Below are positions 1 to 64,000 of a stretch of DNA of 64,000 bases, piece after piece. Below the pieces are notes generated by a model. The model ran no database searches, was not told the DNA's origin, and was given only the letters and a program-made list of their open reading frames with translations. This DNA is from Armatimonadota bacterium (GTDB taxonomy: Bacteria > Armatimonadota > Zipacnadia > JAUWAU01). The stretch covers positions 124,001 through 188,000 of the forward strand of contig JAUWAU010000004.1 of assembly GCA_030601885.1 (NCBI GenBank), written 5' to 3'. Numbering within the stretch: the first letter of the stretch is position 1; each line of letters starts with the position of its first letter. The position numbers and the translations under genes are program-made.

Positions 1-611
1 CCGGAGTAGAGCAGCGCTTCCGCGCGACGGCGAGGCGGCGGGGCGCCAAGCTCGTCTGCCTGAACCCGGCGACGATGAGCGATGAGGCGTTCAGCGACGC
101 CCTCAATCGGACGACTCGGGGACGCGGATTCGACGACATCTGCACGCTCGTGCCGTCGGCTGAGCTCATCGGGCAGGCGGCCGATTGGCTGGGCCCGCGT
201 GCAGTAATGAACATCTTCGCCGGCATCGCTTTGGGGACGATGGCGGAGCTCGACCTGAGCCGCGTCTACCGGCAGGGCGCGCGCTTCGTCGGCACCAGCG
301 GCTCGGCCATCGCTGACCTCCAGTACACGCTCAAAAAGACCGAGGGCGGGAACCTGTCACCCAACGGCTCTGTGGCCGCCATCGGCGGCATCAACGCCGT
401 CAAAGAGGGGCTGCGGGCGGTTGCCGAGGGGCGCTTTCCCGGCAAGATCGTCATCTATCCTCAGATCGCTGACCTGGAGCTCGCCGCGCTGCCCCGGCTA
501 CGCAAAAGCGCACCCGACGTGGCCGATGGACTCGATAGCGGGGCCACTTGGTCGAAGACGGCTGAGGAGGCACTCCTTTCGCGCCACGTGGCGGCGCGGG
601 GAGGCGCATAG
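1..611 (+). CDS. Zinc-type alcohol dehydrogenase family, SorE-like, C-terminal part
   Basis: The reading frame is already open at the left edge (codons can be read from base 3), so this is the last ~200 residues of a longer protein. The tail carries the pattern of the L-sorbose-1-phosphate reductase branch of medium-chain dehydrogenases: a Rossmann-half segment (FAGIALGT), then GTSGSAIADLQYTLKK, LSPNGSVAAIGGINAVKEGL and FPGKIVIYP. The family uses NAD(P)H to reduce keto-sugar phosphates. The SrlD-like gene begins two bases after the stop, so the two are almost certainly co-translated and act in one sugar-alcohol phosphate pathway. The N-terminal zinc ligands lie outside the window, so the exact substrate is uncertain. 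Confidence 0.75.
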   Translation, partial: GVEQRFRATARRRGAKLVCLNPATMSDEAFSDALNRTTRGRGFDDICTLVPSAELIGQAADWLGPRAVMNIFAGIALGTMAELDLSRVYRQGARFVGTSGSAIADLQYTLKKTEGGNLSPNGSVAAIGGINAVKEGLRAVAEGRFPGKIVIYPQIADLELAALPRLRKSAPDVADGLDSGATWSKTAEEALLSRHVAARGGA

Positions 612-613
612 CA

Positions 614-1405
614 ATGCAGAAGCGCCTGGCAGATAAGGTCGCCATCGTGACCGGCGCCGCGCAGGGACTGGGCGAGGCCATTGCCGGGCGCCTCGCGCAG
701 GAAGGCGCGCACATCGTGGTCGCAGACCTCAACCTGGAGGGCGCTGAGCACGTGGCCCAACGCCTGCAGGAGCAGCACGGCGTCCGGGCCATCGCCGCGC
801 ACGTCGATGTGACCCGCGAAGAGCACGTCGAGGCGATGGTGGAGCAGGCCGTTGAAGGGCTCGGGCGCATTGATATCCTCGTCAGCAACGCCGGCATACT
901 CATCTCCGGCGACACGACCGAGTTCGACGTAGAGCGGTGGCGCCGGGTGATCGACGTCAACCTTGTCGGCTACATGATCTGTGCCAAGCACGTTGCGAGG
1001 GTGATGCTGCAGCAGAAGAGCGGCGCGATCATCCAGATCAACTCCAAGTCGGGCAAGAGGGGCAGCTTCAAGAACTCAGCGTACGCGGCGAGCAAGTTCG
1101 GCGGCATTGGGCTGACGCAGAGCCTGGCGCTGGAGTTCGCGCCCCACGGCATCCGGGTCAATGCCGTCTGCCCGGGCAACCTGCTCGATTCGCCCCTCTG
1201 GGTGGACAGCCTCTACGCCCAGTACGCCAAGCGGCTGGGCATCAGCGAAGCTGAGGTACGCCAGCGCTATGAAGAGCAGGTCCCCCTTGGCCGCGGCTGC
1301 ACCTACGAGGACGTGACCAACATCGTCGTCTTCCTCGCCTCCGACGAATCCAGCTACATGACCGGCCAGGCCATCAACGTCACCGGCGGGCAGGAGATGC
1401 GGTGA
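614..1405 (+). CDS. srlD: Sorbitol-6-phosphate 2-dehydrogenase family SDR
   Basis: A 263-residue short-chain dehydrogenase, expected to oxidise sorbitol-6-phosphate to fructose-6-phosphate or a close relative. The NAD-binding GxxxGxG motif is TGAAQGLG near residue 15, followed by the NAG motif and the YxxxK catalytic pair in SAYAASKFGG. The C-terminal half matches SrlD much better than generic FabG-like SDRs: IIQINSKSGKRGSFKNSAY, GNLLDSP, YAKRLGI, VPLGRGCTYEDV and TGQAINVTGGQEM. It follows the SorE-like gene with two bases between stop and start. No PTS transporter is visible, so the upstream part of the operon is probably outside the window. Confidence 0.75.
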   Translation: MQKRLADKVAIVTGAAQGLGEAIAGRLAQEGAHIVVADLNLEGAEHVAQRLQEQHGVRAIAAHVDVTREEHVEAMVEQAVEGLGRIDILVSNAGILISGDTTEFDVERWRRVIDVNLVGYMICAKHVARVMLQQKSGAIIQINSKSGKRGSFKNSAYAASKFGGIGLTQSLALEFAPHGIRVNAVCPGNLLDSPLWVDSLYAQYAKRLGISEAEVRQRYEEQVPLGRGCTYEDVTNIVVFLASDESSYMTGQAINVTGGQEMR

Positions 1406-1507
1406 CGACCCACTGGCCGAAGTGCCGGCAAAGCTGGGATTCCCGTAACCGCGGAGCTCGGCCCGAAGTTGCGGCATTCACATTTTGGGCGCTAAGTGAT
1501 AATTATG

Positions 1508-1535
1508 TTGACGGGTATTACTGGTTGTGTACAGT
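1508..1535 (+). promoter_or_regulatory. Candidate promoter of the nucleotidyltransferase gene
   Basis: TTGACG at 1508-1513 and TACAGT at 1530-1535 are separated by 16 bases. They sit in a locally AT-rich patch in the 233-base gap after the SDR gene. No other feature was seen in that gap. Confidence 0.45.
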
Positions 1536-1638
1536 GCGGCAGTTAGCCATTCCTCCGGCGTTCTGAGGCTGCGTGGGGAACGGAAGACGGTCTGCTGATG
1601 ATGCGAACGACGCGGCCAGACGACTGAGAGGTGAATCC

Positions 1639-1929
1639 GTGACGCGCGACGAGGTCTTGCGCGTACTTAAAGCTCATCGTGCTGATATCGAGCGGTTCGG
1701 GGTGAAGTCACTCCGCCTCTTCGGCTCAGCCGCTCGCGATGAGGCAGAGCTGGGAAGCGATGTGGACTTGCTGGTGGAGTTCTCGGAGCCGGTGGGGCTA
1801 TTCAGGTTCCTCGACCTCAAGGCTCATCTAGAAGGCCTCCTGGGCTGTGAGGTGGACTTGGTGACACCGGAGGCGCTGAGACGTCAACTTCGCCCGAGGA
1901 TCCTGGGTGGGGCCGTCGATGCGTTATAG
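1639..1929 (+). CDS. Minimal nucleotidyltransferase (MNT), MntA-type antitoxin family
   Basis: A 96-residue protein with the minimal nucleotidyltransferase signature GS-x10-DxD: GSAARDEAELGSDVDLLVEF. In characterised pairs an MNT protein AMPylates and silences a HEPN RNase toxin encoded next door. I chose the GTG at 1639 because GAGAGGTG precedes it at normal spacing; an in-frame GTG at 1573 has no such site. The HEPN start codon overlaps the 3' end by 11 bases, the usual coupling for these pairs, but the HEPN gene here is truncated, so this antitoxin may have no target at this locus. Confidence 0.8.
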   Translation: MTRDEVLRVLKAHRADIERFGVKSLRLFGSAARDEAELGSDVDLLVEFSEPVGLFRFLDLKAHLEGLLGCEVDLVTPEALRRQLRPRILGGAVDAL

Positions 1930-2077
1930 GGATTGGAGGCCCCGAGTGGGGGACATTCTGGAGGCGATCGCACGCATCGAGCGGTACACGGGGGGAATGC
2001 ACCGCGCTGCATTTGAGGCCGACGGGAAAACGGTGGATGCCCTGGTGCGCAACCAACATGGCTCTCGAACGTCTTAA
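1919..2077 (+). pseudogene. Truncated HEPN (DUF86-type) toxin
   Basis: A frame starting at the ATG at 1919 encodes only 52 residues. It begins MRYRDWRPRVGDILEAIARI and continues ERYTGGMHRAAFEADGKTVDALVRN, which reads as the first helices of the HEPN/DUF86 partner of MNT proteins. Intact members run to roughly 110-140 residues and continue with a helix containing the RxxxxxH catalytic motif. Here the frame breaks just after VRN and terminates inside the RNase H-like gene that starts at 2058. The catalytic Arg and His are therefore absent, and this should be a null toxin. Confidence 0.75.
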
Positions 2078-2495
2078 CCTACACGTGGACGGCTGCTCCA
2101 TCGGCAACCCCGGCGACGCTGGCATTGGGATGGTGCTGAGCGCGCCGACGGGGGATGTGCTCTGGGAGCTGGGCGACTACATCGGCACGGCAACTAACAA
2201 CGTCGCCGAGTATCGCGCCCTGCTGCGGGGGCTGCAGGAGGCCATTCGGCTCGGCGTCACGGAGATCAACGTCTTCACGGACAGCGAGCTGCTCGTGAAG
2301 CAGCTTCGAGGTGAGTACCGGGTCAAGGCGCCGCATTTGAGGCCGCTGTATTCCGACGCCCTGAGGCTCCTTGCCCGCTTCCGATCTCGCCGGGTGCGGC
2401 ACGTGCCGCGAGAGCAGAACAAGCACGCGGATCGACTGGCCGAGCAGGCGGCGCGCACCCGACAGAGCGTGCTCCCGGATATGCCTGATGCGTAA
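2058..2495 (+). CDS. RNase HI-like protein
   Basis: A 145-residue RNase H-fold protein that should cleave the RNA strand of RNA-DNA hybrids. It shows the three family signatures in order: DGCSIGNPGDAGIG with the first catalytic Asp, NNVAEYRALLRGL with the Glu, and FTDSELLVKQLRG with the second Asp. The C-terminal HVPREQNKHADRLAEQA carries the His/Asp pair. I take the ATG at 2058, which gives the usual MxxLxLHVDG start; the longer frame from 2013 merely reads through the truncated HEPN remnant. The start lies inside that remnant, so the deletion that broke the toxin ended at this gene. Confidence 0.85.
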   Translation: MALERLNLHVDGCSIGNPGDAGIGMVLSAPTGDVLWELGDYIGTATNNVAEYRALLRGLQEAIRLGVTEINVFTDSELLVKQLRGEYRVKAPHLRPLYSDALRLLARFRSRRVRHVPREQNKHADRLAEQAARTRQSVLPDMPDA

Positions 2496-2525
2496 CGTGG
2501 GCGCCAGCGGCGGCGCAGAATTCGA

Positions 2526-3185
2526 ATGCGACGCACGACGACACCGACAGATCCCGAACTGATCGCAAGCGTCGCTGGGGGCGACCAGGACGCCCTCGAC
2601 ATCCTCCACGCCCGCTACTACCTGCGGCTGTACAAGCTGGCCTACGTCAAGCTGGGCCACGCGGAAGACGCGCACGATGTGGCGTCGCAGACCTTCGTGC
2701 GCGCCATTCAGCACCTCGGGGAGCTCCACCCGCTGCACACTACCACACTATATCCGTGGCTCCACGCGGTCGCCTCGAACCTCATCACCGATCTGCTGCG
2801 CCGCCGGCGGCTGCGCTCTCACGTATCGTTGGACGACCAGACCAGAGCGGAGTTTGCCCGGTATCTTGAGCGCATACCCAACGGACGCCCGCTGCCCGAT
2901 GCGCTGCTCGAGCGCAAGGAATTGCAGACCATCGTCCGGGAAGCCATTGCCGCCCTGCCTGACTCCCAGGCAGATGCCATATTGGCACGATTTGTTGGCG
3001 AGCTTTCCATCCGCGACGTGGCTCAGCAACTGAACAAGTCCGAGGGCGCCGTCAAGTCGCTCCTGCATCGCGCCATGGCGTCGCTGCGGCAGTCTCTGCG
3101 GGAGCGCCTGCGCAGCGCGGGGCGCGCCGCTATGGTCCGAGGAGAACAAGATGTCAGTGGGCCTACTCTCGAAATATATCGATGA
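2526..3185 (+). CDS. ECF-type RNA polymerase sigma factor
   Basis: A 219-residue sigma-70 family protein of ECF size and layout. Region 2 spans about residues 10-95 (LIASVAGGDQDALDILHARY, DAHDVASQTFVRA, LYPWLHAVASNLITDLLRRR). Region 4 is at about 135-195 (AIAALPDSQADAILARF, LSIRDVAQQLNKSEGAVKSL). The next gene starts within its last 35 bases on another frame, the arrangement typical of a sigma factor and a small cognate partner. The target promoters and inducing signal cannot be inferred. Confidence 0.88.
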   Translation: MRRTTTPTDPELIASVAGGDQDALDILHARYYLRLYKLAYVKLGHAEDAHDVASQTFVRAIQHLGELHPLHTTTLYPWLHAVASNLITDLLRRRRLRSHVSLDDQTRAEFARYLERIPNGRPLPDALLERKELQTIVREAIAALPDSQADAILARFVGELSIRDVAQQLNKSEGAVKSLLHRAMASLRQSLRERLRSAGRAAMVRGEQDVSGPTLEIYR

Positions 3186-3429
3186 CCTCATCGCCGGCGA
3201 TGAACAGGACATAGAGCGCTATCTGCAGACGCTCCCTGCCGGCGCTCAGGACCTTCTGCCACTGCTGCTGACGGCGCGTGCCGCCTACAAGGCCATCCAG
3301 GCCATCGAGGTGGACGATCACCGCGCCAGTGAGTCCCGCGAGCAGGCGCGGCAGACGATGGCGGACACGGTCGGGGCCGATGACGGCGCTGAGCCTCCTG
3401 CTTCCCCTCCACCTCGCCGGCAGCGTTGA
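3151..3429 (+). CDS. Small acidic protein overlapping the sigma gene
   Basis: A 92-residue protein starting MSVGLLSKYIDDLIAGDEQD, with no membrane segment and a low-complexity Pro/Arg tail. A good ribosome site (AGGAGAACAAG) precedes the ATG inside the sigma gene, so the two are translationally coupled. Small acidic proteins at this position are often regulators of the sigma factor, but I recognise no anti-sigma or zinc-binding HxxxCxxC motif. The role is inferred from position only. Its stop lies 6 bases from the stop of the convergent GH42-like gene. Confidence 0.65.
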   Translation: MSVGLLSKYIDDLIAGDEQDIERYLQTLPAGAQDLLPLLLTARAAYKAIQAIEVDDHRASESREQARQTMADTVGADDGAEPPASPPPRRQR

Positions 3430-3435
3430 GCGAGT

Positions 3436-6057
3436 TCACTCATTCCCCCGCTCGATCGGCTCGATACGGACGATGTGGCGCACAAACGGGCGCGTGAAGC
3501 GCAGGCGGCCCTTCTCGTCGGCCTCTAACTCCAGCACGACGGGCGGGGTGCGTTGCCCGCGCCGGCTGATGGTGACCCGATGCATCGATCCCGGCGGGGC
3601 CTGGTACGTGCCGCTTTCGACCGTGACACGGACCGTTACTGCTCTGGCTGCGTAGAGCCGGATCTTCCCCCCACGCTGAGGAATCAGTTCGGCGTCGGCG
3701 CCCGCTATCTCGAACTCCACGCCATCGGGTCCGTAGCGGTGCCCTATGGTCGTCGCGTTGTCTGTGAAGGGCTCCACAGCGATGGGCAGTGCGACGGCCT
3801 GCACGGCGGTGTGCGCGGGGACGTGCAGCGACAGCAGCTCGCTGCCGGAGGGCATCCCGCCGGGGCGCCTGAAGGCTGCGACGACGCGCGCCGCGGTGTC
3901 CAAATGGATACGGCTGTGCGCCGCGCCTGCAACAAGGCGCACCCTCTGGCTCACGTCGGTAGTGTTGTAGGCCCAGACGCCGCTCTCAGTGGCCCCCGCG
4001 AGAATGCTTCGCGGGTACAGGCCTTCACGGGTCTGCAGCACGACGTTGGCGCGCCGCGCGAATAGGTCCTTGTGAAACGCCTGATACAACGGGTCCGAGG
4101 GAGGCCATGCCTCCCAGAGGCGCGTCGTGGCGTACAGAGCAATGCCTCGCCCGCGCCGACTCAGCAGAACGCCGCTGGAGGTCGCACTCACCCGCGCCTC
4201 CGACTTGGCTGCTCGCCGGCGCCGAGGCAAACGCTTCGGGCTGCCGGGCTTTGGCACGTTCCCTTTGGCCTCCGTGTCCAACACGAGAATGAGCTCCGTC
4301 TCCCACGCCGGCGTCACCATCCCGTGCCATCCCTTGAAGGCGGCCTTGCCGCCATGCAATTCGACCGTGCCGCTTGTGGAGGCACGCCTCCGTAGGGAGG
4401 GAAACTCAGCCGTCTCTGCTCCGACGAAGCCGTTTCCCGCTTGCCAGCCGCCGCGGTACGTGTTCTTGAGGCTCACGAACTCCTCGATGCCGAACAGGTT
4501 CATCATGCGCGGCGGCAAGTCGGTCCACGATCCCGTTTGGAAAACGCCCAGGCCGAGATCGGCCACGAATGCGCCCCCGTCCTGCACGTAGCTCTCCACG
4601 GCCTGCTGAGCGCTCTCGGGCAGGTGGAAGGCCCGAGGCGCCAGTATCACGCCATAGCGGGCCAGATCGATCTTCTCGATGTCCTCCAGCGCGAGTACGT
4701 CAACGGTGCCATAGGCCGATGGCCTGCGGCAAGTCCCAAGCAGCGTCGCCGGCTCCAGGTCGCCCGGAGCGTCCAGATACCCGTAGAAGCCGGAGCGACC
4801 ATGGGTCGTCACTCGTACGTATGGCTCGTAGAGGATGGCGGCGGACGACTTCGGCCGAATCGTGAACAACTCGGTGCAGGCAGGATCGGTGAGAAGGCTC
4901 CGAAGGGCCTCGTGCAGCTCTTGCGTATCCGCATACAGCCGCTCCCAACTGGCGAAGGCCACGCCCCGGGCCCCCTGCACTGCAGCCAGTGTGAGCCACC
5001 GCCGCAGCAGCCCTCGGCGTACACGCGGGCCAAAGCCCTCGCCACCCGGCGGCAGTCGCAGGCAGGGCACAGCTTCACACAAGCCTGCGCGCCGGGCGAT
5101 GGCGATCCTCTCGAGAGCCTGTGTGTGCAGATCGGTGACGACGGGCGCGCCCGTGGCGTCGGAGACGATGCAGCTATAGTCGGTGGGCACAGCCGCAAGG
5201 CTTCTGTAGAGACGGAGACGACCCGTGAATATGGGCCTGCTGTCATCGAACTTCCGTATGCTCGTGAGCCACACGTTGTGCAGTTCGGCGAAGGCGGCGC
5301 GCTTGTACTCGGCCACGGCCAGCGATCGGCGGCCGATGGCAAATGGCTGGCTGCTGTCCGGCTCCGCGTCGGCCATGCGGACGCTGCGGAAGCTGAGGAA
5401 CTGCGCACCCCACGTCTCATTCAGCTCATCCACCGACGCGTAGTATCCCTCAAGGTGACGCTGGAAATCCCGGTCGCAGTAGGTCATGTAGGCTGCCGGG
5501 TCGTGCTGCGTGCCCCAGGCGATGACCGCGGGCTCGTCGCGATACGCACGCACCGCCGCTCCGACGAACTCCTCGAGGGCCGAGACGTAGCGCTCATTGT
5601 ACGAGCTCGTGGGATCGCGCTCTCCGGCCTGCTGACGTCCAAGTCCGGTGGGGATGCCGACGATGACGTGCAGGCCGGCCGCTGCCGCTGCCCGTATGAG
5701 CTGGCGGACAGCCGGGTCCGGCCCCGGCTGTACAAGCGGAAGATCAACGTAGATGGTGTTCAGACCCAGGTCGCGATAGGACGCCAGATGAGCGGCATTC
5801 CGCCAGCCGTATGCCCAGAAAAGCGGCTCGGGGAGGGCCGGCTTGCGCTTGTCCGTGGCCATGGGCGGCTGTGCCGGACGGTCGGCGGCGTCGGTCGAAG
5901 CGTGGGATGAGTGTGTCTCCGCCGCCGATGATACGGCGGAAGGCTCCGGGGTCAGGAGGCTTGACGCATCGGGGGGCGGCGCCGGCAGCGCCGCTGCTGC
6001 CACGCCCAGTGTAAGCGAGAGGGAGAAGATGAAGGTGCGTCTCGCGTGGCTAGACAT
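3436..6057 (-). CDS. Secreted GH42-like (beta-galactosidase fold) protein
   Basis: An 873-residue protein beginning with a signal peptide (MSSHARRTFIFSLSLTLGVA). I start it at the ATG at 6057, because the longer frame overlaps rnc. About residues 85-420 form a TIM-barrel region of GH42 type: VIAWGTQHDPAAYMTYCDRD, then LNETWGAQF and the barrel-end GVAFASWERL. Next is a GATase-like beta-galactosidase trimerisation domain (ILAPRAFHLPESAQQAVESY, then VQDGGAFV) and a beta-rich C-terminus. In active GH42 enzymes the acid/base Glu lies in a W-x-x-x-NE motif; here that segment reads WGTQHDP. The usual nucleophile Glu segment is replaced by CLRLPPGG. It may be a catalytically altered or non-hydrolytic relative. 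It follows rnc by 49 bases. Confidence 0.65.
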   Translation of the reverse strand: MSSHARRTFIFSLSLTLGVAAAALPAPPPDASSLLTPEPSAVSSAAETHSSHASTDAADRPAQPPMATDKRKPALPEPLFWAYGWRNAAHLASYRDLGLNTIYVDLPLVQPGPDPAVRQLIRAAAAAGLHVIVGIPTGLGRQQAGERDPTSSYNERYVSALEEFVGAAVRAYRDEPAVIAWGTQHDPAAYMTYCDRDFQRHLEGYYASVDELNETWGAQFLSFRSVRMADAEPDSSQPFAIGRRSLAVAEYKRAAFAELHNVWLTSIRKFDDSRPIFTGRLRLYRSLAAVPTDYSCIVSDATGAPVVTDLHTQALERIAIARRAGLCEAVPCLRLPPGGEGFGPRVRRGLLRRWLTLAAVQGARGVAFASWERLYADTQELHEALRSLLTDPACTELFTIRPKSSAAILYEPYVRVTTHGRSGFYGYLDAPGDLEPATLLGTCRRPSAYGTVDVLALEDIEKIDLARYGVILAPRAFHLPESAQQAVESYVQDGGAFVADLGLGVFQTGSWTDLPPRMMNLFGIEEFVSLKNTYRGGWQAGNGFVGAETAEFPSLRRRASTSGTVELHGGKAAFKGWHGMVTPAWETELILVLDTEAKGNVPKPGSPKRLPRRRRAAKSEARVSATSSGVLLSRRGRGIALYATTRLWEAWPPSDPLYQAFHKDLFARRANVVLQTREGLYPRSILAGATESGVWAYNTTDVSQRVRLVAGAAHSRIHLDTAARVVAAFRRPGGMPSGSELLSLHVPAHTAVQAVALPIAVEPFTDNATTIGHRYGPDGVEFEIAGADAELIPQRGGKIRLYAARAVTVRVTVESGTYQAPPGSMHRVTISRRGQRTPPVVLELEADEKGRLRFTRPFVRHIVRIEPIERGNE

Positions 6058-6106
6058 CGCGGCCGTGTCAGAGCGCGGCGTATGGACATGACTGCAACGG
6101 AGCACG

Positions 6107-6826
6107 TCACTCGTCAGCTCCCACCCAGGTCGCGGCCGTGCCCATGGCCTGCCGGGCAGCCTCCTGCTCGGCCTCCCGCTTGCTCTTACCGACGCCAACG
6201 CCCAATCGCTTGCTCTGAAAACGAGCTTCGACGACGAAGGTGCGGTCGTGCGGCGGGCCGAGCTCTTCGATGACGACGTACCGGGGCGTGGCCTTGCAGC
6301 GGCTCTGCGTCAGTTCCTGAAGCGCGCTCTTGAAGTCGCTCTGGTAGCCCTCCGCCGCAATCTCCCCGATGTCCGGGCCCAGCGTCCTGAGCACAAAGTC
6401 GCGAGCAAGCTGCGGACCGTCGGTGAGGTAAATGGCGGCGATCACAGCCTCGAGGGCGCTGGCGAGGATGGACGGCTGCGTGCGGCAACCCAGCTCCTCT
6501 TCGCCTTTGCCCAACCGAAGCAGATCGCCGATGCCCAGCGTGGCCGCGCGCTTTGCGAGCGTGTCCTGACTGACGACGGCGGCCTTGATCTTGGTCAGAT
6601 CGCCCTCGGTCTTGTACGGGTGCGTCCGATAGAGGTAGCCGGCAACGACGAGGCCGAGCACTGCATCGCCGAGGAACTCGAGTCGCTCATTTGCCTCGTC
6701 CGGGCTCATGCCGGCTTCTCTGGCGTACGAGCTATGACAGAGGGCACGCTCCAGGAGCGGGCTGCGCTCAAGGCCCAATTCGTTGAGAATCTCTGCCAGT
6801 GGCTCGTGCTCGTCCGTCGCGAACAC
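6107..6826 (-). CDS. rnc: Ribonuclease III
   Basis: A 239-residue double-strand-specific RNase that matures rRNA and other structured RNAs. The N-terminal RNase III domain has the signature NERLEFLGDAVLG (residues 46-58, with Glu50 and Asp54). The C-terminal dsRNA-binding domain starts near residue 160 (YQSDFKSALQELTQ) and ends in GVGKSKREAEQEAARQA. The last gene of the fab cluster is a usual place for rnc. One oddity is that the segment normally reading ILAD-x-x-E reads ILASALEA, so the metal-binding Asp is Ser123 (AGC at 6460-6458), while Glu126 is kept. Confidence 0.93.
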   Translation of the reverse strand: MFATDEHEPLAEILNELGLERSPLLERALCHSSYAREAGMSPDEANERLEFLGDAVLGLVVAGYLYRTHPYKTEGDLTKIKAAVVSQDTLAKRAATLGIGDLLRLGKGEEELGCRTQPSILASALEAVIAAIYLTDGPQLARDFVLRTLGPDIGEIAAEGYQSDFKSALQELTQSRCKATPRYVVIEELGPPHDRTFVVEARFQSKRLGVGVGKSKREAEQEAARQAMGTAATWVGADE

Positions 6827-6861
6827 CTCTCGGTGAACGGTGCGACACAGCGCCGCCGCCT

Positions 6862-8139
6862 CTATGCCTCACAGCGGCGCACTACGAGGGACGCGTTCTG
6901 CCCGCCGAAGCCGAAGGAGTTGGAGATGCCCACGTTCAGTGGGGCCGGCCGGGCCTCGTTCGGCACGTAGTCGAGGTCGCAGGCGGGGTCCGGATTCGTG
7001 TGATTGATCGTTGGCGGAATGACCTGGTGCTGCAGGGCCAAGATGGTGGAGACGAGCTCCGTGGCCCCAGCGGCGCCGAGTAGATGACCAAACATGGACT
7101 TGTTGGCGGTGACGGGCACTTCGCAGGCACAGTCGCCGAAGACCGACTTGATGGCCGCCGTCTCAGCGGGATCGCCCGTGGGGGTGGATGTACCGTGCGC
7201 GTTTATGACGTCAATATCGGACGGCTGCAGGTTGGCCGACTCGATGGCCTGTCGCATCGCCCGGGCCGGTCCCGCGACGGACGGCGCCGTAATGTGGTAG
7301 GCGTCGCCGCTCATACCGTAGCCGATGATTTCCGCGTGGACCCGCGCCCCCCTCCGACGCGCGTCGTCCAGGCGTTCGAGGATGACCACAGCCCCCCCCT
7401 CGCCCATCACAAAGCCGTCTCGGTCCGCGTCGAAGGGCCGACTGGCTGCCTCGGGATCATCGTTGCGCCGCGATAGGGTCCTAAGCGCGCAGAAACCGGC
7501 AAAGGAAGAGCGCGTAATGCCGGCCTCGGCGCCGCCAGCGATCATCGCCCGGGCATCGCCGCGCCTGATTGTCTCGTAGGCGTCGCCGATGGCGTGTGCG
7601 CTCGACGCGCAGGCTGTCACCAGGGCCGCATTCGGGCCTCGGGCACCGGTGACGATAGAGACGAAGCCAGCCCCCATGTTGGTGATCATCATCGGCACCA
7701 GGAACGGGCTTACGCGCCGCGGCCCCTTCGACAGCAGTACCTCGAACTGCGTCTCCCACGTCGCCATTCCGCCGATACCCGAGCCAATGAAGACGCCGAT
7801 GTCATCGGCGTTGTGTTCATCGATCGTGAGGTCGGCGTGGCGAAGGGCCTCGACCGCGGCCGCGACGGCGAATTGGGCGAACCGATCCGTCCGCTTCGCG
7901 TCCTTGGGATCGAGGTAGTCGGTGGGGTTGAAGTCTTTCACCTCTGCGGCAATGCGGGACGTGTACTCCGAGGCATCGAACAGCGTCACCTGAGCCGCCC
8001 CCGAGGCGCCGTCCCGTAGGTTTGCCCAGAAGGTATCCAGGTCGCAGCCGATGGGCGAGAACACGCCCATCCCCGTCACCACGACCCGCGGATGCCCATC
8101 TATGCACCGCACTGTGTCTGCCTCAGGCATTGACCTCAT
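6862..8139 (-). CDS. fabF: Beta-ketoacyl-ACP synthase II
   Basis: A condensing enzyme of about 425 residues that elongates acyl-ACP with malonyl-ACP. The Cys-His-His triad is visible: TACASSAHAIG (nucleophile Cys), NAHGTSTPTGD and NKSMFGHLLGAAGA. The glycine-rich end GISNSFGFGGQNASLV is typical. The start is uncertain: ATG codons at 8139 and 8130 are both plausible, and the upstream in-frame extension to 8211 is not family-like. It lies between acpP and rnc, as in most bacterial fab clusters. Confidence 0.93.
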   Translation of the reverse strand: MRSMPEADTVRCIDGHPRVVVTGMGVFSPIGCDLDTFWANLRDGASGAAQVTLFDASEYTSRIAAEVKDFNPTDYLDPKDAKRTDRFAQFAVAAAVEALRHADLTIDEHNADDIGVFIGSGIGGMATWETQFEVLLSKGPRRVSPFLVPMMITNMGAGFVSIVTGARGPNAALVTACASSAHAIGDAYETIRRGDARAMIAGGAEAGITRSSFAGFCALRTLSRRNDDPEAASRPFDADRDGFVMGEGGAVVILERLDDARRRGARVHAEIIGYGMSGDAYHITAPSVAGPARAMRQAIESANLQPSDIDVINAHGTSTPTGDPAETAAIKSVFGDCACEVPVTANKSMFGHLLGAAGATELVSTILALQHQVIPPTINHTNPDPACDLDYVPNEARPAPLNVGISNSFGFGGQNASLVVRRCEA

Positions 8140-8257
8140 CCAAACTCGACGCCCGGCGTCGCTCCGTCTCGCGTGGGGACCCCGAGCGTCCGGCTGGTAG
8201 ATGCCCCGCACGCGGTGGCAGCGTGGCTACCATCGGTCCGTGGCGGCGGAGAATCCG

Positions 8258-8506
8258 TCACTCGGAGTCTCCCGAGTCCACCTTCTCCTCGATATAGCGC
8301 ACTACGTCGCCGACCGTCTGGATCTTGTCGAAGTCCTCCTCCGGGATCTCCACCCCGAACTCCTCTTCGAGCGCCATCTGGATCTCGACGACATCGAGAG
8401 AGTCGGCGTTGAGGTCTCCCTCGAAGCTCGCACTCTCGGTTACCTTGCTTTCCGCTACCTGGAGCTCCTTGACGACGATCTGCTTCACCTTTTCAAAGAG
8501 TGCCAT
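8258..8506 (-). CDS. acpP: Acyl carrier protein
   Basis: An 82-residue acidic carrier protein. The serine that takes the 4'-phosphopantetheine arm is in [11 protein letters not shown]; the common form is GADSLD, so the residue before Ala is Asn. The start [11 protein letters not shown] at 8506 gives the usual ACP length, with GAGGG upstream at a slightly long spacing; an ATG eight codons earlier is possible. It sits between fabG and fabF. Confidence 0.95.
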
Positions 8507-8574
8507 TGCAGTATTGCCCTCTTTCCGCATAAGATCGCTTGTGCCCCGTCTGTGGCGTCAGACGGCACATGCCC

Positions 8575-9336
8575 TCACATTGCCATTCCGCCGTCTACAT
8601 TGAGCACTTGTCCCGTTATGTAGCCGGCGGCCGGCGAGCAGAGAAACAGAACCGCCTGAGCCACATCCTCGGGCTCGGCAATCTTACCCAACGGAATGGC
8701 GGTGATGAGGTTTTCGCGCTGCTCGTCGGTGAGCGCGCGCGTCATGGCCGTATCCACGAAGCCCGGGGCGATGGCGTTCGCGCGGATGTTGCGGCTCGCC
8801 AATTCCTTCGCGACGGACTTCATGAGGCCGACAAGCCCGGCTTTCGAGGCGGCGTAGTTCGCCTGCCCCGCATTGCCCATTAGACCAACGATGGACGACA
8901 TGTACACGATGCATCCCCCGCGCTGCTTCATCATAGGCCGTGTGACCGCCTTCGTGCAGCAAAAGGCGCCGCGCAGGTTCACCGCCAGCACGGCATCCCA
9001 CTGCTGCTCGTCCATTCGCACGAGGAGACTGTCCCTCGTAATGCCCGCGTTGTTGATGAGAATATCGATCCTGCCGAATTCGTCCAGTGTCTGAGCCACC
9101 ATGCCCTCGACGGCTCTCATGTCCGCCACATTGGCGTCGCACACCAGGGCCTTGCGTCCGGCCGATTCCACCACAGCGGCCGCTGCGTCGCATCCCTCGG
9201 CGTTCCCGTAATCGTTGATCGCTACGTCCGCCCCCGCCTGCGCGAGCGCGGCGCACGTGGCAATGCCGATGCCCCCGCCCGCCCCGGTGACGATGGCCGA
9301 TTGTCCCTGCAAGCAACCGTCAGTGCTGTTCTGCAT
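8575..9336 (-). CDS. fabG: 3-oxoacyl-ACP reductase
   Basis: A 253-residue SDR that reduces beta-ketoacyl-ACP with NADPH. The visible motifs are TGAGGGIG (cofactor loop), INNAGITRDSLLVRM, the catalytic Ser in MSSIVGLMGN, YAASKAG (Tyr and Lys) and the end TGQVLNVDGGMAM. The chosen ATG at 9336 follows TGAGGAC and lies 7 bases past the fabD stop. Context and sequence agree with FabG rather than a generic SDR. Confidence 0.93.
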   Translation of the reverse strand: MQNSTDGCLQGQSAIVTGAGGGIGIATCAALAQAGADVAINDYGNAEGCDAAAAVVESAGRKALVCDANVADMRAVEGMVAQTLDEFGRIDILINNAGITRDSLLVRMDEQQWDAVLAVNLRGAFCCTKAVTRPMMKQRGGCIVYMSSIVGLMGNAGQANYAASKAGLVGLMKSVAKELASRNIRANAIAPGFVDTAMTRALTDEQRENLITAIPLGKIAEPEDVAQAVLFLCSPAAGYITGQVLNVDGGMAM

Positions 9337-9343
9337 GACGTCC

Positions 9344-10270
9344 TCAGCACAACGCTCCCAGAGTCTGCTCCAGCGACGCCGCATCCGCGACGTTCACAAC
9401 GGACACGTTGCGGGCAATGCGTCGTATCATGCCGGACAGGACGGTCCCCGGTCCGATCTCGACGAATGTTTCGACGCCGGCAGCCGCTATCCTCTCCACG
9501 CTCTGCTGCCACAGCACGGCGCTGGTGACCTGCGCGACGAGGGCCGCGCGGACCGCCTCGGCATCGGTCTTGGGCTCCGCATCCGCATTGGCGACAACGG
9601 GGATGCGTGGATCGGCGATGTTGGCCGAGCGCAGCTTGGCCGCCAGCTTCTCCCCGGCCGCGGCCATCAGCGGCGAATGGAAAGCGCCGCTGACGGGAAG
9701 GCGCACGGCGCGCTTTGCCCCAAGCCGCTTGGCCTGCGCGCAGGCCTTCTCAACGGCCACACGCTCGCCCGAGATCACCACCTGTCCGGGGTCGTTGAAA
9801 TTGGCGGGCACAACCACGCCGGCGTCCGAGGCCGCATCGCATGCCTCGGTCACTTCATCCGGCCCCAGGCTGAGGATGGCCGCCATAGTGCCCTCTTTGG
9901 CTTCGGCCATGAATTCGCCCCGCCTCCGCACGAGCCGCACGGCCTCCGGCAGCTCCAGCACCCCAGCGCATACGAGGGCGGAGTACTCGCCCACACTGTG
10001 CCCGGCCACGTATGCGGGCGTCGGTAGGCCGTCCACCGACTCCTCCAAAGCGCGCAGGCAGGCGATGCTCGTGGTGAGGATGGCCGGCTGCGCGTTGCTG
10101 GTGAGGGTCAGCTCATCCTGCGGGCCGTCGAAACACAGGGCTGCAAGGTCGAAGCCCAGTGTCTCGGTCGCCGCCTCGAATGCGGCCTTTGCGGCCGGGA
10201 CGGATTCGTAGAGCTCCCGTCCCATGCCCACGCGCTGCGACCCCTGGCCGGGGAAGACGAGGGCTATCAT
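9344..10270 (-). CDS. fabD: Malonyl-CoA:ACP transacylase
   Basis: A 308-residue transacylase that loads malonyl groups onto ACP. It starts [20 protein letters not shown] and carries the active-site serine in AGHSVGEYSALVC; the partner His is in VSGAFHSPLM. The ATG at 10270 overlaps the etfA stop by one base (TGATG), which indicates translational coupling between the ETF genes and the core FAS II genes. Confidence 0.95.
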   Translation of the reverse strand: MIALVFPGQGSQRVGMGRELYESVPAAKAAFEAATETLGFDLAALCFDGPQDELTLTSNAQPAILTTSIACLRALEESVDGLPTPAYVAGHSVGEYSALVCAGVLELPEAVRLVRRRGEFMAEAKEGTMAAILSLGPDEVTEACDAASDAGVVVPANFNDPGQVVISGERVAVEKACAQAKRLGAKRAVRLPVSGAFHSPLMAAAGEKLAAKLRSANIADPRIPVVANADAEPKTDAEAVRAALVAQVTSAVLWQQSVERIAAAGVETFVEIGPGTVLSGMIRRIARNVSVVNVADAASLEQTLGALC

Positions 10271-11463
10271 CAGCCGCCCAGCTCCTGCTGCAGCCGGCGC
10301 GTAAGCGCGGGCACGACCTCGAAGAGGTCGCCGCAGATGCCGTAGTGGGCCGCCCGAAAGATCGGCGCATCTGGGTCGTTGTTGATGGCCACGATGCAGT
10401 CCGAGGATTGCATGCCGGCCAGGTGCTGCACGGCGCCCGATATCCCGCATGCTATGTAGAGCCTCGGCTGCACCGTCTTGCCCGTTTGTCCTACCTGGTG
10501 GTACGCCGGGATCCACTCGGCATCCACCGTCGCCCGCGAGGCTCCCACGACGCCTCCCAGCGTCTCCGCGAGCTCTTCGATCAAGGAGAAATTATCGGCG
10601 CTTCTCAGCCCGCGGCCGCCGGAGACGATGATCTCGGCCTCCTGCAAATCTACCGCGGGACCGGAGGAGCGGACGACCTCGACGATCCTTGTGGCCACGC
10701 TCTTCTCGGTCAGCTCCACGGGCACGTCGTGGACTTCAGCCTTCCGGCCGGGCTCCTCGTCACCTTTGCGCATCACCTTCGGCCGCACCGTGGCCATCTG
10801 CGGCCGCGCCTGCTCGCACAGAATGGTGGCCATGATGGTGCCGCCGTACGCCGGTCGGGTCTGGTGCAACAGGCCGGTATCCTCGTTTATGTCCAGGCCC
10901 GTGCAATCTGCCGTGAGCCCGGCGCCAATGCGCGCCGCGATGCGGGACGCCAGGTCCCGGCCCATCGTAGTGGCGCCGATGAGCACGATCTCCGGCTTGT
11001 GCGTATTGATGAGTCCGCACATTACGTCCGCGTAGGGAGCGGTGCGGTATGTCGCCAGCACCGGGTCTTGCACGAGGTATATTCTGTCGGCGCCGTACGC
11101 GGCGGCGCGATCCACGAGACCATCGACACTGTTGCCCAGCAGCGCCAGCGAAACATCCGTGCCGAGCTGCTGGGCCAGTTTCCGGCCCTCGCCGAGCAGT
11201 TCCAGCGTCACGCCGGCGAGGTTGCCGTGACGATGCTCAGCAATGACCCAGACGCCGCGGTACTGGGACGCGTCAACGTTCTCTTTGCGCACAACGTCGG
11301 CGACGATGGCGTCGAACGTGCAGGCGCTGATGCAGGCGCCGCAGAAGGTGCAGCGCTCATTCAGACGCGCGAGCTTGTCCTCGACGTCAACGCCGCCGTA
11401 CGGACACGCCGGGATACATAGCTTGCAACCGGTGCATTTTTCCTCAATGATGCGGATCGGCAA
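10270..11463 (-). CDS. etfA: Electron transfer flavoprotein alpha subunit with N-terminal 2x[4Fe-4S] ferredoxin domain
   Basis: A 397-residue EtfA. Residues 1-60 form a two-cluster ferredoxin module: C10-x2-C13-x2-C16-x3-C20-P, then C38-x2-C41-x2-C44-x3-C48. The EtfA body follows, with the FAD-binding C-terminus [20 protein letters not shown], then [16 protein letters not shown] and [12 protein letters not shown]. EtfA proteins with this fusion include CarE and LctC of Acetobacterium, which take part in flavin-based electron bifurcation. I place the start at TTG 11463, because AAGGAGG lies 10 bases upstream and [13 protein letters not shown] is the normal beginning; a GTG at 11538 is possible. 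Neighbours are etfB upstream and fabD downstream. Confidence 0.9.
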
Positions 11464-11550
11464 TGCCTCACGGCCTCCTTGGCTACCGAAGAAGGCGAAC
11501 GCCGTCGCCGGGGCGTGCGCCTCCCGGCTCGCGGCCACAGCTCCAGACCC

Positions 11551-12333
11551 TCAACAAACATCGCCGGCTCTCAGTTTCTCCACGAGCTGCTCGATCTTCT
11601 CCTCCGTGGTGCCCTCCAGCATCTCCCCTTGCCAGGCACGCTCGGGCCTGAAAACCCGCACAACTCTTGTCGGGGAGCCCTGCAAGCCACAACGATGGGG
11701 ATCGACGTCGATATCCTCGGGCCCCCAGACGGTAATCTCCTTCTTCTTGGCGGCAAGCACGTTTCGCAGGCGCGGGTGCCTCGGCTCGTTGATCTGCTTC
11801 ACCACCGTAATGAGCACCGGCAGCTTCGCCTCCACCACCTCGAAGCCATCCTCCAGAAGGCGCCGGACGTGGCATTTGCCGTCCACCGCCTCGACCTCGA
11901 TGGCGTAGGTGATCTGCGGGATCCCGAGGTGCTCGGCAAGCCCCGGCCCCACCTGTCCCGTGTCACCATCGAACGCCTGACGGCCGCAGATGACCATGTC
12001 GAAGTCGCCCATGTTGCGTATGGCTTGACAGAGGGTGTACGAGGTGGCGAGCGTGTCGGCTCCACCGAACGCGGGGCTGGTGAGCAGCACGGCCTCATCG
12101 GCGCCCATCGCCAGAGCGGACCGAAGAGCAGCCTCCGCCTGCGGCGGGCCCATGGTGACAACGGTGACAGTTCCGCCGTGTTTCTCTCGCAGGCGCAGCG
12201 CCTGTTCGATGGCGTTGTCGTCGAAGGGGTTGACGATGCTGGGGACGCCCTCGCGCTTCATCGTCCCCGTCTCTTCGTCCCACTCCACCTCGGTAGTATC
12301 CGGAACTTGTTTGATGCAGACAATGATGTGCAT
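11551..12333 (-). CDS. etfB: Electron transfer flavoprotein beta subunit
   Basis: A 260-residue EtfB starting MHIIVCIKQVPDTTEV. It has NPFDDNAIEQALRLRE, the nucleotide-binding stretch CGRQAFDGDTGQVGPGLAEH, and the late motif LPVLITVVKQINEPRHPRLR. The GRQA-x-DGDT-x-QVGP form is the one seen in EtfB proteins associated with NADH-linked or bifurcating acyl-CoA dehydrogenases, rather than the mitochondrial-type ETF. It pairs with the ferredoxin-fused EtfA and the adjacent acyl-CoA dehydrogenase. Confidence 0.92.
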   Translation of the reverse strand: MHIIVCIKQVPDTTEVEWDEETGTMKREGVPSIVNPFDDNAIEQALRLREKHGGTVTVVTMGPPQAEAALRSALAMGADEAVLLTSPAFGGADTLATSYTLCQAIRNMGDFDMVICGRQAFDGDTGQVGPGLAEHLGIPQITYAIEVEAVDGKCHVRRLLEDGFEVVEAKLPVLITVVKQINEPRHPRLRNVLAAKKKEITVWGPEDIDVDPHRCGLQGSPTRVVRVFRPERAWQGEMLEGTTEEKIEQLVEKLRAGDVC

Positions 12334-12372
12334 GCTGCCGATCTCCCGCGCCTGGCTGCTCCGGCAGGCGCG

Positions 12373-13527
12373 CTACCGCTGTCCCTGATACTCTCTCAGG
12401 ACCTTGTTGGCAATCACGAGCCGCTGTATCTCCGAGGTGCCCTCGACGATCTGAAAGAGCTTCGCCTCACGATAGTACCGCTCCACGGGATAGTCGGTGA
12501 TGTAACCATAGCCACCGTGGATCTGGACCGCGTGGTCGCACACGCGCCCGCAGACCTCGGAGGCGTACAACTTCGCCATGGCGGCCTGCTTTCCGAAGTC
12601 CATGCCCTGGTCCTTCAGCCAAGCGGCGCGGTAGCATAGCCAGCGCGCGGCTTCGATCTCCGTGGCCATGTCGGCGATCATGAATTGCACGGCCTGGAAG
12701 TTGGAGATGCTCTGGCCGAATTGCTTGCGCGTCTGCGCATAGGGCACCGCGGCGTCGAGGGCCGCCTGAGCGAGCGCGACCGCGCCGATGGCCATGCCAA
12801 TGCGCCCCAGCGCGAGCGTGGCCATCGCCACCCGAAAGCCGCGCTTCTCGCGCCCCAGCATGTTCTCCTTCGGCACCCGCGCGTCCTGAAAGATAAGCTC
12901 GCGGTTCGACAGCGACGGATATGCCATTTTGCGCTCGTTCTTGCCGAAGGAGAAGCCGGGCGTGCCCTTTTCCACGATGAACGCCGTCAGCCCGCGCGCC
13001 CCACGTGCAAGGTCAACGTTGGCGATGATGACATAGATCTCGGCCTCGCCGCCGTTGGTGATGAACACTTTCGTCCCATTGAGGACGTATTCATCGCCGT
13101 CCAGCACAGCGCGTGTAGCCACACTCCCGGCGTCAGAACCGGCGTTTGGCTCGGTGAGGCCGAAGGCGCCGATGCTCTCGCCGGTCGCCAGTGGTGTCAC
13201 GAATTTCTGCTTCTGCTCATCGGTGCCAAACGTCATAATGGGATACAGGGCGAGGATGTGGGCCCCGAAAATTGCCCCAGTCGTGCTGCAGGCGTGTCCC
13301 AGGATTTCGGCCACCCCGGTCCAGGTGAGAAGGTCAAGGCCCAAGCCGCCGTGCTCTTCGGGCACGGGAATCCCCATGAGGTCAAGCTCGCCGAGCTTGG
13401 CCACGTTCTCCGCCGGGTATTCGCCCGCTTCATCGGTCTCCTGGGCCTTGGGGGCGAGCTCCTCGTCGGCGAACTCTCGCACTGCGGCGAAGATGTCCTG
13501 TTGCTCTTCGGTGAATTGAAAGTCCAG
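12373..13527 (-). CDS. Acyl-CoA dehydrogenase, probable CTG start
   Basis: A 384-residue flavoprotein that interconverts acyl- and enoyl-CoA. Visible motifs are [13 protein letters not shown] (FAD/substrate), [33 protein letters not shown], the catalytic-base segment [12 protein letters not shown] and the C-terminal [20 protein letters not shown]. The canonical start MDFxxTEEQ is encoded here as CTG GAC TTT CAA, with AAAAGGAG 9 bases upstream of the CTG and a stop in frame shortly before it. The first standard start, GTG at 13482, would delete that conserved segment. It sits between fabH and etfB and should transfer electrons to or from EtfBA. Confidence 0.9.
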
Positions 13528-13675
13528 GGCCGGTCACTCCTTTTGCGGGACGTGCCACGTTCGCACACCAAGTGGGGTACCGACGGCATCTTAGCCCACT
13601 GCCATCTTGCACGGCAGTCCAGGGCCGCCCGGCGATGAGCTGGGAGCTGAGATCGGCGTTGCCCCCCGGCGGAGC

Positions 13676-14665
13676 TCAGCCCCACCTTATGACGACTGCG
13701 CCGTCGGTGAACCCGGAGCCGAAGCCCACCAATGTGACAATGTCGCCGGGTTTGAACTTGCCCTCCTGATTTGCCTGGTCCAGCAACAACGGGATCGTGC
13801 CATTGGAGGTATTGCCGTAGCGATCCACGTTGCTCAGTACCTTCTCCTTCGACAGGCCAAAGCGTTTCATGGCCGACTCAGTGATCCGTTGGTTCGCCTG
13901 GTGCAGGATCAGGTACGAGATGTCCTCTCGTTTCAGTCCCGCCTTCCGAATAGCCTTCTGCGACACCTGCGGGATGCGGCGCACCGCCTGCTTGAACACC
14001 TCGTGCCCGTCCATCTGGATCAGATGCTTGCCCTCGCCGATGTTCTCCGGAGTTAGGGGACAGCGGCCGCCGCCGACGGGTATATCGAGAATGTGGCCCA
14101 GGGCGCCCACGGACTCCAGTACGTACGACAGCACGCCGCTGCCGCGTTCGCATGGCCCAAGCAGGACCGCGCCGGCGGCGTCGCCAAACAGCACGCACGT
14201 GGCGCGATCGGTCCAGTCCGTGACCTTCGATAGCGTGTCCGCGCCGATGATCATCACGTGGTTGTACATTTCGGCGCTGATGAAGGCAGCGCCGACGCAC
14301 AGCGCGTACACAAACCCGGTGCAGCCGGCTTCCAGGTCGAAGCCGCCGGCGTTTGTCGCGCCGATACGATCCTGAACAAGGCATGCGGAGGCGGGAAAGG
14401 CATAGTCTGGCGTCACCGTGGCGAGGATCACTAAGTCGATGTCCTCGGGGCTCACGCCGGAGCGCGCCAATGTCTGCTGCGCGGCACGCACCGCCAGGTC
14501 CGAGGTGGCCTCACCATCAGTGCATATGCGGCGCTCGTGGATACCGGTGTGTTCCACGATCCACTGGTCAGTGGTATCTACTATGCGCTGCAGGTCCGCA
14601 TTGCTCAGGACCTTGTCTGGCACGGCTGAGCCTGTAGCGATGATACGCGCTGATCGTACTGCCAT
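13676..14665 (-). CDS. fabH: Beta-ketoacyl-ACP synthase III
   Basis: A 329-residue enzyme that starts fatty acid chains by condensing acyl-CoA with malonyl-ACP. The triad is visible: Cys in DLEAGCTGFVYAL, His in LILHQANQRI and Asn in YGNTSNGTIPL. The ATG at 14665 is preceded by GAAGAGGATT. It lies downstream of plsX across a 189-base gap holding two strong palindromes, and upstream of the acyl-CoA dehydrogenase. Confidence 0.95.
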   Translation of the reverse strand: MAVRSARIIATGSAVPDKVLSNADLQRIVDTTDQWIVEHTGIHERRICTDGEATSDLAVRAAQQTLARSGVSPEDIDLVILATVTPDYAFPASACLVQDRIGATNAGGFDLEAGCTGFVYALCVGAAFISAEMYNHVMIIGADTLSKVTDWTDRATCVLFGDAAGAVLLGPCERGSGVLSYVLESVGALGHILDIPVGGGRCPLTPENIGEGKHLIQMDGHEVFKQAVRRIPQVSQKAIRKAGLKREDISYLILHQANQRITESAMKRFGLSKEKVLSNVDRYGNTSNGTIPLLLDQANQEGKFKPGDIVTLVGFGSGFTDGAVVIRWG

Positions 14666-14722
14666 AATCCTCTTCGGGCTCCTTTTTCTGCGTCCCACCT
14701 CTCGCGCACAAAAAGCCGGAAC

Positions 14723-14770
14723 GTAAGCGAAGCGACCGATGCCCAGCCGAAAATCGGTCGCTTCGCTTAC
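14723..14770. repeat. 18-bp perfect inverted repeat
   Basis: GTAAGCGAAGCGACCGAT at 14723-14740 is exactly inverted at 14753-14770, around a 12-base loop, in the plsX-fabH gap. There is no T-tract on either strand, so it is not a standard terminator. It may be a repeat element or an RNA processing hairpin. Confidence 0.8.
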
Positions 14771-14810
14771 CTTCGCTCGCCGCGCTTAACTGGCACTCGC
14801 CGCAAAGCGC

Positions 14811-14865
14811 GGCGGCGATGACCCGGCTCAGCCTTGTACCAGGGCTGAGCCGGGTCATCGCCGCC
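14811..14865. repeat. 23-bp perfect inverted repeat at the plsX stop
   Basis: The arms at 14811-14833 and 14843-14865 are perfectly complementary around a 9-base loop. The distal arm includes the last codons and stop of plsX. The hairpin would be very stable, but no run of T follows, so attenuation, mRNA stabilisation or a mobile palindrome are all possible. Confidence 0.8.
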
Positions 14866-15841
14866 GCTTGATGTGCTCGAGGACGCCGCTCTCAGCGCTC
14901 TGCTTGGCCACCTGAATGGCCCGCATGACCGCATTCGGCGTCGAACGCCCATGACCGACAACGCACACGCCGTTCACACCGAGGAGCAACGCGCCACCGT
15001 AGGCGCTGTAGTCGCACCAACTCTTCAGTTCTCGCAGCGCGGGACGCGCCAGCAGGGCCCCGAGCCGAGCCGTAAAGCTGCGCTGCAGTGCGGTTCTGAG
15101 TCTGTCCATACAAAGGCCGGCCATGCCCTCGGCCACTTTCAGCGCGACGTTGCCCACAAATCCGTCACAGACAATGACGTCCGCACCCCCGCTGAAGACG
15201 CCATCGCCTTCGATGTTGCCCACGAAATTGAGGTGCGAATCGACCAGCAACGCATGCGCCTTCTTGACCACCTCGTTGCCCTTCGTGTCCTCGGCCCCAA
15301 CATTCAGCAGAGCGACCCGCGGCTGCGAAACGGCGAGCACCGCCTCGGCATAGGCGCTCCCCAGCACGGCAAACTGCTGGAGCACCTCGGGCCGGCAGTC
15401 CGCGTTGGCACCCGCGTCGAGCAGTACCACGTTCCCGTCGCTGCTCGGCATCAGCAGGGCAATTGCGGCTCGGTCCATGCCCTCGACGGTCCCCAGTTGC
15501 CTATGGGCGAACGCCATAAAGGCGCCCGTGTTGCCCATCGAAACGACGGCGTCGGCCTCGCCTCGCTGCACCAGCCCGACCGCGACGCTGGCGGATGAGT
15601 CTTTCTTGTATCGCAAGGCCTTCGCCGGCGACTCGTGCATGTCAACGACCTCGGCCGCCGGGTGGATCGATAGGTGCTCATCGCCGGATGCGTAGCGGGC
15701 CAACTCGCGCCGGATTTGCGCTTCGTCGCCCACAAGTATCAGATCAGCACCCAGGCTGTCCGTGGAGCGTGCCGCACCCTCCACGACTGCTGCGGGCGCG
15801 TAGTCGCCGCCCATGGCATCAACTACAATGCGTGTTCTCAC
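14855..15841 (-). CDS. plsX: Phosphate acyltransferase
   Basis: A 328-residue enzyme converting acyl-ACP to acyl-phosphate, the substrate used with PlsY in phosphatidate synthesis; plsY lies at 25.1-25.8 kb. It begins RTRIVVDAMGGDYAP and has AVVSMGNTGAFMAFA, VLLDAGANADCRPE, NVGAEDTKGNEV, VCDGFVGNVALKV and ALLLGVNGVCVVGHGRS. The start is GTG at 15841 with TTGGAG 9 bases upstream. It follows rpmF in the common yceD-rpmF-plsX order. Confidence 0.95.
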   Translation of the reverse strand: MRTRIVVDAMGGDYAPAAVVEGAARSTDSLGADLILVGDEAQIRRELARYASGDEHLSIHPAAEVVDMHESPAKALRYKKDSSASVAVGLVQRGEADAVVSMGNTGAFMAFAHRQLGTVEGMDRAAIALLMPSSDGNVVLLDAGANADCRPEVLQQFAVLGSAYAEAVLAVSQPRVALLNVGAEDTKGNEVVKKAHALLVDSHLNFVGNIEGDGVFSGGADVIVCDGFVGNVALKVAEGMAGLCMDRLRTALQRSFTARLGALLARPALRELKSWCDYSAYGGALLLGVNGVCVVGHGRSTPNAVMRAIQVAKQSAESGVLEHIKRRR

Positions 15842-15928
15842 GCGTCGTTCTCCAAGACAGACTGTGCACCGCTTCGGACCGGCGCACTGATCGCCAGAGG
15901 CGACTGAAAACGGTGGGGGAGGCGCTAT

Positions 15929-16153
15929 CTACCGTCTCTTCTTCTTGGGAAACTTGCGCTCGCGGAAGCGAACCACCTGCTTGAGCTCGCCTTTGATGCG
16001 ATATCGGCCACAATCGTAATGCGTGCACGCATTGTGTGGCAGCCTGGGCTCACCACAGCTCTGGCAGGGCACAAATGAGGGAACGGTAGCCTTCCAGTGT
16101 GCTCGCCGTTTGCGTGATCTGGATTTGGAATGCCGTCTTTTCGGAAGAGCCAT
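15929..16153 (-). CDS. rpmF: Ribosomal protein bL32
   Basis: A 74-residue, strongly basic ribosomal protein beginning MALPKRRHSKSRSRKRRAHW. It is the Cys-containing, zinc-binding form (CQSCGEPRLPHNAC, then DCGRY). The basic C-terminal tail is somewhat longer than in E. coli. Its position between yceD and plsX is the usual one. Confidence 0.95.
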   Translation of the reverse strand: MALPKRRHSKSRSRKRRAHWKATVPSFVPCQSCGEPRLPHNACTHYDCGRYRIKGELKQVVRFRERKFPKKKRR

Positions 16154-16223
16154 ATCTCGTTACGCTTACCTTCGGATCGTTGCACCCTTGTGCGTTGCCC
16201 CCCGCGGGGCAGGACACGCCACT

Positions 16224-16760
16224 CTAGCCACTGCCCTTGGTACTCTCCCCATCCAGCAGCTCGCGCAGCTTCGCGAGGCGCGGATCGATGTGTTCTGTGC
16301 TGCAGTCGCACTGCCCCTCGTTGAGGTTCTGCCCGCACTGCGGGCACAGACCCGGGCACTCGGGTCGGCACAGCGGGGACGTCGGGAGATTCACCACCAG
16401 ATTCTGGCGCACCAACTCGCTCAGGTCAATGATATCGTCGTCCAGAATAGGCGTTTCCGCAATGTCCTCGGCCGTTGCCTCGTACGCGTCCGGTTCGTCG
16501 ATCTGTGTCAACTGGCACTCCTCGTCGATTTCCATCTCGACGGGCGCCAGCATCGGGGTCAGACAACGACTGCACGACACTCGTACGGCCACCCGCAAAG
16601 TCCCCACGGCGCGAATGTGGCTGCCGACATTGGTGAGTTTGATCGTGCCGCGGATCGGGCCCTCACATTCCACGTCGGCGCCCGGCGGCGGAGGATGCTC
16701 TATCTCGCAGACGGCAGCACCGCGGGACGCGAGGAGCTGTTCGTAGCAGCGGAACCGCAT
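16224..16760 (-). CDS. yceD: YceD/DUF177 family protein
   Basis: A 178-residue DUF177 protein, a family almost always encoded next to rpmF; a role with 23S rRNA or large-subunit assembly is proposed for the family. The conserved pieces are VRVSCSRCLTPMLAPVEMEI and, near the end, PLCRPECPGLCPQCGQNLNE with its paired cysteines. The ATG at 16760 has GGAGGGGAGC just upstream; an ATG eight codons earlier lacks such a site. Confidence 0.9.
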   Translation of the reverse strand: MRFRCYEQLLASRGAAVCEIEHPPPPGADVECEGPIRGTIKLTNVGSHIRAVGTLRVAVRVSCSRCLTPMLAPVEMEIDEECQLTQIDEPDAYEATAEDIAETPILDDDIIDLSELVRQNLVVNLPTSPLCRPECPGLCPQCGQNLNEGQCDCSTEHIDPRLAKLRELLDGESTKGSG

Positions 16761-16899
16761 GCTCCCCTCCAACGCCCCAATCACCAGCTATCAGCACTAC
16801 GGCGTGGCAGTATAAGGTCTCCGGTGCTGCTTTGTCAATACAACTGACCGCGCCCCACCCCAGCGCGACCGTGGGTACTCCTCACATGGTGCGCCCAAT

Positions 16900-17091
16900 T
16901 CACCGGGCTGTGCCGCCGACGGGCCTGCCCGGCGCCTTTGGGCGCTGGTGCTCCGTCTTGGGCTTGTCCGCCATGGCCAGCGTGGCCCCGCAAATGCGGC
17001 AGCGCAGAACCACGGTGACGGTCTCGGCGCCGCAACGCTCCTCGTACCGGTCGGAGGCGACGGCACGTTGGCACCGCGGACACCACGTCAT
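16900..17091 (-). CDS. Small zinc-ribbon protein
   Basis: A 63-residue protein with two CxxC knuckles (MTWCPRCQRA and LRCRICGATL), a predicted zinc ribbon. The C-terminal 25 residues are basic and Pro-rich. Its ATG overlaps the stop of the response-regulator gene in an ATGA quartet, so the two are co-translated. The function is unknown. Confidence 0.65.
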   Translation of the reverse strand: MTWCPRCQRAVASDRYEERCGAETVTVVLRCRICGATLAMADKPKTEHQRPKAPGRPVGGTAR

Positions 17092-17510
17092 TGGACGTCC
17101 GCCGGCGCCGCGCCTGCAGCCTCCGCACGGTTACCGTCATCGGTCGCCTTCAGGAGGCGCTCGATCATCAACAGCAAGTCGGGCGGATCGCACGGCTTCG
17201 GCAGGTGCGCATCGGCGCCGGCGACTGCGGTATCCTCGAAGTCCACCAGCTCCGTCGCGGCGGTCTGCATGATCACTGGAATGTGCGCCGTCGCCGGGTC
17301 CTGTTTCAGGCGTATCAGGACGTCCTTGCCGTTCATCTGCGGCATGTACACGTCCAGAACGATGACATCGGGCCTTTCGGTCAGCACCAGCTCCAGGGCC
17401 TCTGGCCCGTCGTACGCTGGGATGATCTCGTAGCCCTCGGCCTCGAGGTAGCGCTTGAGAATCAGGACCAGGTCCTTGTTGTCGTCAACGAGCATGACGC
17501 GACGTGCCAT
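17088..17510 (-). CDS. Single-domain response regulator
   Basis: A 140-residue receiver protein without an output domain. It has the acidic pocket VDDNK, the phosphoacceptor Asp in DVIVLDVYMPQMNGKDVL, a Thr/Ala switch segment (IMQTAATELVDFEDTAVAGA) and the conserved Lys in HLPKPCDP. The start MARRVMLVDDNKDLV at 17510 fits the fold; the longer upstream frame reads through non-coding DNA. No cognate kinase is adjacent; the nearest is at 49.5 kb. Confidence 0.88.
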   Translation of the reverse strand: MARRVMLVDDNKDLVLILKRYLEAEGYEIIPAYDGPEALELVLTERPDVIVLDVYMPQMNGKDVLIRLKQDPATAHIPVIMQTAATELVDFEDTAVAGADAHLPKPCDPPDLLLMIERLLKATDDGNRAEAAGAAPADVQ

Positions 17511-17861
17511 GATGTGTTCACGCTGCCCGGATCTGGATATGCCGCCCTGCACTCCGTGCGCCAACGAGGCGAGCCGACAATGCTGCTTGTGCCCGATACC
17601 CGCGGAAAACGCCGGTAGTCTAACACACTTTCTTGTCACGTACAAGCGCCTGAGCCTGCGGGACGTGACCCGTCCTTGCGAGCGAGGCGGCTGATGAGGA
17701 ATCCAGAGGGGAAAAGCATCCACGGTCGGGATCAGCAACGGGGCGTCGCCCGGGCCGGCGCGGCGAGAATACAGGAAGGATCCGAAAGGGCCCGCCGCCG
17801 TGGCAATGGCGGCCACGGCCGTCAGCATCACTGACGAAGTGCTGCTCAACGTCGGCTGGGA
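17511..17861. other. Intergenic gap upstream of the response regulator
   Basis: This stretch of about 350 bases holds no convincing gene. A promoter candidate for the response regulator lies at 17617-17645; nothing else was recognised. Confidence 0.6.
17617..17645 (-). promoter_or_regulatory. Candidate promoter of the response regulator
   Basis: Reading the minus strand, TTGTAC (17645-17640) and TAGACT (17622-17617) are 17 bases apart, about 110 bases before the response-regulator start. Confidence 0.4.
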
Positions 17862-18497
17862 CTAGCGAAAGGCCCGGAACTTCTTCGGCTCCAGGCCGGC
17901 CTTCTTGACGAGGCCCTCGGCTTGGCTGAGCAGTTGGGCCGCGCGGGCGTCGATGGTGGCCTTGCTGGTGTGGGGGAGCATCGTACGGGCCACGTACCGC
18001 CGCGTCGCCCATTTCGGCACGTTGTTCGCCACTGCCCAGAGGGCGATCTGGGCCGCCGGGTGCCCGGGCTCCTCCTTGGCGATGGCCTGCGCCAGCCTGA
18101 CCATCCGCTGGTTCGGCGGCGGCCCCGGGACCATCAGCTCGCTCGGGCCCGGCGCGCGCAGCCCGAAGTTGGCACAGCCGCCGGGGATGAACACGTGCGC
18201 CACGCGGTATGCCGACATGTCAATGGGGCTGGTGCCAAAGCTGGAGATGCCCTGATACCCGCCGCCAAACTGGACCCGAAACACCGTCCCCGGGCTCACC
18301 ACCACCTGCAGCGGCTCGGGCGTTTGGCGAACCAGCGTCCCCGTGACCCCCGAATCGCCCGCTCCCCTGAATTCGGCCGTCACCAGACCTCTGCCCAGCG
18401 CCTCAAGCAGACCAACAGGCGCTGCCATGGCCATCGTCACGGACAGCCACGCCGTGCAAAGGCCAACCAGCAGTACGATCGCCGCGCGCCGTGTCAT
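17862..18497 (-). CDS. Secreted protein of unknown function
   Basis: A 211-residue protein with a signal peptide (MTRRAAIVLLVGLCTAWLSV, cleavage near AMAAP). A small beta-rich region follows (GLVTAEFRGAGDSGVTGTLV, then LQVVVSPGTVFRVQFGGG, and FIPGGCANFGLRAPGPSEL) and a helical C-terminus. AGGAGG lies upstream of the ATG. I do not recognise the family; the central region resembles small beta-sandwich modules of secreted proteins. Confidence 0.7.
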   Translation of the reverse strand: MTRRAAIVLLVGLCTAWLSVTMAMAAPVGLLEALGRGLVTAEFRGAGDSGVTGTLVRQTPEPLQVVVSPGTVFRVQFGGGYQGISSFGTSPIDMSAYRVAHVFIPGGCANFGLRAPGPSELMVPGPPPNQRMVRLAQAIAKEEPGHPAAQIALWAVANNVPKWATRRYVARTMLPHTSKATIDARAAQLLSQAEGLVKKAGLEPKKFRAFR

Positions 18498-18606
18498 GAC
18501 GCATGCCTCCTCTCACGCCGGGTCAAATGCGGACTGCACTCATCAATATAGGACATGCCCCGGAGCTGAGATGTTCACTGCATTACCGGCGCAGCGAAAG
18601 TCTCCG

Positions 18607-19296
18607 TCACTCCGCCAGCGCCAATATCTCTTTCAACGCACGGATGCTTGCTCCCTGCCAGTTCTCGACATCTATACGATGGGGCTCATAGGTGTCTTCG
18701 TACGGGACACGAATCAGAACGGCGTGCATACCCACTTCAAGTGCGCCGGTCAGCTCACGGCTGCCGCCATCGCCCAGGTACAGACATTTCTGCGGCGCCA
18801 CTGCCAGTTGTTCGCACGCCAGCCGGTAGATGCGCGGATCGGGCTTCTTGAGGCCCACGACGCACGAGAAGACAGGCGCGTCCACCAGCGGCCGAAAAGC
18901 TGTCTCGGCCCACAGCCGCGGGATCTCCTCGGAGCAATCGCTGATCAGCCCGAGCTTGCAGCCTGCCCGCTTTAGCTGGGCCAGCGTTTCGACGGCGCCG
19001 TCTCGCGGCACGAGCGTGCGCCGCGTCAGGTCGAGGCGTATGCGGAGCGCGTCCCCGATCCGAGCGGCGTCCACATTCACCTCCAAGAGCCGACAGATGT
19101 GCTCGATGTTGGCCTCGAGCGTCGGAAAGACGCCGGTGGCACGGTCATCGTACATCTCGACCCACAGGCGCGCGAAATCGTCACCCGGCGCGCCGAGGGC
19201 GCCAGCCATCTCCTGCAAAACGCGCTCGTGCTCGTCAACCGAGTAGTTGTCGATCAGCGTCCCGAAGAGGTCGAAGATGACCGCATCGTATTTCAT
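18607..19296 (-). CDS. HAD-superfamily hydrolase
   Basis: A 229-residue HAD-like phosphatase. Motif I is DAVIFDLFGTLI; the second Asp of the usual DxDGT is replaced by Leu (FDLFGT), a form seen in haloacid-dehalogenase and related subgroups. Motif II is LISDCSEE, motif III the Lys in VGLKKPDPRIY, and motif IV LYLGDGGSRELTGA. The substrate cannot be told. It lies 181 bases downstream of the SDR gene. Confidence 0.82.
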   Translation of the reverse strand: MKYDAVIFDLFGTLIDNYSVDEHERVLQEMAGALGAPGDDFARLWVEMYDDRATGVFPTLEANIEHICRLLEVNVDAARIGDALRIRLDLTRRTLVPRDGAVETLAQLKRAGCKLGLISDCSEEIPRLWAETAFRPLVDAPVFSCVVGLKKPDPRIYRLACEQLAVAPQKCLYLGDGGSRELTGALEVGMHAVLIRVPYEDTYEPHRIDVENWQGASIRALKEILALAE

Positions 19297-19477
19297 GCGG
19301 CAGAGCCCTTGCTTCTTGACAGTAGGTGTTGGCGTCGTCCCATCGACGCGCCGTCTCCCGAAGAGGCGTACCCAACATACGCACTCCGGCGGCTTGCGTC
19401 AATAAGCAGTGTGGGAGAGGCCGGGATGCATCCGGAACCCGGCAGGTGTGGGTCACGACCGGCAAGCCGCGATCCCT

Positions 19478-20377
19478 TCACAAGAAGGTCTTGATGCCGT
19501 CTTCAAACCGCGTCGGCTCGATGCCGAAGCTGTCCTTGAGCACCGTGGGCTCACAGATGTTGTCTTCCAGCATCATCTTGAGCTGATCCACCGTCACTTC
19601 CGGCCGGCGGGACAGGATCTCCTGAGCGTAGGCGACCAGGAACATCAGCGGCAACGGTACGTGCAGCTTCCGCTGGCGAACGGCCATGCGCTGCGCCACC
19701 ATGTCCACGACGCGCTCGAAGCTAAGGCGCTCGGGACCGCCCACCTCGTACGTTTGCCCAACGGCCTCATCGTGTCCGAGACACCAGGAGATGCAGGCCG
19801 TGAGGTCGTCGATGAAGATGGGCTGCAGGCGCGCTCGACCGGAGGCCGGGATGGGAATGAACGGGCCTTTGCCAAGCAGCGAGAGAACGGACCGCGTGAA
19901 GCCGTCGCCCTCCCCGAATATGATGGACGGCCGCAGGATGGTCCACCCGTAGGGGCGACCCGTCGGGTCACCCCTACCGCGAATGAGCATCTCTGCCTGC
20001 CACTTCGTTTGATGATACCTGGATACGGCATGCGGCCGGGTGCCGAGGGCGCTCACATACAGAAGCCGCTGTACGCCGGCCGCCGCCGCCGCTCGCACAA
20101 CGTTACGCGTCCCGTTGACGTGGATGGCCTCAAAGGTGCTCCGCCCCTGCTCCACGATGATGGCCACGAGGTGGACAGCGGCCTCCACGCCCTCCATGGC
20201 CGCGGCGAGGCTGCGGAGTTCTGTGATGTCCCCGGTCGCAAGCTCGACTCTGTGCGTCGGCAGCACCGAGAGGTCCGATTTGGGCCGAACGAGGCATCGG
20301 ACATCATAGCCATCGTCCAGCAGCCGCTTCACCAAATGCCGCCCAACGAAGCCGGTCGCCCCCAATACGAGCACCAT
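19478..20377 (-). CDS. Atypical/extended SDR (NDUFA9/NmrA-like), with a palindrome-derived insert
   Basis: A 299-residue NAD(P)-binding protein starting MVLVLGATGFVGRHLVKRLL. It contains VHLVAIIVEQG, LLYVSALGT, YHQTKWQAE (Tyr and Lys of the SDR active site) and ILRPSIIFGEGD. This pattern fits the NDUFA9-like branch of atypical SDRs. It starts 6 bases after the qatC-like stop, so the two may be co-transcribed. Between the active site and ILRPS the chain contains RGRGDPTGRPYGWT, encoded by a palindromic repeat at 19949-19977 that appears to have been inserted in frame. Confidence 0.82.
   Translation of the reverse strand: MVLVLGATGFVGRHLVKRLLDDGYDVRCLVRPKSDLSVLPTHRVELATGDITELRSLAAAMEGVEAAVHLVAIIVEQGRSTFEAIHVNGTRNVVRAAAAAGVQRLLYVSALGTRPHAVSRYHQTKWQAEMLIRGRGDPTGRPYGWTILRPSIIFGEGDGFTRSVLSLLGKGPFIPIPASGRARLQPIFIDDLTACISWCLGHDEAVGQTYEVGGPERLSFERVVDMVAQRMAVRQRKLHVPLPLMFLVAYAQEILSRRPEVTVDQLKMMLEDNICEPTVLKDSFGIEPTRFEDGIKTFL
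19949..19977. repeat. Short palindromic repeat inside a coding sequence
   Basis: GTAGGGGCGACCC (19949-19961) and GGGTCACCCCTAC (19965-19977) form a hairpin with 12 of 13 pairs and a 3-base loop. It lies in frame inside the SDR gene and encodes GDPTGRPYG on the minus strand. It looks like a miniature dispersed repeat. Confidence 0.75.
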
Positions 20378-20383
20378 CGTATG

Positions 20384-21739
20384 TCACCCACCAGCCACGT
20401 CGCACGCTCCGATAAGCTCTGCCGTTGCCGGGAAATGCTGCCGCACCACGCTGAAGACCTCGTCGGAAAAACGGCGATACACGCCAATGACTTCCGATAC
20501 GGGCGCACCGTACGCAACGCCGTCCACCAGTTCCGGGTACTGCAGGAGGAGTTGATCGTCATCGGAGATTGCGAAGTGTGCGGCGAGCATGAGCAGCTCC
20601 ACGAGGTTGGCGAAGGCGTCGCTGTCGCCGTGGGCGAGCGGGTCGGCAAGAATGTCAATCATGTACGCTTCGTCCGGCAGCCCGGCCGCGAGCATCGATA
20701 TGCGCCGCAGCAGACACGGGACGCAGCCGCCGCATGGCCGCGGCGTCCGGCCGATCTGCCAGCACGAGACGCTCTTCTGGATCTGATCGATGGAGAGCGT
20801 TGGTCGTAGCACGTCGCGTATGATCTCGGCCTTGGTCTGGTTCTGGAACGGATTCATCACGAGCACGCGGCGAGCGAGGACGCGCGTTGCCAGCTTCGCG
20901 ACCATCGCCAGCAGTCGCGGGTGATTGCCACGGGTGGAGAGGCTGCCGATGCGGGCTCTCGTGGCCGGCAGGTGGGAGGCCAGGATGCCGTTCTCGAAGG
21001 CGCAGACCTCGTCGAGCCCCGCGGCGTCTGCAGCGGCGATTGCCGCGGCCAGGAAAAGGAAGGCCCTGGAACGCTGCGATGGCTCGCGGTCGTCCTCGGC
21101 GGGGAACGGAGTTGCGGGCTCGCGGACGCGCGATGGGCCCAAGAAGACGTCCACACGGGTGAGCGTGGCGCCGAATGCGCGTGCGAGAGAGCTTGTGACC
21201 TCTCGCTGAGCGCCGTCCACGGACGGGCTGCCCGAGGAGTGGCTCACGAGCAACGGGCGCCTATTGGCCTTCAGCAGCGCCGCGGCTCCCGCGAACGAGT
21301 CTATGCCGCCGGACAGCAAGCAGACGCAGTCAACGTCGGGGATCTCCGGTTTAGCTTTGGCCGGCTTCGCCGCCGGCCGCGCGCAGAAGGAGAAGCCGAC
21401 GTTGTCGCCGGTCAAGAAGTGCACGATGCGCTCCAGTTCGCCGCTGCACTGCTGCCAGAAGGGCGGGTCGCGAACCGGCACGCATATACTCAGGTCCCGC
21501 AGCCACGCCTCGTTCTCGCCACGCCGCAGGCCGATGTCCGTCATGAGCGTGACGGCGGCGATCTCCAGCAGGTCAAGTGCCCGGGGACTGGCTCGCTCGG
21601 CGATGAGCTCGTGAGGCCGGAGGGTGACGTTGCGCTGCTCGCTGTGCAGCTCGATAGTGAGGGACGGCTCAGAGTTGCCCAATGCTCGGGGATGCTCCGA
21701 AGATTGTGGAGGCGCGCCGGCAGCACTTCTAGCCGGCAT
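20384..21739 (-). CDS. qatC: QueC-like PP-loop enzyme, QatC-type
   Basis: A 451-residue protein of the QueC (7-cyano-7-deazaguanine synthase) superfamily, longer than QueC, with an N-terminal extension of about 130 residues. The PP-loop SGGIDS is at residues 143-148. The QueC zinc site is complete: C326, C336, C339 and C342 (CGGCVPC). This length and the preceding MGTS-starting partner match QatC of the QatABCD anti-phage system rather than housekeeping QueC. I chose the ATG at 21739 because GGGAGGAAGG precedes it; it overlaps the qatB-like stop by 11 bases. An SDR follows after 6 bases instead of qatD. Confidence 0.75.
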   Translation of the reverse strand: MPARSAAGAPPQSSEHPRALGNSEPSLTIELHSEQRNVTLRPHELIAERASPRALDLLEIAAVTLMTDIGLRRGENEAWLRDLSICVPVRDPPFWQQCSGELERIVHFLTGDNVGFSFCARPAAKPAKAKPEIPDVDCVCLLSGGIDSFAGAAALLKANRRPLLVSHSSGSPSVDGAQREVTSSLARAFGATLTRVDVFLGPSRVREPATPFPAEDDREPSQRSRAFLFLAAAIAAADAAGLDEVCAFENGILASHLPATRARIGSLSTRGNHPRLLAMVAKLATRVLARRVLVMNPFQNQTKAEIIRDVLRPTLSIDQIQKSVSCWQIGRTPRPCGGCVPCLLRRISMLAAGLPDEAYMIDILADPLAHGDSDAFANLVELLMLAAHFAISDDDQLLLQYPELVDGVAYGAPVSEVIGVYRRFSDEVFSVVRQHFPATAELIGACDVAGG

Positions 21740-22382
21740 CCTCGCCTTCCTCCCGGACAAGATGCTCAAGAGCTCGTGGTACTACGTCGCTGAGGAGCTG
21801 CGCGATCTCCTCTTCCTCTTCGGCTACCTCCAGCTCCGCCAGCGTGAGAGCATTCACTTCCTCGACCACATGGGCCTCCGTCGCGTGCACGAATTCCCCG
21901 GCCTCCGCAATAGAGGTGAACCGACCGCGGCCAACGTAGCGGCTAATGTCGCGCCCGACTATGTGCGCGAACAGGTGCGCCAGATATGTTCCCAGGAAGG
22001 CGCGCGCAAGTGGCATGCCCGGCGGTCGGCGGCTGCTTGCCAGGACCGTCTGCGTGGCTGCCGCGAGGGCGATTTCGCCGAACCTGGACGCGTCGCGGCG
22101 GGCAGCCGTGGTCTCCACCACCTCTTCCCGCAGCGAGCAGGCGACCGCGACGAGTTGCGCCTGATCCCCGGACGCCACCACCACCTCGCTGGAGTGCGCC
22201 AGCAAGCTCCGAAGCACCCGGGCCACCGGGGCGCCCGAGAGGCCGGCGATGAAATCCTTGTCCATGGCCTGGACGATGCGCGTAACTGCCGCCGAAGGTC
22301 CAACATCCGGCTCAATGTACGCTCGTCTCACCGCCCGCCATCCGGCACCGCGAGGCGACGGCTGCGAAGCCGACGTACCCAT
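21729..22382 (-). CDS. qatB: QatB-like protein
   Basis: A 217-residue protein with no enzymatic motif. Its N-terminus, MGTSASQPSPRGAGWRAVRR, matches the MGTS-x-S start I associate with QatB. An all-helical body follows (RVLRSLLAHSSEVVVASGD, then LARAFLGTYLAHLFAHIVG) and an acidic tail. It directly precedes and overlaps the QueC-like gene, the qatB-qatC order of the Qat system. A recognisable ATP-binding QatA upstream is missing. The assignment rests on the N-terminal motif plus context; the body is too divergent to be sure by eye. Confidence 0.6.
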   Translation of the reverse strand: MGTSASQPSPRGAGWRAVRRAYIEPDVGPSAAVTRIVQAMDKDFIAGLSGAPVARVLRSLLAHSSEVVVASGDQAQLVAVACSLREEVVETTAARRDASRFGEIALAAATQTVLASSRRPPGMPLARAFLGTYLAHLFAHIVGRDISRYVGRGRFTSIAEAGEFVHATEAHVVEEVNALTLAELEVAEEEEEIAQLLSDVVPRALEHLVREEGEDAG

Positions 22383-22608
22383 CGTAATGCCGCCTGCCCT
22401 GGCTCAACCTGATGCCGCAGGGTCTGCACCAGGCAGCCAATAGTCAGTGAGCGACCGAGCCGCCGCTGACGCACGCAGGCGCATCCGCAGGGCCGCTCGC
22501 CGGCCCACTCACCGCATCATCATTGTCCGGCTGTATTGCCGACGCCACAAAACCTCAGCAAGCGCGCGGACGACTGCGCCTCGCCATCGAAGGCGCAGTT
22601 ATTGCCCA

Positions 22609-22774
22609 TTGTACCACAAGACCCGCTGCCTGCGCACGCGTTGTGCTCGGTCTCGGCCGACACTCGCGGGCGCATTCCCCTCCCACATGAGCAGTACTTC
22701 GTCGCGTTGACCCGAGATTCCTCCGCATTGCTCGCCCGGCAGTGTTAGGCGCGGACCGGTGACTTGTGGTACAA
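22609..22774. repeat. 12-bp inverted repeat spanning divergent promoters
   Basis: TTGTACCACAAG (22609-22620) is exactly inverted as CTTGTGGTACAA (22763-22774). Each copy overlaps a promoter-like element pointing outward, so a shared operator is possible. Confidence 0.55.
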
Positions 22775-22788
22775 ACACGTCGTAGAAT
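22759..22788 (+). promoter_or_regulatory. Candidate promoter of the zinc-ribbon/arrestin-like gene
   Basis: GTGACT at 22759-22764 and TAGAAT at 22783-22788 are 18 bases apart, about 90 bases before the start codon. One arm of the inverted repeat lies over the -35/spacer. Confidence 0.4.
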
Positions 22789-22879
22789 ACGGGTCGGGCC
22801 CTGCGAGTGATTGACGCAACCCGCCGCGCGATAGGATGGGGACGACGGAAGCCCCCCATCGTCGCAATGGAGGCGGCTC

Positions 22880-24265
22880 ATGGACAAGGTGCTTTGCCCC
22901 CACTGCGGGGCTGAGAACATCAAGTCCTCCATCATCACGACGTGCACGCGCTGCCTGGAGTCGCTTGAGGGCGCCAGGTCGGCTCCCACGGATCTGCCTG
23001 CCGCACGGGCCACATGGCCTCCAGGCCAGGCCGCGTCACCACCATCGGCCCCAGCTCCGAATGCCGTCGGGGACTCACCGGCCCTTTTCACGCAACCGTC
23101 CGACCAACCGCGGACGAGCCCGACGACGGCCGTTCCCGGCGCAGCACAGCTCTCGCAAGGCGTGCGGGGCTGCGGGGCAACGGCAGCCATTGCCGGAGTC
23201 GCCCTGTTCTTTTTGTTCGTACTGGCGGGCGTTCTCTGGGTTGTGTTCGGCGCACGCCCGCTCCTCGTCATCGGCTCGGGGATCGTGGTCATCGCCGGCC
23301 TGGCAGTGGGCATCTACATTCTTCGGATCCGGATCGCGAGCAGCTTCTACGAGGCCGTCATCGATCAGCCGCCGGGACAGTTGCTCCTGGGTGAGTCCTT
23401 CGAGGCCGGGCTGACTATCCGCGCGAGGCGCGACATGCGTCTGGGAGACGCCGAGGCTGTGCTGCAGTGCGAGGAGCACGCCATCGCCCGCGGCGGCACC
23501 AGCGACACCCACTACCGCAAAACCATCTTCGAGCAGGCGTACTCCCTGGGCGGAGAGCGCGACCTCAGGCTCGGCGAGGAGGCCGCACTGCGCACGAAGA
23601 TCACCATCCCGTCCGCGGCGATACCCACGCTCCGCGGAAAGAACAACTTCATCGAGTGGAAGCTGCGGCTCACCGTTCCCATCCCCGGCTACTGCCCCGA
23701 CATGCGGGAGGAGTTCGAGTTCCAGGTGAGGCCGCGAATGGCGCACGGCTCGGCACGGAGCCTGGCAAAGGACGCCTCGATCCCCGAAGAGTGGCTCGGG
23801 GAGACCAAGGTGCGCGACAAGCCGCACGAAGTCCGGGGAGTGCACGCCGAGCTGGCGGCCGCGGACGGGGCCACCGCGCAGGGACTTCCGGCCATGTCCG
23901 TCGGCGCAACGCGAAAGCTCAACCTGACGCTCCGCACCGACGAGGACATTCACTGTCGGGGCGTGCTATGCTGGGTCGGGTCTCGGATACATGGCTCGGG
24001 GACAGACGAGGAGGTCGTGCTGGACGAAGAATACCTCATCCACGAGGGCGACTTCCGGATGGCGCATCCCATCAGCCACTCGATCACGGTCAGCATCCCG
24101 TCGAGTGGCCCCGTGACCTTCATCGGCCGCTACGTGAAGTGCGAGTGGATGGTACGCGTGCGCGTTGATATTCCCCTGTGGCGAGACAAACGAATACAGT
24201 TGCCCATTGTGGTGACCCCGGGGCTCATCGTAGAGCGCGAGCGAGAGCCTCGGCCGCCGTTCTGA
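22880..24265 (+). CDS. Zinc-ribbon membrane protein with arrestin-like domain
   Basis: A 461-residue protein in four parts. Residues 1-30 form a zinc ribbon (LCPHCGAENI, TTCTRCLESL). A Pro/Ala-rich linker of about 60 residues follows. Two adjacent membrane helices lie near residues 100-150 (AGVALFFLFVLAGVLWVVFG, then LLVIGSGIVVIAGLAVGIYI). The long beta-rich C-terminus (FEAGLTIRARRDMRLGDAEA, LRLTVPIPGYCPDMREEFEF) resembles an arrestin/SpoOM-type sandwich. The ribbon and sandwich would face the same side of the membrane. The function is unknown. Its 3' end overlaps the convergent ATPase gene by 41 bases. Confidence 0.75.
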   Translation: MDKVLCPHCGAENIKSSIITTCTRCLESLEGARSAPTDLPAARATWPPGQAASPPSAPAPNAVGDSPALFTQPSDQPRTSPTTAVPGAAQLSQGVRGCGATAAIAGVALFFLFVLAGVLWVVFGARPLLVIGSGIVVIAGLAVGIYILRIRIASSFYEAVIDQPPGQLLLGESFEAGLTIRARRDMRLGDAEAVLQCEEHAIARGGTSDTHYRKTIFEQAYSLGGERDLRLGEEAALRTKITIPSAAIPTLRGKNNFIEWKLRLTVPIPGYCPDMREEFEFQVRPRMAHGSARSLAKDASIPEEWLGETKVRDKPHEVRGVHAELAAADGATAQGLPAMSVGATRKLNLTLRTDEDIHCRGVLCWVGSRIHGSGTDEEVVLDEEYLIHEGDFRMAHPISHSITVSIPSSGPVTFIGRYVKCEWMVRVRVDIPLWRDKRIQLPIVVTPGLIVEREREPRPPF

Positions 24266-25127
24266 CATCTGCCGCAGTGATCGGCCGCGGCCGGTCCAGA
24301 TCCTCCAACACCTCATAGCCCAACTGCAGGCACCGCTCGATGTTGCCCCCGCTTGCCCGCAGCACGGCCTCGGCTGCGCTGGCCCCGAGTGGGAATTGAT
24401 GCTGCCGCGTCCCTACGGCCAAGGATATCCGGTCGTCAAGCAGCCGCGCCACATCCTCAGAGCAACGCAGCGGCGTGAGCTCCAGGTGCACGCATGAGAG
24501 CCTGGCGCGACGGATTTCGCGACGCTGGTCGCCGTGGGAGGCGATCGCTGCTCGATACCCCGCGTCCCTCAGCCGCCCGAGGAGCCTGCCCAGACTTCGG
24601 GCATTCAGCCGATCCGCCTCGTCGAGCAACGTCAGAGGGCCGAGAGGCACCGCCTCGACGTCGATGGGCGCCTCCAAGGGAATGCAGGTGTAAGGCGCCT
24701 GAACGCCTTGGTCGGCCAGGCGGTGCTGTATCTGAAGCAGCAGCGCCGTCTTGCCCATCCCGGCAGCGCCCACAATGTGGAGGCAGTCTGCTTGCCCCTC
24801 CAGAAAGCGCAGCGCCTCTGGCGGCCAGCGGTATATGGCCGCGAGCTGGTCGGCGGATATTGGCTCGAAGGGGTTGTCGGTCAGTGGCATGTTCGCGTGA
24901 AAAGCGGCCGGCGCCGCGGCACCGAGTGATTCCGGCTGCATCCTCTCCACCTCGTTGTACCATGCCACGTCCGGGGTCGCCAGCAGTGTGCGGCCCTGCT
25001 GGACCCAAGCCGCCAGCGCATCCACCTCGTCTTCCGACACGCAAGTGATGCCGTTCGCGACCACGGCCTCATGGGGGCTAAGGTCGAGGGCGGGGAGACG
25101 TGAGGAAGCGAGAATGCGCGCCGCCAG
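24225..25127 (-). CDS. P-loop ATPase with GATase-like N-terminal segment
   Basis: A protein of about 300 residues. The P-loop is GAAGMGKTALL and the Walker B strand LTLLDEADRL, with an AAA+-like lid region at the end (RASGGNIERCLQLGYEVLED). The first ~60 residues (LPALDLSPHEAVVANGITCV, then ALAAWVQQGRTLLATPD) look like the end of a GATase-like or beta-galactosidase trimerisation fold. The start is uncertain: a CTG at 25127 follows the plsY stop by 7 bases, and the next standard start is GTG at 25064. The longer frame overlaps plsY and is unlikely. The role is unknown. Confidence 0.65.
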   Translation of the reverse strand: MAARILASSRLPALDLSPHEAVVANGITCVSEDEVDALAAWVQQGRTLLATPDVAWYNEVERMQPESLGAAAPAAFHANMPLTDNPFEPISADQLAAIYRWPPEALRFLEGQADCLHIVGAAGMGKTALLLQIQHRLADQGVQAPYTCIPLEAPIDVEAVPLGPLTLLDEADRLNARSLGRLLGRLRDAGYRAAIASHGDQRREIRRARLSCVHLELTPLRCSEDVARLLDDRISLAVGTRQHQFPLGASAAEAVLRASGGNIERCLQLGYEVLEDLDRPRPITAADVRTAAEALARALR

Positions 25128-25134
25128 CCTTCGC

Positions 25135-25782
25135 TTACTCGGCGCTCTCGCGCTCGCCCGAGTCCCCGCGTTGGCTGAGCTTCGCCTCCGTGCCAGCAAT
25201 GAGGCGACGGATGTTGGCGTGGTGGCGGATGACGCCGAAGACAGGCACGAGGACAAACAGGAGCTGGTAAGGCCGTTCGTCGAGGAAGACCACCCCCAGC
25301 ACTCCCGCTGCCGCGGTCCCCAGAAGCGACCCGATCGATGCGTATCGCGTGATGGCGACGACGATGACCCAGATGACGAAACAGGTCAGCGCAATGCGCC
25401 ATTCGATGACAAAGCAGGTGCCGAGGCTGGTGGCGATGCCCTTTCCGCCACGGAACATCAGGAAGACGGACCAATTGTGCCCGACAATGGCGAACGCGGC
25501 CCCGAGGGCGGTGAGCACGATAGCACTGGGCGGCGCCAGGTCAGTCGAGTCTCCGACCAGCCGGCACACGAGCACCGCCAGCGCCCCCTTGAGGGCATCG
25601 CCGAGCATGCTCACCGCGCCCCACTTGAGCCCCAGCAGGCGCACTACATTCGCCGCACCGATGTTGCCGCTGCCATGCTTGCGAACGTCAACGCCCTTCG
25701 CCAGACCAATGAGCAAGCCCACCGGAATGGAGCCAAGCAGATAAGCCGCTATCAGCGGCAACACCCAATTCACGGTTTGCAC
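25135..25782 (-). CDS. plsY: Acyl-phosphate glycerol-3-phosphate acyltransferase
   Basis: A 215-residue polytopic membrane enzyme that acylates glycerol-3-phosphate with the acyl-phosphate made by PlsX. Conserved loops are seen: YLLGSIPVGLLIG, HGSGNIGAANVVRLLG, GDALKGALAV, GHNWSVFLMFRGGKGIATSL and the late HHANIRRLIAGTEAKL. The start is GTG, at 25782 or three codons later at 25773; neither has a clear ribosome site. Confidence 0.92.
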   Translation of the reverse strand: MQTVNWVLPLIAAYLLGSIPVGLLIGLAKGVDVRKHGSGNIGAANVVRLLGLKWGAVSMLGDALKGALAVLVCRLVGDSTDLAPPSAIVLTALGAAFAIVGHNWSVFLMFRGGKGIATSLGTCFVIEWRIALTCFVIWVIVVAITRYASIGSLLGTAAAGVLGVVFLDERPYQLLFVLVPVFGVIRHHANIRRLIAGTEAKLSQRGDSGERESAE

Positions 25783-25865
25783 CCGTGTTCGCCGGCGAAG
25801 TTGACCTGACCGGGGACCGAGGTGGCCAGACGCGAGTGCCCCCCCGCCCGACGCACCGGGAGCGA

Positions 25866-26594
25866 CTAGCCCACGTCGAGCCCGATGATGCGGGCGATGT
25901 TGTTGGCCAGCACGTTCTCCCGTTCGTGCGGCGCAAGGCCGCACACGTCGATTTTTGCGAGCTCGATGGCGGGATGAATCAGCGGCCCGTCGGAGCCGAA
26001 GACGACCTTCTCATGGCCGGCCCATCGGATGGCGTCGGCGATCTTCCACGGACAGTGACAAAACGAGCTGTCCAGAAACACCTGGGCCCGCTCTCGGGCG
26101 AGTGCGGCGAATCTGTCCATGAGCACCTCGTTGCGCGGCGAGCCCAGATGCGCGATGATCCACGTGGCGTCGTCGTGTCTCTCGGTGAGATCGCACATAA
26201 GATCGTACTGCTCTTTGCAATCCACCAATATCGGTAGCTTCGCCTCCTCAATCTTCGCCACGACTGGTTCGACCACCTCGCGGCTGACCTCCTGCAGCAC
26301 ACCGAAGTGCAGCTTGACGCCCCGGACGTCCATTTGCTCGCGGGCGTGCTCCAGCCAGACGGGCCACAGAGGGCCATCGTCGGGATTGATGTGGGCGAAG
26401 GGGATCAGGCGGTCGGGAAATCGTTCGACGGCCCGACGAGTGAGGTCATTCGCTTCGGGCGTCGGCAGGCATATCGAGAAGACGATCGACTTGTCGATCC
26501 CCGCCTCGTCCATGCGGCGGACAATCAGCTCCGGCGAGAACTCGCGGCGAAACCGGTCGCCGCCCTTCACGTGCACGTGGCAGTCGATGATCAT
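25866..26594 (-). CDS. Amidohydrolase-family TIM-barrel metal hydrolase
   Basis: A 242-residue protein of the amidohydrolase_2 type. The metal-binding HxH is MIIDCHVHVKGG; further ligand segments are VRGVKLHFG, WIIAHLGSPRNE and FGSDGPLIHPAIEL. The substrate is unknown; relatives include decarboxylases and lactonases. It starts 9 bases after der, so it is probably co-transcribed with it. Confidence 0.8.
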   Translation of the reverse strand: MIIDCHVHVKGGDRFRREFSPELIVRRMDEAGIDKSIVFSICLPTPEANDLTRRAVERFPDRLIPFAHINPDDGPLWPVWLEHAREQMDVRGVKLHFGVLQEVSREVVEPVVAKIEEAKLPILVDCKEQYDLMCDLTERHDDATWIIAHLGSPRNEVLMDRFAALARERAQVFLDSSFCHCPWKIADAIRWAGHEKVVFGSDGPLIHPAIELAKIDVCGLAPHERENVLANNIARIIGLDVG

Positions 26595-26603
26595 ATGGCT
26601 GCC

Positions 26604-28031
26604 TCAAGCCCGGGCCTTCCGCCGTCCCCCGCGCCGGCTGCGCGCCTGGCGCTCCCGGGCCCTTATGATGAGCTTTATGGGCGTCCCGACGAACCCGAAG
26701 TTCCTCCGCAGGAACTTGAGCAAGTACCGCTCGTAGGACCAGTGCATCAACGCCGGATCGTTCACGAACAGCACAATCGTGGGCGGCCTGGTGACGGCCT
26801 GCGTCGCGTAGTAGACCCTGAGCTGGCGGCCTTTGCGGGTCGGGGGGCTGTGGCTGGCCACGGCTCGGAGAATGATGCGGTTCAGCTCCCCCGTGCCGAT
26901 GCGCCGCGCGTGTTCTTCTGCTGCAGCATACGCCGCCGCGAGCAACTCGTCTATCCCGGTGCATTGCAGCGCTGAGGTGAACACGATCGGCGCGTACGCC
27001 ATGAAGGAGAGCACGCGCCGAGCGTCGAGCTCGAAGTCACGACGCACCACCATGTCCATGCGCCGCGGCGACGTCCTGCTTCGCCGCCCCTCCTGCTTCA
27101 GCTCCTCGGCCTGCCGTCGAATGTGCCCCTGGATTATGTCCCATTTGTTGGCGACGATGACGCTGGCAGTGCCGACTTCATCCGCGTATCCGGCTATCTT
27201 CGCGTCCTGCTCTGAAGTGCCCTCGGAGGCGTCCGTGATAAGGAGCGCCACATCGGCCCGGTCGATAGCCCGCAGCGCGCGAACCACGCAGTAGTACTCC
27301 AGCGACTCCTTGACCTTCGCCCGGCGCCGCAGCCCGGCCGTGTCCACCAGGATGAAGTCCTGGTCGTTCCACTGCACCGACACGTCGATGGCGTCGCGCG
27401 TCGTTCCCGGCAGCTCGCTGACGATGAGGCGATCCTGCCCCGCGATGACATTCACTATGGAGGATTTCCCCACGTTCGGACGCCCGACCACGGCGACGCG
27501 AACGGCCCCGTCCGCTTCATCCTCTTCGGCTTCAACGGCCGGGAGCGCCGACATAACATCGTCGAGAAGCTCGGCTACGCCGATGTCGCGGAGCGCCGAT
27601 ATCTCGTAGGGCTGCCCCAGGCGCAAGTCGAGGAAATCCTCCCCCGTCAGCTTCGGGCTCTCGAGCTTGTTGGCTGCCAGGAAATAGGGCGTACCCGACT
27701 GGCGCACGAGCTGGGCGACCTCGTAGTCCAGGGACGTGAGCCCCTCCTTCCCATCCACCAGGAAAATGAGCGCGTCCGCTTCCGCGATGGCGATCTCCGC
27801 GTGTTCCGTGACCCGTGCGAGCAGAGGATCAGCATCGGCACCGGCGATGCCGCCGGTGTCAATGACCGTGAAGGCTCGGCCCTCGTGCTCGGCCGTGCCA
27901 TAAAGCCGGTCGCGGGTTACACCGGGCGTCTTCTCCACGACCGCCCGCCGACCGCCCACGAGGCGATTGAACAGCGTGGACTTGCCGACGTTCGTGCGCC
28001 CGATGATGGCGACGTGGGGCTTGCGAGACAC
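26604..28031 (-). CDS. der: Ribosome-associated double GTPase Der
   Basis: A 475-residue ribosome assembly GTPase with two G domains and a C-terminal KH-like domain. The first G1 is GRTNVGKSTLFNRLVGG with DTGGIAG and NKLE (common form NKxD). The second is GRPNVGKSSIVNVIAG with DTAGLRRR and NKWD. The KH-like end has YYATQAVTRPPTIVLFVNDP and RYLLKFLRRNFGFVGTPI. The start is GTG at 28031 with GGGAG 10 bases upstream. About 20 extra residues (near EELKQEGRRSRTSPRRMD) separate NKWD from the SAL motif compared with E. coli Der. Confidence 0.95.
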   Translation of the reverse strand: MSRKPHVAIIGRTNVGKSTLFNRLVGGRRAVVEKTPGVTRDRLYGTAEHEGRAFTVIDTGGIAGADADPLLARVTEHAEIAIAEADALIFLVDGKEGLTSLDYEVAQLVRQSGTPYFLAANKLESPKLTGEDFLDLRLGQPYEISALRDIGVAELLDDVMSALPAVEAEEDEADGAVRVAVVGRPNVGKSSIVNVIAGQDRLIVSELPGTTRDAIDVSVQWNDQDFILVDTAGLRRRAKVKESLEYYCVVRALRAIDRADVALLITDASEGTSEQDAKIAGYADEVGTASVIVANKWDIIQGHIRRQAEELKQEGRRSRTSPRRMDMVVRRDFELDARRVLSFMAYAPIVFTSALQCTGIDELLAAAYAAAEEHARRIGTGELNRIILRAVASHSPPTRKGRQLRVYYATQAVTRPPTIVLFVNDPALMHWSYERYLLKFLRRNFGFVGTPIKLIIRARERQARSRRGGRRKARA

Positions 28032-28231
28032 GGTTAATCTGCTCCCGTTGCGGCGGCAACGGCGGAGGACGGTCGCCGACGCGCCATCCGCCTTCGCGAG
28101 TCGCCGACGGGCCAAAGCCGCTTCGGCGGAGTCCCTAGCCGCTTTGGCGACGGCGCGAGCCCCGCCCTACAATCATGGTCGGTGGCTGATGGTTCGCGGG
28201 CTAGAAAGCCCGCGCTGCGCGCGTGGGAAAG
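28032..28231. other. der-leuD gap rich in palindromes
   Basis: About 200 bases without a gene. It holds one copy of an imperfect palindrome (28075-28157) and a small hairpin (GGGCTAGAAAGCCC, near 28200). No clear promoter was seen for der. Confidence 0.5.
28075..28157. repeat. Imperfect palindromic repeat, copy A
   Basis: GCCGACGCGCCAT at 28075 and a right end at 28136-28157 (TAGCCGCTTTGGCGACGGCG) match the two halves of the compact copy at 28778-28811. The centre is expanded by about 50 bases. Confidence 0.5.
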
Positions 28232-28741
28232 CTACGAGCGGGCCTGTCGCTCCTGCAATCGTTGCCGGACTATAGGAATGAGGCCGCCGGCTTCCACCAG
28301 TTCGGCCACGGGCCCGGCAAGCGCTTGGGACGAGAAGCTCCTGTCCGTGGTGTGGTCGGTTATAGTCCCCGTCTCCGTGTCCACCTCGACGACGTCGCCG
28401 TCCGATATACCCTCTGCTGCCTCAGCGCATTCGAATATGGGGAGGCCGATGTTGAAGGCGTTGCGGTAGAAGATGCGGGCGAAACTCTCGGCGATCACGC
28501 AGGAGATGCCGCTGGCCTGAATGGCGATGGGAGCGTGCTCACGGGAGCTCCCGCAGCCGAAGTTGCGCCCGGCCACGACGATGTCGCCTGACGAGACCTT
28601 GCCGGTGAAGTCCGGGTCGAGGTCCTCCATGCAGTGCTGCCCGAGCTCTTTCGCGTCAGTGGTGTCGAGGTACTGAGCCGGGATGATGACGTCCGTATTG
28701 ATGTGATCGCCGTATTTGTGGACGGTGCCTTTGAGCTTCAC
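28232..28741 (-). CDS. leuD: 3-isopropylmalate dehydratase small subunit
   Basis: A 169-residue swivelling-domain subunit that works with LeuC to isomerise isopropylmalate in leucine synthesis. It is the short, HacB/archaeal-like form: GTVHKYGDHINTDVIIPAQY, AGRNFGCGSSREHAPIAI and FYRNAFNIGLPI. I take GTG at 28741 (MKLKGTVHKYGD), which has GAGGGAAG upstream; a GTG five codons earlier is also open. It is separated from leuC by about 145 bases containing palindromes. Confidence 0.92.
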   Translation of the reverse strand: MKLKGTVHKYGDHINTDVIIPAQYLDTTDAKELGQHCMEDLDPDFTGKVSSGDIVVAGRNFGCGSSREHAPIAIQASGISCVIAESFARIFYRNAFNIGLPIFECAEAAEGISDGDVVEVDTETGTITDHTTDRSFSSQALAGPVAELVEAGGLIPIVRQRLQERQARS

Positions 28742-28777
28742 GATCTTCCCTCGCACATCCGACAGGTGGCACGGATC

Positions 28778-28811
28778 GCCGACGCGCCATAGCCGCTATG
28801 GCGACGGCGCG
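28778..28811. repeat. Imperfect palindromic repeat, copy B
   Basis: GCCGACGCGCCATAGC pairs with GCTATGGCGACGGCGCG around a 1-2 base centre, between leuC and leuD. It resembles copy A on the other side of leuD. A second hairpin in this gap (CACGGCTTG... CAAGCCGTG) lies near 28850. Confidence 0.5.
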
Positions 28812-28886
28812 TAGCTCGCTACCCGTGGGGCCCGCGACTGCATAGCAGCACGGCTTGACCAGCAAGCCGTGCCACACGGTCTTCTG

Positions 28887-30155
28887 TCAAGAGGCTGCGT
28901 CCGCCGGGCCGACGATCTCGCCGGCGACGGCCGAGGCCGCGGCCACGGCGGGGCCGGAGAGGTACACCTCGCTCTCCGGATGCCCCATGCGGCCGACGAA
29001 GTTGCGGTTGGTGGTGGAGATAGCGCGCTCGCCGGCGGCCAATACGCCCATGTGACCCCCCAGACAGGGGCCGCACGTCGGCGCGCTGACCACCGCACCA
29101 GCCACCGCGAAGGTCTCCAGGAGCCCCTCGCGCAGCGCGGCGATGTAGACCTCCTGCGTCCCCGGAATAACGATGAGCCGCACTCCCGCTGCCACCTTGC
29201 TGTCGCCGATCACTTGCGCTGCGACGCGGAGGTCCTCGAGTCGGCCATTGGTGCAGGCGCCGATGACGGACTGATCTATCCTTACTCCCCGCACCTCGCT
29301 CACCGGCTTTGAGTTCTCAGGCAGGTGGGGCACGGCCACCTGCGGCTCCAGCCCGGTGCAGTCCCACTCGTACGTTGCCGCGTACTCGGCGTCCGGGTCG
29401 CTCTCGTACTTCTCATACTCGCGCCGCGCCCGAGGGCTCACGAATGCCTCCGTGGTGACATCGGCCGCGACGAGGCCGCACTTGCCGCCCGCCTCGATGG
29501 CCATGTTGCACATGGTGAACCGGCCCGCCATGTCGAGCTGTTCGATGACCGGACCGGTGAGCTCCATCGCCTTGTATCGCGCGCCGTCCACGCCGATCTG
29601 GCCGATGGTGAAGAGGATCAGGTCCTTGCCGCCGATCCATCTTCCCAGCTCGCCCGTGTAGCGGAACCGCAGGCTCTCCGGAATGCGAAACCAGCACTCG
29701 CCCAGCGCCATGGCCGCGGCGGCCTCGGTGCTGCCGACGCCCGTGGCGAAGGCGCCGAGCGCGCCATACGTACACGTGTGGGAGTCGGCGCCCACGACGG
29801 CATCGCCCGGCAGCACGAGGCCCTCGTCGGGCAACAGGATGTGCTCGATGCCGCACCGTCCGCCCTCGTAGTGGTGCACGATGCCATACTCCCGCGCGAA
29901 CTCGCGCATGAGCTTGCACTGCATCGCCGCCCGGATGTCTCGGCTCGGCGTGAAGTGATCGGCGACGAGGGCGATCTTCTCCCGGTCGAACACCTCGGTG
30001 GCACCAACCTCGCGGAACTGCTCGATGGCGAGCGGGGCCGTCACATCGTTCATGAGCACCAGGTCGAGCTGCGCCGTCACGAATTCGCCCGGCCGGACCT
30101 GCTCGGCGCCGCTCTTTGCCGCCAGAATCTTCTCCACGATGGTCATGCCAGCCAT
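28887..30155 (-). CDS. leuC: 3-isopropylmalate dehydratase large subunit
   Basis: A 422-residue aconitase-family enzyme of the HacA type (about 420 residues rather than about 470). It has MTIVEKILAAKSG, the DSHTCTYGALGAFATGVGST signature and [4Fe-4S] ligands in IGACTNGRLEDL and APTCGPCLGGH. The frame opens at a GTG overlapping the ilvC stop (30176); the ATG at 30155 gives the usual MAGMTIVEKI start. It completes the leucine-specific isomerase with LeuD. Confidence 0.95.
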   Translation of the reverse strand: MAGMTIVEKILAAKSGAEQVRPGEFVTAQLDLVLMNDVTAPLAIEQFREVGATEVFDREKIALVADHFTPSRDIRAAMQCKLMREFAREYGIVHHYEGGRCGIEHILLPDEGLVLPGDAVVGADSHTCTYGALGAFATGVGSTEAAAAMALGECWFRIPESLRFRYTGELGRWIGGKDLILFTIGQIGVDGARYKAMELTGPVIEQLDMAGRFTMCNMAIEAGGKCGLVAADVTTEAFVSPRARREYEKYESDPDAEYAATYEWDCTGLEPQVAVPHLPENSKPVSEVRGVRIDQSVIGACTNGRLEDLRVAAQVIGDSKVAAGVRLIVIPGTQEVYIAALREGLLETFAVAGAVVSAPTCGPCLGGHMGVLAAGERAISTTNRNFVGRMGHPESEVYLSGPAVAAASAVAGEIVGPADAAS

Positions 30156-30172
30156 TGGGATGCCGCCGGTGA

Positions 30173-31168
30173 TCACGATTCCTGAATGAACGGCATCATC
30201 TTGCGCAGCTCGGCGCCGACCTTCTCAATGAGGTGCTCTTCGCCGAGGGCCTCGAGGCGCGTGTGCATCGGCCGCCCCGCCTGGTTCTCCGTGATCCACT
30301 CCCGGGCGAAGCTGCCATCGCGCACCTCGGCAAGCAGCTTCCGCATCTCGGCGCGCACGCGCTCGTCGATGACCCGCGGCCCGCGCGTCATGTCGCCATA
30401 CTCGGCGGTGTCGGACACGCGCTTCCGCATCCCCTGGATGCCGTTCTGATAGATCATTCTGACGATTAGATACAGCTCGTGGCAGCATTCGAAGTATGCC
30501 AGTTCCGGCTGGTACCCGGCCTCCACGAGGGTATCGAAGCTGGCTTTTATCAACTCCGTGACGCCGCCGCAGAGCACAGCCTGCTCGCCGAACAGGTCCG
30601 TCTCGGTCTCCTCGGCGAAGGTGGTCTCAAGCACCCCGGCCCGGGTGGCGCCGAGGCCTCGGGCATACGCCAGGGCCAGATCGCGCGCCTTGCCCGTGTG
30701 GTCCTGGTAGACGGCGAAGAGAGCCGGCACACCGCCGCCCTGCTCGTAGAGCTGACGCACGAGGCTGCCCGGGCCCTTCGGGGCCACCATGAACACGTCC
30801 ACGCTCTCGGGCGGGACGATCTGATTGTAGTGAATGTTGAACCCATGGCTGAAGGCGAGGGCGTGCCCCTCGCCGAGATGCTGCGCGACCTCGTTGCGGT
30901 ACACAATGGCGGCCACGTGATCCTGTGTGAGGAGGGCGATGACGTCGGCCTCGGCTGCCACGTCCCCTGCAGGCCGCACCTCGAAGCCGTCCTTCTGTGC
31001 AGCCTCCCAGGCCGGGCAATCAGGCAGCTCAGCTACGATGACGTTCAGGCCGCTGTCGCGCAGGTTCTGGGCCTGAGCGCTGCCCTGAATGCCGTACCCC
31101 ACGATGCCGATCGTGCGCTCCTGCAGCGGCGCCAGATCCGCGTCCTTGTCGTAGTACAGCTTTGCCAT
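30173..31168 (-). CDS. ilvC: Ketol-acid reductoisomerase (class I)
   Basis: A 331-residue class I enzyme of valine and isoleucine synthesis. The N-terminal NAD(P) loop is [16 protein letters not shown]; the metal and substrate segments are [31 protein letters not shown] and [18 protein letters not shown]. The ATG at 31168 is preceded by GGAGG at 10 bases. It follows a small membrane-protein gene and overlaps or abuts leuC. Confidence 0.95.
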
Positions 31169-31225
31169 TTCTCGTGCGCCTCCTTCGGGAGGGTGTCTGT
31201 GCACAGCGCGTTGGCTGCGGCGAGC

Positions 31226-31609
31226 TTATCCCTCGCCGCCAGCTCGTGTGTGCTCGGTGGAGCTGTCGCTGGCGCCGGGGAAAACGCGGCTGTACAGCAC
31301 CCCGACGATGGCGCCCACGACGATGAATATGCCCACGTTGAGTGCCAGCACTTTGACCTTGTGCAGGCCCACGTAGCCAGTGGCAGGATCGTACCGAACC
31401 AGATAGCTGTACAAGTGCCACAGCCCGTAGCACAGCGGGCCGAGTATGCCCACGGACAGCCCCTTTGCCGCTCCGATCAGGGCGCGGCGCGTCCTGGCGC
31501 CTGCCAGGGCGCCGATGAGTGTCGCCACCGCGGGCACGGCGACGGCGAGCAGCAGAAGCACGCGCTCCACCACCGCAACGTCCACGATCTCCCTCATGTA
31601 CGGATCCAT
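31226..31609 (-). CDS. Small membrane protein in the ilv operon
   Basis: A 127-residue protein with three or four predicted membrane segments (VLLLLAVAVPAVATLIGALA, ALIGAAKGLSVGILGPLCYG, VLALNVGIFIVVGAIVGVLY) and a short hydrophilic tail. No family is recognised. It sits between ilvN and ilvC on the same strand. There is no good ribosome site at 31609; an in-frame ATG lies four codons later. Confidence 0.65.
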   Translation of the reverse strand: MDPYMREIVDVAVVERVLLLLAVAVPAVATLIGALAGARTRRALIGAAKGLSVGILGPLCYGLWHLYSYLVRYDPATGYVGLHKVKVLALNVGIFIVVGAIVGVLYSRVFPGASDSSTEHTRAGGEG

Positions 31610-31617
31610 AACAGTAG

Positions 31618-31639
31618 GGGCGATGCTCTGCCATCGCCC
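31618..31639. repeat. Small hairpin between ilvN and the membrane-protein gene
   Basis: GGGCGATG and CATCGCCC pair perfectly around CTCTGC. There is no T-tract, so it is unlikely to terminate transcription; it may be an RNA processing or regulatory stem. Confidence 0.5.
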
Positions 31640-31662
31640 GCCTTTGTCCCCCCCGACACGCC

Positions 31663-32154
31663 CTACGTCGCCCGCGCTCCCCGCACCAGCACCACTTTGC
31701 CGGTCCTGACCATCTCCTCGATGCCGAACTTCTGCAGGAGCTCAACCAGCGCGTCGATCTTTTCTTCCTTGCCCGTCGCCTCAACGATAAGCGTGCCATC
31801 GCTCACGTCAACGACCTTGGCACGGAAGATGTCCAGCAGCTGCATGATCTCGGCGCGGGTCGCGGCATTGGACGTGACCTTGACGAGCGACAGCTCACTC
31901 TCGACGATCCTGTTCCCCGTGTGGTCGAAGACTTTGATGACATCTACGAGCTTGTAGAGCTGCTTGCTGATCTGCTCGAGGATGGCCGGATCGCCCTCAT
32001 CGTCCACGACGATGGCCATCCGCGAGATCTTTGGGTCCTGCGTCGTGCTCACGGCGAGGCTGGCGATGTTGTACCCACGGCGGCTGAAGAGCCCGGCCAC
32101 GCGGGCCAAGACGCCGGGTTTGTTCTCGACGAGCGTAGAGATGGTATGCTTCAT
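31663..32154 (-). CDS. ilvN: Acetolactate synthase small (regulatory) subunit
   Basis: A 163-residue regulatory subunit with an N-terminal ACT domain (HTISTLVENKPGVLARVAGL, then GYNIASLAVSTTQD) and a C-terminal ACT-like domain (GKEEKIDALVELLQKFGIEE). It confers valine feedback sensitivity on IlvB in the family. Its ATG overlaps the ilvB stop (ATGA). Confidence 0.95.
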   Translation of the reverse strand: MKHTISTLVENKPGVLARVAGLFSRRGYNIASLAVSTTQDPKISRMAIVVDDEGDPAILEQISKQLYKLVDVIKVFDHTGNRIVESELSLVKVTSNAATRAEIMQLLDIFRAKVVDVSDGTLIVEATGKEEKIDALVELLQKFGIEEMVRTGKVVLVRGARAT

Positions 32155-33887
32155 TCCGCCGCCTCCGGATGCTTCAGCCACTGCTCCTTGTGCGTCTTCC
32201 CCACGGGGATCATGGGAAAGACGCTCTCCTCTTCCTCGACGATGAAATCGATGAACGTCGGCACGTCACGCTCTGCCATGGCCTTATCGAGCGCCGGCTT
32301 GACCTCCTCGGGCTTCGTGACGCGGATGCCCTGCGCGCCGTACGCCTGGGCCACCTTCACGAAGTCAGGACACGTGCCGCGCTGCTGATTGCGGTCGCGC
32401 AGGTCAACCCCCGCGTAACGCCGATCGAAGAGCAGCTCCTGCCACTGCCGCACCATGCCCAGGTAGCCGTTGTTCATGATGCAGACGATGACGGGGCAGC
32501 GCTCATTGGTGGCAGTGGCGAGCTCCTGGATGTTCATCTGGATGCTGCCGTCGCCCGCGATGTCGATCACAAGCGCGTCCGGAAACCCCACCTGTGCGCC
32601 GATGGCGGCCGGGAAGCCGAAACCCATGGCCCCGAGGCCGCCCGAGGAGAGGAACTGCCGCGGCCGCTTCGCCAGGTACCGCTGTGCGGCCCACATCTGG
32701 TGCTGCCCGACGTCGGTTGCGCAGATGGCGTCGCCATTGGTGATCTCGTAGATCTGCTGGATCACCCACTGCGGCTTCAGCGGCCCATCGCCCTGCTCGG
32801 AGACAAGCGGATGCTCATTCCGCCAGGCCTCGAGCTGTTCCTCCCACGCGCCGCGCTCGCGCGGCTCCACAGCCTCGACGAGCTCGGCGAGAACCGTCTT
32901 GACGTCGCCCACGATGGGGACGGCGGTTCGCACGCTCTTGCCGATCTCCGCCGGGTCGATGTCGATGTGGATCACCTTGACGTTCGGATCCCGGTGGGGC
33001 CCGAACTCGTCCAGCTTCCCGGTGATGCGGTCGTCGAACCGGGCGCCAATGCCGATGATGAGGTCGGTCTCAGCAATCGCCAAGTTCGCATAGGCTGTGC
33101 CGTGCATGCCGAGCATGCCCAGCGACAGCGGGTGCGTCTCGGGAATGCCGCCCTTGCCGTGGAGCGTATGCGTGGCGAAGATGTTCGTCTTCTCCACGAG
33201 CCGCAGCAGCTCATCGGCAGCGCCGGACGCAATCACACCGCCGCCGAAATAGACCAGCGGCCTCTCCGCCGCGGCGATGAGCTTCGCGGCCTGGCGTATC
33301 ATCTTCGGGTGGCCCTTGTACGTGGGACGGTAGCCTGGCAGCTCGCCAATGCAGGGCTCGGTGAACTCCACCTCGCCGGCGGTGATGTCGAATGGCAAAT
33401 CGACCAGCACCGGGCCGGGTCGCCCCGTCTTCGCGATGTGGAAGGCGTGCCGGAGCGTCGGGCACAGCTCTGCAGGATCCCTGACCATGTAGTTGTGCTT
33501 CGTGATGGGCATCGTGATGCCGGTGGTGTCTGCCTCCTGGAAGGCGTCCGTGCCCACCACTGTGGTCCGCACCTGCCCGGTGAAAGCCACGACCGGGATG
33601 GAATCCATGTAGGCATCGGCGATGCCCGTGACCAGATTGGTCGCCCCAGGGCCCGATGTCGCCATGCAGACTCCTACCCGCCCGGTCGCCCGCGCATAGC
33701 CGCCGGCCATGAACGCCGCGCCTTGCTCGTGGCGCGTCAGAATATGGCGAACGTCCTTTTCGTACTCCGGCAGCGCGTCATATATGGGGATGACCGCGCC
33801 GCCCGAAATCCCAAAGACGACTTCGATCTCCTGTTCCTTGAGTATCTCCCACAGGACTTGTGCCCCGGTCATTTTCGCCATTCTCAT
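32151..33887 (-). CDS. ilvB: Acetolactate synthase large subunit
   Basis: A 578-residue ThDP enzyme that makes acetolactate and acetohydroxybutyrate. Visible are the catalytic Glu region HEQGAAFMAGGYARATGRVG, the FAD domain (LVYFGGGVIASGAADEL), and the ThDP motif GDGSIQMNIQELATA ending in NNGYLGMVRQWQ. AAGGAGCT precedes the ATG. It lies 119 bases after ilvD and overlaps ilvN. Confidence 0.95.
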   Translation of the reverse strand: MRMAKMTGAQVLWEILKEQEIEVVFGISGGAVIPIYDALPEYEKDVRHILTRHEQGAAFMAGGYARATGRVGVCMATSGPGATNLVTGIADAYMDSIPVVAFTGQVRTTVVGTDAFQEADTTGITMPITKHNYMVRDPAELCPTLRHAFHIAKTGRPGPVLVDLPFDITAGEVEFTEPCIGELPGYRPTYKGHPKMIRQAAKLIAAAERPLVYFGGGVIASGAADELLRLVEKTNIFATHTLHGKGGIPETHPLSLGMLGMHGTAYANLAIAETDLIIGIGARFDDRITGKLDEFGPHRDPNVKVIHIDIDPAEIGKSVRTAVPIVGDVKTVLAELVEAVEPRERGAWEEQLEAWRNEHPLVSEQGDGPLKPQWVIQQIYEITNGDAICATDVGQHQMWAAQRYLAKRPRQFLSSGGLGAMGFGFPAAIGAQVGFPDALVIDIAGDGSIQMNIQELATATNERCPVIVCIMNNGYLGMVRQWQELLFDRRYAGVDLRDRNQQRGTCPDFVKVAQAYGAQGIRVTKPEEVKPALDKAMAERDVPTFIDFIVEEEESVFPMIPVGKTHKEQWLKHPEAAE

Positions 33888-34006
33888 AGCTCCTTGCTCA
33901 GCAACCTATGCGCCCGCCGGCCGGCCGTGGGCCGGCGGCCATACAGTACAGGTCGGTCCGCGCGGCGCGGGCCCTCCCCCCCCGCGAGCCATTCCCGGGC
34001 GGCCCG

Positions 34007-35677
34007 CTACGAGTTGTCGTCTGCCGCCTCAACGACGGCGCCCGTGTTTGCCGACTGCACCTGCGCCGCGTATCGACGTAAGAAGCCGTGGGCGATCTTC
34101 GCCGCGGGCGGCTCGAAGGCGGCCCGTCGTCGCTCCATCTCGGCCTCGTCAACCATCACATCCAGACGCTTGCCGGGGATGTCCAGCACTATCCTGTCGC
34201 CATCCTGCACGAGGGCGATGGGCCCGCCGAGTGCCGCCTCCGGCGAGACGTGCCCGATGGCCGGCCCGCGCGTGCCGCCGGAGAACCGCCCGTCGGTGAC
34301 GAAGGCCACGGCCTTATCGAGGCCCATCCCGGTGAGTGCGGATGTCAAGGAGAGCATCTCTCGCATACCGGGGCCGCCGCGGGGGCCCTCATAGCGGACG
34401 ATGATGACTGCCCCCGGTTTCACTCTCCCCGCCATCGCCGCCCTCATGCCATCCTCTTCGGAGTCGAAACACAGGGCTGTCCCCTCAAAGGTGAGCATGT
34501 CCGGGCTGACCGCCGATTGTTTCACCACGCACCCATCTGGCGCCAGGCTGCCATATAGCACCGCGGTGCCCCCGTGCGCGTGATAGGGATTGTCCAGCGG
34601 ACGGATGACCGCCGGATCGGTGATCGTCCCCTGGGCGGCGATCTCTTTGATGCTGGCGCCAGACACCGTGGGGCTGTCTTCGAGCAGTCCGTGCAGCACA
34701 TTCAGCACTCCGGGGATGCCCCCGGCCCAATTCAGGTCCTCCATGAAATGCTCGCCGCCGGGGCGTATGTTGGCCACGTGCGGCGTCTGGTCGCTAATCT
34801 CATCGAAGTCTTCCAGGCTAATGTCCACACCGGCATCGCGGGCGATGGCCGGTATGTGCAGGCAGGTGTTCGTCGAGCCCCCGAGGGCCATGTCCACGCG
34901 GATGCCGTTTCTGAAGGCCGCGGGCGTCATGATGTCGCGCGCCGTGACGCCTCCGCGAACGAGCTCGACGACGCGCAGCCCGCTGTCGTGGGCGATGCGG
35001 CGCTTCTCAGCCTGGCCCGCGAGCTCTGTTGCGCAGCGCGGCAGTGACATGCCCATGGCCTCGGTGACGCAGGCCATGGTGTTGGCCGTGTATACGCCCT
35101 GGCAGGATCCCGGCCCGGGACACGCCGCGCATTCCAGCGCCTTGAACTCCTGCTCGTCTATCTGGCGGGCCTGGAAGCGCCCGACGGCCTCGAAGGTATC
35201 GCGCACAAGCGAGAGCCGCTGGTCGCCCAATCGCCCCGACAGCATCGGCCCGGCGGTGACCACGACAGCCGGCAGGTCCAGCCTCCCGGCCGCCATGAGC
35301 ATTCCCGGAGTTATCTTATCGCAGTTCGTAAGCAGCACCAAGGCGTCCAACTGATGCGCTTGGGCGACGCACTCGATGCTGTCTGCGATCAGCTCCCGAG
35401 TCGGCAACGAGTAGTGCATGCCGACATGCCCCATGGCGATGCCGTCACAGACGCCCGGCAGGCCGAAGACGAACGCCGTGCCCCCGCCGGCGTGGATGCC
35501 TTTCTCGATGCTGCGCTCCAGATCGCGCATCCCGATGTGGCCCGGGATCAGATCCGAGAAGCTGCTGGCTATGCCGATGAACGGCTGCTCGAGCTGCCGG
35601 TCCGTGAGCCCGAGCGCGCGCAGCAGCGCTCGATTGGGCATGCGCTCCACGCCCTGTGTCACCGCATCGCTTCGCAT
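34007..35677 (-). CDS. ilvD: Dihydroxy-acid dehydratase
   Basis: A 556-residue Fe-S dehydratase of valine/isoleucine synthesis. It has the [16 protein letters not shown] segment, [20 protein letters not shown] and the late [21 protein letters not shown] start at ATG 35677 ([13 protein letters not shown]), preceded by GGGAGGACAGCA; the frame upstream reads through the T-box leader. It is the first gene of the ilv-leu run and the most direct target of the T-box. Confidence 0.95.
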
Positions 35678-35770
35678 TGCTGTCCTCCCACAGCGTGATG
35701 GCGGCAGCGCCTGGGACTGTGGCCTTCGCTCGGCCGGCGGGACGGCTCGGTCCCGCGGGCACACGTCTAC

Positions 35771-35803
35771 CAAAAAGCCTCTCGTCTCCAGGGACGAGAG
35801 GCT
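35771..35803 (-). terminator. Intrinsic terminator of the T-box leader
   Basis: On the minus strand an 11-bp perfect stem (AGCCTCTCGTC... GACGAGAGGCT, coordinates 35776-35786 and 35793-35803) is followed by TTTTT. Its left arm lies directly after the T-box sequence, so the antiterminator competes with it. Confidence 0.9.
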
Positions 35804-36025
35804 CACGTCTCGCGGTACCACCCAAGTTGCCACCGGCCGGCTACCCGCCGCTGGCCAGCGGCCGCTCCATGACTCGATAACGCGCGTCACGCGCCCTGAC
35901 CTACTGGGGCACTGATGTCTGCCCGTTCAGCCAGGGACTCCGGGGCGACTTTCGGTAGGGGCGACCGCCGGACCTCGCACCTGCCGCCGGCTCTCTGAGG
36001 CCGCTGGGCCTACCTACTCCTCCCC
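35771..36025 (-). promoter_or_regulatory. T-box riboswitch upstream of ilvD
   Basis: This leader binds uncharged tRNA and releases transcription of the amino acid genes. The minus-strand sequence shows, in order: Stem I with the AGTA side of the specifier loop (GGAGGAGTAGGTAG); the distal AGAG and GGTGCGAG loops; the returning strand CTACCGAAAGTCGCCCC; the T-box GGGTGGTACCGCG (35823-35811); and the terminator. The AGUA/GAA loop places the likely specifier as GTC (35949-35947), a valine codon, which fits ilvD. The alternative reading AGT cannot be excluded by eye. The terminator stop is 93 bases from ilvD. Confidence 0.9.
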
Positions 36026-36054
36026 ATCATCGCTTTGGGAACTTCACTTGTCAA
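36026..36054 (-). promoter_or_regulatory. Promoter of the T-box-ilvD operon
   Basis: A perfect TTGACA (36054-36049), 17-base spacer and GATGAT (36031-36026) place the transcript start just before Stem I of the T-box. Confidence 0.7.
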
Positions 36055-36248
36055 GACCGTCGCGCAACGTCCTGTACGTCTCGGCGTCGGCCACTGGCGA
36101 AGATAACACAGCGTGGGCGGCGTGTCAATTCGCAATTGTGAGACGCGCCACCCACATCAGCCCGCGGTGGTGAAGCCGCATTCTTGCCAGAGGTGCTCCG
36201 CCTGCCAATACCGAAAGCTTGCCGACACAGGTGGCCGGAGCGGGCCCT

Positions 36249-37058
36249 ATGAGCCAGGTTGAGTACAAAGAGCTGGCACACTTATACGACCTTATCAATG
36301 AGGAGTTCATCGCCTACGACCTTCAGGCAACGTACGTGGCCCGCCTGCTTCGCGCGGCGAACCTGAGGGGCAATCGGCTCCTGGACCTGGCCTGCGCAAC
36401 GGCGCAGCATGCCACACGCCTCGCGGCAGCCGGCTTCGCCGTGACCGGCGTGGATCTCTCCCCTGCCTTGCTCGCGCAGGCCGCCGCTCGAGGTCGCGCC
36501 CGTCGAGTTCAGCTTGTGTGCGGGGACATACGCCGCCTGCCCCTTCTCAAGAGCTTTGATGCGGCCATGTGCCTGAACCATACCCTCAACTACATGCTCG
36601 GCGATGACCTGGCCCGGGCATTTCACGACATAGCGCAACGTCTACGCCCCGGAGGCCTCTTCGTGTTCGACTTCTTCGATTACGGGGCGAAAGACGAGTG
36701 GATCGCCGCGTGGCGCGAGTGCGCCATCGGCGACGGTATCCGCGTGGATATGACGCACCGTCAATCCATCGATGCGGCGGGCCGCGTCGCGACCGATGTG
36801 CACACGTACGAGGTGCGCGAGAGTGAGCGAGTGAGCACCCACGTGGGCGAGGACCATCTGCGAGTAACGCACACTGAGGAAGTGTTGGCGGAGCTTGTGT
36901 CTTGTGGCTTTCGCGTGCTCAAGGCCGGAACGAAGCACCAGCTTGGCCTCGAGCCCACAACGAAGAGCGTGGCTGTGCTCGCACAGGCAGTCCCACGCGA
37001 TATGCGCGGTGCACGGTGGCTCGGATGTGGCGACGGCTTTGGATCTGTCGCGAAGTAA
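36249..37058 (+). CDS. Class I SAM-dependent methyltransferase
   Basis: A 269-residue methyltransferase. Motif I is LLDLACATAQHATRLAAAGF (the usual DxGxGxG is degenerate), followed by VTGVDLSPALLAQA and the motif IV-like FDAAMCLNHTLNYM; RPGGLFVFDFFDYG follows. The substrate is unknown. I use the ATG at 36249 with GGAG upstream. It is transcribed divergently from the T-box operon. Confidence 0.85.
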   Translation: MSQVEYKELAHLYDLINEEFIAYDLQATYVARLLRAANLRGNRLLDLACATAQHATRLAAAGFAVTGVDLSPALLAQAAARGRARRVQLVCGDIRRLPLLKSFDAAMCLNHTLNYMLGDDLARAFHDIAQRLRPGGLFVFDFFDYGAKDEWIAAWRECAIGDGIRVDMTHRQSIDAAGRVATDVHTYEVRESERVSTHVGEDHLRVTHTEEVLAELVSCGFRVLKAGTKHQLGLEPTTKSVAVLAQAVPRDMRGARWLGCGDGFGSVAK

Positions 37059-37081
37059 TGGGATGGGGTGGGCGGAGGGAG

Positions 37082-37285
37082 ATGACGGTGAAGCTTCTTC
37101 TGGGGCAACCGAAAAACGGCCTGGACATAGTGTATCGGGGCCGGGCCTACATGAGCCAACTGGGGTTGGCCAGTGTCGCGGGCCTCATGCCGGTGTATCA
37201 CCATGGACAGCCGGTTTACCGGCCTGGCACCTCCCGGGCCGTTGGCGCCTCGCACGCTTCGATGGCCCGGCGTGCCTCGTCGTAG
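37082..37285 (+). CDS. Possible small protein downstream of the methyltransferase
   Basis: A 67-residue frame (MTVKLLLGQPKNGLDIVYRG...) opens just after a GGAGGGAG site, 23 bases past the methyltransferase. Its last third overlaps the 3' end of the PfkB gene on the other strand. There is no recognised family; it may be spurious. Confidence 0.3.
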   Translation: MTVKLLLGQPKNGLDIVYRGRAYMSQLGLASVAGLMPVYHHGQPVYRPGTSRAVGASHASMARRASS

Positions 37286-38274
37286 GTGAGTATGCCGGCT
37301 TTCGCGCCGACTTGCGAGATCACGGCAGCGGCGTTTGCCGTCCCCATGAGCATGCCGCGGGCGATATCGCCTCCCTTGATTAGCTCGCCCACGAATGCCG
37401 CGCAGTACGCGTCGCCGGCTCCCACTGTGCTGTCCACATCCACCTGAGACGCAGGCATGCTCCAGCGCGTGGCGCCATCGTAGGCGCACGAGCCGTTCTC
37501 CCCGTCGGTGATCACGACGATCTTGGGTCCGCACTCCTTGAGGCGCTCGAAGGCGGCCTGCATGCTCTCAGCCCACTCCTCCCGGTCAAAGCCGGCCTCG
37601 CCAACATCCACGGCAGTGTCGGCCGGCCCCTCGCCGGTGATAAGCGCCGCCTCGCGGCGGTTGAGAAACAGCACCTCGAGCGTGGCCAGTATCTCGGAGA
37701 GCCCGCCCACTCCCTGGCGGATCTGGGCCGATCCGGGGTTCATTACCGTGCTGATGTGGTGCTCCTCGGCAAAAAACGCGATGTCATCCAGCCATTCGGC
37801 GCTGCTGCCGCTGAGCGACGAGACGTATATCCACCGCGTCTCTTTGAGCCGGTCCCAATCGATGTCATCGCCGCGGAGCGTATTATTGGCCCCCCGATGG
37901 ACGAGTATCGTGCGGTCGCCCTCGAAGCTCGTCAGGATCGCCGAGAAGCCGGTGTGATGCTCTTTGGTGGTGACCACCAGCGAGCAGTCTACGCCCTCCC
38001 GCCCCAGTTGGCCCAGCACCTGCCGCCCGGGCTCATCATCACCCACTTTGCCGAAGAAGGCCGTCCTCAGCCCGAAACGGGCAAAGGTCACCGCCGTGTT
38101 CGTAGCTCCGCCGCCCGTGTCTATTTGAATCCGGTCCACTTCGATCTTCGCCGGATAGTCGAAGGCGAGGTAGCGGTGCTCGGCCTCCAGCTCCGCGAGC
38201 TGCAGCACTTTGGCGCCTGCCACCGTCAGAAACACGTCCTGCGTGGCTGTACCGATGGTGATCACATCGTGCAT
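37216..38274 (-). CDS. PfkB-family sugar kinase
   Basis: A 352-residue ribokinase-like enzyme starting MHDVITIGTATQDVFLTVAG. The sugar-binding DTGGGATNTAVTFARFG and the catalytic anion-hole signature VDSTVGAGDAYCAAFVGEL are clear, so it phosphorylates a carbohydrate or nucleoside. The substrate cannot be told. The upstream extension to 38325 is not family-like. Confidence 0.88.
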   Translation of the reverse strand: MHDVITIGTATQDVFLTVAGAKVLQLAELEAEHRYLAFDYPAKIEVDRIQIDTGGGATNTAVTFARFGLRTAFFGKVGDDEPGRQVLGQLGREGVDCSLVVTTKEHHTGFSAILTSFEGDRTILVHRGANNTLRGDDIDWDRLKETRWIYVSSLSGSSAEWLDDIAFFAEEHHISTVMNPGSAQIRQGVGGLSEILATLEVLFLNRREAALITGEGPADTAVDVGEAGFDREEWAESMQAAFERLKECGPKIVVITDGENGSCAYDGATRWSMPASQVDVDSTVGAGDAYCAAFVGELIKGGDIARGMLMGTANAAAVISQVGAKAGILTYDEARRAIEACEAPTAREVPGR

Positions 38275-38288
38275 CGTCCGAGCCCCTC

Positions 38289-38423
38289 TTATACCTCGCC
38301 CCAGTGCTGGCGGAGGTTCAGCCATTCTTGCATTTTCGATGCCGCCACGTATCCCGCGTCGCTCTCCAGCTCACGAAGTCCGTCCAGGCCTGGCAGCGCC
38401 CACGAGCATTTCCATACCGGCAC
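38289..38423 (-). CDS. Possible small ORF upstream of the PfkB gene
   Basis: A 44-residue frame from a GTG with GGAGCG about 10 bases upstream ends 14 bases before the kinase start. It reads VWKCSWALPGLDGLREL and ends EWLNLRQHWGEV. No family is recognised; it may be a leader peptide, a remnant or chance. Confidence 0.25.
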   Translation of the reverse strand: MPVWKCSWALPGLDGLRELESDAGYVAASKMQEWLNLRQHWGEV

Positions 38424-38558
38424 GCGTGCAGACGCTCCTTCCGTCTTTGCCCGCGTGTATCCTGCCCCCGCCGCGCGATGAGGCAGGAAGGCTGCCGATG
38501 AGCCGGAGACACCGCGTGGGTGTGGGCGAGCCGGGCGGATGCCGATCAAGGCGCGACC

Positions 38559-39518
38559 TCAGGGCAGCAGGCGGCGCGCGCCAATGTAGTGACGGTTGTA
38601 GTAAGGGCTGTCGAGGGGGGTGATGGCAACTTTACCGATCCCGCTGGAGGCGTGGATGAACTTGCCTCCGCCGGTGTAGATGCCGACGTGTGAGATGCTC
38701 GGCCCCGATGCGCCGGTGAAGAAAACGAGGTCGCCGGGGCGGAGTTGCTCCCGGCTTACCGGACTGCCCACGGCGTATTGCCGACCGGCCGTACGTGGGA
38801 CGCGCTTTCCGAGCGAGCCCATGACGGTGAATACCAGCCCCGAGCAGTCCATGCCGGCTCGGGTCTCGCCGCCCCAGAGGTACGGGACACCAATGTACCG
38901 CATTGCCTGCGGCACGAGGGCTGTATCCGCGGCGCCGCTGCTGGTGCTGCGTGCCGCGCTGAGCATCTCGGCGAATACCCACCCGACGGCTCCGTTGCTC
39001 AAGAGCACCTTCCGCCAGGCGCCGCTGGCCGCGAGCACGTCGGCCTGTGCGTCCTTCGTCGCCGTGGCGATGATGTGCCCGCCAAGACTCGGCTCGTCCC
39101 GCAGCGGCGTGCCGGACGCCGCCACGACGGTCGCTGCCATCTCCGTCGCGCGAACGGGACGGAGCATGGCGACCTGCGCCGCCAGGCTGCCGTCGCCGGC
39201 GGTGGCTTCCGGTGCCTCAGCCATCAGCTCCCGATAGAACTGGCGCGTGTGGGCCACAAGGTCGAACGACGCGGACGCTCCGGAGGCTGCGCCGGCGGGC
39301 CGGTGGGGCGCCCGCGTGCTCCCGCTGCCGATGTTTGCCGGCTGGCGCAGCTCCGCCTCCAGTTCGCTGGCGAACCGCCCAACGGAGCGCATAGCCCCCG
39401 CAATGCCGGGGGCGATGGGTTCCGCCGCGGCTTGGTGCGCCGTGGCTGTCGCACAGAGAAGAAGCGCCACGGATGCCAGCCATGAAGGTGTTGTCGCGCA
39501 AGGGACTTTGATGCCCAT
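38559..39518 (-). CDS. Secreted NlpC/P60 peptidase with SH3-like domain
   Basis: A 319-residue exported cell-wall hydrolase. A signal peptide (residues 1-32) is followed by a helical segment, a bacterial SH3-like domain (LRDEPSLGGHIIATATKDAQ... WRKVLLSNGAVGWVF) and a C-terminal NlpC/P60 domain. The catalytic Cys is in GMDCSGLVF, the His in SHVGIYTGGG, and the third residue in FIHASSG. It should cut peptidoglycan stem peptides. It lies downstream of the metal locus. Confidence 0.9.
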   Translation of the reverse strand: MGIKVPCATTPSWLASVALLLCATATAHQAAAEPIAPGIAGAMRSVGRFASELEAELRQPANIGSGSTRAPHRPAGAASGASASFDLVAHTRQFYRELMAEAPEATAGDGSLAAQVAMLRPVRATEMAATVVAASGTPLRDEPSLGGHIIATATKDAQADVLAASGAWRKVLLSNGAVGWVFAEMLSAARSTSSGAADTALVPQAMRYIGVPYLWGGETRAGMDCSGLVFTVMGSLGKRVPRTAGRQYAVGSPVSREQLRPGDLVFFTGASGPSISHVGIYTGGGKFIHASSGIGKVAITPLDSPYYNRHYIGARRLLP

Positions 39519-39613
39519 GATGAATCATCGGCGGGGCCGCGGATGCCGCCGTGCGGCCCCGCCGCATCTATTCGTTTACGCGAGCGCCCGAGCTGCTGCA
39601 GCCCACGGGCGCC

Positions 39614-40030
39614 CTACTCCTCTTCGTCGTCCTCTGGCCCGTCCTCGTCGGTGCCTTCGCCCTCAGCGGCGCCCTTTATGCGCGCCTTAAAGAACATGGT
39701 GCACTTCGGGCATTTGCCGGCCGTGTCGGAGAGCACCACCTCGTCGTGCATATCCAGCATATCGCAGTAGTACTCTACTTCCTGCCCCTCGGGCGCAACG
39801 CCGACCAGGAACTCATCACAGCCCTCCTCGGTGCAGCGTCCCGGTGTATCGGAGGTGACACTCTCGTGCACCGGACACTGGTACGTGATGGCGGTCGCCA
39901 CCGTTGTCGGGGTCGGGAGCGGGGGCGGTTCGGCCACACCCGTTCCCTCGGGCGGCGCCTTCTTGCCACATCCCGACGCAGCGAAAGCCAGGGCTGCGAC
40001 GACGAACAATACCGCAACATATCTCCACAT
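39614..40030 (-). CDS. Lipoprotein with heavy-metal-binding domain
   Basis: A 138-residue lipoprotein: lipobox in FAASGCGKK, then a YHS-like heavy-metal-binding domain (YQCPVHESVTSDTPGRCTEE) and a second Cys pair (YYCDMLDMHD, KCPKCTMFFKA), and a very acidic tail. CusB in this locus carries the same type of domain. GGAGGTG precedes the ATG. It lies just downstream of cusA and could capture periplasmic copper or silver. Confidence 0.82.
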   Translation of the reverse strand: MWRYVAVLFVVAALAFAASGCGKKAPPEGTGVAEPPPLPTPTTVATAITYQCPVHESVTSDTPGRCTEEGCDEFLVGVAPEGQEVEYYCDMLDMHDEVVLSDTAGKCPKCTMFFKARIKGAAEGEGTDEDGPEDDEEE

Positions 40031-40126
40031 CGCTCTCTCACCTCCTTCCGAACTTCCCATACCCCGCGTACGGTACGTGAGTTTGACTTGGATTCCGCTC
40101 ATCGGATTCCGACACTCGTTGCCCTC

Positions 40127-43100
40127 TCAGCGCTCAGACGTGTCTGCTTCCTCCGGCGGCGGCTCATCCACCCAGGTGATCCAGCGCTGCCGCCACAGGG
40201 AATAGACAGCCGGGACGATCTCCAGCGTCAGGATAGTGGAGGTGACCAGGCCACCGATCATGGGCAGGGCGATGCGCTGCATGACGTCGGCGCCCGCGCC
40301 GTGAGACCACATGATGGGCAACAGGCCCAAGATTGTAGTGGAGACGGTCATCAGCTTGGGCCGGATGCGCTGGACGGCGCCCTCGGTGATGGCCTCGAAC
40401 AGGTCGTGCTGCGTCCGCATGCGGCCCTCGCGCCGGTAGCGCTCGAAGGCCTCATCGAGGTACACTATCATGATGACGCCGGTCTCGGCGGCCACGCCGC
40501 CCAGAGCGATCATGCCCACCGCCACGGCCACGCTCATGTTGTAGCCGGCGAAATGCAGCGCCCAGAAGCTGCCGATGAGCGCGAACGGCACGGAGAGCAG
40601 GACGATGAGCGTCTGGGCGATGTTGCCGAAGTTCAGGAACAGCATGACCACCACAATGGCCAGGGTGACGGGAATCACCAGCTTCATGCGCTTGGCCATG
40701 CGCTCCATGAACTCATATTGCCCGGTCCATGCGAGGCGGTAGCCTCCGGGCATAGTCGGATAGAGCTCATCGAGCAGCTTCTTCTTGGCCTCCTGGACGT
40801 AACCGCCGATGTCGCGGCCGGCGACGTCCACGTACACCCAGCCGGTCAATTCGCCATCCTCGTTCTTGACCACCGGCGGACCGGTTGACAGTTGGATGTC
40901 GGCAAGCTGCGTGATGGGCACCTGCGCACCCGTAGGCGTCGGGACCAGCACGCGGCGGAGCTTTTCCAGGTCGTCGCGCAGTTCGCGGCCGTAGCGCACA
41001 TTGATCTGGTAGCGCTCTCGGCCTTCGATGGTCACGTCAATGTTCATGCCGCCGATGGCCGTCTGCACCACGTCTTCGACGTCCTCCACCGTCAGCCCGT
41101 AGCGGGCGGCCACCTCCCGCCGGGGGGTAAAGTCCAGAAAGTATCCCCCGGTGACCCGCTCGGCGTACACGCTGCGCGTGCCAGCGATGGGCTGCAGGAG
41201 CGCCTCGATGTGCTTGCCGATCTCTTCGATGGTTCCCAGGTCGTCGCCGAATATCTTTATGCCGATGGGTGTGCGGATGCCGGTAGTGAGCATGTCAATG
41301 CGCGTTTTGATGGGCATAGTCCACGCATTCGTCCACCCCGGGAACTTTATCACACTATCGAGCCGCTCCACCAGTTCGTCCCAGTCGATGGGGCACTCTT
41401 CCGGCCAGAAGTGCCGCAGGGCCTTCTTGACCGGCTCTGGCGCCCATGAGGAGTACCAGCGCTGCCGTGGCATCGTCCGCTTCAGCAATATGTTAGTCTC
41501 CACCATGCTCAGAGGCGCCGGGTCGGTGGAGGTGCGGGCACGGCCCACCTTGCCGAATACCAGCTTCACCTCGGGAAAGAGGTCCTTGTTGGCTATGAGT
41601 TTGTCTTGGGTCTGAAGTACCTTGCCCGCCTCGGTGATGGAGATGCCCGGCAGGCAGGTGGGCATGTACAGCATGTCGCCCTCGTTCAACGGTGGCATGA
41701 ATTCGCTGCCCAGCTTCGGGATCCACCGCGACACAAGCGGGATGTTCAGAGCGAGCGGAGCGGCGGAGGCGATGCCGAGGATGGCGATGCCGATAGTGAT
41801 GAAACGGCGCCGCCTGAGGGTAGCCATCCACGGCGTGTACCAACGGTGCAGCCGGCGGCTGATAGGGTGCTCGGTCTCGGGGCGGATGTGCCCGCGAATG
41901 AGCACGACCATCAGCGCCGGCGCCAGACTGATCGAGAGTATGGAGGCGAAGAACATGGAGAATGTCTTGGTGTAGGCCAGCGGCTTGAAGAGCCGGCCCT
42001 CCTGGGCCTGAAGGCTAAACACCGGCAAGAATGACGCCGTGATGATGAGCAGCGAGAAGAAAAGCGGTTTGCCCACTTCCTTGGCCGCCTCAATGATGAT
42101 GGTGGTGCGGTCTGCCCCCTCCGGCGCCCGCTCCAGCTTTTTATGGGCGTTTTCAATCAGCACCACCTGCGCGTCCACCATGGCGCCAACTGCGATGGCG
42201 ATTCCCCCGAGCGACATGATATTGGAGGTGACGCCGAGAAAGTACATGGGGATGAAGCTCAGGAGGACCGCGATGGGCAAGGCAATGACCGCTACCAGCG
42301 CGCTGCGCAAGTGCAGGAGGAAGATAACGATGACCATGCTAACGATTAGTGCTTCCTCGATCAGGGTCCGCTTCAACGTGGCGATTGAGCGAAGGATGAG
42401 GTCAGAGCGGTCATAGGTGACGACGATCTCGACGCCCTCGGGCAGGCTCGGCTTTATCTCCTCGATCTTTTTCTTGACCCGATCAATGACCTTGAGCACG
42501 TTCTCGCCGAAGCGAACGACCACGATTCCCCCGACCACCTCGCCTCTGCCATTCAGCTCGGCGATACCGCGTCGGATATCGGGCCCCAGGTGCACGCGGG
42601 CCACATCGCGCAGCAGAATCGGCGTGCCCTGCCCATCGGTGCCCACCAGGACCTGCTCCAGGTCCGCGACCTTTTGGATGTAGCCGCGACCGCGGACCAT
42701 GTACTCCTTTCCGGCGAACTCTATCGTCCTGCCGCCCACATCCGCATTGCTGCGCCGAATACTGGCGACGATCGCTTTGATGGGCAGCTTGTAGGCGACC
42801 AGCTTGTTGGGGTCCAACTCCACCTGGTATTGCTTCTCAAATCCACCAACGCTGGCCACTTCGGCTACGCCATCCACACTGGAAAGCCAGTACCGCAGAT
42901 ACCAATCCTGAAAAGACCTGAGCTGTTGCAGGTCGTTCTTTCCCGTTTCATCAACGAGCGCATACTCGAAGCCCCAGCCCACGCCGGTGGCGTCGGGGCC
43001 GAGCGTCGGCGTCACCCCGGGCGGGAGCTGCCCGGTGATGCCACTGAGGTACTCCAGCACGCGGCTGCGGGCCCAGTAGATGTCGGTGCCGTCATCGAAC

Positions 43101-43387
43101 AGGACGTACACGAAGGAGAGCCCGAAGAACGAATACCCGCGCACAACCTTGGAGCGCGGGGCGGCCAGCATGGCGGTGACGATGGGATACGTGATCTGGT
43201 CCTCGACCAAGTTCGGCTCGCGGCCGCGCCATTCGGTGAAGATGATCACCTGCACGTCGGAAAGATCGGGAATGGCGTCCAGCGGGAGGTTGAGCATGCA
43301 GTAGACGCCGGCGCCGGCGGCAAAGAGCACGAACAGAAACACCATGAATCGGTTTCTGGCGGAGAATTCAATGAGGTTCTCTATCAC
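40127..43387 (-). CDS. cusA: CusA-type heavy-metal RND efflux pump
   Basis: A 1,086-residue inner-membrane proton antiporter of the heavy-metal RND family. It starts MIENLIEFSARNRFMVFLF and has GGIAIAVGAMVDAQVVLIEN and YLDEAFERYRREGRMRTQHD. The three copper-binding methionines of CusA appear conserved in context: DMLYMPTCLPG, PLSMVETNI and RIDMLTTGI. This supports Cu(I)/Ag(I) transport rather than the divalent CzcA type. It forms a tripartite pump with the following two genes; CusB is 18 bases upstream. Confidence 0.95.
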   Translation of the reverse strand: MIENLIEFSARNRFMVFLFVLFAAGAGVYCMLNLPLDAIPDLSDVQVIIFTEWRGREPNLVEDQITYPIVTAMLAAPRSKVVRGYSFFGLSFVYVLFDDGTDIYWARSRVLEYLSGITGQLPPGVTPTLGPDATGVGWGFEYALVDETGKNDLQQLRSFQDWYLRYWLSSVDGVAEVASVGGFEKQYQVELDPNKLVAYKLPIKAIVASIRRSNADVGGRTIEFAGKEYMVRGRGYIQKVADLEQVLVGTDGQGTPILLRDVARVHLGPDIRRGIAELNGRGEVVGGIVVVRFGENVLKVIDRVKKKIEEIKPSLPEGVEIVVTYDRSDLILRSIATLKRTLIEEALIVSMVIVIFLLHLRSALVAVIALPIAVLLSFIPMYFLGVTSNIMSLGGIAIAVGAMVDAQVVLIENAHKKLERAPEGADRTTIIIEAAKEVGKPLFFSLLIITASFLPVFSLQAQEGRLFKPLAYTKTFSMFFASILSISLAPALMVVLIRGHIRPETEHPISRRLHRWYTPWMATLRRRRFITIGIAILGIASAAPLALNIPLVSRWIPKLGSEFMPPLNEGDMLYMPTCLPGISITEAGKVLQTQDKLIANKDLFPEVKLVFGKVGRARTSTDPAPLSMVETNILLKRTMPRQRWYSSWAPEPVKKALRHFWPEECPIDWDELVERLDSVIKFPGWTNAWTMPIKTRIDMLTTGIRTPIGIKIFGDDLGTIEEIGKHIEALLQPIAGTRSVYAERVTGGYFLDFTPRREVAARYGLTVEDVEDVVQTAIGGMNIDVTIEGRERYQINVRYGRELRDDLEKLRRVLVPTPTGAQVPITQLADIQLSTGPPVVKNEDGELTGWVYVDVAGRDIGGYVQEAKKKLLDELYPTMPGGYRLAWTGQYEFMERMAKRMKLVIPVTLAIVVVMLFLNFGNIAQTLIVLLSVPFALIGSFWALHFAGYNMSVAVAVGMIALGGVAAETGVIMIVYLDEAFERYRREGRMRTQHDLFEAITEGAVQRIRPKLMTVSTTILGLLPIMWSHGAGADVMQRIALPMIGGLVTSTILTLEIVPAVYSLWRQRWITWVDEPPPEEADTSER

Positions 43388-43405
43388 TGTACTTTGCCAC
43401 CGTTC

Positions 43406-44782
43406 TCAGTGCTGGTGCCCGGCGGGCATTGCCTCGCCCATGCCGGATAATGCCGCCTTGAGACGGCTCTCGGAATCAATCATGAAGTTGCCGCTGACCA
43501 CGATCTCGTCGCCCTCCGCCAACCCCGCGATCACCTCGTACGAATCATCCACCTTCATCCCCAGCTTGACGTCCCGAGGCTGGAAATAGCCGTCCTCCAG
43601 GACGCGAAAGACGACCTGCCTCGTGCCCGAATCCAGCACGGCCTCTTCCGGCACGGCCAGTTTTTCGCCTAGCGGAACTTTCAGCTCGACGTTGGCGTAC
43701 ATCCCGGGCTTCAGCTTCACCCCCGGATTCGAGAACTCGAACCGCGCCTTCATGGTGCGAGTTCTGGTCTCCATGTACGGGTACAAATAGCTGACCTTGC
43801 CGCTGAAGGTCTCGTTCGGATACGACTCCACCGTCAAGGTAGCCAACTGACCCACCTCGACCAGCGGAAGCTCATATTCGTACACATCCGCCTGCACCCA
43901 CACCCGCGAGAGGTCGGCCACCCGGTACAGCCCACGAGAGCCGGACACACCCGCGGCGCTCGTGCTCGCCATCCCGCCCATCGCGCCCGTGCTCCCCGCG
44001 CCCATGCCCGATCCTCCTCCGCCCGCTGTCACTCGCATGCCCTCGAACACGTTCTTCGCCAGCACGTAGCCAGTGCTCGGAGCCCGCAGCGTGACGGTTT
44101 TCATCGTCTTGCCCGTGCGGCGGATCTTCTCGATCTCGCTCTGCGGAATGTCCCACAGCTCCAGCCGCTCCCTGGCGGCATCGGCCAGGGACTCGCCGGC
44201 GTTGGACACCTCCGGGAAGCGACTCCGAGTGAGCCGGTCGCGCGCCTTGAGGGCCAACAGGTAGTCGCGCTGCGTGGCCACCACCTCGGGGCTGTAAATC
44301 GTCAGCAGCGGCTGGCCCTGCTTCACGAACTCCCCGGTCGCGTCCACGTACAGCTTCTCAATCCATCCACTGATCTTGGTCGTGACGTCATAGATCCGCG
44401 TCTCGTCGGGCTCCACAATGCCGACGGTACGGATGACTTTGGTCAGGTCCTTGCGCTCTACTCGCCCTTTGCGCACCCCAATGAGCTGCTGCTTCCGAGC
44501 TGATATCTTCACCGCCGCAAGCCCCGGGATGCCCTCCACCTTCTCCGCGCCCTCCTCTTCTTCGATGAGCACGAAGTCCATGCCGCAAATGGGGCACTCG
44601 CCGGGCTCGTCGGATATATACGTCGGGTGCATGGGGCAGTGGTATCGTTGGGCTTGCTCAGCCACCCCGGCGGGACCTCCGTCCGTGGTGGATCGGCCGG
44701 CCAGGAAGCCCACGCCGGCGGCCACCAGCACCAGGATGAGGGCGCCTACAATCAGTAGGGCCTTCGACCTCCTCGTAGCCAT
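43406..44782 (-). CDS. cusB: CusB-type periplasmic adaptor
   Basis: A 458-residue membrane-fusion protein. An N-terminal anchor or signal (LLIVGALILVLVAAGVGFLA) is followed by a heavy-metal-binding domain (YHCPMHPTYISDEPGECPIC) and then the lipoyl/beta-barrel adaptor (GKVSYLYPYMETRTRTMKAR). A Met/Gly-rich insert (GGGSGMGAGSTGAMGGMAST) lies in the lipoyl region. GGAGG precedes the ATG. It links CusA to the outer-membrane factor. Confidence 0.93.
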   Translation of the reverse strand: MATRRSKALLIVGALILVLVAAGVGFLAGRSTTDGGPAGVAEQAQRYHCPMHPTYISDEPGECPICGMDFVLIEEEEGAEKVEGIPGLAAVKISARKQQLIGVRKGRVERKDLTKVIRTVGIVEPDETRIYDVTTKISGWIEKLYVDATGEFVKQGQPLLTIYSPEVVATQRDYLLALKARDRLTRSRFPEVSNAGESLADAARERLELWDIPQSEIEKIRRTGKTMKTVTLRAPSTGYVLAKNVFEGMRVTAGGGGSGMGAGSTGAMGGMASTSAAGVSGSRGLYRVADLSRVWVQADVYEYELPLVEVGQLATLTVESYPNETFSGKVSYLYPYMETRTRTMKARFEFSNPGVKLKPGMYANVELKVPLGEKLAVPEEAVLDSGTRQVVFRVLEDGYFQPRDVKLGMKVDDSYEVIAGLAEGDEIVVSGNFMIDSESRLKAALSGMGEAMPAGHQH

Positions 44783-44808
44783 TGGTGCACCTCCAGTCAG
44801 ATCACGGA

Positions 44809-46176
44809 CTAGTACAGCCGATGTCCCACGATGGCCTCCACGTCCGCCAGGCGCTTCTCGAATCCCGAAAGGGCGCGATAGTATTGAAGCTGGGCCTTGT
44901 ACAGCGCTATCTGCGCGTCCAGCAGGGTGACGAAATCGGCCGTTCCCACCATGTAGGCGCTCCGTCCAGCCTGCAGCGACAACTCCGCCTCAGGGACAAT
45001 GCCGCTCAGCAGCAAGTCGATCTCATCCTCGAGCCTCCGCAGATCAGTTATGGCGTCCTCAATCCCGAAGAAGATCTCGTTCTTCGCCGTCTCGTACTGG
45101 GCTTGCCACCGAGCGACGTTCTCCTGCATCTCGTCTATTCGCTTGCGCTGCTTCGTCTTGGCGTACACGGGCAGCTTGGCCATTGCCGACAGCGACCAGA
45201 AGTCGCGCCCGCTCACGGCGTCCATGGGGGAGCTGCCGCGGATGCGGTAGGCAACGCCGACGGAGAAGTCGGGCCGCAGGTCGCGAACTGCGAGACGTTT
45301 GGCTGCCCCAAACTGCGCCACAGTGGCGCCGAGGCTCTTCAGGAGCGGACGATCCTGCAGCGCAACATCCTGCAGTGCTTGGCGCGAGAGCTGGAACTCG
45401 TGCCTGGTCAACTCGCCTGGCGCTCCCAGAGGTGCCTGCGGCGGTCGATCCAACAGCGTGTTCAGACGCGCCTGGGCGGTCTCTTTCCGGTTACGCAAGT
45501 CCAAGAGGTCGTCGGTTATGCGGGCCACCGCGAGATGCGCCCGAACCTGGTGCTGCTGCACCACCCTCCCCTGACGATACAGCTCCTCGGCCGTAGCGGC
45601 CAAGTTCTGGAGCAGGTCCTTATTGTCCAGCGTGATCTCGATGGCCCGGTCGATGAAGTACAGGTCGTAGTAGGCCTTCTTCACCCGGCCGATGAGGCCA
45701 TTGACGCGTTCCTGATAGTCCATCTCGGCGGCGTTGGCCACCTGCCGCGCCACCTCTTTGCGGAGCGAGAGCTTGCCCGGGTACGGCAGCGCCTGCTGCG
45801 CCACGAGCTGCACGCCCGTCATCGGCGTCATGTCGAAGGCCACCGTGCCGATAGGCACATTGCTGAACTGGATGCCGACCATCGGGTCGGGCAACGAGCC
45901 GGCCTGGGGCACCATATCTCGGGCCGCCTCGATGCGGTGCCTCAGGGCCTTCAGTTCCGGATTCTCCTCCAGCGCGATGTCGATGAGCCGCTCAAGGTCG
46001 AGCGGCGGCAGCCCGGCGGGCGGCTGCTCTGCCGCGCCCTGCTGCCCGCCCACGACGTCCGCGGGTGCTGCTGTGGCGGATCGCTGGCCCGTGGCCTGTG
46101 CCAGCCCAGGGAGCGGCGTGGCAGTGAATTGCCCCAGAAAGGCCAGCGCGACTACAGACCAAATCGGCAGCTTCAT
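44809..46176 (-). CDS. Outer-membrane efflux protein, CusC/TolC-like
   Basis: A 455-residue TolC-fold outer-membrane factor with a signal peptide (residues ~1-28). It shows the two helical repeats typical of the family (IDIALEENPELKALRHRIEA, then LLSGIVPEAELSLQAGRSAY). It completes the tripartite pump. The start is ATG 46176 (MKLPIWSVVALAFLG); a start nine codons earlier is possible. Confidence 0.9.
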   Translation of the reverse strand: MKLPIWSVVALAFLGQFTATPLPGLAQATGQRSATAAPADVVGGQQGAAEQPPAGLPPLDLERLIDIALEENPELKALRHRIEAARDMVPQAGSLPDPMVGIQFSNVPIGTVAFDMTPMTGVQLVAQQALPYPGKLSLRKEVARQVANAAEMDYQERVNGLIGRVKKAYYDLYFIDRAIEITLDNKDLLQNLAATAEELYRQGRVVQQHQVRAHLAVARITDDLLDLRNRKETAQARLNTLLDRPPQAPLGAPGELTRHEFQLSRQALQDVALQDRPLLKSLGATVAQFGAAKRLAVRDLRPDFSVGVAYRIRGSSPMDAVSGRDFWSLSAMAKLPVYAKTKQRKRIDEMQENVARWQAQYETAKNEIFFGIEDAITDLRRLEDEIDLLLSGIVPEAELSLQAGRSAYMVGTADFVTLLDAQIALYKAQLQYYRALSGFEKRLADVEAIVGHRLY

Positions 46177-46215
46177 CTCTGGTCGCCCCTTTCGGGCATC
46201 CATGCCCGAGCCGGC

Positions 46216-48270
46216 CTAGAACTCGCGGCCCCATGAAAGTCCTGCGCCGAACTCGTCATCCGCGAATACGCCTTTTACGTGCCACCAAGGCCGTGGCTGA
46301 TAGCGCAGGCCAACATTGACGTCGTCGTCCCCACCAAAATCCACCAATTCACCCAAGAAGGTTAGATCGTGGCCAAGCTCCAGCTCCACTCCGCCGAATA
46401 ACCCGTCGAGCAGATCCCCCGCGCCCACCCCGGCCGAGAGCGACAGGCGCCGCTGCTCGTCCGAGAACAGACCTGTGCTGAGGTCCTTGGTCCACACCCC
46501 GTACAGCGTTGTATCGAGCTCATCGAGGGCGTCGAGGGCGCCCACGGAGACGGACCAGTCGTGCTTCTCTGACTTCAGGAGGCGGTACTTGCCGCTGAAG
46601 AGCAGCCGGCTCGGCAGCTCCCCGCCCGTCGCCGTCGTCGTCACCTCGAGTTTGTCGGTCAGGCCGTACGTGCCGAAGAACAGATTCGAGTCCGTGATAC
46701 GTCCCGCGCCCAGATGGCCCGTGCGCTCCTCGATGATGCCGGCGTTGGGGGTCAAGATGACGCCGCCCTGGCCGAAGAAGTTGGGCACCGTACCTGTCTT
46801 CTCGGCGGGAGGCCTCTGAGGGCGCTGCCGTTTCTTGGCAGGCCGGGCTTTCCCCGGTGGCAGCGGCTCCGCGATGGCCTGAGACGCCGACTCCACCGCT
46901 CCCGCCACCGCACCCTCGCCGATCCCCGCCGCCCGCATGTTCTCCTCCAGGTTGGCCAGCAGGGCGCCGACACGCTCGGCGCGGGCCTGCTCCTCGAGTT
47001 GCTGCCGCTTTGCGGCGACGACGTCTTCGGCGCGCCGCAGCGCCGCATCGATCTGCGCCCGGGTGAGACCGGCGCCGGCCAGCTCCTTACGCAGCTCTGC
47101 AAGACGCTGCTCCGCCGCCGCGAGACTCTCTTCCGTTGCCGCTGCAGCCGCGGGAGGTACGGCCTCCGCTATGGGGGGCGCCTCCGCCGCGGGCGTCACC
47201 TCCGGGAGGGGTGCAGTGCCCGGCGCAGCACGCTCGGCCGCCATCTTGGTGAGCAGGCGCTGCAGGATCACGGCGATCTCGTACCTTCTGAGGGGCTGGT
47301 CGCCTCTGAAGGTACCGTCCGGGTAGCCGTCCATCAGGCCGGCCGCAGCGACGGCCTTGACTGCCCCGGCCGCCCAGTGGCCGGTAGGCACATCGGCGAA
47401 GTCAGTGGTCTTCGCCTCAGCCATAGCCACCCGGGCGCCCTCCGTCACCGCGTTGGATAGCAAGTTGAGAGCCGCCCTCACCTCGCCTTGATCCGCTCCC
47501 GCGGCGTGGAGCTCGTCGGCAAGCTGCTTCACCAGCCCGGCGGCCACCGGCTCCGACTGGCCCGCTCCGCCGTCGTCCGGCGCCGACAGTTCAGCCAGCT
47601 TCCGGAGGATGCGCTGGGCGATCACTGCCATCTCGTAGCGCGTCAGCGAGTTCTCGCCGCGAAAGCTCCCGTCCGGGTAGCCGCCCATCAGCTCGTTCGC
47701 AACCGAGTTCATTACCGCATCCTGTGCCCAGTGTCCCTCGGGCACATCGTGCAGCGTCGGAGCCACCGTTACGCCCTCAGCAGCGGCTGCGGCAACGTGG
47801 GCCGCGTATCGTGCCGGTAATTCGGACAGCCGGATCGGCTCCGCGGAGGGCGGCACGACCTTCGCGTGGCGCTTGGCCCACTTCTTAAAGTCCTCCACGC
47901 CCGAAAAGGCACGGTACGCGATGCAGTCGCCACTTGCGCCGGCCGGCGCAACCACGATCGCCTCAGCCGGACTGGCCGTCCAGCGGGTTTGTGTCCGGGT
48001 CAGCTTGATCGCGGACCCGGTCAGGGGTGACTTCATTGACACTCGCGACCACGGCAATCGCTCGGCCATGGCGCGTACGGCGCATTGGAGACAATCATAC
48101 TCGTGCCTCTCATTGGTCTGCCAGTCCGTCACCGTGACGGCGACATCCGGCGGACACTTTCCGCCACACAGAGCACACGGCTCCGCCGCAGCCACCGGGC
48201 GGTGCGACGGAAGCCACAGTGCAGCTCCCCAAATGAGAACGAGTGTCACCGAAAAGAGCTTCCTAGACAT
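46216..48270 (-). CDS. NosL-like/SLH/outer-membrane beta-barrel protein
   Basis: A 684-residue multidomain exported protein. A signal peptide (1-29) is followed by a Cys-rich NosL-like metal domain (C32, C35, C39, C60, C63; CALCGGKC and YDCLQC). Two S-layer-homology domains lie at residues ~173-222 and ~290-340 (MGGYPDGSFRGENSLTRYEM, MDGYPDGTFRGDQPLRRYEI). A coiled-coil stretch of about 100 residues and a C-terminal beta-barrel of about 180 residues (ending ADDEFGAGLSWGREF) follow. GGAGGGGAAACGG precedes the ATG. The layout suggests an envelope protein tethered to peptidoglycan or S-layer with metal-handling function. It lies upstream of the CusC-like gene. Confidence 0.85.
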   Translation of the reverse strand: MSRKLFSVTLVLIWGAALWLPSHRPVAAAEPCALCGGKCPPDVAVTVTDWQTNERHEYDCLQCAVRAMAERLPWSRVSMKSPLTGSAIKLTRTQTRWTASPAEAIVVAPAGASGDCIAYRAFSGVEDFKKWAKRHAKVVPPSAEPIRLSELPARYAAHVAAAAAEGVTVAPTLHDVPEGHWAQDAVMNSVANELMGGYPDGSFRGENSLTRYEMAVIAQRILRKLAELSAPDDGGAGQSEPVAAGLVKQLADELHAAGADQGEVRAALNLLSNAVTEGARVAMAEAKTTDFADVPTGHWAAGAVKAVAAAGLMDGYPDGTFRGDQPLRRYEIAVILQRLLTKMAAERAAPGTAPLPEVTPAAEAPPIAEAVPPAAAAATEESLAAAEQRLAELRKELAGAGLTRAQIDAALRRAEDVVAAKRQQLEEQARAERVGALLANLEENMRAAGIGEGAVAGAVESASQAIAEPLPPGKARPAKKRQRPQRPPAEKTGTVPNFFGQGGVILTPNAGIIEERTGHLGAGRITDSNLFFGTYGLTDKLEVTTTATGGELPSRLLFSGKYRLLKSEKHDWSVSVGALDALDELDTTLYGVWTKDLSTGLFSDEQRRLSLSAGVGAGDLLDGLFGGVELELGHDLTFLGELVDFGGDDDVNVGLRYQPRPWWHVKGVFADDEFGAGLSWGREF

Positions 48271-48359
48271 TCCGTTTCCCCTCCAGACGCGATCTCCGAC
48301 TCACGTGGAGTGCGGGCGGCCGCGGCGGCCGCCCCAGTCGCCAAGTGCCGCCAGCGCCC

Positions 48360-48944
48360 TCAGTGCTCGTGCTCGCCGTGCTCGTCTTCGGGCTCGGCGC
48401 TCGGCGCCTCTTTCGACTCGGCCGCCTCCTCGGCTTCTGCCGGGGCGAAGGTGCGCACAAAGTTGACGAGCTGCCAGCGGTCCTCTTCGCTCAGCTTTTC
48501 CTTCCAGGCGGGCATGTCCTCATCTTCAACGCCCTCGCTGATCCGCCAGAAGAAAGCTGCATCGGTCATTTCCTCGGCCATGTGCGGGTCCGTGAAGTCC
48601 GCCGGCGTGTGGTCAAGGGTAGCCGCCTTCGGGCCGTCGCCTCTGCCGCTGGCGCCGTGGCATCCTATGCAATACTCGTCATACAGGGCCTTGCCGGTGG
48701 CGATTGATTCGTCCCCCGGCTCCACCGGGTTGATCAGCGACGCGTACTCCGCCGGCACGGCCTCGTGTTCCTCTGCCTCCGGCTCCACCGCAGCCGTTGT
48801 AGTCCCGCGCGGAGTTGGCGTCGTCGCCGGCTCCGCTGCCTCGCGCCTACAGCCCGAGCCGGCAATGAGCAAAGCGATCACGACCACAGCCGAGAGAACT
48901 CCGATGATGCTTGCGGCCTTGAACTGCTTCGCCAATGTCTTCAT
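48360..48944 (-). CDS. Monohaem c-type cytochrome lipoprotein
   Basis: A 194-residue protein with a signal ending in a lipobox-like IAGSGC. A single haem-binding CIGCHG lies near residue 90, with an axial Met candidate in DEDMPAWKEKLSEEDRWQLV. The C-terminus is His/Glu-rich (EDEHGEHEH). GGGAGG precedes the ATG. It may carry electrons in the periplasm or assist metal oxidation; context suggests a role with copper handling. Confidence 0.88.
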   Translation of the reverse strand: MKTLAKQFKAASIIGVLSAVVVIALLIAGSGCRREAAEPATTPTPRGTTTAAVEPEAEEHEAVPAEYASLINPVEPGDESIATGKALYDEYCIGCHGASGRGDGPKAATLDHTPADFTDPHMAEEMTDAAFFWRISEGVEDEDMPAWKEKLSEEDRWQLVNFVRTFAPAEAEEAAESKEAPSAEPEDEHGEHEH

Positions 48945-49103
48945 TTGCACGACCTCCCTCTGTCGCCCGGAGCCGCCCATCGCTTCATCGGGCTATGCTC
49001 CCTTTCTCCAGGCCCCGCACCCGTGAGCCATCGCTGACCGCCCGCCCCACATCAGTTGGTTTTGTCGGCAATCACCCAATGTCCTTCGCTCACGCATTCC
49101 TGC

Positions 49104-49550
49104 CTATTCAGAGGAATAGGCCGCGCCCTTCAGCGAGGCCCCAGCGCCAAATTCGTAGACCATCCGGCCCCCGTAGTGAGCGCCCACCGCCAGGACGATC
49201 ACCATCGCCAGCATGAGCGCCAGGAAGGCGGCGTGAATAGGTCGAGACATCCTGCCCCCGCTCCAGAGCCTCCAGGCGGCCAAGGGCACGGCCATCCCCA
49301 GAGCCGCGAGCCCCAACGTCTTGTGGATGTGCATAAGGTCGGCCACTGCCCCGCCGGCGCTGATGGTGCCCTCCGCCATGAGTCCCGTGGCGACGGCGGC
49401 AGCGGCTCCGAGCGCGCCCAGCACCAGATTCCAGGCGGCGGCATATCTGATCCTGTCATTATTGAGAATGAAGCCCAATGCTCCCAGCCCGACGGCCACC
49501 ATGAGCAGAGCGATGGGGAAGTGAACGAACAGCGGGTGCACGTTCAACAC
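49104..49550 (-). CDS. DUF2231-type integral membrane protein
   Basis: A 148-residue protein with four membrane segments, starting MLNVHPLFVHFPIALLMVAV, with further His residues (LMHIHKTLGLA, AHYGGRMVYE) placed as in DUF2231 family proteins, which may bind haem. It starts with GTG overlapping the end of the histidine-kinase gene by 7 bases. The function is unknown. Confidence 0.8.
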   Translation of the reverse strand: MLNVHPLFVHFPIALLMVAVGLGALGFILNNDRIRYAAAWNLVLGALGAAAAVATGLMAEGTISAGGAVADLMHIHKTLGLAALGMAVPLAAWRLWSGGRMSRPIHAAFLALMLAMVIVLAVGAHYGGRMVYEFGAGASLKGAAYSSE

Positions 49551-50659
49551 GACGCTTCACCCCTCTCACCGGGTTGCCCAGGCAAAGCCGGGACCGCCTC
49601 CGTGGCCGGCGCTTGCCCTCCCCGCAGCGGGAGCGAGATGGTGAATGTCGCGCCCTGTCCCGGCCGACTCTCGGCAGTCAGCTCCCCGCCGTGGGCGGCG
49701 ACGATCTCCTTGGCGATGGCCAAGCCCAGCCCCGTGCCCTGGTGTTTGCCGTGCGTGACGAAGGGCTCGAAGATCCTGTCGGCGATCTCGTCGGGGATCC
49801 CGGGGCCATCGTCCCACACCCGAATGAGAGCCTTTGCACCCCGTGCCGCCGTGGTGAGCTGCACCCGTCCGCCGTCCGACACGGCCTCCTTCGCGTTCTC
49901 CAGCAGATTCGTGAGAACGCGGTGGAGTCCGGCCGGGTCGGCTCGGAGGACCGCATCATCTCCCAGGCTCACGTCCAGGTGCACACCAGCCTCCTGTAAC
50001 CTATTTCGCTGCAGCCCCGCGACCTCCTCGACGAGTTCGTTGAGGTGGCAGTCCCTGAGCTCCAGGTGGTCGTTCCCCCGCGCGTATTCGAGCACCTCGC
50101 CGCTCATGTCCGCCAGTCGCTGCACTTGCGCAACGACGATGTCGGCCATCTCCTCGCGCGCCTCGTCATCCAAGTCGGGCCGCGCCATCATCCTTGCCCC
50201 GGCCGAGATGGCGCTCATTGGACTGCGCACATCGTGGACGAGACGGGAAGCGTGGCTCCCGATAGCAGCCAGACGTTCTCTGCGACACAGGGCGTCAACG
50301 AGAGCGCCGGTGAGAATCCCGACGACGAGAAGCAGCACCAAGTCGGCTACGTTGTCCACCCATCGGTCGGGATGACCCGCGAGCAACGCAATTAGATGAG
50401 GGATGTACATGAAGGCAACAGTCACCGATAGCAACACCCCTCCCACGGCCCCATATCGTACCGCGCCATATATCACAGGGATGTAATACAGCCGACGATA
50501 TAGGTCATGAAGTGGACCGCGATCAATGGCGGTGCCGTAGTGCAGACCTGTTATGAAGACGATAGCGCCGAGTGCCGTCAGGCTTTGCCACTCCGCAAGC
50601 GCCGCCAGGCGCTGCCACAGATGCTGAACTGTGGTCACTTCGCTCCATGTCCTGCCCAT
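49544..50659 (-). CDS. Membrane sensor histidine kinase
   Basis: A 371-residue kinase. The N-terminus carries about four membrane segments (ALGAIVFITGLHYG, YIPVIYGAVRYGAVGGVLLS). The phosphoacceptor His is in ASRLVHDVRSPMSAISAG. The catalytic domain has the N box NLLENAKEAV, G1 WDDGPGIPDEI and GTGLGLAIAKEIVAAHGGEL. No response regulator is adjacent, so its partner lies elsewhere. It sits at the head of the metal locus. Confidence 0.9.
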   Translation of the reverse strand: MGRTWSEVTTVQHLWQRLAALAEWQSLTALGAIVFITGLHYGTAIDRGPLHDLYRRLYYIPVIYGAVRYGAVGGVLLSVTVAFMYIPHLIALLAGHPDRWVDNVADLVLLLVVGILTGALVDALCRRERLAAIGSHASRLVHDVRSPMSAISAGARMMARPDLDDEAREEMADIVVAQVQRLADMSGEVLEYARGNDHLELRDCHLNELVEEVAGLQRNRLQEAGVHLDVSLGDDAVLRADPAGLHRVLTNLLENAKEAVSDGGRVQLTTAARGAKALIRVWDDGPGIPDEIADRIFEPFVTHGKHQGTGLGLAIAKEIVAAHGGELTAESRPGQGATFTISLPLRGGQAPATEAVPALPGQPGERGEASC

Positions 50660-50779
50660 GGTTTTCCACCAAACCCGTGCCGGAATTCGAGCACCGCAGA
50701 TCGCGCAGTGTCAAGCTCAATTCCAGCAGGCGCGCAAACGCCGACCTATGCATTCAAAGTCATACGTGGGAAACGACGT

Positions 50780-51214
50780 CTACAGCAGGGGAGGGGCCCG
50801 GGATGTGGCCCGGTGCGGAAGAAGGAGGGTCAAGGGGAGTGTCGCTGACCGCTGCAATGCGCCGGTGAAGGCGCCGGGCGGCGGCGCAGGGCTGACCGGC
50901 ACAACGACCGCCGGCCCATGAGGCTCGTCACTGTGAGAGTCACTCAGGGCCGCCCGTCGTGGTGGCGGCTGGGAAGCCACGTGAAGGCACATGCAAGGCT
51001 GGAAGGCGCAGGCCGCGGCCCCGTTGGTCTCTGACTGACCGGCGCAGCACGTGCCGGCATGGCGGCCGGTTGCAGGTGAGGTCTGGCAGCAGGCGTGTTG
51101 TGATGGCTCGCCGGAACCCGCCGGGCCGCACGCGCATGTGCTCCCCACAAGCATCTGCAGGAGGAACACCGCGCCCACTACTATGGCGAGACTGTTTAGT
51201 ACCAGCTTTCTCAT
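50780..51214 (-). CDS. Secreted Cys-rich protein at the head of the metal locus
   Basis: A 144-residue protein with a signal peptide (MRKLVLNSLAIVVGAVFLLQ) and a Cys-rich first half (STCACGPAG, HACCQTS, GTCCAGQ, AFQPCMCLH). The second half is Pro/His-rich with a hydrophobic end. The Cys clustering suggests metal binding, but no named family is recognised. The start is ATG 51214; the longer frame from 51298 reads through a palindrome. Confidence 0.6.
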   Translation of the reverse strand: MRKLVLNSLAIVVGAVFLLQMLVGSTCACGPAGSGEPSQHACCQTSPATGRHAGTCCAGQSETNGAAACAFQPCMCLHVASQPPPRRAALSDSHSDEPHGPAVVVPVSPAPPPGAFTGALQRSATLPLTLLLPHRATSRAPPLL

Positions 51215-51224
51215 GCTGCCGTCC

Positions 51225-51242
51225 TTGTTGTCTTGACAACAA
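51225..51242. promoter_or_regulatory. Operator-like palindrome upstream of the Cys-rich gene
   Basis: TTGTTGTC-TT-GACAACAA is a perfect 8-bp dyad with a 2-base centre, 11 bases before the ATG at 51214. It has no T-tract; a dimeric regulator site is the simplest reading. Confidence 0.45.
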
Positions 51243-51297
51243 CCTCTCGTCTCAACTGGTTTCTTCCCTCGTTTGTAGCGCCACGATGTAGTCTGCA

Positions 51298-54200
51298 TTA
51301 CGGTTCAGCGGCCGCCTCGGGGAGTGGAGCATCCCAGGCCAACGCCGTCACCTCGCCGCCCATCCCGACCACGATTTCGCTCGCGGCTCCGGCGTCGAGT
51401 TGGCAGGCCAGCAGGCGGTGCGGCGCGTGCGGGAGCGGCACTGTGCCAAGTGCCTGGCCTCGTGTGTCCAGCAGCCGGAGCGCGCCATCTCGGCCGGCCA
51501 CCACTATCTCCAGGACGCCATCACCGTCTATGTCCGCCGCGGCAAGATCGGCCACCGGGGCAGGCGTCAGGCAACGCCACAGCCGACGGCCGTCGCCCGC
51601 ATGCGCGTAGACGAACCCGTTCTCGGCGCCGGCCAGAACGTCTGCGTGGCCGTCGCCATCCAGATCGGGCGTGGCCAATCCGGGCACCGGGCATTGCGTG
51701 GTCACGGTCCAGATCGGCTTCGTGTCGGCGCGGAAGACGCCGAAGCCGGCGTTGTTGCCGACGGCGATTTCCTGTCCCTCACCGGGGTCCAGGTCCGCCG
51801 CGAGGAGCTTGAGATCGGGGCCGTCGAAGGTGCGCTGCACGATGGACTTGCCGCCGTCGGATGCGATGACGTTGAAGCTGCGAAACTCGGCCCCGCCGAT
51901 GATCTCATCCATCCCATCCCCGTCCAGATCGGCGGCCACGCCCTCGGTGGCTGAGTGGGCGTAGATGCGGTTGCGCCAGAGCTGCCGGCCCTCCGCATCG
52001 AAGGCATAGTACCAGTAGTAGCAACCGACAATAACCGCGGGATTGCCCAAGGAGCCGAGGTTGGCCGGAAAGACGACACCACCCGGCCGGTCGAGCTGCT
52101 TGTCCCATAGGACCTCGCCGTTTGCATCGGCTACGAGAGCTCGGGACCCGAAAGTGGCGGCGAGCGCCTCATGGACGCCGTCCGCGTCGAGGTCGGCTGT
52201 CGCCACGTCCGTTACCTTCGTTCCCGCGTCGAGCTCCCATTGCTGGTGGCCCGTGGCCCCATCGAGGCACCGGAGCCAGCCGTCGCTGGCGCCCACGAAT
52301 AGCCTTCCACTGCCATCGTCCGCCTGGACCATGTCCTTGATCTCCACACGCCGCCGGTCCGCCTCGGTGGGCGCTGGAAAGGCCTCCAACTCGGCCAGGT
52401 ACACATAGCCCTCTGGGTCCTTCGGCCGAATGCGCAGAATGACGCCCGTGGCCTCCGTGTCCAGCCCACGGTACTCGTATACGGTATTGACGTTGCCGCG
52501 GGGCGTGTACGGGCCTACCATCGTAGGCGAAGTCGCGATGGTCCGCCTCTTTCCCGCCGTGTCTACGGGCTCCAGCCGCCACTCATAAGCATCTTGACGC
52601 ATCCAGAAGGTGCGGATGCGGAGCCGATCGAGTCGCACGGCTGCGCCGAAATCCAGTTGCACCTGCGCCTCAGCTCCCTTTGGCCACCGGACGCTTACCG
52701 TACTCGTGCGCGACCCCCCATCCACGAGCCGCTCGGCGGTGCCCACGGTGTTGGCCTCGTCCACGATACGCACCTGGATGCCGGTGAGCGCCGGGGCGGA
52801 GACGTCGAAACCGTCAAAGCTCCACAACACCTTCGGCTGCGGGCCAGAGGGCTGAGGCCTGGGCGCACCGCTCACGGTGCCTGGACGGATTTCTGGTTGC
52901 CAGCGGAGATCCCTCAAGTATCTCACCGCGGCGTCGGGCGCCCGGCGCCTGAGCCGGCACGGTCGGGAGAAGCTCTGCACGGTGGGGGTGCCGGCCCGGA
53001 CACGGTCCATGCCCGGCCCCCGCGTGCTGTCCGCCTGCCCGTTCCAGCGAAGGCGCACCGGGAAGCGACTGACTATCTCGGTGTTGCCCGTCGCGAGATC
53101 GAGCACCACGACGACCGGTCGATCCGTCGTGAGCACGAGCCCGGGCAGGCGCAGCCGCTTCATCCCGGCAAAGAGGGCGCGCTCCGGCGCAACGTATGCC
53201 AGGCGCGCGTCCGTCGGCACTCGCAGATCGTTGCCGGCTCGGAGGAGCGCGAGGTGCCGCGATGCGCGACTGTCTGGGCCGGTTATGCCGGCGGCCCCAG
53301 GAGAGCCGAACACCTCGGCGGGCGGTGCGGCGGAGTATTGCGCGTAGAACAGATTCACGTACGACAGCGTGTCGCCCGGCTCCATGGACGCGCTTTTCAT
53401 CTGCCGCAGAACCCACGCACGCGTGCCGAGCCGATAGTCGAGATCCTCGTATGCCGACCGCGTCGTGCCGGCGTCCGCGCAGTGCAGCCGGAAGGTGGCA
53501 TCGCCCTGTTGGCAGACCCACGTGTCGCCCTCCAGCGCGCTCTCCGTGAGGTTCCGCCATGTGCAGCACGTCGCATACTCACCTGCCTGCCGGCACTCGA
53601 GCTCGTCCGCAACGAAGAATGTCCCGCCGCGCTCCCAGAGCACGTGCCGGTGCCAGTCGAGGCCGTTGTCGTCGTACAGGACCGTGTGCGTGTATCCCAG
53701 ATCAGGGCCGTTGTAGATGTCTTCCAGCGCCACGGTGTACGGAACGGGCCCGGTCTCACCGTCGCGGCAGATGTACACGCCGTTGTGGTCCCACATGGCC
53801 TTGCGCACGTAGTCGGCGTCGATAAGGAACACCTCGCCCAGCGCCGTGAGCTGAGTCAGCACATTGCCGTCCGTTTGCCCGTGCGGCAGTCCCGCGAGCC
53901 CGTCGAGCAGCAGGTAGGGATCGTCCTCCCCGAAGCCGGATCGGTAGGAGATCTTATCGAACGTCTTCAGATACGGCAGGGACGAAAGCAGCGTTCCATA
54001 GCGGCTCATGGTGCTGCGGAACGGCCGGGTGCGCTTGGCGTTCTCCTGGTAGTAGGCAAAGGACTGCGGCGCGGCGACGACGCCCAGGAAATCCGTCGGC
54101 TCAGTCTGGCGAAAGCCGGTCGCATACTGGCTGGCGCCGGATGCCATGATGCGATAGTTGTCGCGGAAGGATGTGAGCTTCCGCTCGGCCCACCAGGCGT

Positions 54201-55581
54201 GGCGCGGTATGCCGCTCACGCGGGCGGACTTGCGCAGAACGCGCTTGAGCATGGGCTGATCCGTCCTGGGGTCCGGGCGATCGCCGAAAGCGGCGCCATG
54301 CCCAAGGTTGTCAATGGTGAGTATGCCAAGGTCGCAGGCCAGGGCACAGTTGCCGTTCCGGAAGTAGGTGAGATCCCCCGTCCAGAGCGCGTACTCCGTC
54401 ATATGCTCGACGGTCCACCATTGATACCCCTGGGAATCGCATCCGGGCTTGTAGCCCCGGGCCTGGCGACGGAATAGCCGGTGGGTGCCAGCCAGCCAAC
54501 GGCCGACGCGCTTTGCCTCCGGGCTGCCGGGGCGGCAGTATCGCTGCAGGTATGTGCCCAGGGCGAGCGCCCCGAGCGTGCCGTTCGACACGTGGTTGGT
54601 GGTGAAGTGTGCGCGCCCCCGCGCCCGCTCCGGCGTTGTGAACCAGTAGTCGCGCTCCACGCTGCATCCCATGCGATAGAGGTACTCGATGACGCGGCGG
54701 CGCCTGCCGTCATCGAAGCTCGGGTGGTCCTCCACCAAGTCCCAGGCCCGCACCAGGTCCTTGAGGAAAAACTCCGCCGCGTGCGCGTCGTGCAGGTCCC
54801 ACTTCTGCAGCTCCTCGAGAGCCGCCCGAAAGACAAGCAAGTGCCCCTCGAGGCCGGTCCAGTAGTATTGCCGCCCTTCGGAGCCTGAGATGCTCAGGAC
54901 CTGTTGGATGTGGAGCGGCTGGTGCTTGCCCTCGGGATTCAGCCTCGCCCGTATGCCGGCGGCGTACTCGGCGGCGTCGCCCGCACCATCGGCGGCGATC
55001 AGGTCGGCGATGCGCCCCGTCGGGCGCAGGCTCATCAGCCGCGGTAGACGTGGCTGCGGCGCGCTCTGCACGTGTTGGATGAACACGTCCACGGCGCGTT
55101 GGAGCCCTTGCGCGTCGCTGCCGCCGACGATGATGCAGTTGGTGCGGTGGCCCCAGGGGTCCGTCACCGTGCGCACGATGGAGCCGCCCGGGCCGGGGTA
55201 CTGGGCATCGCACGAGGCGTAGTACTGCGCATAGAGGTGCAAGATGGCGTCGTTGTTCATCATGTTGCCGAGCAATACGAGGTGCTTGCGCTTGTACGCC
55301 TTCTTTATCGCGCCGCAGGGCCGCTCAACGACATCACGGTGCGAAACGATGGGCACCGTCACGTGCCAGCGCGCTGCCACGGCGCTCTGCGCTCGCATCG
55401 CTGCAGCGATGCCCACGTCGGTGTCCGGCGCCACGAACGTGGAGGCCGGCCTGCCGCTCTCGATCAACGGCGTCGTCGGGTTGGACGAGTAGAATTGCAG
55501 GTCGGCCACCACAGACGGCCCGAGCGCCAGGCCGATCGCTGCCGTCAGAATCAGTCGCATGTGCCCGCGTGTGAGCTTCAT
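51298..55581 (-). CDS. Large secreted lyase-like/discoidin/propeller protein
   Basis: A 1,427-residue exported protein. A signal peptide begins MKLTRGHMRLILTAAIGLAL. Residues ~50-500 form a helical alpha-toroid-like region (DLVRAWDLVEDHPSFDDGRR, HFTTNHVSNGTLGALALGTY), then a beta-sandwich region typical of heparinase-like polysaccharide lyases (HRHVLWERGGTFFVADELEC). A discoidin-like domain follows (TAERLVDGGSRTSTVSVRWP, VQLDFGAAVRLDRLRIRTFW). The C-terminus is an FG-GAP/PQQ-like propeller (DLDADGVHEALAATFGS, DLDGDGMDEIIGGAEF). It is likely extracellular or periplasmic and acts on a polysaccharide; the substrate is unknown. Confidence 0.72.
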   Translation of the reverse strand: MKLTRGHMRLILTAAIGLALGPSVVADLQFYSSNPTTPLIESGRPASTFVAPDTDVGIAAAMRAQSAVAARWHVTVPIVSHRDVVERPCGAIKKAYKRKHLVLLGNMMNNDAILHLYAQYYASCDAQYPGPGGSIVRTVTDPWGHRTNCIIVGGSDAQGLQRAVDVFIQHVQSAPQPRLPRLMSLRPTGRIADLIAADGAGDAAEYAAGIRARLNPEGKHQPLHIQQVLSISGSEGRQYYWTGLEGHLLVFRAALEELQKWDLHDAHAAEFFLKDLVRAWDLVEDHPSFDDGRRRRVIEYLYRMGCSVERDYWFTTPERARGRAHFTTNHVSNGTLGALALGTYLQRYCRPGSPEAKRVGRWLAGTHRLFRRQARGYKPGCDSQGYQWWTVEHMTEYALWTGDLTYFRNGNCALACDLGILTIDNLGHGAAFGDRPDPRTDQPMLKRVLRKSARVSGIPRHAWWAERKLTSFRDNYRIMASGASQYATGFRQTEPTDFLGVVAAPQSFAYYQENAKRTRPFRSTMSRYGTLLSSLPYLKTFDKISYRSGFGEDDPYLLLDGLAGLPHGQTDGNVLTQLTALGEVFLIDADYVRKAMWDHNGVYICRDGETGPVPYTVALEDIYNGPDLGYTHTVLYDDNGLDWHRHVLWERGGTFFVADELECRQAGEYATCCTWRNLTESALEGDTWVCQQGDATFRLHCADAGTTRSAYEDLDYRLGTRAWVLRQMKSASMEPGDTLSYVNLFYAQYSAAPPAEVFGSPGAAGITGPDSRASRHLALLRAGNDLRVPTDARLAYVAPERALFAGMKRLRLPGLVLTTDRPVVVVLDLATGNTEIVSRFPVRLRWNGQADSTRGPGMDRVRAGTPTVQSFSRPCRLRRRAPDAAVRYLRDLRWQPEIRPGTVSGAPRPQPSGPQPKVLWSFDGFDVSAPALTGIQVRIVDEANTVGTAERLVDGGSRTSTVSVRWPKGAEAQVQLDFGAAVRLDRLRIRTFWMRQDAYEWRLEPVDTAGKRRTIATSPTMVGPYTPRGNVNTVYEYRGLDTEATGVILRIRPKDPEGYVYLAELEAFPAPTEADRRRVEIKDMVQADDGSGRLFVGASDGWLRCLDGATGHQQWELDAGTKVTDVATADLDADGVHEALAATFGSRALVADANGEVLWDKQLDRPGGVVFPANLGSLGNPAVIVGCYYWYYAFDAEGRQLWRNRIYAHSATEGVAADLDGDGMDEIIGGAEFRSFNVIASDGGKSIVQRTFDGPDLKLLAADLDPGEGQEIAVGNNAGFGVFRADTKPIWTVTTQCPVPGLATPDLDGDGHADVLAGAENGFVYAHAGDGRRLWRCLTPAPVADLAAADIDGDGVLEIVVAGRDGALRLLDTRGQALGTVPLPHAPHRLLACQLDAGAASEIVVGMGGEVTALAWDAPLPEAAAEP

Positions 55582-55760
55582 AGGGCAATAATATACTTGA
55601 CGCACCCGCACGTCATTGATAGAATGGAGATCACAGCGTAGCGCACATATGCGGGCCCGGGGTCTCGTATCGCCTCTTGCCTGTGGCAAGCACCCGCCAA
55701 GTCGGGGTTGGCACACCCGACCGCTGGTCGGGCAATGCCAACAGAAGGGAGCTGATAACC

Positions 55761-55916
55761 TTGGCTTCGTTGGCTTATTGGCGAAGCCGGATGCACTCGG
55801 CGCAGACGCGGTTGCGGACTGATCTGCGCCGTTTCCAAGCCGAGTTGCAGAAGGTAGATCGGAAGCAGCGCGAAGCGCTGCGGAAGATCGAGCGAGAGCT
55901 TAGGCGGTTGCGCTAA
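55761..55916 (+). CDS. Small coiled-coil protein
   Basis: A 51-residue frame from a TTG with AAGGGAG upstream. It is Arg/Glu-rich and strongly helical (RTDLRRFQAELQKVDRKQRE, then ALRKIERELRRLR). The stop is embedded in a hairpin at 55898-55928. No family is recognised. Confidence 0.45.
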   Translation: MASLAYWRSRMHSAQTRLRTDLRRFQAELQKVDRKQREALRKIERELRRLR

Positions 55917-55928
55917 AACCGCCTAAGC
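55898..55928. terminator. Hairpin between convergent genes
   Basis: GCTTAGGCGGTT (55898-55909) and AACCGCCTAAGC (55917-55928) pair perfectly around a 7-base loop. It contains the stop of the small + gene and the end of the methyltransferase remnant. No long T-tract is present; bidirectional termination is plausible. Confidence 0.5.
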
Positions 55929-56718
55929 AGCCCCGGGCCCGGTACCTTCCTCGGTGTCAAAGATCCGCCTCTGTCCTGGCCGTCGCTTCGTCTTCCGTTC
56001 TGCCATCTTGAACGTGGCCACCCCCAACCACGGATATTCCAGCTTCTTCCCTGCGAGCAGTTCTTCAATGGTAACTATTTGCAGCCGGGGGTATTGCATG
56101 TGCGGCATACGGCGCCAGCGCCTCTTCTGCATAAATCTTGGTTTGTAGAACCCCGCAGACGCAGCCTCTATAGTGCAGAATGCAGTCGTGAACACGCGGC
56201 CAGTTGGTAGGGCCCTGTCGGAAGTGGCTCTTGGGGACCGTGCGATTCCAGCTAATGTCGTTCTGGAAGTTGTGATGACCGAACACGCCATCCATAAGCG
56301 CCTTCAGGTAATGGCTCGCCGTCGGGTCGCAGTGTAGGTAGATTGTGCCCGTCAGCTTCAGGACCCGGTGCAGTTCGACGAGACGAATGGCCATCATGGT
56401 GAGGTAGGCCATCATGTCGTTCGGGCCAAGGAACATGCGCAGAGCCTGTAGTAAGTCCCCCAGCTTCGCCGGACCGTCGGTGACCACTTCGTGGTAGGCC
56501 TCTTCGGACTCCAAGCCCCAGTGCCAAGTATCCTCGAATGCCGTAATCTGCGCCGCAGACTCAGTGCCGTTCTTCTCCGCGAATAGCACATTGTACGTCG
56601 CCTTCGAGTTAAAAGGCGGATCGAGGTAGATTAAGTCAACGCTTGCGTCGGGGATGTGCTCTCGAAGGACGTCGAGGTTGTCGCCGAAGTACAGTTTGTT
56701 AATCCAGGCCTCTGCCAT
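55923..56718 (-). pseudogene. Internally deleted DNA methyltransferase-endonuclease fusion
   Basis: The N-terminal half reads as a site-specific DNA methyltransferase: MAEAWINKLYFGDNLDVLRE, the catalytic DLIYLDPPFNSKATYNVLFA and HRVLKLTGTIYLHCDPTASH. It starts at ATG 56718 after GGGAGGG. After HDCILHYR the reading frame changes: a different frame continues with EAASAGFYKPRF and then QYPRLQIVTIEELLAGKK, the tail of fused MTase/Mrr-like proteins. The central part, including the endonuclease domain and the rest of the methylase, is missing. The junction lies near 56170. The protein is therefore defective unless the truncated methylase half works alone. Confidence 0.75.
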
Positions 56719-56735
56719 TACACCCTCCCTGCGAT

Positions 56736-56882
56736 TCACTCCTCGTCGCGCTTCTTCGCGTTGATCTCTTCGTATTGGCGGCGCTTCTCGTGGAGTTCTT
56801 CCTTGGACACACGCAGTAGGCGCTTCGTTAGTCGCTCGAAGCGCTCGAACTCCTTCCGTGACGCACCGGTCGCCTGGGGGAT
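56736..56882 (-). pseudogene. Small charged protein lacking a standard start codon
   Basis: A 49-codon frame encodes KEFERFERLTKRLLRVSKEE followed by LHEKRRQYEEINAKKRDEE, a small protein of a type often found beside such methyltransferases. It has a fine GGAGG 9 bases upstream, but the codon there is ATC, and no ATG, GTG or TTG is in frame. It may start at ATC or have lost its start. It overlaps the PIN gene stop. Confidence 0.5.
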
Positions 56883-56883
56883 A

Positions 56884-57357
56884 TCACTCTTCCTCCGTTA
56901 TCAATGGTGGCTGCCCATCCTTCCACCTTGGTATCTGTATTCGCAGCGGCGGATCGCCAATCTTGCCATCCTGCGGTAGCATATGGTCTTGGTCATAGCT
57001 GTACACCACAGCCACACCCGCCTGGAGCGCAGAAGCCAAGTGAACCGCATCTTTCGCGGGAAGGTTAAACCGGCGGACGATGTCCCTGGTGCGCGCTGCT
57101 ACCCTCGTGTCCAGTTGTTGAATGAGCACATACGGGTTCTCGAAGAAATCCAATATCAGTTGCTCTTGTTCCTCGGGTAGTGGTACGCCCTCCACCTTTG
57201 CCACTTCGCACAGCGTGAACGCCGATGCGATGATCTCGAGCTCGCCCCTCTGGGCCCGCTCGGTGCACTGTTCCAACACCGCGATTCTGGCCGGATGCCT
57301 TTGGATAGCCGAAATGAACACGTCACTGTCCCAATAGACCCTCTCTTTACTCCGCAT
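56884..57357 (-). CDS. PIN-domain protein (VapC-like)
   Basis: A 157-residue PIN-fold nuclease. The acidic residues are in place: WDSDVFISAI (first Asp), ASAFTLCEVAKVEG (Glu) and LPAKDAVHLASALQAG (Asp), with YSYDQDHMLPQ at the end. VapC-type toxins cleave tRNA or rRNA. It overlaps the 3' end of the preceding gene by 11 bases, as coupled toxin-antitoxin genes often do. Confidence 0.8.
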   Translation of the reverse strand: MRSKERVYWDSDVFISAIQRHPARIAVLEQCTERAQRGELEIIASAFTLCEVAKVEGVPLPEEQEQLILDFFENPYVLIQQLDTRVAARTRDIVRRFNLPAKDAVHLASALQAGVAVVYSYDQDHMLPQDGKIGDPPLRIQIPRWKDGQPPLITEEE

Positions 57358-58135
57358 CCCGCAACCCCCGGATATAGTCGGTTGGATCGACGTCGCCAGT
57401 TATGCTGATTCCTTCGAGGTCCTTCAACTGCGGCAGTTCTTCCTGCGGCCTAAGGGCTCGGAGCTCCTCGACATGTATGCGTATCGGCTGCCCCGCCTTG
57501 GAGTAGCGAATCTTCCCCGACACAGAGACCCGGCGACCAAACGCCTCGTGCGCCTCGTCCAAACGCTCCTCTGGTATGTAGCACTCAATCCGGGCGCCGC
57601 TGATGACCTCCCAGATAGCGAACATCGTTCTCTCGTGCATGGAAAGCATTTCGAGCTTGCCGACAAGGGTTCCCAACTCGTCATGTTCCTTGGGAAGGAG
57701 CGCGTCCACATTCGCCGCCAAGCTCTGGTCTGGTGCCGCTGCCCGAGTCCATTCAGCTACAAGCCTGACGCTTTCGATCTCGCCATTCAAAACCGACACG
57801 AGGTGTTTGGCTTGCTCCAGCGTCTTGTCGCTGAAATACTGCGGCACAGCCTCCGCACTGCTCTGAAGTTGCCGAATCCCCTCCGTGCAGGCCGTGATGA
57901 CCTCCCGGCCACTATACGAGTCCTGTTCGGATTCGGCGACCATGGTCAGCCCCAATGGACTCGACAGGCTCATGTCGGCAATTCGCCAATTCAGCAGCCC
58001 TCGCCGCTGTCCGGAGACTGCAGCATCAATATCGTGGAGAATCGCCAACGTATCAGTGACCACAGACAGAAACGGGCCGACCGGGATTCGCTCCGTCCTG
58101 CTCGTTACCAGTATCGTCAATCGCTCGTCATTCAT
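57347..58135 (-). CDS. Unknown protein coupled to the PIN gene
   Basis: A 262-residue soluble protein starting MNDERLTILVTSRTERIPVG. A helical central region (QAKHLVSVLNGEIESVRLVA) is followed by a small beta-rich part (SVSGKIRYSKAGQPIRIHVE). It is too large for a common VapB antitoxin and no DNA-binding motif is clear. Its stop overlaps the PIN start by 11 bases; GGAGGG precedes its ATG. A candidate antitoxin or regulatory partner, inferred from context. Confidence 0.7.
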   Translation of the reverse strand: MNDERLTILVTSRTERIPVGPFLSVVTDTLAILHDIDAAVSGQRRGLLNWRIADMSLSSPLGLTMVAESEQDSYSGREVITACTEGIRQLQSSAEAVPQYFSDKTLEQAKHLVSVLNGEIESVRLVAEWTRAAAPDQSLAANVDALLPKEHDELGTLVGKLEMLSMHERTMFAIWEVISGARIECYIPEERLDEAHEAFGRRVSVSGKIRYSKAGQPIRIHVEELRALRPQEELPQLKDLEGISITGDVDPTDYIRGLRDAE

Positions 58136-58172
58136 CGGTGGCCCTCCTCGGTGGGCTCCGATCTGGCCCCGC

Positions 58173-59157
58173 TTATGCGCTTGCCACGGCCTTGTCGGCT
58201 AAGTGGCAGACCCCATTCTCACCTATCAGGCCCCGGTACGTCAAGCGACGCCCGACAACCGAGACCGCCACTGCGACGAACCGACCTGCGTCGTTATCCT
58301 TACGACTGTTGAACCGGAACGCTTGTTCATCCACGTACCTGAAGAGGTGAAAAGGTTCCACACTGACATATGTACCCTTAATCCCGCGCTTCAATACACT
58401 CCAGAAGTTCTCCATGCAGTTCGTGTATATCCTGCCCTTGGCGTAGCACTCGGCGTGGTTGATAACCTGGTGAACGTACTCGGGGTCGCGGCCCTCACAC
58501 GATGCAAGGGCCTCAGTGGAGACCTCGGAACCCGGCTCCACGTTCTCGCGAACCTCAGCCTGTACTGTGCCCTTCTTCGTGTCGGGAATCACCTTCGTGC
58601 GCACTTCGCCGCGCCGCTCCAGAAGTCCCACCACAACCGCCGTGCCGGTCGCGCCGCGCCCCTTGATCTTCTCCTTACTTCTTGTCCTTGCGCATGTAGC
58701 CGGCCTTCCCGCCGATGAATGTCTCGTAAACTTCGACCTCGCCTTCCAGCTTCTCGAAACTCTCGGCTTGCATTGCCAAGCGGATTCGATGTAGCATCAA
58801 CCATCCGGTCTTCTGTGTCACGCCGATGGAACGTGCCAGTTCGTGAGAACTGACGCCGTTCTCCGCGTTCGCGATTAGCCAGATAGCCCACAGCCACTTG
58901 TCGAGTCCGATGGGACTGTCCTCAAAGATGGTGCCTAGCTTGACGGAGAACTGCTTCTTGCAGGCCTTGCACTTCCAGATACGGCGGCTCTTGAGGAAGT
59001 ACGCGCCCTTCTCCTGGCAGTGCGGGCACACCGGCTCTGCGTCCGGCCAGCGGAGTGCCGCTACGAACTCAAGGCAGGTGTCCGCGTCCGAGAGGAACCA
59101 AATGGCCTCCATTAGCCTTCTCGGGAAGAGGTATTGCTTCTTCTTGTGCTTAGGCAT
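58173..59157 (-). mobile_element. Inactive IS1595-family transposase
   Basis: The start MPKHKKKQYLFPRRLMEAIW leads into a zinc ribbon (CPHCQEKGAYFLK, CKACKKQF) and an HTH, then EVEVYETFIGGKAGYMRKDK followed by a stop at 58675. Resuming one base later, the second frame gives GRGATGTAVVVGLLERRGEV and the IS1595 end YVSVEPFHLFRYVDEQAFRF. Three lesions are visible: the first catalytic Asp is Tyr (TAC at 58728-58726), the second Asp (usual TDA) is Glu (STEALAS), and a +1 frameshift interrupts the gene. No terminal inverted repeats or target duplication were found. Confidence 0.88.
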
Positions 59158-59174
59158 TTGACTCACCCAGCTGC

Positions 59175-59204
59175 ATTATAGCACAAAGCCCGTGGGTGTG
59201 TCAG
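59175..59204 (-). promoter_or_regulatory. Strong promoter of the IS1595 element
   Basis: CTGACA (59204-59199), an 18-base spacer and a perfect TATAAT (59180-59175) on the minus strand, 18 bases before the transposase ATG. With no terminator seen downstream it could read into the 57.3-58.1 kb gene and the PIN gene. Confidence 0.7.
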
Positions 59205-59430
59205 GTATATTATTGGCCTTCATAGTGTCCGTACCTCCCGGGCCAGGCCCTGCCGACGCTTCGCGGCTCGCCATCCGGGCACCTGTTTGGGCGGCGTGAG
59301 GGGGACGTCCATCCGACGCAGGCGGATGCGGCGTTCCCGGGGAAAACGGCATCCAACGCAAGGGAGGGCGCCCAGCCGCCTAACCGTTCGACGCGAAGGC
59401 TCATATCAGGCGTAGCGAGGGTGAACGAGA

Positions 59431-60459
59431 ATGCCAAAGCTATTGGTCACCGGCGCGGCCGGACAGGTGGGTTCGCGCCTCGTACGTCAACTGCTCGCCA
59501 AGGACTACGATGTCAAGGCTCTGGTGCTGCCCGAGGACCCGAACGCGGCTCACATTCAGGAGTTGGCCATCGAGATCGTCTCGGGCAATCTGCTAGACCC
59601 AGATGTCGCCACTGCCGCGGTCGAAGGCGTGGACGCCGTCATCCACACCGCCAATCTCGTCGGCCCCCTTCCGGGCATGTCCGAGATGGACTTCTTCGAC
59701 AACAACGTCCGCAGCACGTTCAACATCGTCCGCGCGGCCTCGCGGAGGGCCGAGGCGCTGTCGCGCCTCGTGCACGTCAGCTCCTCGAGCGTGTACCCCA
59801 ACGACGCCCAGACCATCGCCCCCTGCTACAACCCGATGGACGAGCAGCACCCCCAGCGCCCCATCGGCGTCTACCCGATGACGAAGATCATCGGCGAGAA
59901 CACTGTGATGGCGACCGCCCGCGAGACGGGCCTCCGCGTGAGCATCATCCGCCCCTCGGGGATCTGCTCCGGCGACGCCATCCTCGGCCGCTGGAATGTC
60001 CGCTTCGCCTCTACGATCCTGAAGGCCGGCCAACGCAACGCGGAGAGCGCCCTCCACATGGCCGACGGCACCGAGCTGTGGCACGAGCTGGAGCGAGCTG
60101 CCGAGTCGCCCGAGCAGCAGTGCGCGATCACCGACACCCAGAGGCGCCCCTGGGTCTACCAGCTCGTGGACGCCCGCGATGTGGCTCACGGCGCCATCTG
60201 CGCCCTCGAAAGCGAGGCGGCCGTCGGCGAGGCCTTCAACATCGCCGCACCGCGTCCCATCCCATTCCCGCAGGCCGCCCAGGTCGTCGCGGAGGCCACC
60301 GACACATCTGTGTTTGAGTGGCAAGTGCCCGTGCGCTGGGTGTTCGATCTCGACATCACCAAGGCGAAATCCATGATCGGTTACGCACCCAAGTGGGACA
60401 TCGCCGAGATGGTCGAGTCGGCCATGAAGGTGCGCGCGGGAGAGGCAGAGACGATGTGA
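59431..60459 (+). CDS. NAD-dependent epimerase/dehydratase
   Basis: A 342-residue extended SDR beginning MPKLLVTGAAGQVGSRLVRQ. The active site is visible as Ser in VHVSSSSVYPN and YPMTK (Tyr and Lys); IIRPSGICSGDA follows. Its substrate is probably a nucleotide sugar or sterol-like compound (NSDHL-type), but cannot be told. GAGGGTGAACGAG precedes the ATG. It stands alone on the plus strand. Confidence 0.82.
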   Translation: MPKLLVTGAAGQVGSRLVRQLLAKDYDVKALVLPEDPNAAHIQELAIEIVSGNLLDPDVATAAVEGVDAVIHTANLVGPLPGMSEMDFFDNNVRSTFNIVRAASRRAEALSRLVHVSSSSVYPNDAQTIAPCYNPMDEQHPQRPIGVYPMTKIIGENTVMATARETGLRVSIIRPSGICSGDAILGRWNVRFASTILKAGQRNAESALHMADGTELWHELERAAESPEQQCAITDTQRRPWVYQLVDARDVAHGAICALESEAAVGEAFNIAAPRPIPFPQAAQVVAEATDTSVFEWQVPVRWVFDLDITKAKSMIGYAPKWDIAEMVESAMKVRAGEAETM

Positions 60460-60651
60460 GCCGTGGACTGCACCCCAAGCACCAGAGCACCCGGAGGAGG
60501 AGAATTAGTGGGTTTCGGCTCATCATAAGCGAGGGCGGAAAGCGGCCTTCTGGGAAGGAGCCGGAGCCATGAGTGCATCCTCCTCCCTGGCGGCAAGAGC
60601 TCCACGACAGGTGCACTTGCGCCTTCGAGGGTCGGTGGTCCTGTGGGGGCC

Positions 60652-61542
60652 TCACTTGCCCTGCAGCGCCTGTAGGAAGTCGGCGGACTCGGCCATGGCC
60701 TCGTCGAGGCGCTCGGCGATGGCGCTGGCCTTCTCCTGGCTCATGTTCACCATCTGCATGATGCGCTTACTCAGCCGGGGCACCACTTTGTCGGTGGGAA
60801 GCGCATACCCGGCCCACTTGGCGACAGCATTGCCCACTGTCACGCAGGCGCATACGGGGAGGTGCTCTGAAGAGCCGCCAGGGCTGTGATGGTGCATGGC
60901 CGTGTAAGGGATGAACTCAGGGAGCTTCCAGCGGGACAGCACCATCTGCCCCACGCGGGTATGCGGCGCACCCAGCACGATGGCCTCGGCCTGGTGCAGA
61001 GGCATGCCGCCGGCGGATGCCTGGAGCGCCTCGATGAACTGGGCGTGGGCGTACTGATCGAACACCACTTTGCCCACATCGTGCAGCAGCCCGGCGGTGA
61101 AGGCCTGCTCGGGATCCTCGAGCGCCGCCTCTTTCGCCACCAGGCGGGCGCAGTTGGCGACGGCGAGGCTGTGCCGCCAGAGCTGGGCTCTGTCAAGGCC
61201 ATCGGCGTAGCGGCCTGTAGCGAACATGTCGTGGACGCTCAGGGCGAGCGCCATCGACTTTACCTGCTCCAGCCCGAGCAGCGTGACGGCTTCGGTCACC
61301 GAGTGCACCTGCCGTGGGAGGCCGTGGTAAGCCGAGTTGACCAGTTGCAGCACCCGCGTGGTGAGCACCTGGTCAGAGCTGATAATGCGGCCCACCTCCA
61401 TCGCCGAACTACGAACATTCTGAATCACCCGCTGCAGCTCGAACACCACCGAGGGCAGCGTCGGGAGCCGACGGATGCCCACCACGATCCGCTCCCACGT
61501 TTCGCTTGCCTCCAGAGTGGGTCGTAAGACGAATTCCTGCAC
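60652..61542 (-). CDS. HDOD-domain signalling protein
   Basis: A 296-residue HDOD protein: LPTLPSVVFELQRVIQNVRS, IISSDQVLTTRVLQLVNSAY, LLGLEQVKSMALALSV, and the degenerate HD motif FTAGLLHDVGKVVFDQYA. HDOD proteins act as partners in signalling and are usually catalytically inactive, though this one retains the HD pair. The start is GTG at 61542 with GGAGAG upstream. No output domain is attached. Confidence 0.87.
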   Translation of the reverse strand: MQEFVLRPTLEASETWERIVVGIRRLPTLPSVVFELQRVIQNVRSSAMEVGRIISSDQVLTTRVLQLVNSAYHGLPRQVHSVTEAVTLLGLEQVKSMALALSVHDMFATGRYADGLDRAQLWRHSLAVANCARLVAKEAALEDPEQAFTAGLLHDVGKVVFDQYAHAQFIEALQASAGGMPLHQAEAIVLGAPHTRVGQMVLSRWKLPEFIPYTAMHHHSPGGSSEHLPVCACVTVGNAVAKWAGYALPTDKVVPRLSKRIMQMVNMSQEKASAIAERLDEAMAESADFLQALQGK

Positions 61543-61915
61543 GTGGGCAGCTCTCCTCGCCGCCCGCCTGACACACGGCGGTGCAAAGTCGCTCCTCTAA
61601 GGGCTTTCGGCGATCCGGAGGGGAGGCTTTAGCGCTCATGCAGCGCCGCCGGGCGTAGGCCCCCGTCCGCCCACGGGCGGTGGCCGTCCGTGCTCTGTTC
61701 CGGTGATTCTCCCCGGATCCCCCCAATTATCCCCATCTGCCGATCCACCATCTCATCTGTCTCCTGCGCCCCATCTTTATGGCATGGGGCAAGACATTCT
61801 GGGGAGGAGTCAGTCTAAAGGAGGCGTAACAGACAGGAGTCGCGTCAAAGGCGGGGTACGCCGCGCGGCGGCGATCCGCGCCAAGATCTGCCGCACTTCT
61901 TTGGGGGTGGGACCA
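61543..61915. other. Gap between divergent HDOD and lipoprotein genes
   Basis: About 370 bases without a convincing gene. A hairpin (GCCCCAT... ATGGGGC) lies near 61777-61799 and GC-rich inverted repeats occur near 61660-61690. No riboswitch was recognised. Confidence 0.5.
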
Positions 61916-62680
61916 GTGAAAGGATTGCGTGTTGGCACGTCAATGCTTGCCGGTATCGCCGTGTTGTGGCTGCTTGCGGCCGCCTGTGTCTCCCAGGCGC
62001 CCGAGCAGCTTCCCCCGCGGGTTATCGACTGCAGCCCGAAGCCCTTCGAAGCAAACGTGGAGGCTTTTCTGCCGGAGATCACCATCACCTTTGATCGGCC
62101 AATGAACACCAGCAGCCGGTCGGGCTTCGGCAGCATCCGCTTCCTGGGCGTGTTTCCCGCGGACCGGAACGCCCAGCCTGCCTGGGATGCCACCGGGACC
62201 ATTTGCAGGCTGCCGGTGCAGTTAGAGCCTGACGTGACCTATGCTGTGGCGGTGAACACCTCGAAGCAGCGGGCGTTCACCGATCAGGCCGGCGTGCCCG
62301 CGCTGGGCTTTGCGTGGGTGTTCGCCACGGGAGAGCGCACCGAGGACGACTTCCCGCCTCACGTTGTGAGCAGTGATCCGCCTCTCGGCGCGACCGACGT
62401 GGACTTCCGCAAGCGCGAGATCAGCGTCACGTTGAACCGCGCCGTTGCCCCGGGGGATTACTCGTGGGTGCTGATGAAGGGGAGCGGCGAGTACCCCGGC
62501 ACGCGTGGCGGTGCGAAGCCACGGCTGAGCGACGACCGGCTCACGGCGACGCTCGAGGTGCGCCTCAGTCCGGGGACGGTCTATGCGCTCGGCGTCAATG
62601 ACGTCTACTACTGCGGCTACAAGGACACCAAGGGCCGGCCGCTGCTCCCCTTCGGCTGGTGCTTCAAGACGGCGGAGTAG
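61916..62680 (+). CDS. Ig-like (SbsA-type) lipoprotein
   Basis: A 254-residue lipoprotein. The lipobox is LLAAAC (Cys about residue 22). Two Ig-like domains follow: EITITFDRPMNTSSRSGF, and then VVSSDPPLGATDVDFRKREI with VTLNRAVAPGDYSW. These resemble SbsA-like bacterial Ig folds. I use the GTG at 61916 (MKGLRVGTSMLAG), preceded by GGGGGTGGG, because the long upstream frame is not family-like. The function is unknown. Confidence 0.78.
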   Translation: MKGLRVGTSMLAGIAVLWLLAAACVSQAPEQLPPRVIDCSPKPFEANVEAFLPEITITFDRPMNTSSRSGFGSIRFLGVFPADRNAQPAWDATGTICRLPVQLEPDVTYAVAVNTSKQRAFTDQAGVPALGFAWVFATGERTEDDFPPHVVSSDPPLGATDVDFRKREISVTLNRAVAPGDYSWVLMKGSGEYPGTRGGAKPRLSDDRLTATLEVRLSPGTVYALGVNDVYYCGYKDTKGRPLLPFGWCFKTAE

Positions 62681-62947
62681 GCGTTAGGCGGGCCCTGGTC
62701 GGACACGGATCAACGATCGGCCACCGAGGCGGCCCCCTTACTCCGCCATTAGCCTCACTGAGTCATAATTGTTCCCCAGGCAGAAGGTTCCGGACGCCGC
62801 CGAGAGAACTAGAGACGCAACCGACCGTTCGTCTGATGACAAGAGCGGGGCGCCCGCATCGACCGAAGGGGGCTCGCACGTGCGGTCACGGCCGTGGCGT
62901 GAGGAGCGCGCGCCGCGGGCGAGCTCAGCGGAACAGAGGAGCACATC

Positions 62948-64000
62948 ATGACGCTGCCACGATTCACTCTCCGAGGTTTGGGTTTGCCTGCCATCATCCT
63001 GTTGGGCGCTTCCGCGCTTTGCGCGGCGGATTGGCCCACGTACCGCCACGACGCCGCGCGAAGCGGGGTGACAGCGGAGAAGCTCCCGGCTCAGCTCCAC
63101 CGGCAATGGGTGCACCGACCGAAGCATCCGCCGCAGCCCGCCTGGCCCGAGCCGGGCAAGGAAATGCACCGCATGCCGTTCGACTACGCCTACCAGGTGG
63201 CCGTGGGCAATGGCGTGGTGTACTTCGGCTCGTCGGCGGACAACAAGCTCCACGCCCTGGACCTGGCCACCGGCCGGGAGCGGTGGAGCTTCGTGACGGG
63301 GGCCCCGATCCGCTTCGCGCCTCAGGTCGTGGGCGATCGGGTGTTCGTGGCGTCGGACGACGGATCGGTGTACTGCGTTTCCGCCGCCGACGGCAAGCTG
63401 ATGTGGCGGTTCCGCGCCGCCCCACGTGACGATAAACTCCTGGGGAACGAGCGAATGATCTCGCGCTGGCCCCCGCGCAGCGGCGTGGTGGTGAACGATG
63501 GCGTCGTGTACGTCACGGCGGGCATGTGGCCGTCGGAGGGCGTGTACGTGTACGCGGTGCGGGCCGAAGACGGATCGGTGATCTGGAGGAACGACACGTC
63601 GGGCGCCATGTATATGAAGCTCCCCCACAACGGCGCGGAGGCCATAACAGGTGTCGCGCCGCAGGGGTACTTGCTCGCGTCGGAGGATACGCTGCTCGTG
63701 CCCACGGGTCGGAGCGTTCCGGCGGCGTTCGACCGCGAGACGGGGCGGTTCCTCTACTACAGGGCCGCCGAGAACAAGCGCAACGGCGGCGCGTGGGCGA
63801 GCGTATCCGGCGACCTCGTTTTCTGTGGGCTCCATCCCGGGGGGCCGGATATTGACGTGAGGCTGGGCGAGGCGTCACCCGCCAAGGGCGACGGTCTGAT
63901 GGCATGGGATTGCCGCACGGGCACTTCGAAGCTCCGGCTCGAGGGAAAGCACCGCGTCGTGGTCAAGGGCGACACCGTGTATGCATCCGGCAGTGGCAGC
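62948..64000 (+). CDS. Secreted PQQ-type beta-propeller protein, 3'-truncated by the window
   Basis: The frame starts at ATG 62948 after AGAGGAG and is open to the end of the window (351 codons). A signal peptide (LGLPAIILLGASALCAADWP) is followed by PQQ-like propeller blades: NKLHALDLATGRERWSFVTG, GSVYCVSAADGKLMWRFR, YVYAVRAEDGSVIWRND and AFDRETGRFLYY. It is likely a periplasmic or extracellular propeller; its enzyme activity cannot be judged because the C-terminus is missing. Confidence 0.85.
   Translation, partial: MTLPRFTLRGLGLPAIILLGASALCAADWPTYRHDAARSGVTAEKLPAQLHRQWVHRPKHPPQPAWPEPGKEMHRMPFDYAYQVAVGNGVVYFGSSADNKLHALDLATGRERWSFVTGAPIRFAPQVVGDRVFVASDDGSVYCVSAADGKLMWRFRAAPRDDKLLGNERMISRWPPRSGVVVNDGVVYVTAGMWPSEGVYVYAVRAEDGSVIWRNDTSGAMYMKLPHNGAEAITGVAPQGYLLASEDTLLVPTGRSVPAAFDRETGRFLYYRAAENKRNGGAWASVSGDLVFCGLHPGGPDIDVRLGEASPAKGDGLMAWDCRTGTSKLRLEGKHRVVVKGDTVYASGSGS

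Follow-up and report, generated by a model that had tools for sequence, protein, structure and literature searches.

The QatB and QatC proteins of the qatABCD system are the closest described relatives of the gene pair analyzed here. According to PMC13279940, canonical QatC binds QatB 1:1 with ATP in the QatC site, and the tail of QatB is predicted to enter the QatC active site. Function requires Gly2 of QatB and the active-site residues of QatC, and QatBC alone, without QatA and QatD, defends E. coli against lambda (PMC13279940). The structure authors were unable to reconstitute the QatC reaction and found the CDG-recognizing residues replaced (PMC13279940); the reaction is a proposal even for canonical QatC. 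In the P. aeruginosa enzyme, T278 and T280 are the "invariant" pocket threonines (loop STRTTHP). PMC13329287 reports that only about a third of the QatC-cluster genes adjoin qatA; therefore, finding QatC apart from QatA is no novelty by itself. Two other enzymes invite comparison. Cap9 of type IV CBASS is a QueC-fold enzyme acting on the N-terminal glycine of an adjacently encoded partner, as described in PMC11996544 and PMC13279940; it is about 185 aa long, keeps the QueC pocket, and has a CD-NTase as its partner. QueC itself has the PP-loop and zinc core (Pfam PF06508) in common with the enzyme studied here.

Organization of the Gene Pair

The pair lies in a window of 64,000 nucleotides (the whole stretch of DNA analyzed) from a member of Candidatus Zipacnadia, also called candidate division WS1, a class of the phylum Armatimonadota. 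Both genes are open on the minus strand where the original prediction had placed them, and the SGGIDS motif, the complete zinc site, and the MGTSAS start that it had named were all found (Table 1). The N terminus of the partner reads MGTSASQPSP. For the enzyme, the longer open reading frame of 461 aa exceeds the length of its relatives (about 450 aa), indicating that the ATG is the better start. In the numbering of the longer frame, SGGIDS occupies residues 153-158 and the zinc-site cysteines are C336, C346, C349, and C352. The overlap of the two genes likely couples their translation. A short-chain dehydrogenase/reductase (SDR) gene begins 6 bases past the stop of the qatC-like gene on the same strand, and 497 bases separate the start of the partner from a divergent ORF at 22880; both distances agree with those given originally.

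Table 1. Coordinates of the gene pair and its sequence features in the window, and of related operons at other loci
Feature	Position	Strand	Basis or remark
QatB-like partner, 217 aa, starts MGTSASQPSPRGAGW	21729..22382	-	open frame
Partner N-terminal 22 codons, MGTS....SP....W..V...Y	22317..22382	-	invariant columns in 29 proteins
QatC-like enzyme, 451 aa	20384..21739	-	from ATG 21739; stop at 20384
Alternative longer QatC-like ORF, 461 aa	from TTG 21769	-	
Overlap of partner and QatC-like genes, 11 bases	21729..21739	-	sequence
GGGAGG ribosome-binding site, QatC-like gene	21749..21754	-	9 bases 5' of ATG
SGGIDS ATP pyrophosphate loop, QatC-like enzyme	21296..21313	-	SGGxDS invariant in alignments
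Pocket loop STRGNHP, QatC-like enzyme	20918..20938	-	alignment with 9zee QatC; tally of the loop at class loci
Zinc site CWQIGRTPRPCGGCVPC, QatC-like enzyme	20714..20764	-	four cysteines invariant in relatives
Four-gene operon, locus L059	6890-10321	-	
Four-gene operon, locus L105	6357-9775	+	
Four-gene operon, locus L109	6359-9769	+	

Set against qatABCD as described in PMC13279940, the pair has the same kind of enzyme, a QatC type with N- and C-terminal extensions, an ATP loop, and four zinc cysteines, and the same arrangement, an overlapping upstream MGTS partner with Pro and Trp in its tail, in the order B then C. The differences are as follows: the window pair has no qatA or qatD, the core of its partner is very divergent and the tail short, and the pocket loop, STRGNHP in the window and mostly ST[RH]STHP in the class, departs from the canonical STRTTHP. 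Moreover, the pair is a vertically inherited core gene of its class, whereas qatABCD is a rare accessory system.

The Enzyme Belongs With QatC

The enzyme matched the PADLOC QatC model with an E value of 2e-61 and the NCBIfam QatC model NF041925 with 2.5e-67 (227.5 bits, below the equivalog cut-off of 280), and a PDB sequence search matched it to solved QatC chains with an E value of 7e-37. Its AlphaFold model (pLDDT 86), in which a QueC-like core with N- and C-terminal extensions is predicted to adopt the QatC fold, aligned over its full length with 9y01_B, the QatC of the crystal QatB-QatC complex (E 4e-23; TM 0.70/0.75). The fold matches to Cap9 (E 7e-6) and to QueC (3e-4 to 2e-3) both ranked behind QatC; the window enzyme further differs from Cap9 in its length and in the predicted all-helical structure of its partner. 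The ATP loop and zinc site are intact, and the residues that define them do not vary among relatives. In the pocket, the enzyme retains the first threonine of canonical QatC and has glycine in place of the second; at this second position, most of the class has Ser, and families f3, f4, and f7 have Thr. Family models, sequence, and fold thus agree with the predicted assignment: the enzyme groups with QatC rather than with the housekeeping QueC.

A housekeeping QueC-type role, in which the enzyme would make preQ0 or a related base, is scarcely conceivable. The enzyme does pass the Pfam QueC cut-off with 33.6 bits, but its best matches by far are QatC proteins, the genome holds two separate QueC genes, one of them beside QueD, and QatC-type pocket motifs replace those of QueC (motif list in PMC13329287). 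With 451 aa, the enzyme is twice as long as QueC (about 220 aa); STRGNHP stands where QueC has a YPDC-type pocket, and no que genes lie nearby. The two QueC genes of the window genome are on different contigs: that on contig C69 (L193) adjoins queD, and that on contig C71 (L194) is solitary and stronger scoring.

The Partner Carries a QatB-Type N Terminus

One outcome that had been named in advance as refuting the original reading, the lack of a QatB profile match, did occur. The QatB family models of PADLOC and NCBIfam matched neither the window partner nor any of its 29 relatives, and model NF041924 had 0 matches in the class. No Pfam model recognized the window partner, which also had no CD-NTase match, and PDB sequence searches with the partner, as a single sequence or as a profile, returned nothing credible. 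The predicted QatB-type start fared better. An MGTS gene lies directly upstream of the enzyme in 34/34 class loci for which upstream sequence was available, which is not chance. Residues M1, G2, T3, S4, S9, P10, W15, V18, and Y22 are invariant in the 29 aligned relatives, and mean identity is 71% over the first 22 columns vs 35% elsewhere, making the tail the most conserved stretch. Pro and Trp also occupy the positions of P10 and W15 in the canonical QatBs of L060 and L063, both of which are short tailed.

Profile-profile comparison of the partner with canonical QatB gave 79-84%, mainly from the tail. With only the cores compared, the signal was weak, with E values of 0.01-0.06 vs 0.15-0.86 in eight column shuffles. 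The model of the partner showed a confident all-helical fold (pLDDT 93.6), and Foldseek returned weak helical-bundle matches, with no QatB chain among the best 50 of 294. Since the library contains the QatB-QatC complex, the missing QatB match among these best 50 is mildly against similarity of the cores. The core of the partner is only marginally detectable as QatB, and the protein is therefore named QatB-like, not QatB; it is tied to QatB by the motif at its N terminus, the place of its gene, the enzyme with which it is paired, and the weak profile-profile match. Longer versions occur in family f2, where three of the four QatB-like proteins read reach about 430 aa (L049, 6626-7912; L058, 4073-5383; L075, 2371-3660).

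The Pair Lies Among Ordinary Genes Without qatA or qatD

As predicted, qatA and qatD are absent from the neighborhood. Neither QatA nor QatD was found at the window locus or at any class locus, and both were found at the canonical control loci L060, L063, L111, and L129, indicating that the pair is not a qatABCD system. The proposed search of the whole window genome for qatA returned KAP NTPase (qatA type) matches that all stayed below the cut-off; the KAP proteins of other class genomes sit away from the pair.

The neighbors of the pair are ordinary genes, conserved inside families and different between them. In the window, they are plsX, yceD, plsY, and der; family f5 has an acetyltransferase, a PPIase, and a PGA_cap protein, and family f2 has a KaiC-like protein. 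The pair of family f8 is located about 1.6-3 kb away from dnaA (L039, L040, L042, L044, and L077; confirmed by Pfam in L040), which is followed by genes that, read by eye, resemble dnaN and recF, suggesting that this is probably the replication-origin region.

The SDR gene is very unlikely to be a third component of the system. Its six-base spacing on the same strand of the window would suit such a role, but a search of the other class loci, which belong to families other than the window's own, detected no homologue of the window SDR close to the pair, and in NCBIfam this SDR matched best to a hopanoid-associated epimerase, far below the cut-off. The association suggested for the SDR thus does not extend to the class, and because the gene is not conserved beside the pair, it is not part of the module; the link may be restricted to the window's own family.

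The Pair Is Vertically Inherited in Candidatus Zipacnadia

Homologues of the enzyme were searched for in 151 related genomes (46 in the class and 105 in the rest of the phylum), all of them metagenome assembled. In the contig scan, a single-protein query gave 0 matches and an alignment-based query succeeded. A homologue was present in 39/46 class genomes vs 5/105 elsewhere in the phylum (Fisher p 2e-23), and in 24 of the 25 class genomes at least 90% complete; the near-complete genome G006 (96%) is without the pair. The enzyme is single copy in the class, except in two genomes with an extra divergent long-form protein.

Inheritance was tested by building trees for 29 genomes from the concatenated pair and from RpoB. 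The two trees had 18/26 splits in common, compared with at most 3 in 2000 label shuffles, and the pair tree recovered 16/17 well-supported RpoB splits without strong conflict. A QatC tree that included outgroups placed the class in a monophyletic group (96/89) and canonical qatABCD proteins outside it; the sister of the class was a three-member group, L059/L105/L109 (97/87). These results establish the pair as a vertically inherited, near-universal two-gene unit of the class.

The original prediction had called the locus a possible stripped-down or recruited defense module. Recruitment fits better than expected, but a local stripping down does not, since the two-gene state is class-wide and vertical. 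That the pair is a decaying remnant of qatABCD after the loss of qatA and qatD is extremely unlikely. The two genes are indeed missing, and the window partner, at 217 aa, is shorter than most of its relatives (about 250-259 aa); against this, the sites are intact, dN/dS was 0.14-0.25 in three species pairs of relatives, and the tree of the two-gene unit tracks the species tree. A remnant of this kind is contradicted by the class-wide conservation of the pair.

The defense part of the prediction was also unsupported, since the distribution and neighbors of the pair resemble those of a core gene. Its near-universal presence, its descent by vertical inheritance, and the ordinary genes around it point to a function resident in the cell, be it housekeeping or built-in immunity, rather than to a mobile defense island. 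It is nevertheless a real possibility, if short of a probable one, that a minimal QatBC is still anti-phage and serves as a constitutive defense stably inherited by the class. Such a role would accord with the sufficiency of QatBC without QatA/QatD against lambda in E. coli, as stated in PMC13279940, and with the defense islands in which the sister operon sits. However, defense genes are normally patchy: canonical QatB was found in 4/291 genomes of the phylum and 4/369 genomes of a gammaproteobacterial sample. The class loci have ordinary neighbors, and no relative was found in viral contigs. A search of plasmids with a canonical QatB as query gave no match. We consider it probable that a two-gene QatB/QatC-type module was present early in Candidatus Zipacnadia, has descended vertically since, with QatC modifying the glycine of its partner, and is now resident. 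The pair is a clear case of a normally rare defense core that behaves as a vertically inherited core gene.

Proposed Reaction and the Attached Group

By analogy with what has been published on canonical QatBC, the two proteins of the resident pair most likely form a complex in which glycine 2 of the partner becomes modified. Because the enzyme has the canonical architecture and the first residues of the partner are extremely conserved, the canonical reaction is the most economical reading. The QatC-like enzyme would bind the MGTS-starting partner, whose start methionine would be removed to expose the N-terminal glycine. The enzyme would then activate a small carboxylate-bearing molecule with ATP, and the amine of the glycine would attack the activated carboxylate, joining the group to glycine 2, the presumed acceptor. 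The modified partner would act without QatA, QatD, or a linked effector. The N-terminal glycine had been predicted as the relevant site, and the canonical QatB mutants in PMC13279940 lend support to this choice.

Most class genomes encode QueC and QueD elsewhere; hence, CDG, a queuosine precursor, should be available there. In family f4, however, G003 (98% complete) and G005 (90%) had no QueD match and no true QueC, yet both keep a QatC-like enzyme (L056 and L073) whose ATP loop, zinc site, and pocket loop are all intact. The MGTS partner is present in G003, and the G005 contig ends before it. The persistence of the f4 enzyme without detectable QueC/QueD argues against CDG as an obligatory donor, a hint drawn from gene content that salvage or missed genes could also account for. 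For QueE, model TIGR03365 lies too far from the class proteins to decide presence, since it also misses genomes that have QueC and QueD; the argument on CDG rests on QueC and QueD. We put forward, tentatively, that an immune QatBC pair was domesticated by the whole class and now serves a core function, in which it modifies the N terminus of a resident protein by conjugating a group that is not CDG. A natural two-gene version that lacks accessory enzymes and is retained throughout a class offers a simpler object for finding the modification made by QatC.

A Related Four-Gene Operon and Other QatC-Like Proteins

The nearest relatives outside the class belong to a four-gene operon, nuclease-QatB-QatC-Y, present in three phyla (L059, L105, and L109). 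Its first protein (311-319 aa) has weak matches to FokI-cleavage or type II restriction nuclease models; a short QatB-like protein starting MGTSVN (186-195 aa), a QatC-like enzyme (425-430 aa), and a downstream gene Y of about 205 aa without known family follow. Eco57I-type restriction-modification, AbiE, TIR-like, and sacsin-like genes lie around it. The operon resembles the class pair in its partner (profile match 99.3%) and in the sister position of its enzyme, and differs in the nuclease-like gene upstream, in Y downstream, in its defense-island setting, and in having been found here only singly. Its occurrence with a FokI-like nuclease points to QatBC as a portable module for modification, used with different effectors or none. 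We found no name for this operon. Neither it, nor a class-wide vertical two-gene unit, nor persistence of the pair without QueC/QueD is described in the accessible text of PMC13279940 and PMC13329287 or in the one paper found that names Zipacnadia, bioRxiv and most subscription papers being outside the scope.

Longer QatC-like proteins (about 570-720 aa) make up a large group of their own, spread over many phyla (L061, L062, L064, L065, L108, L110, L112-L128, and others); no MGTS gene, qatA, or qatD was detected adjacent to its members. L153, placed among the canonical controls, grouped with these long proteins, and qatA/qatD were not detected there; its placement leaves the results for the class and its sister unchanged. 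The class genomes G001 and G036 carry a long QatC-like protein besides the resident pair.
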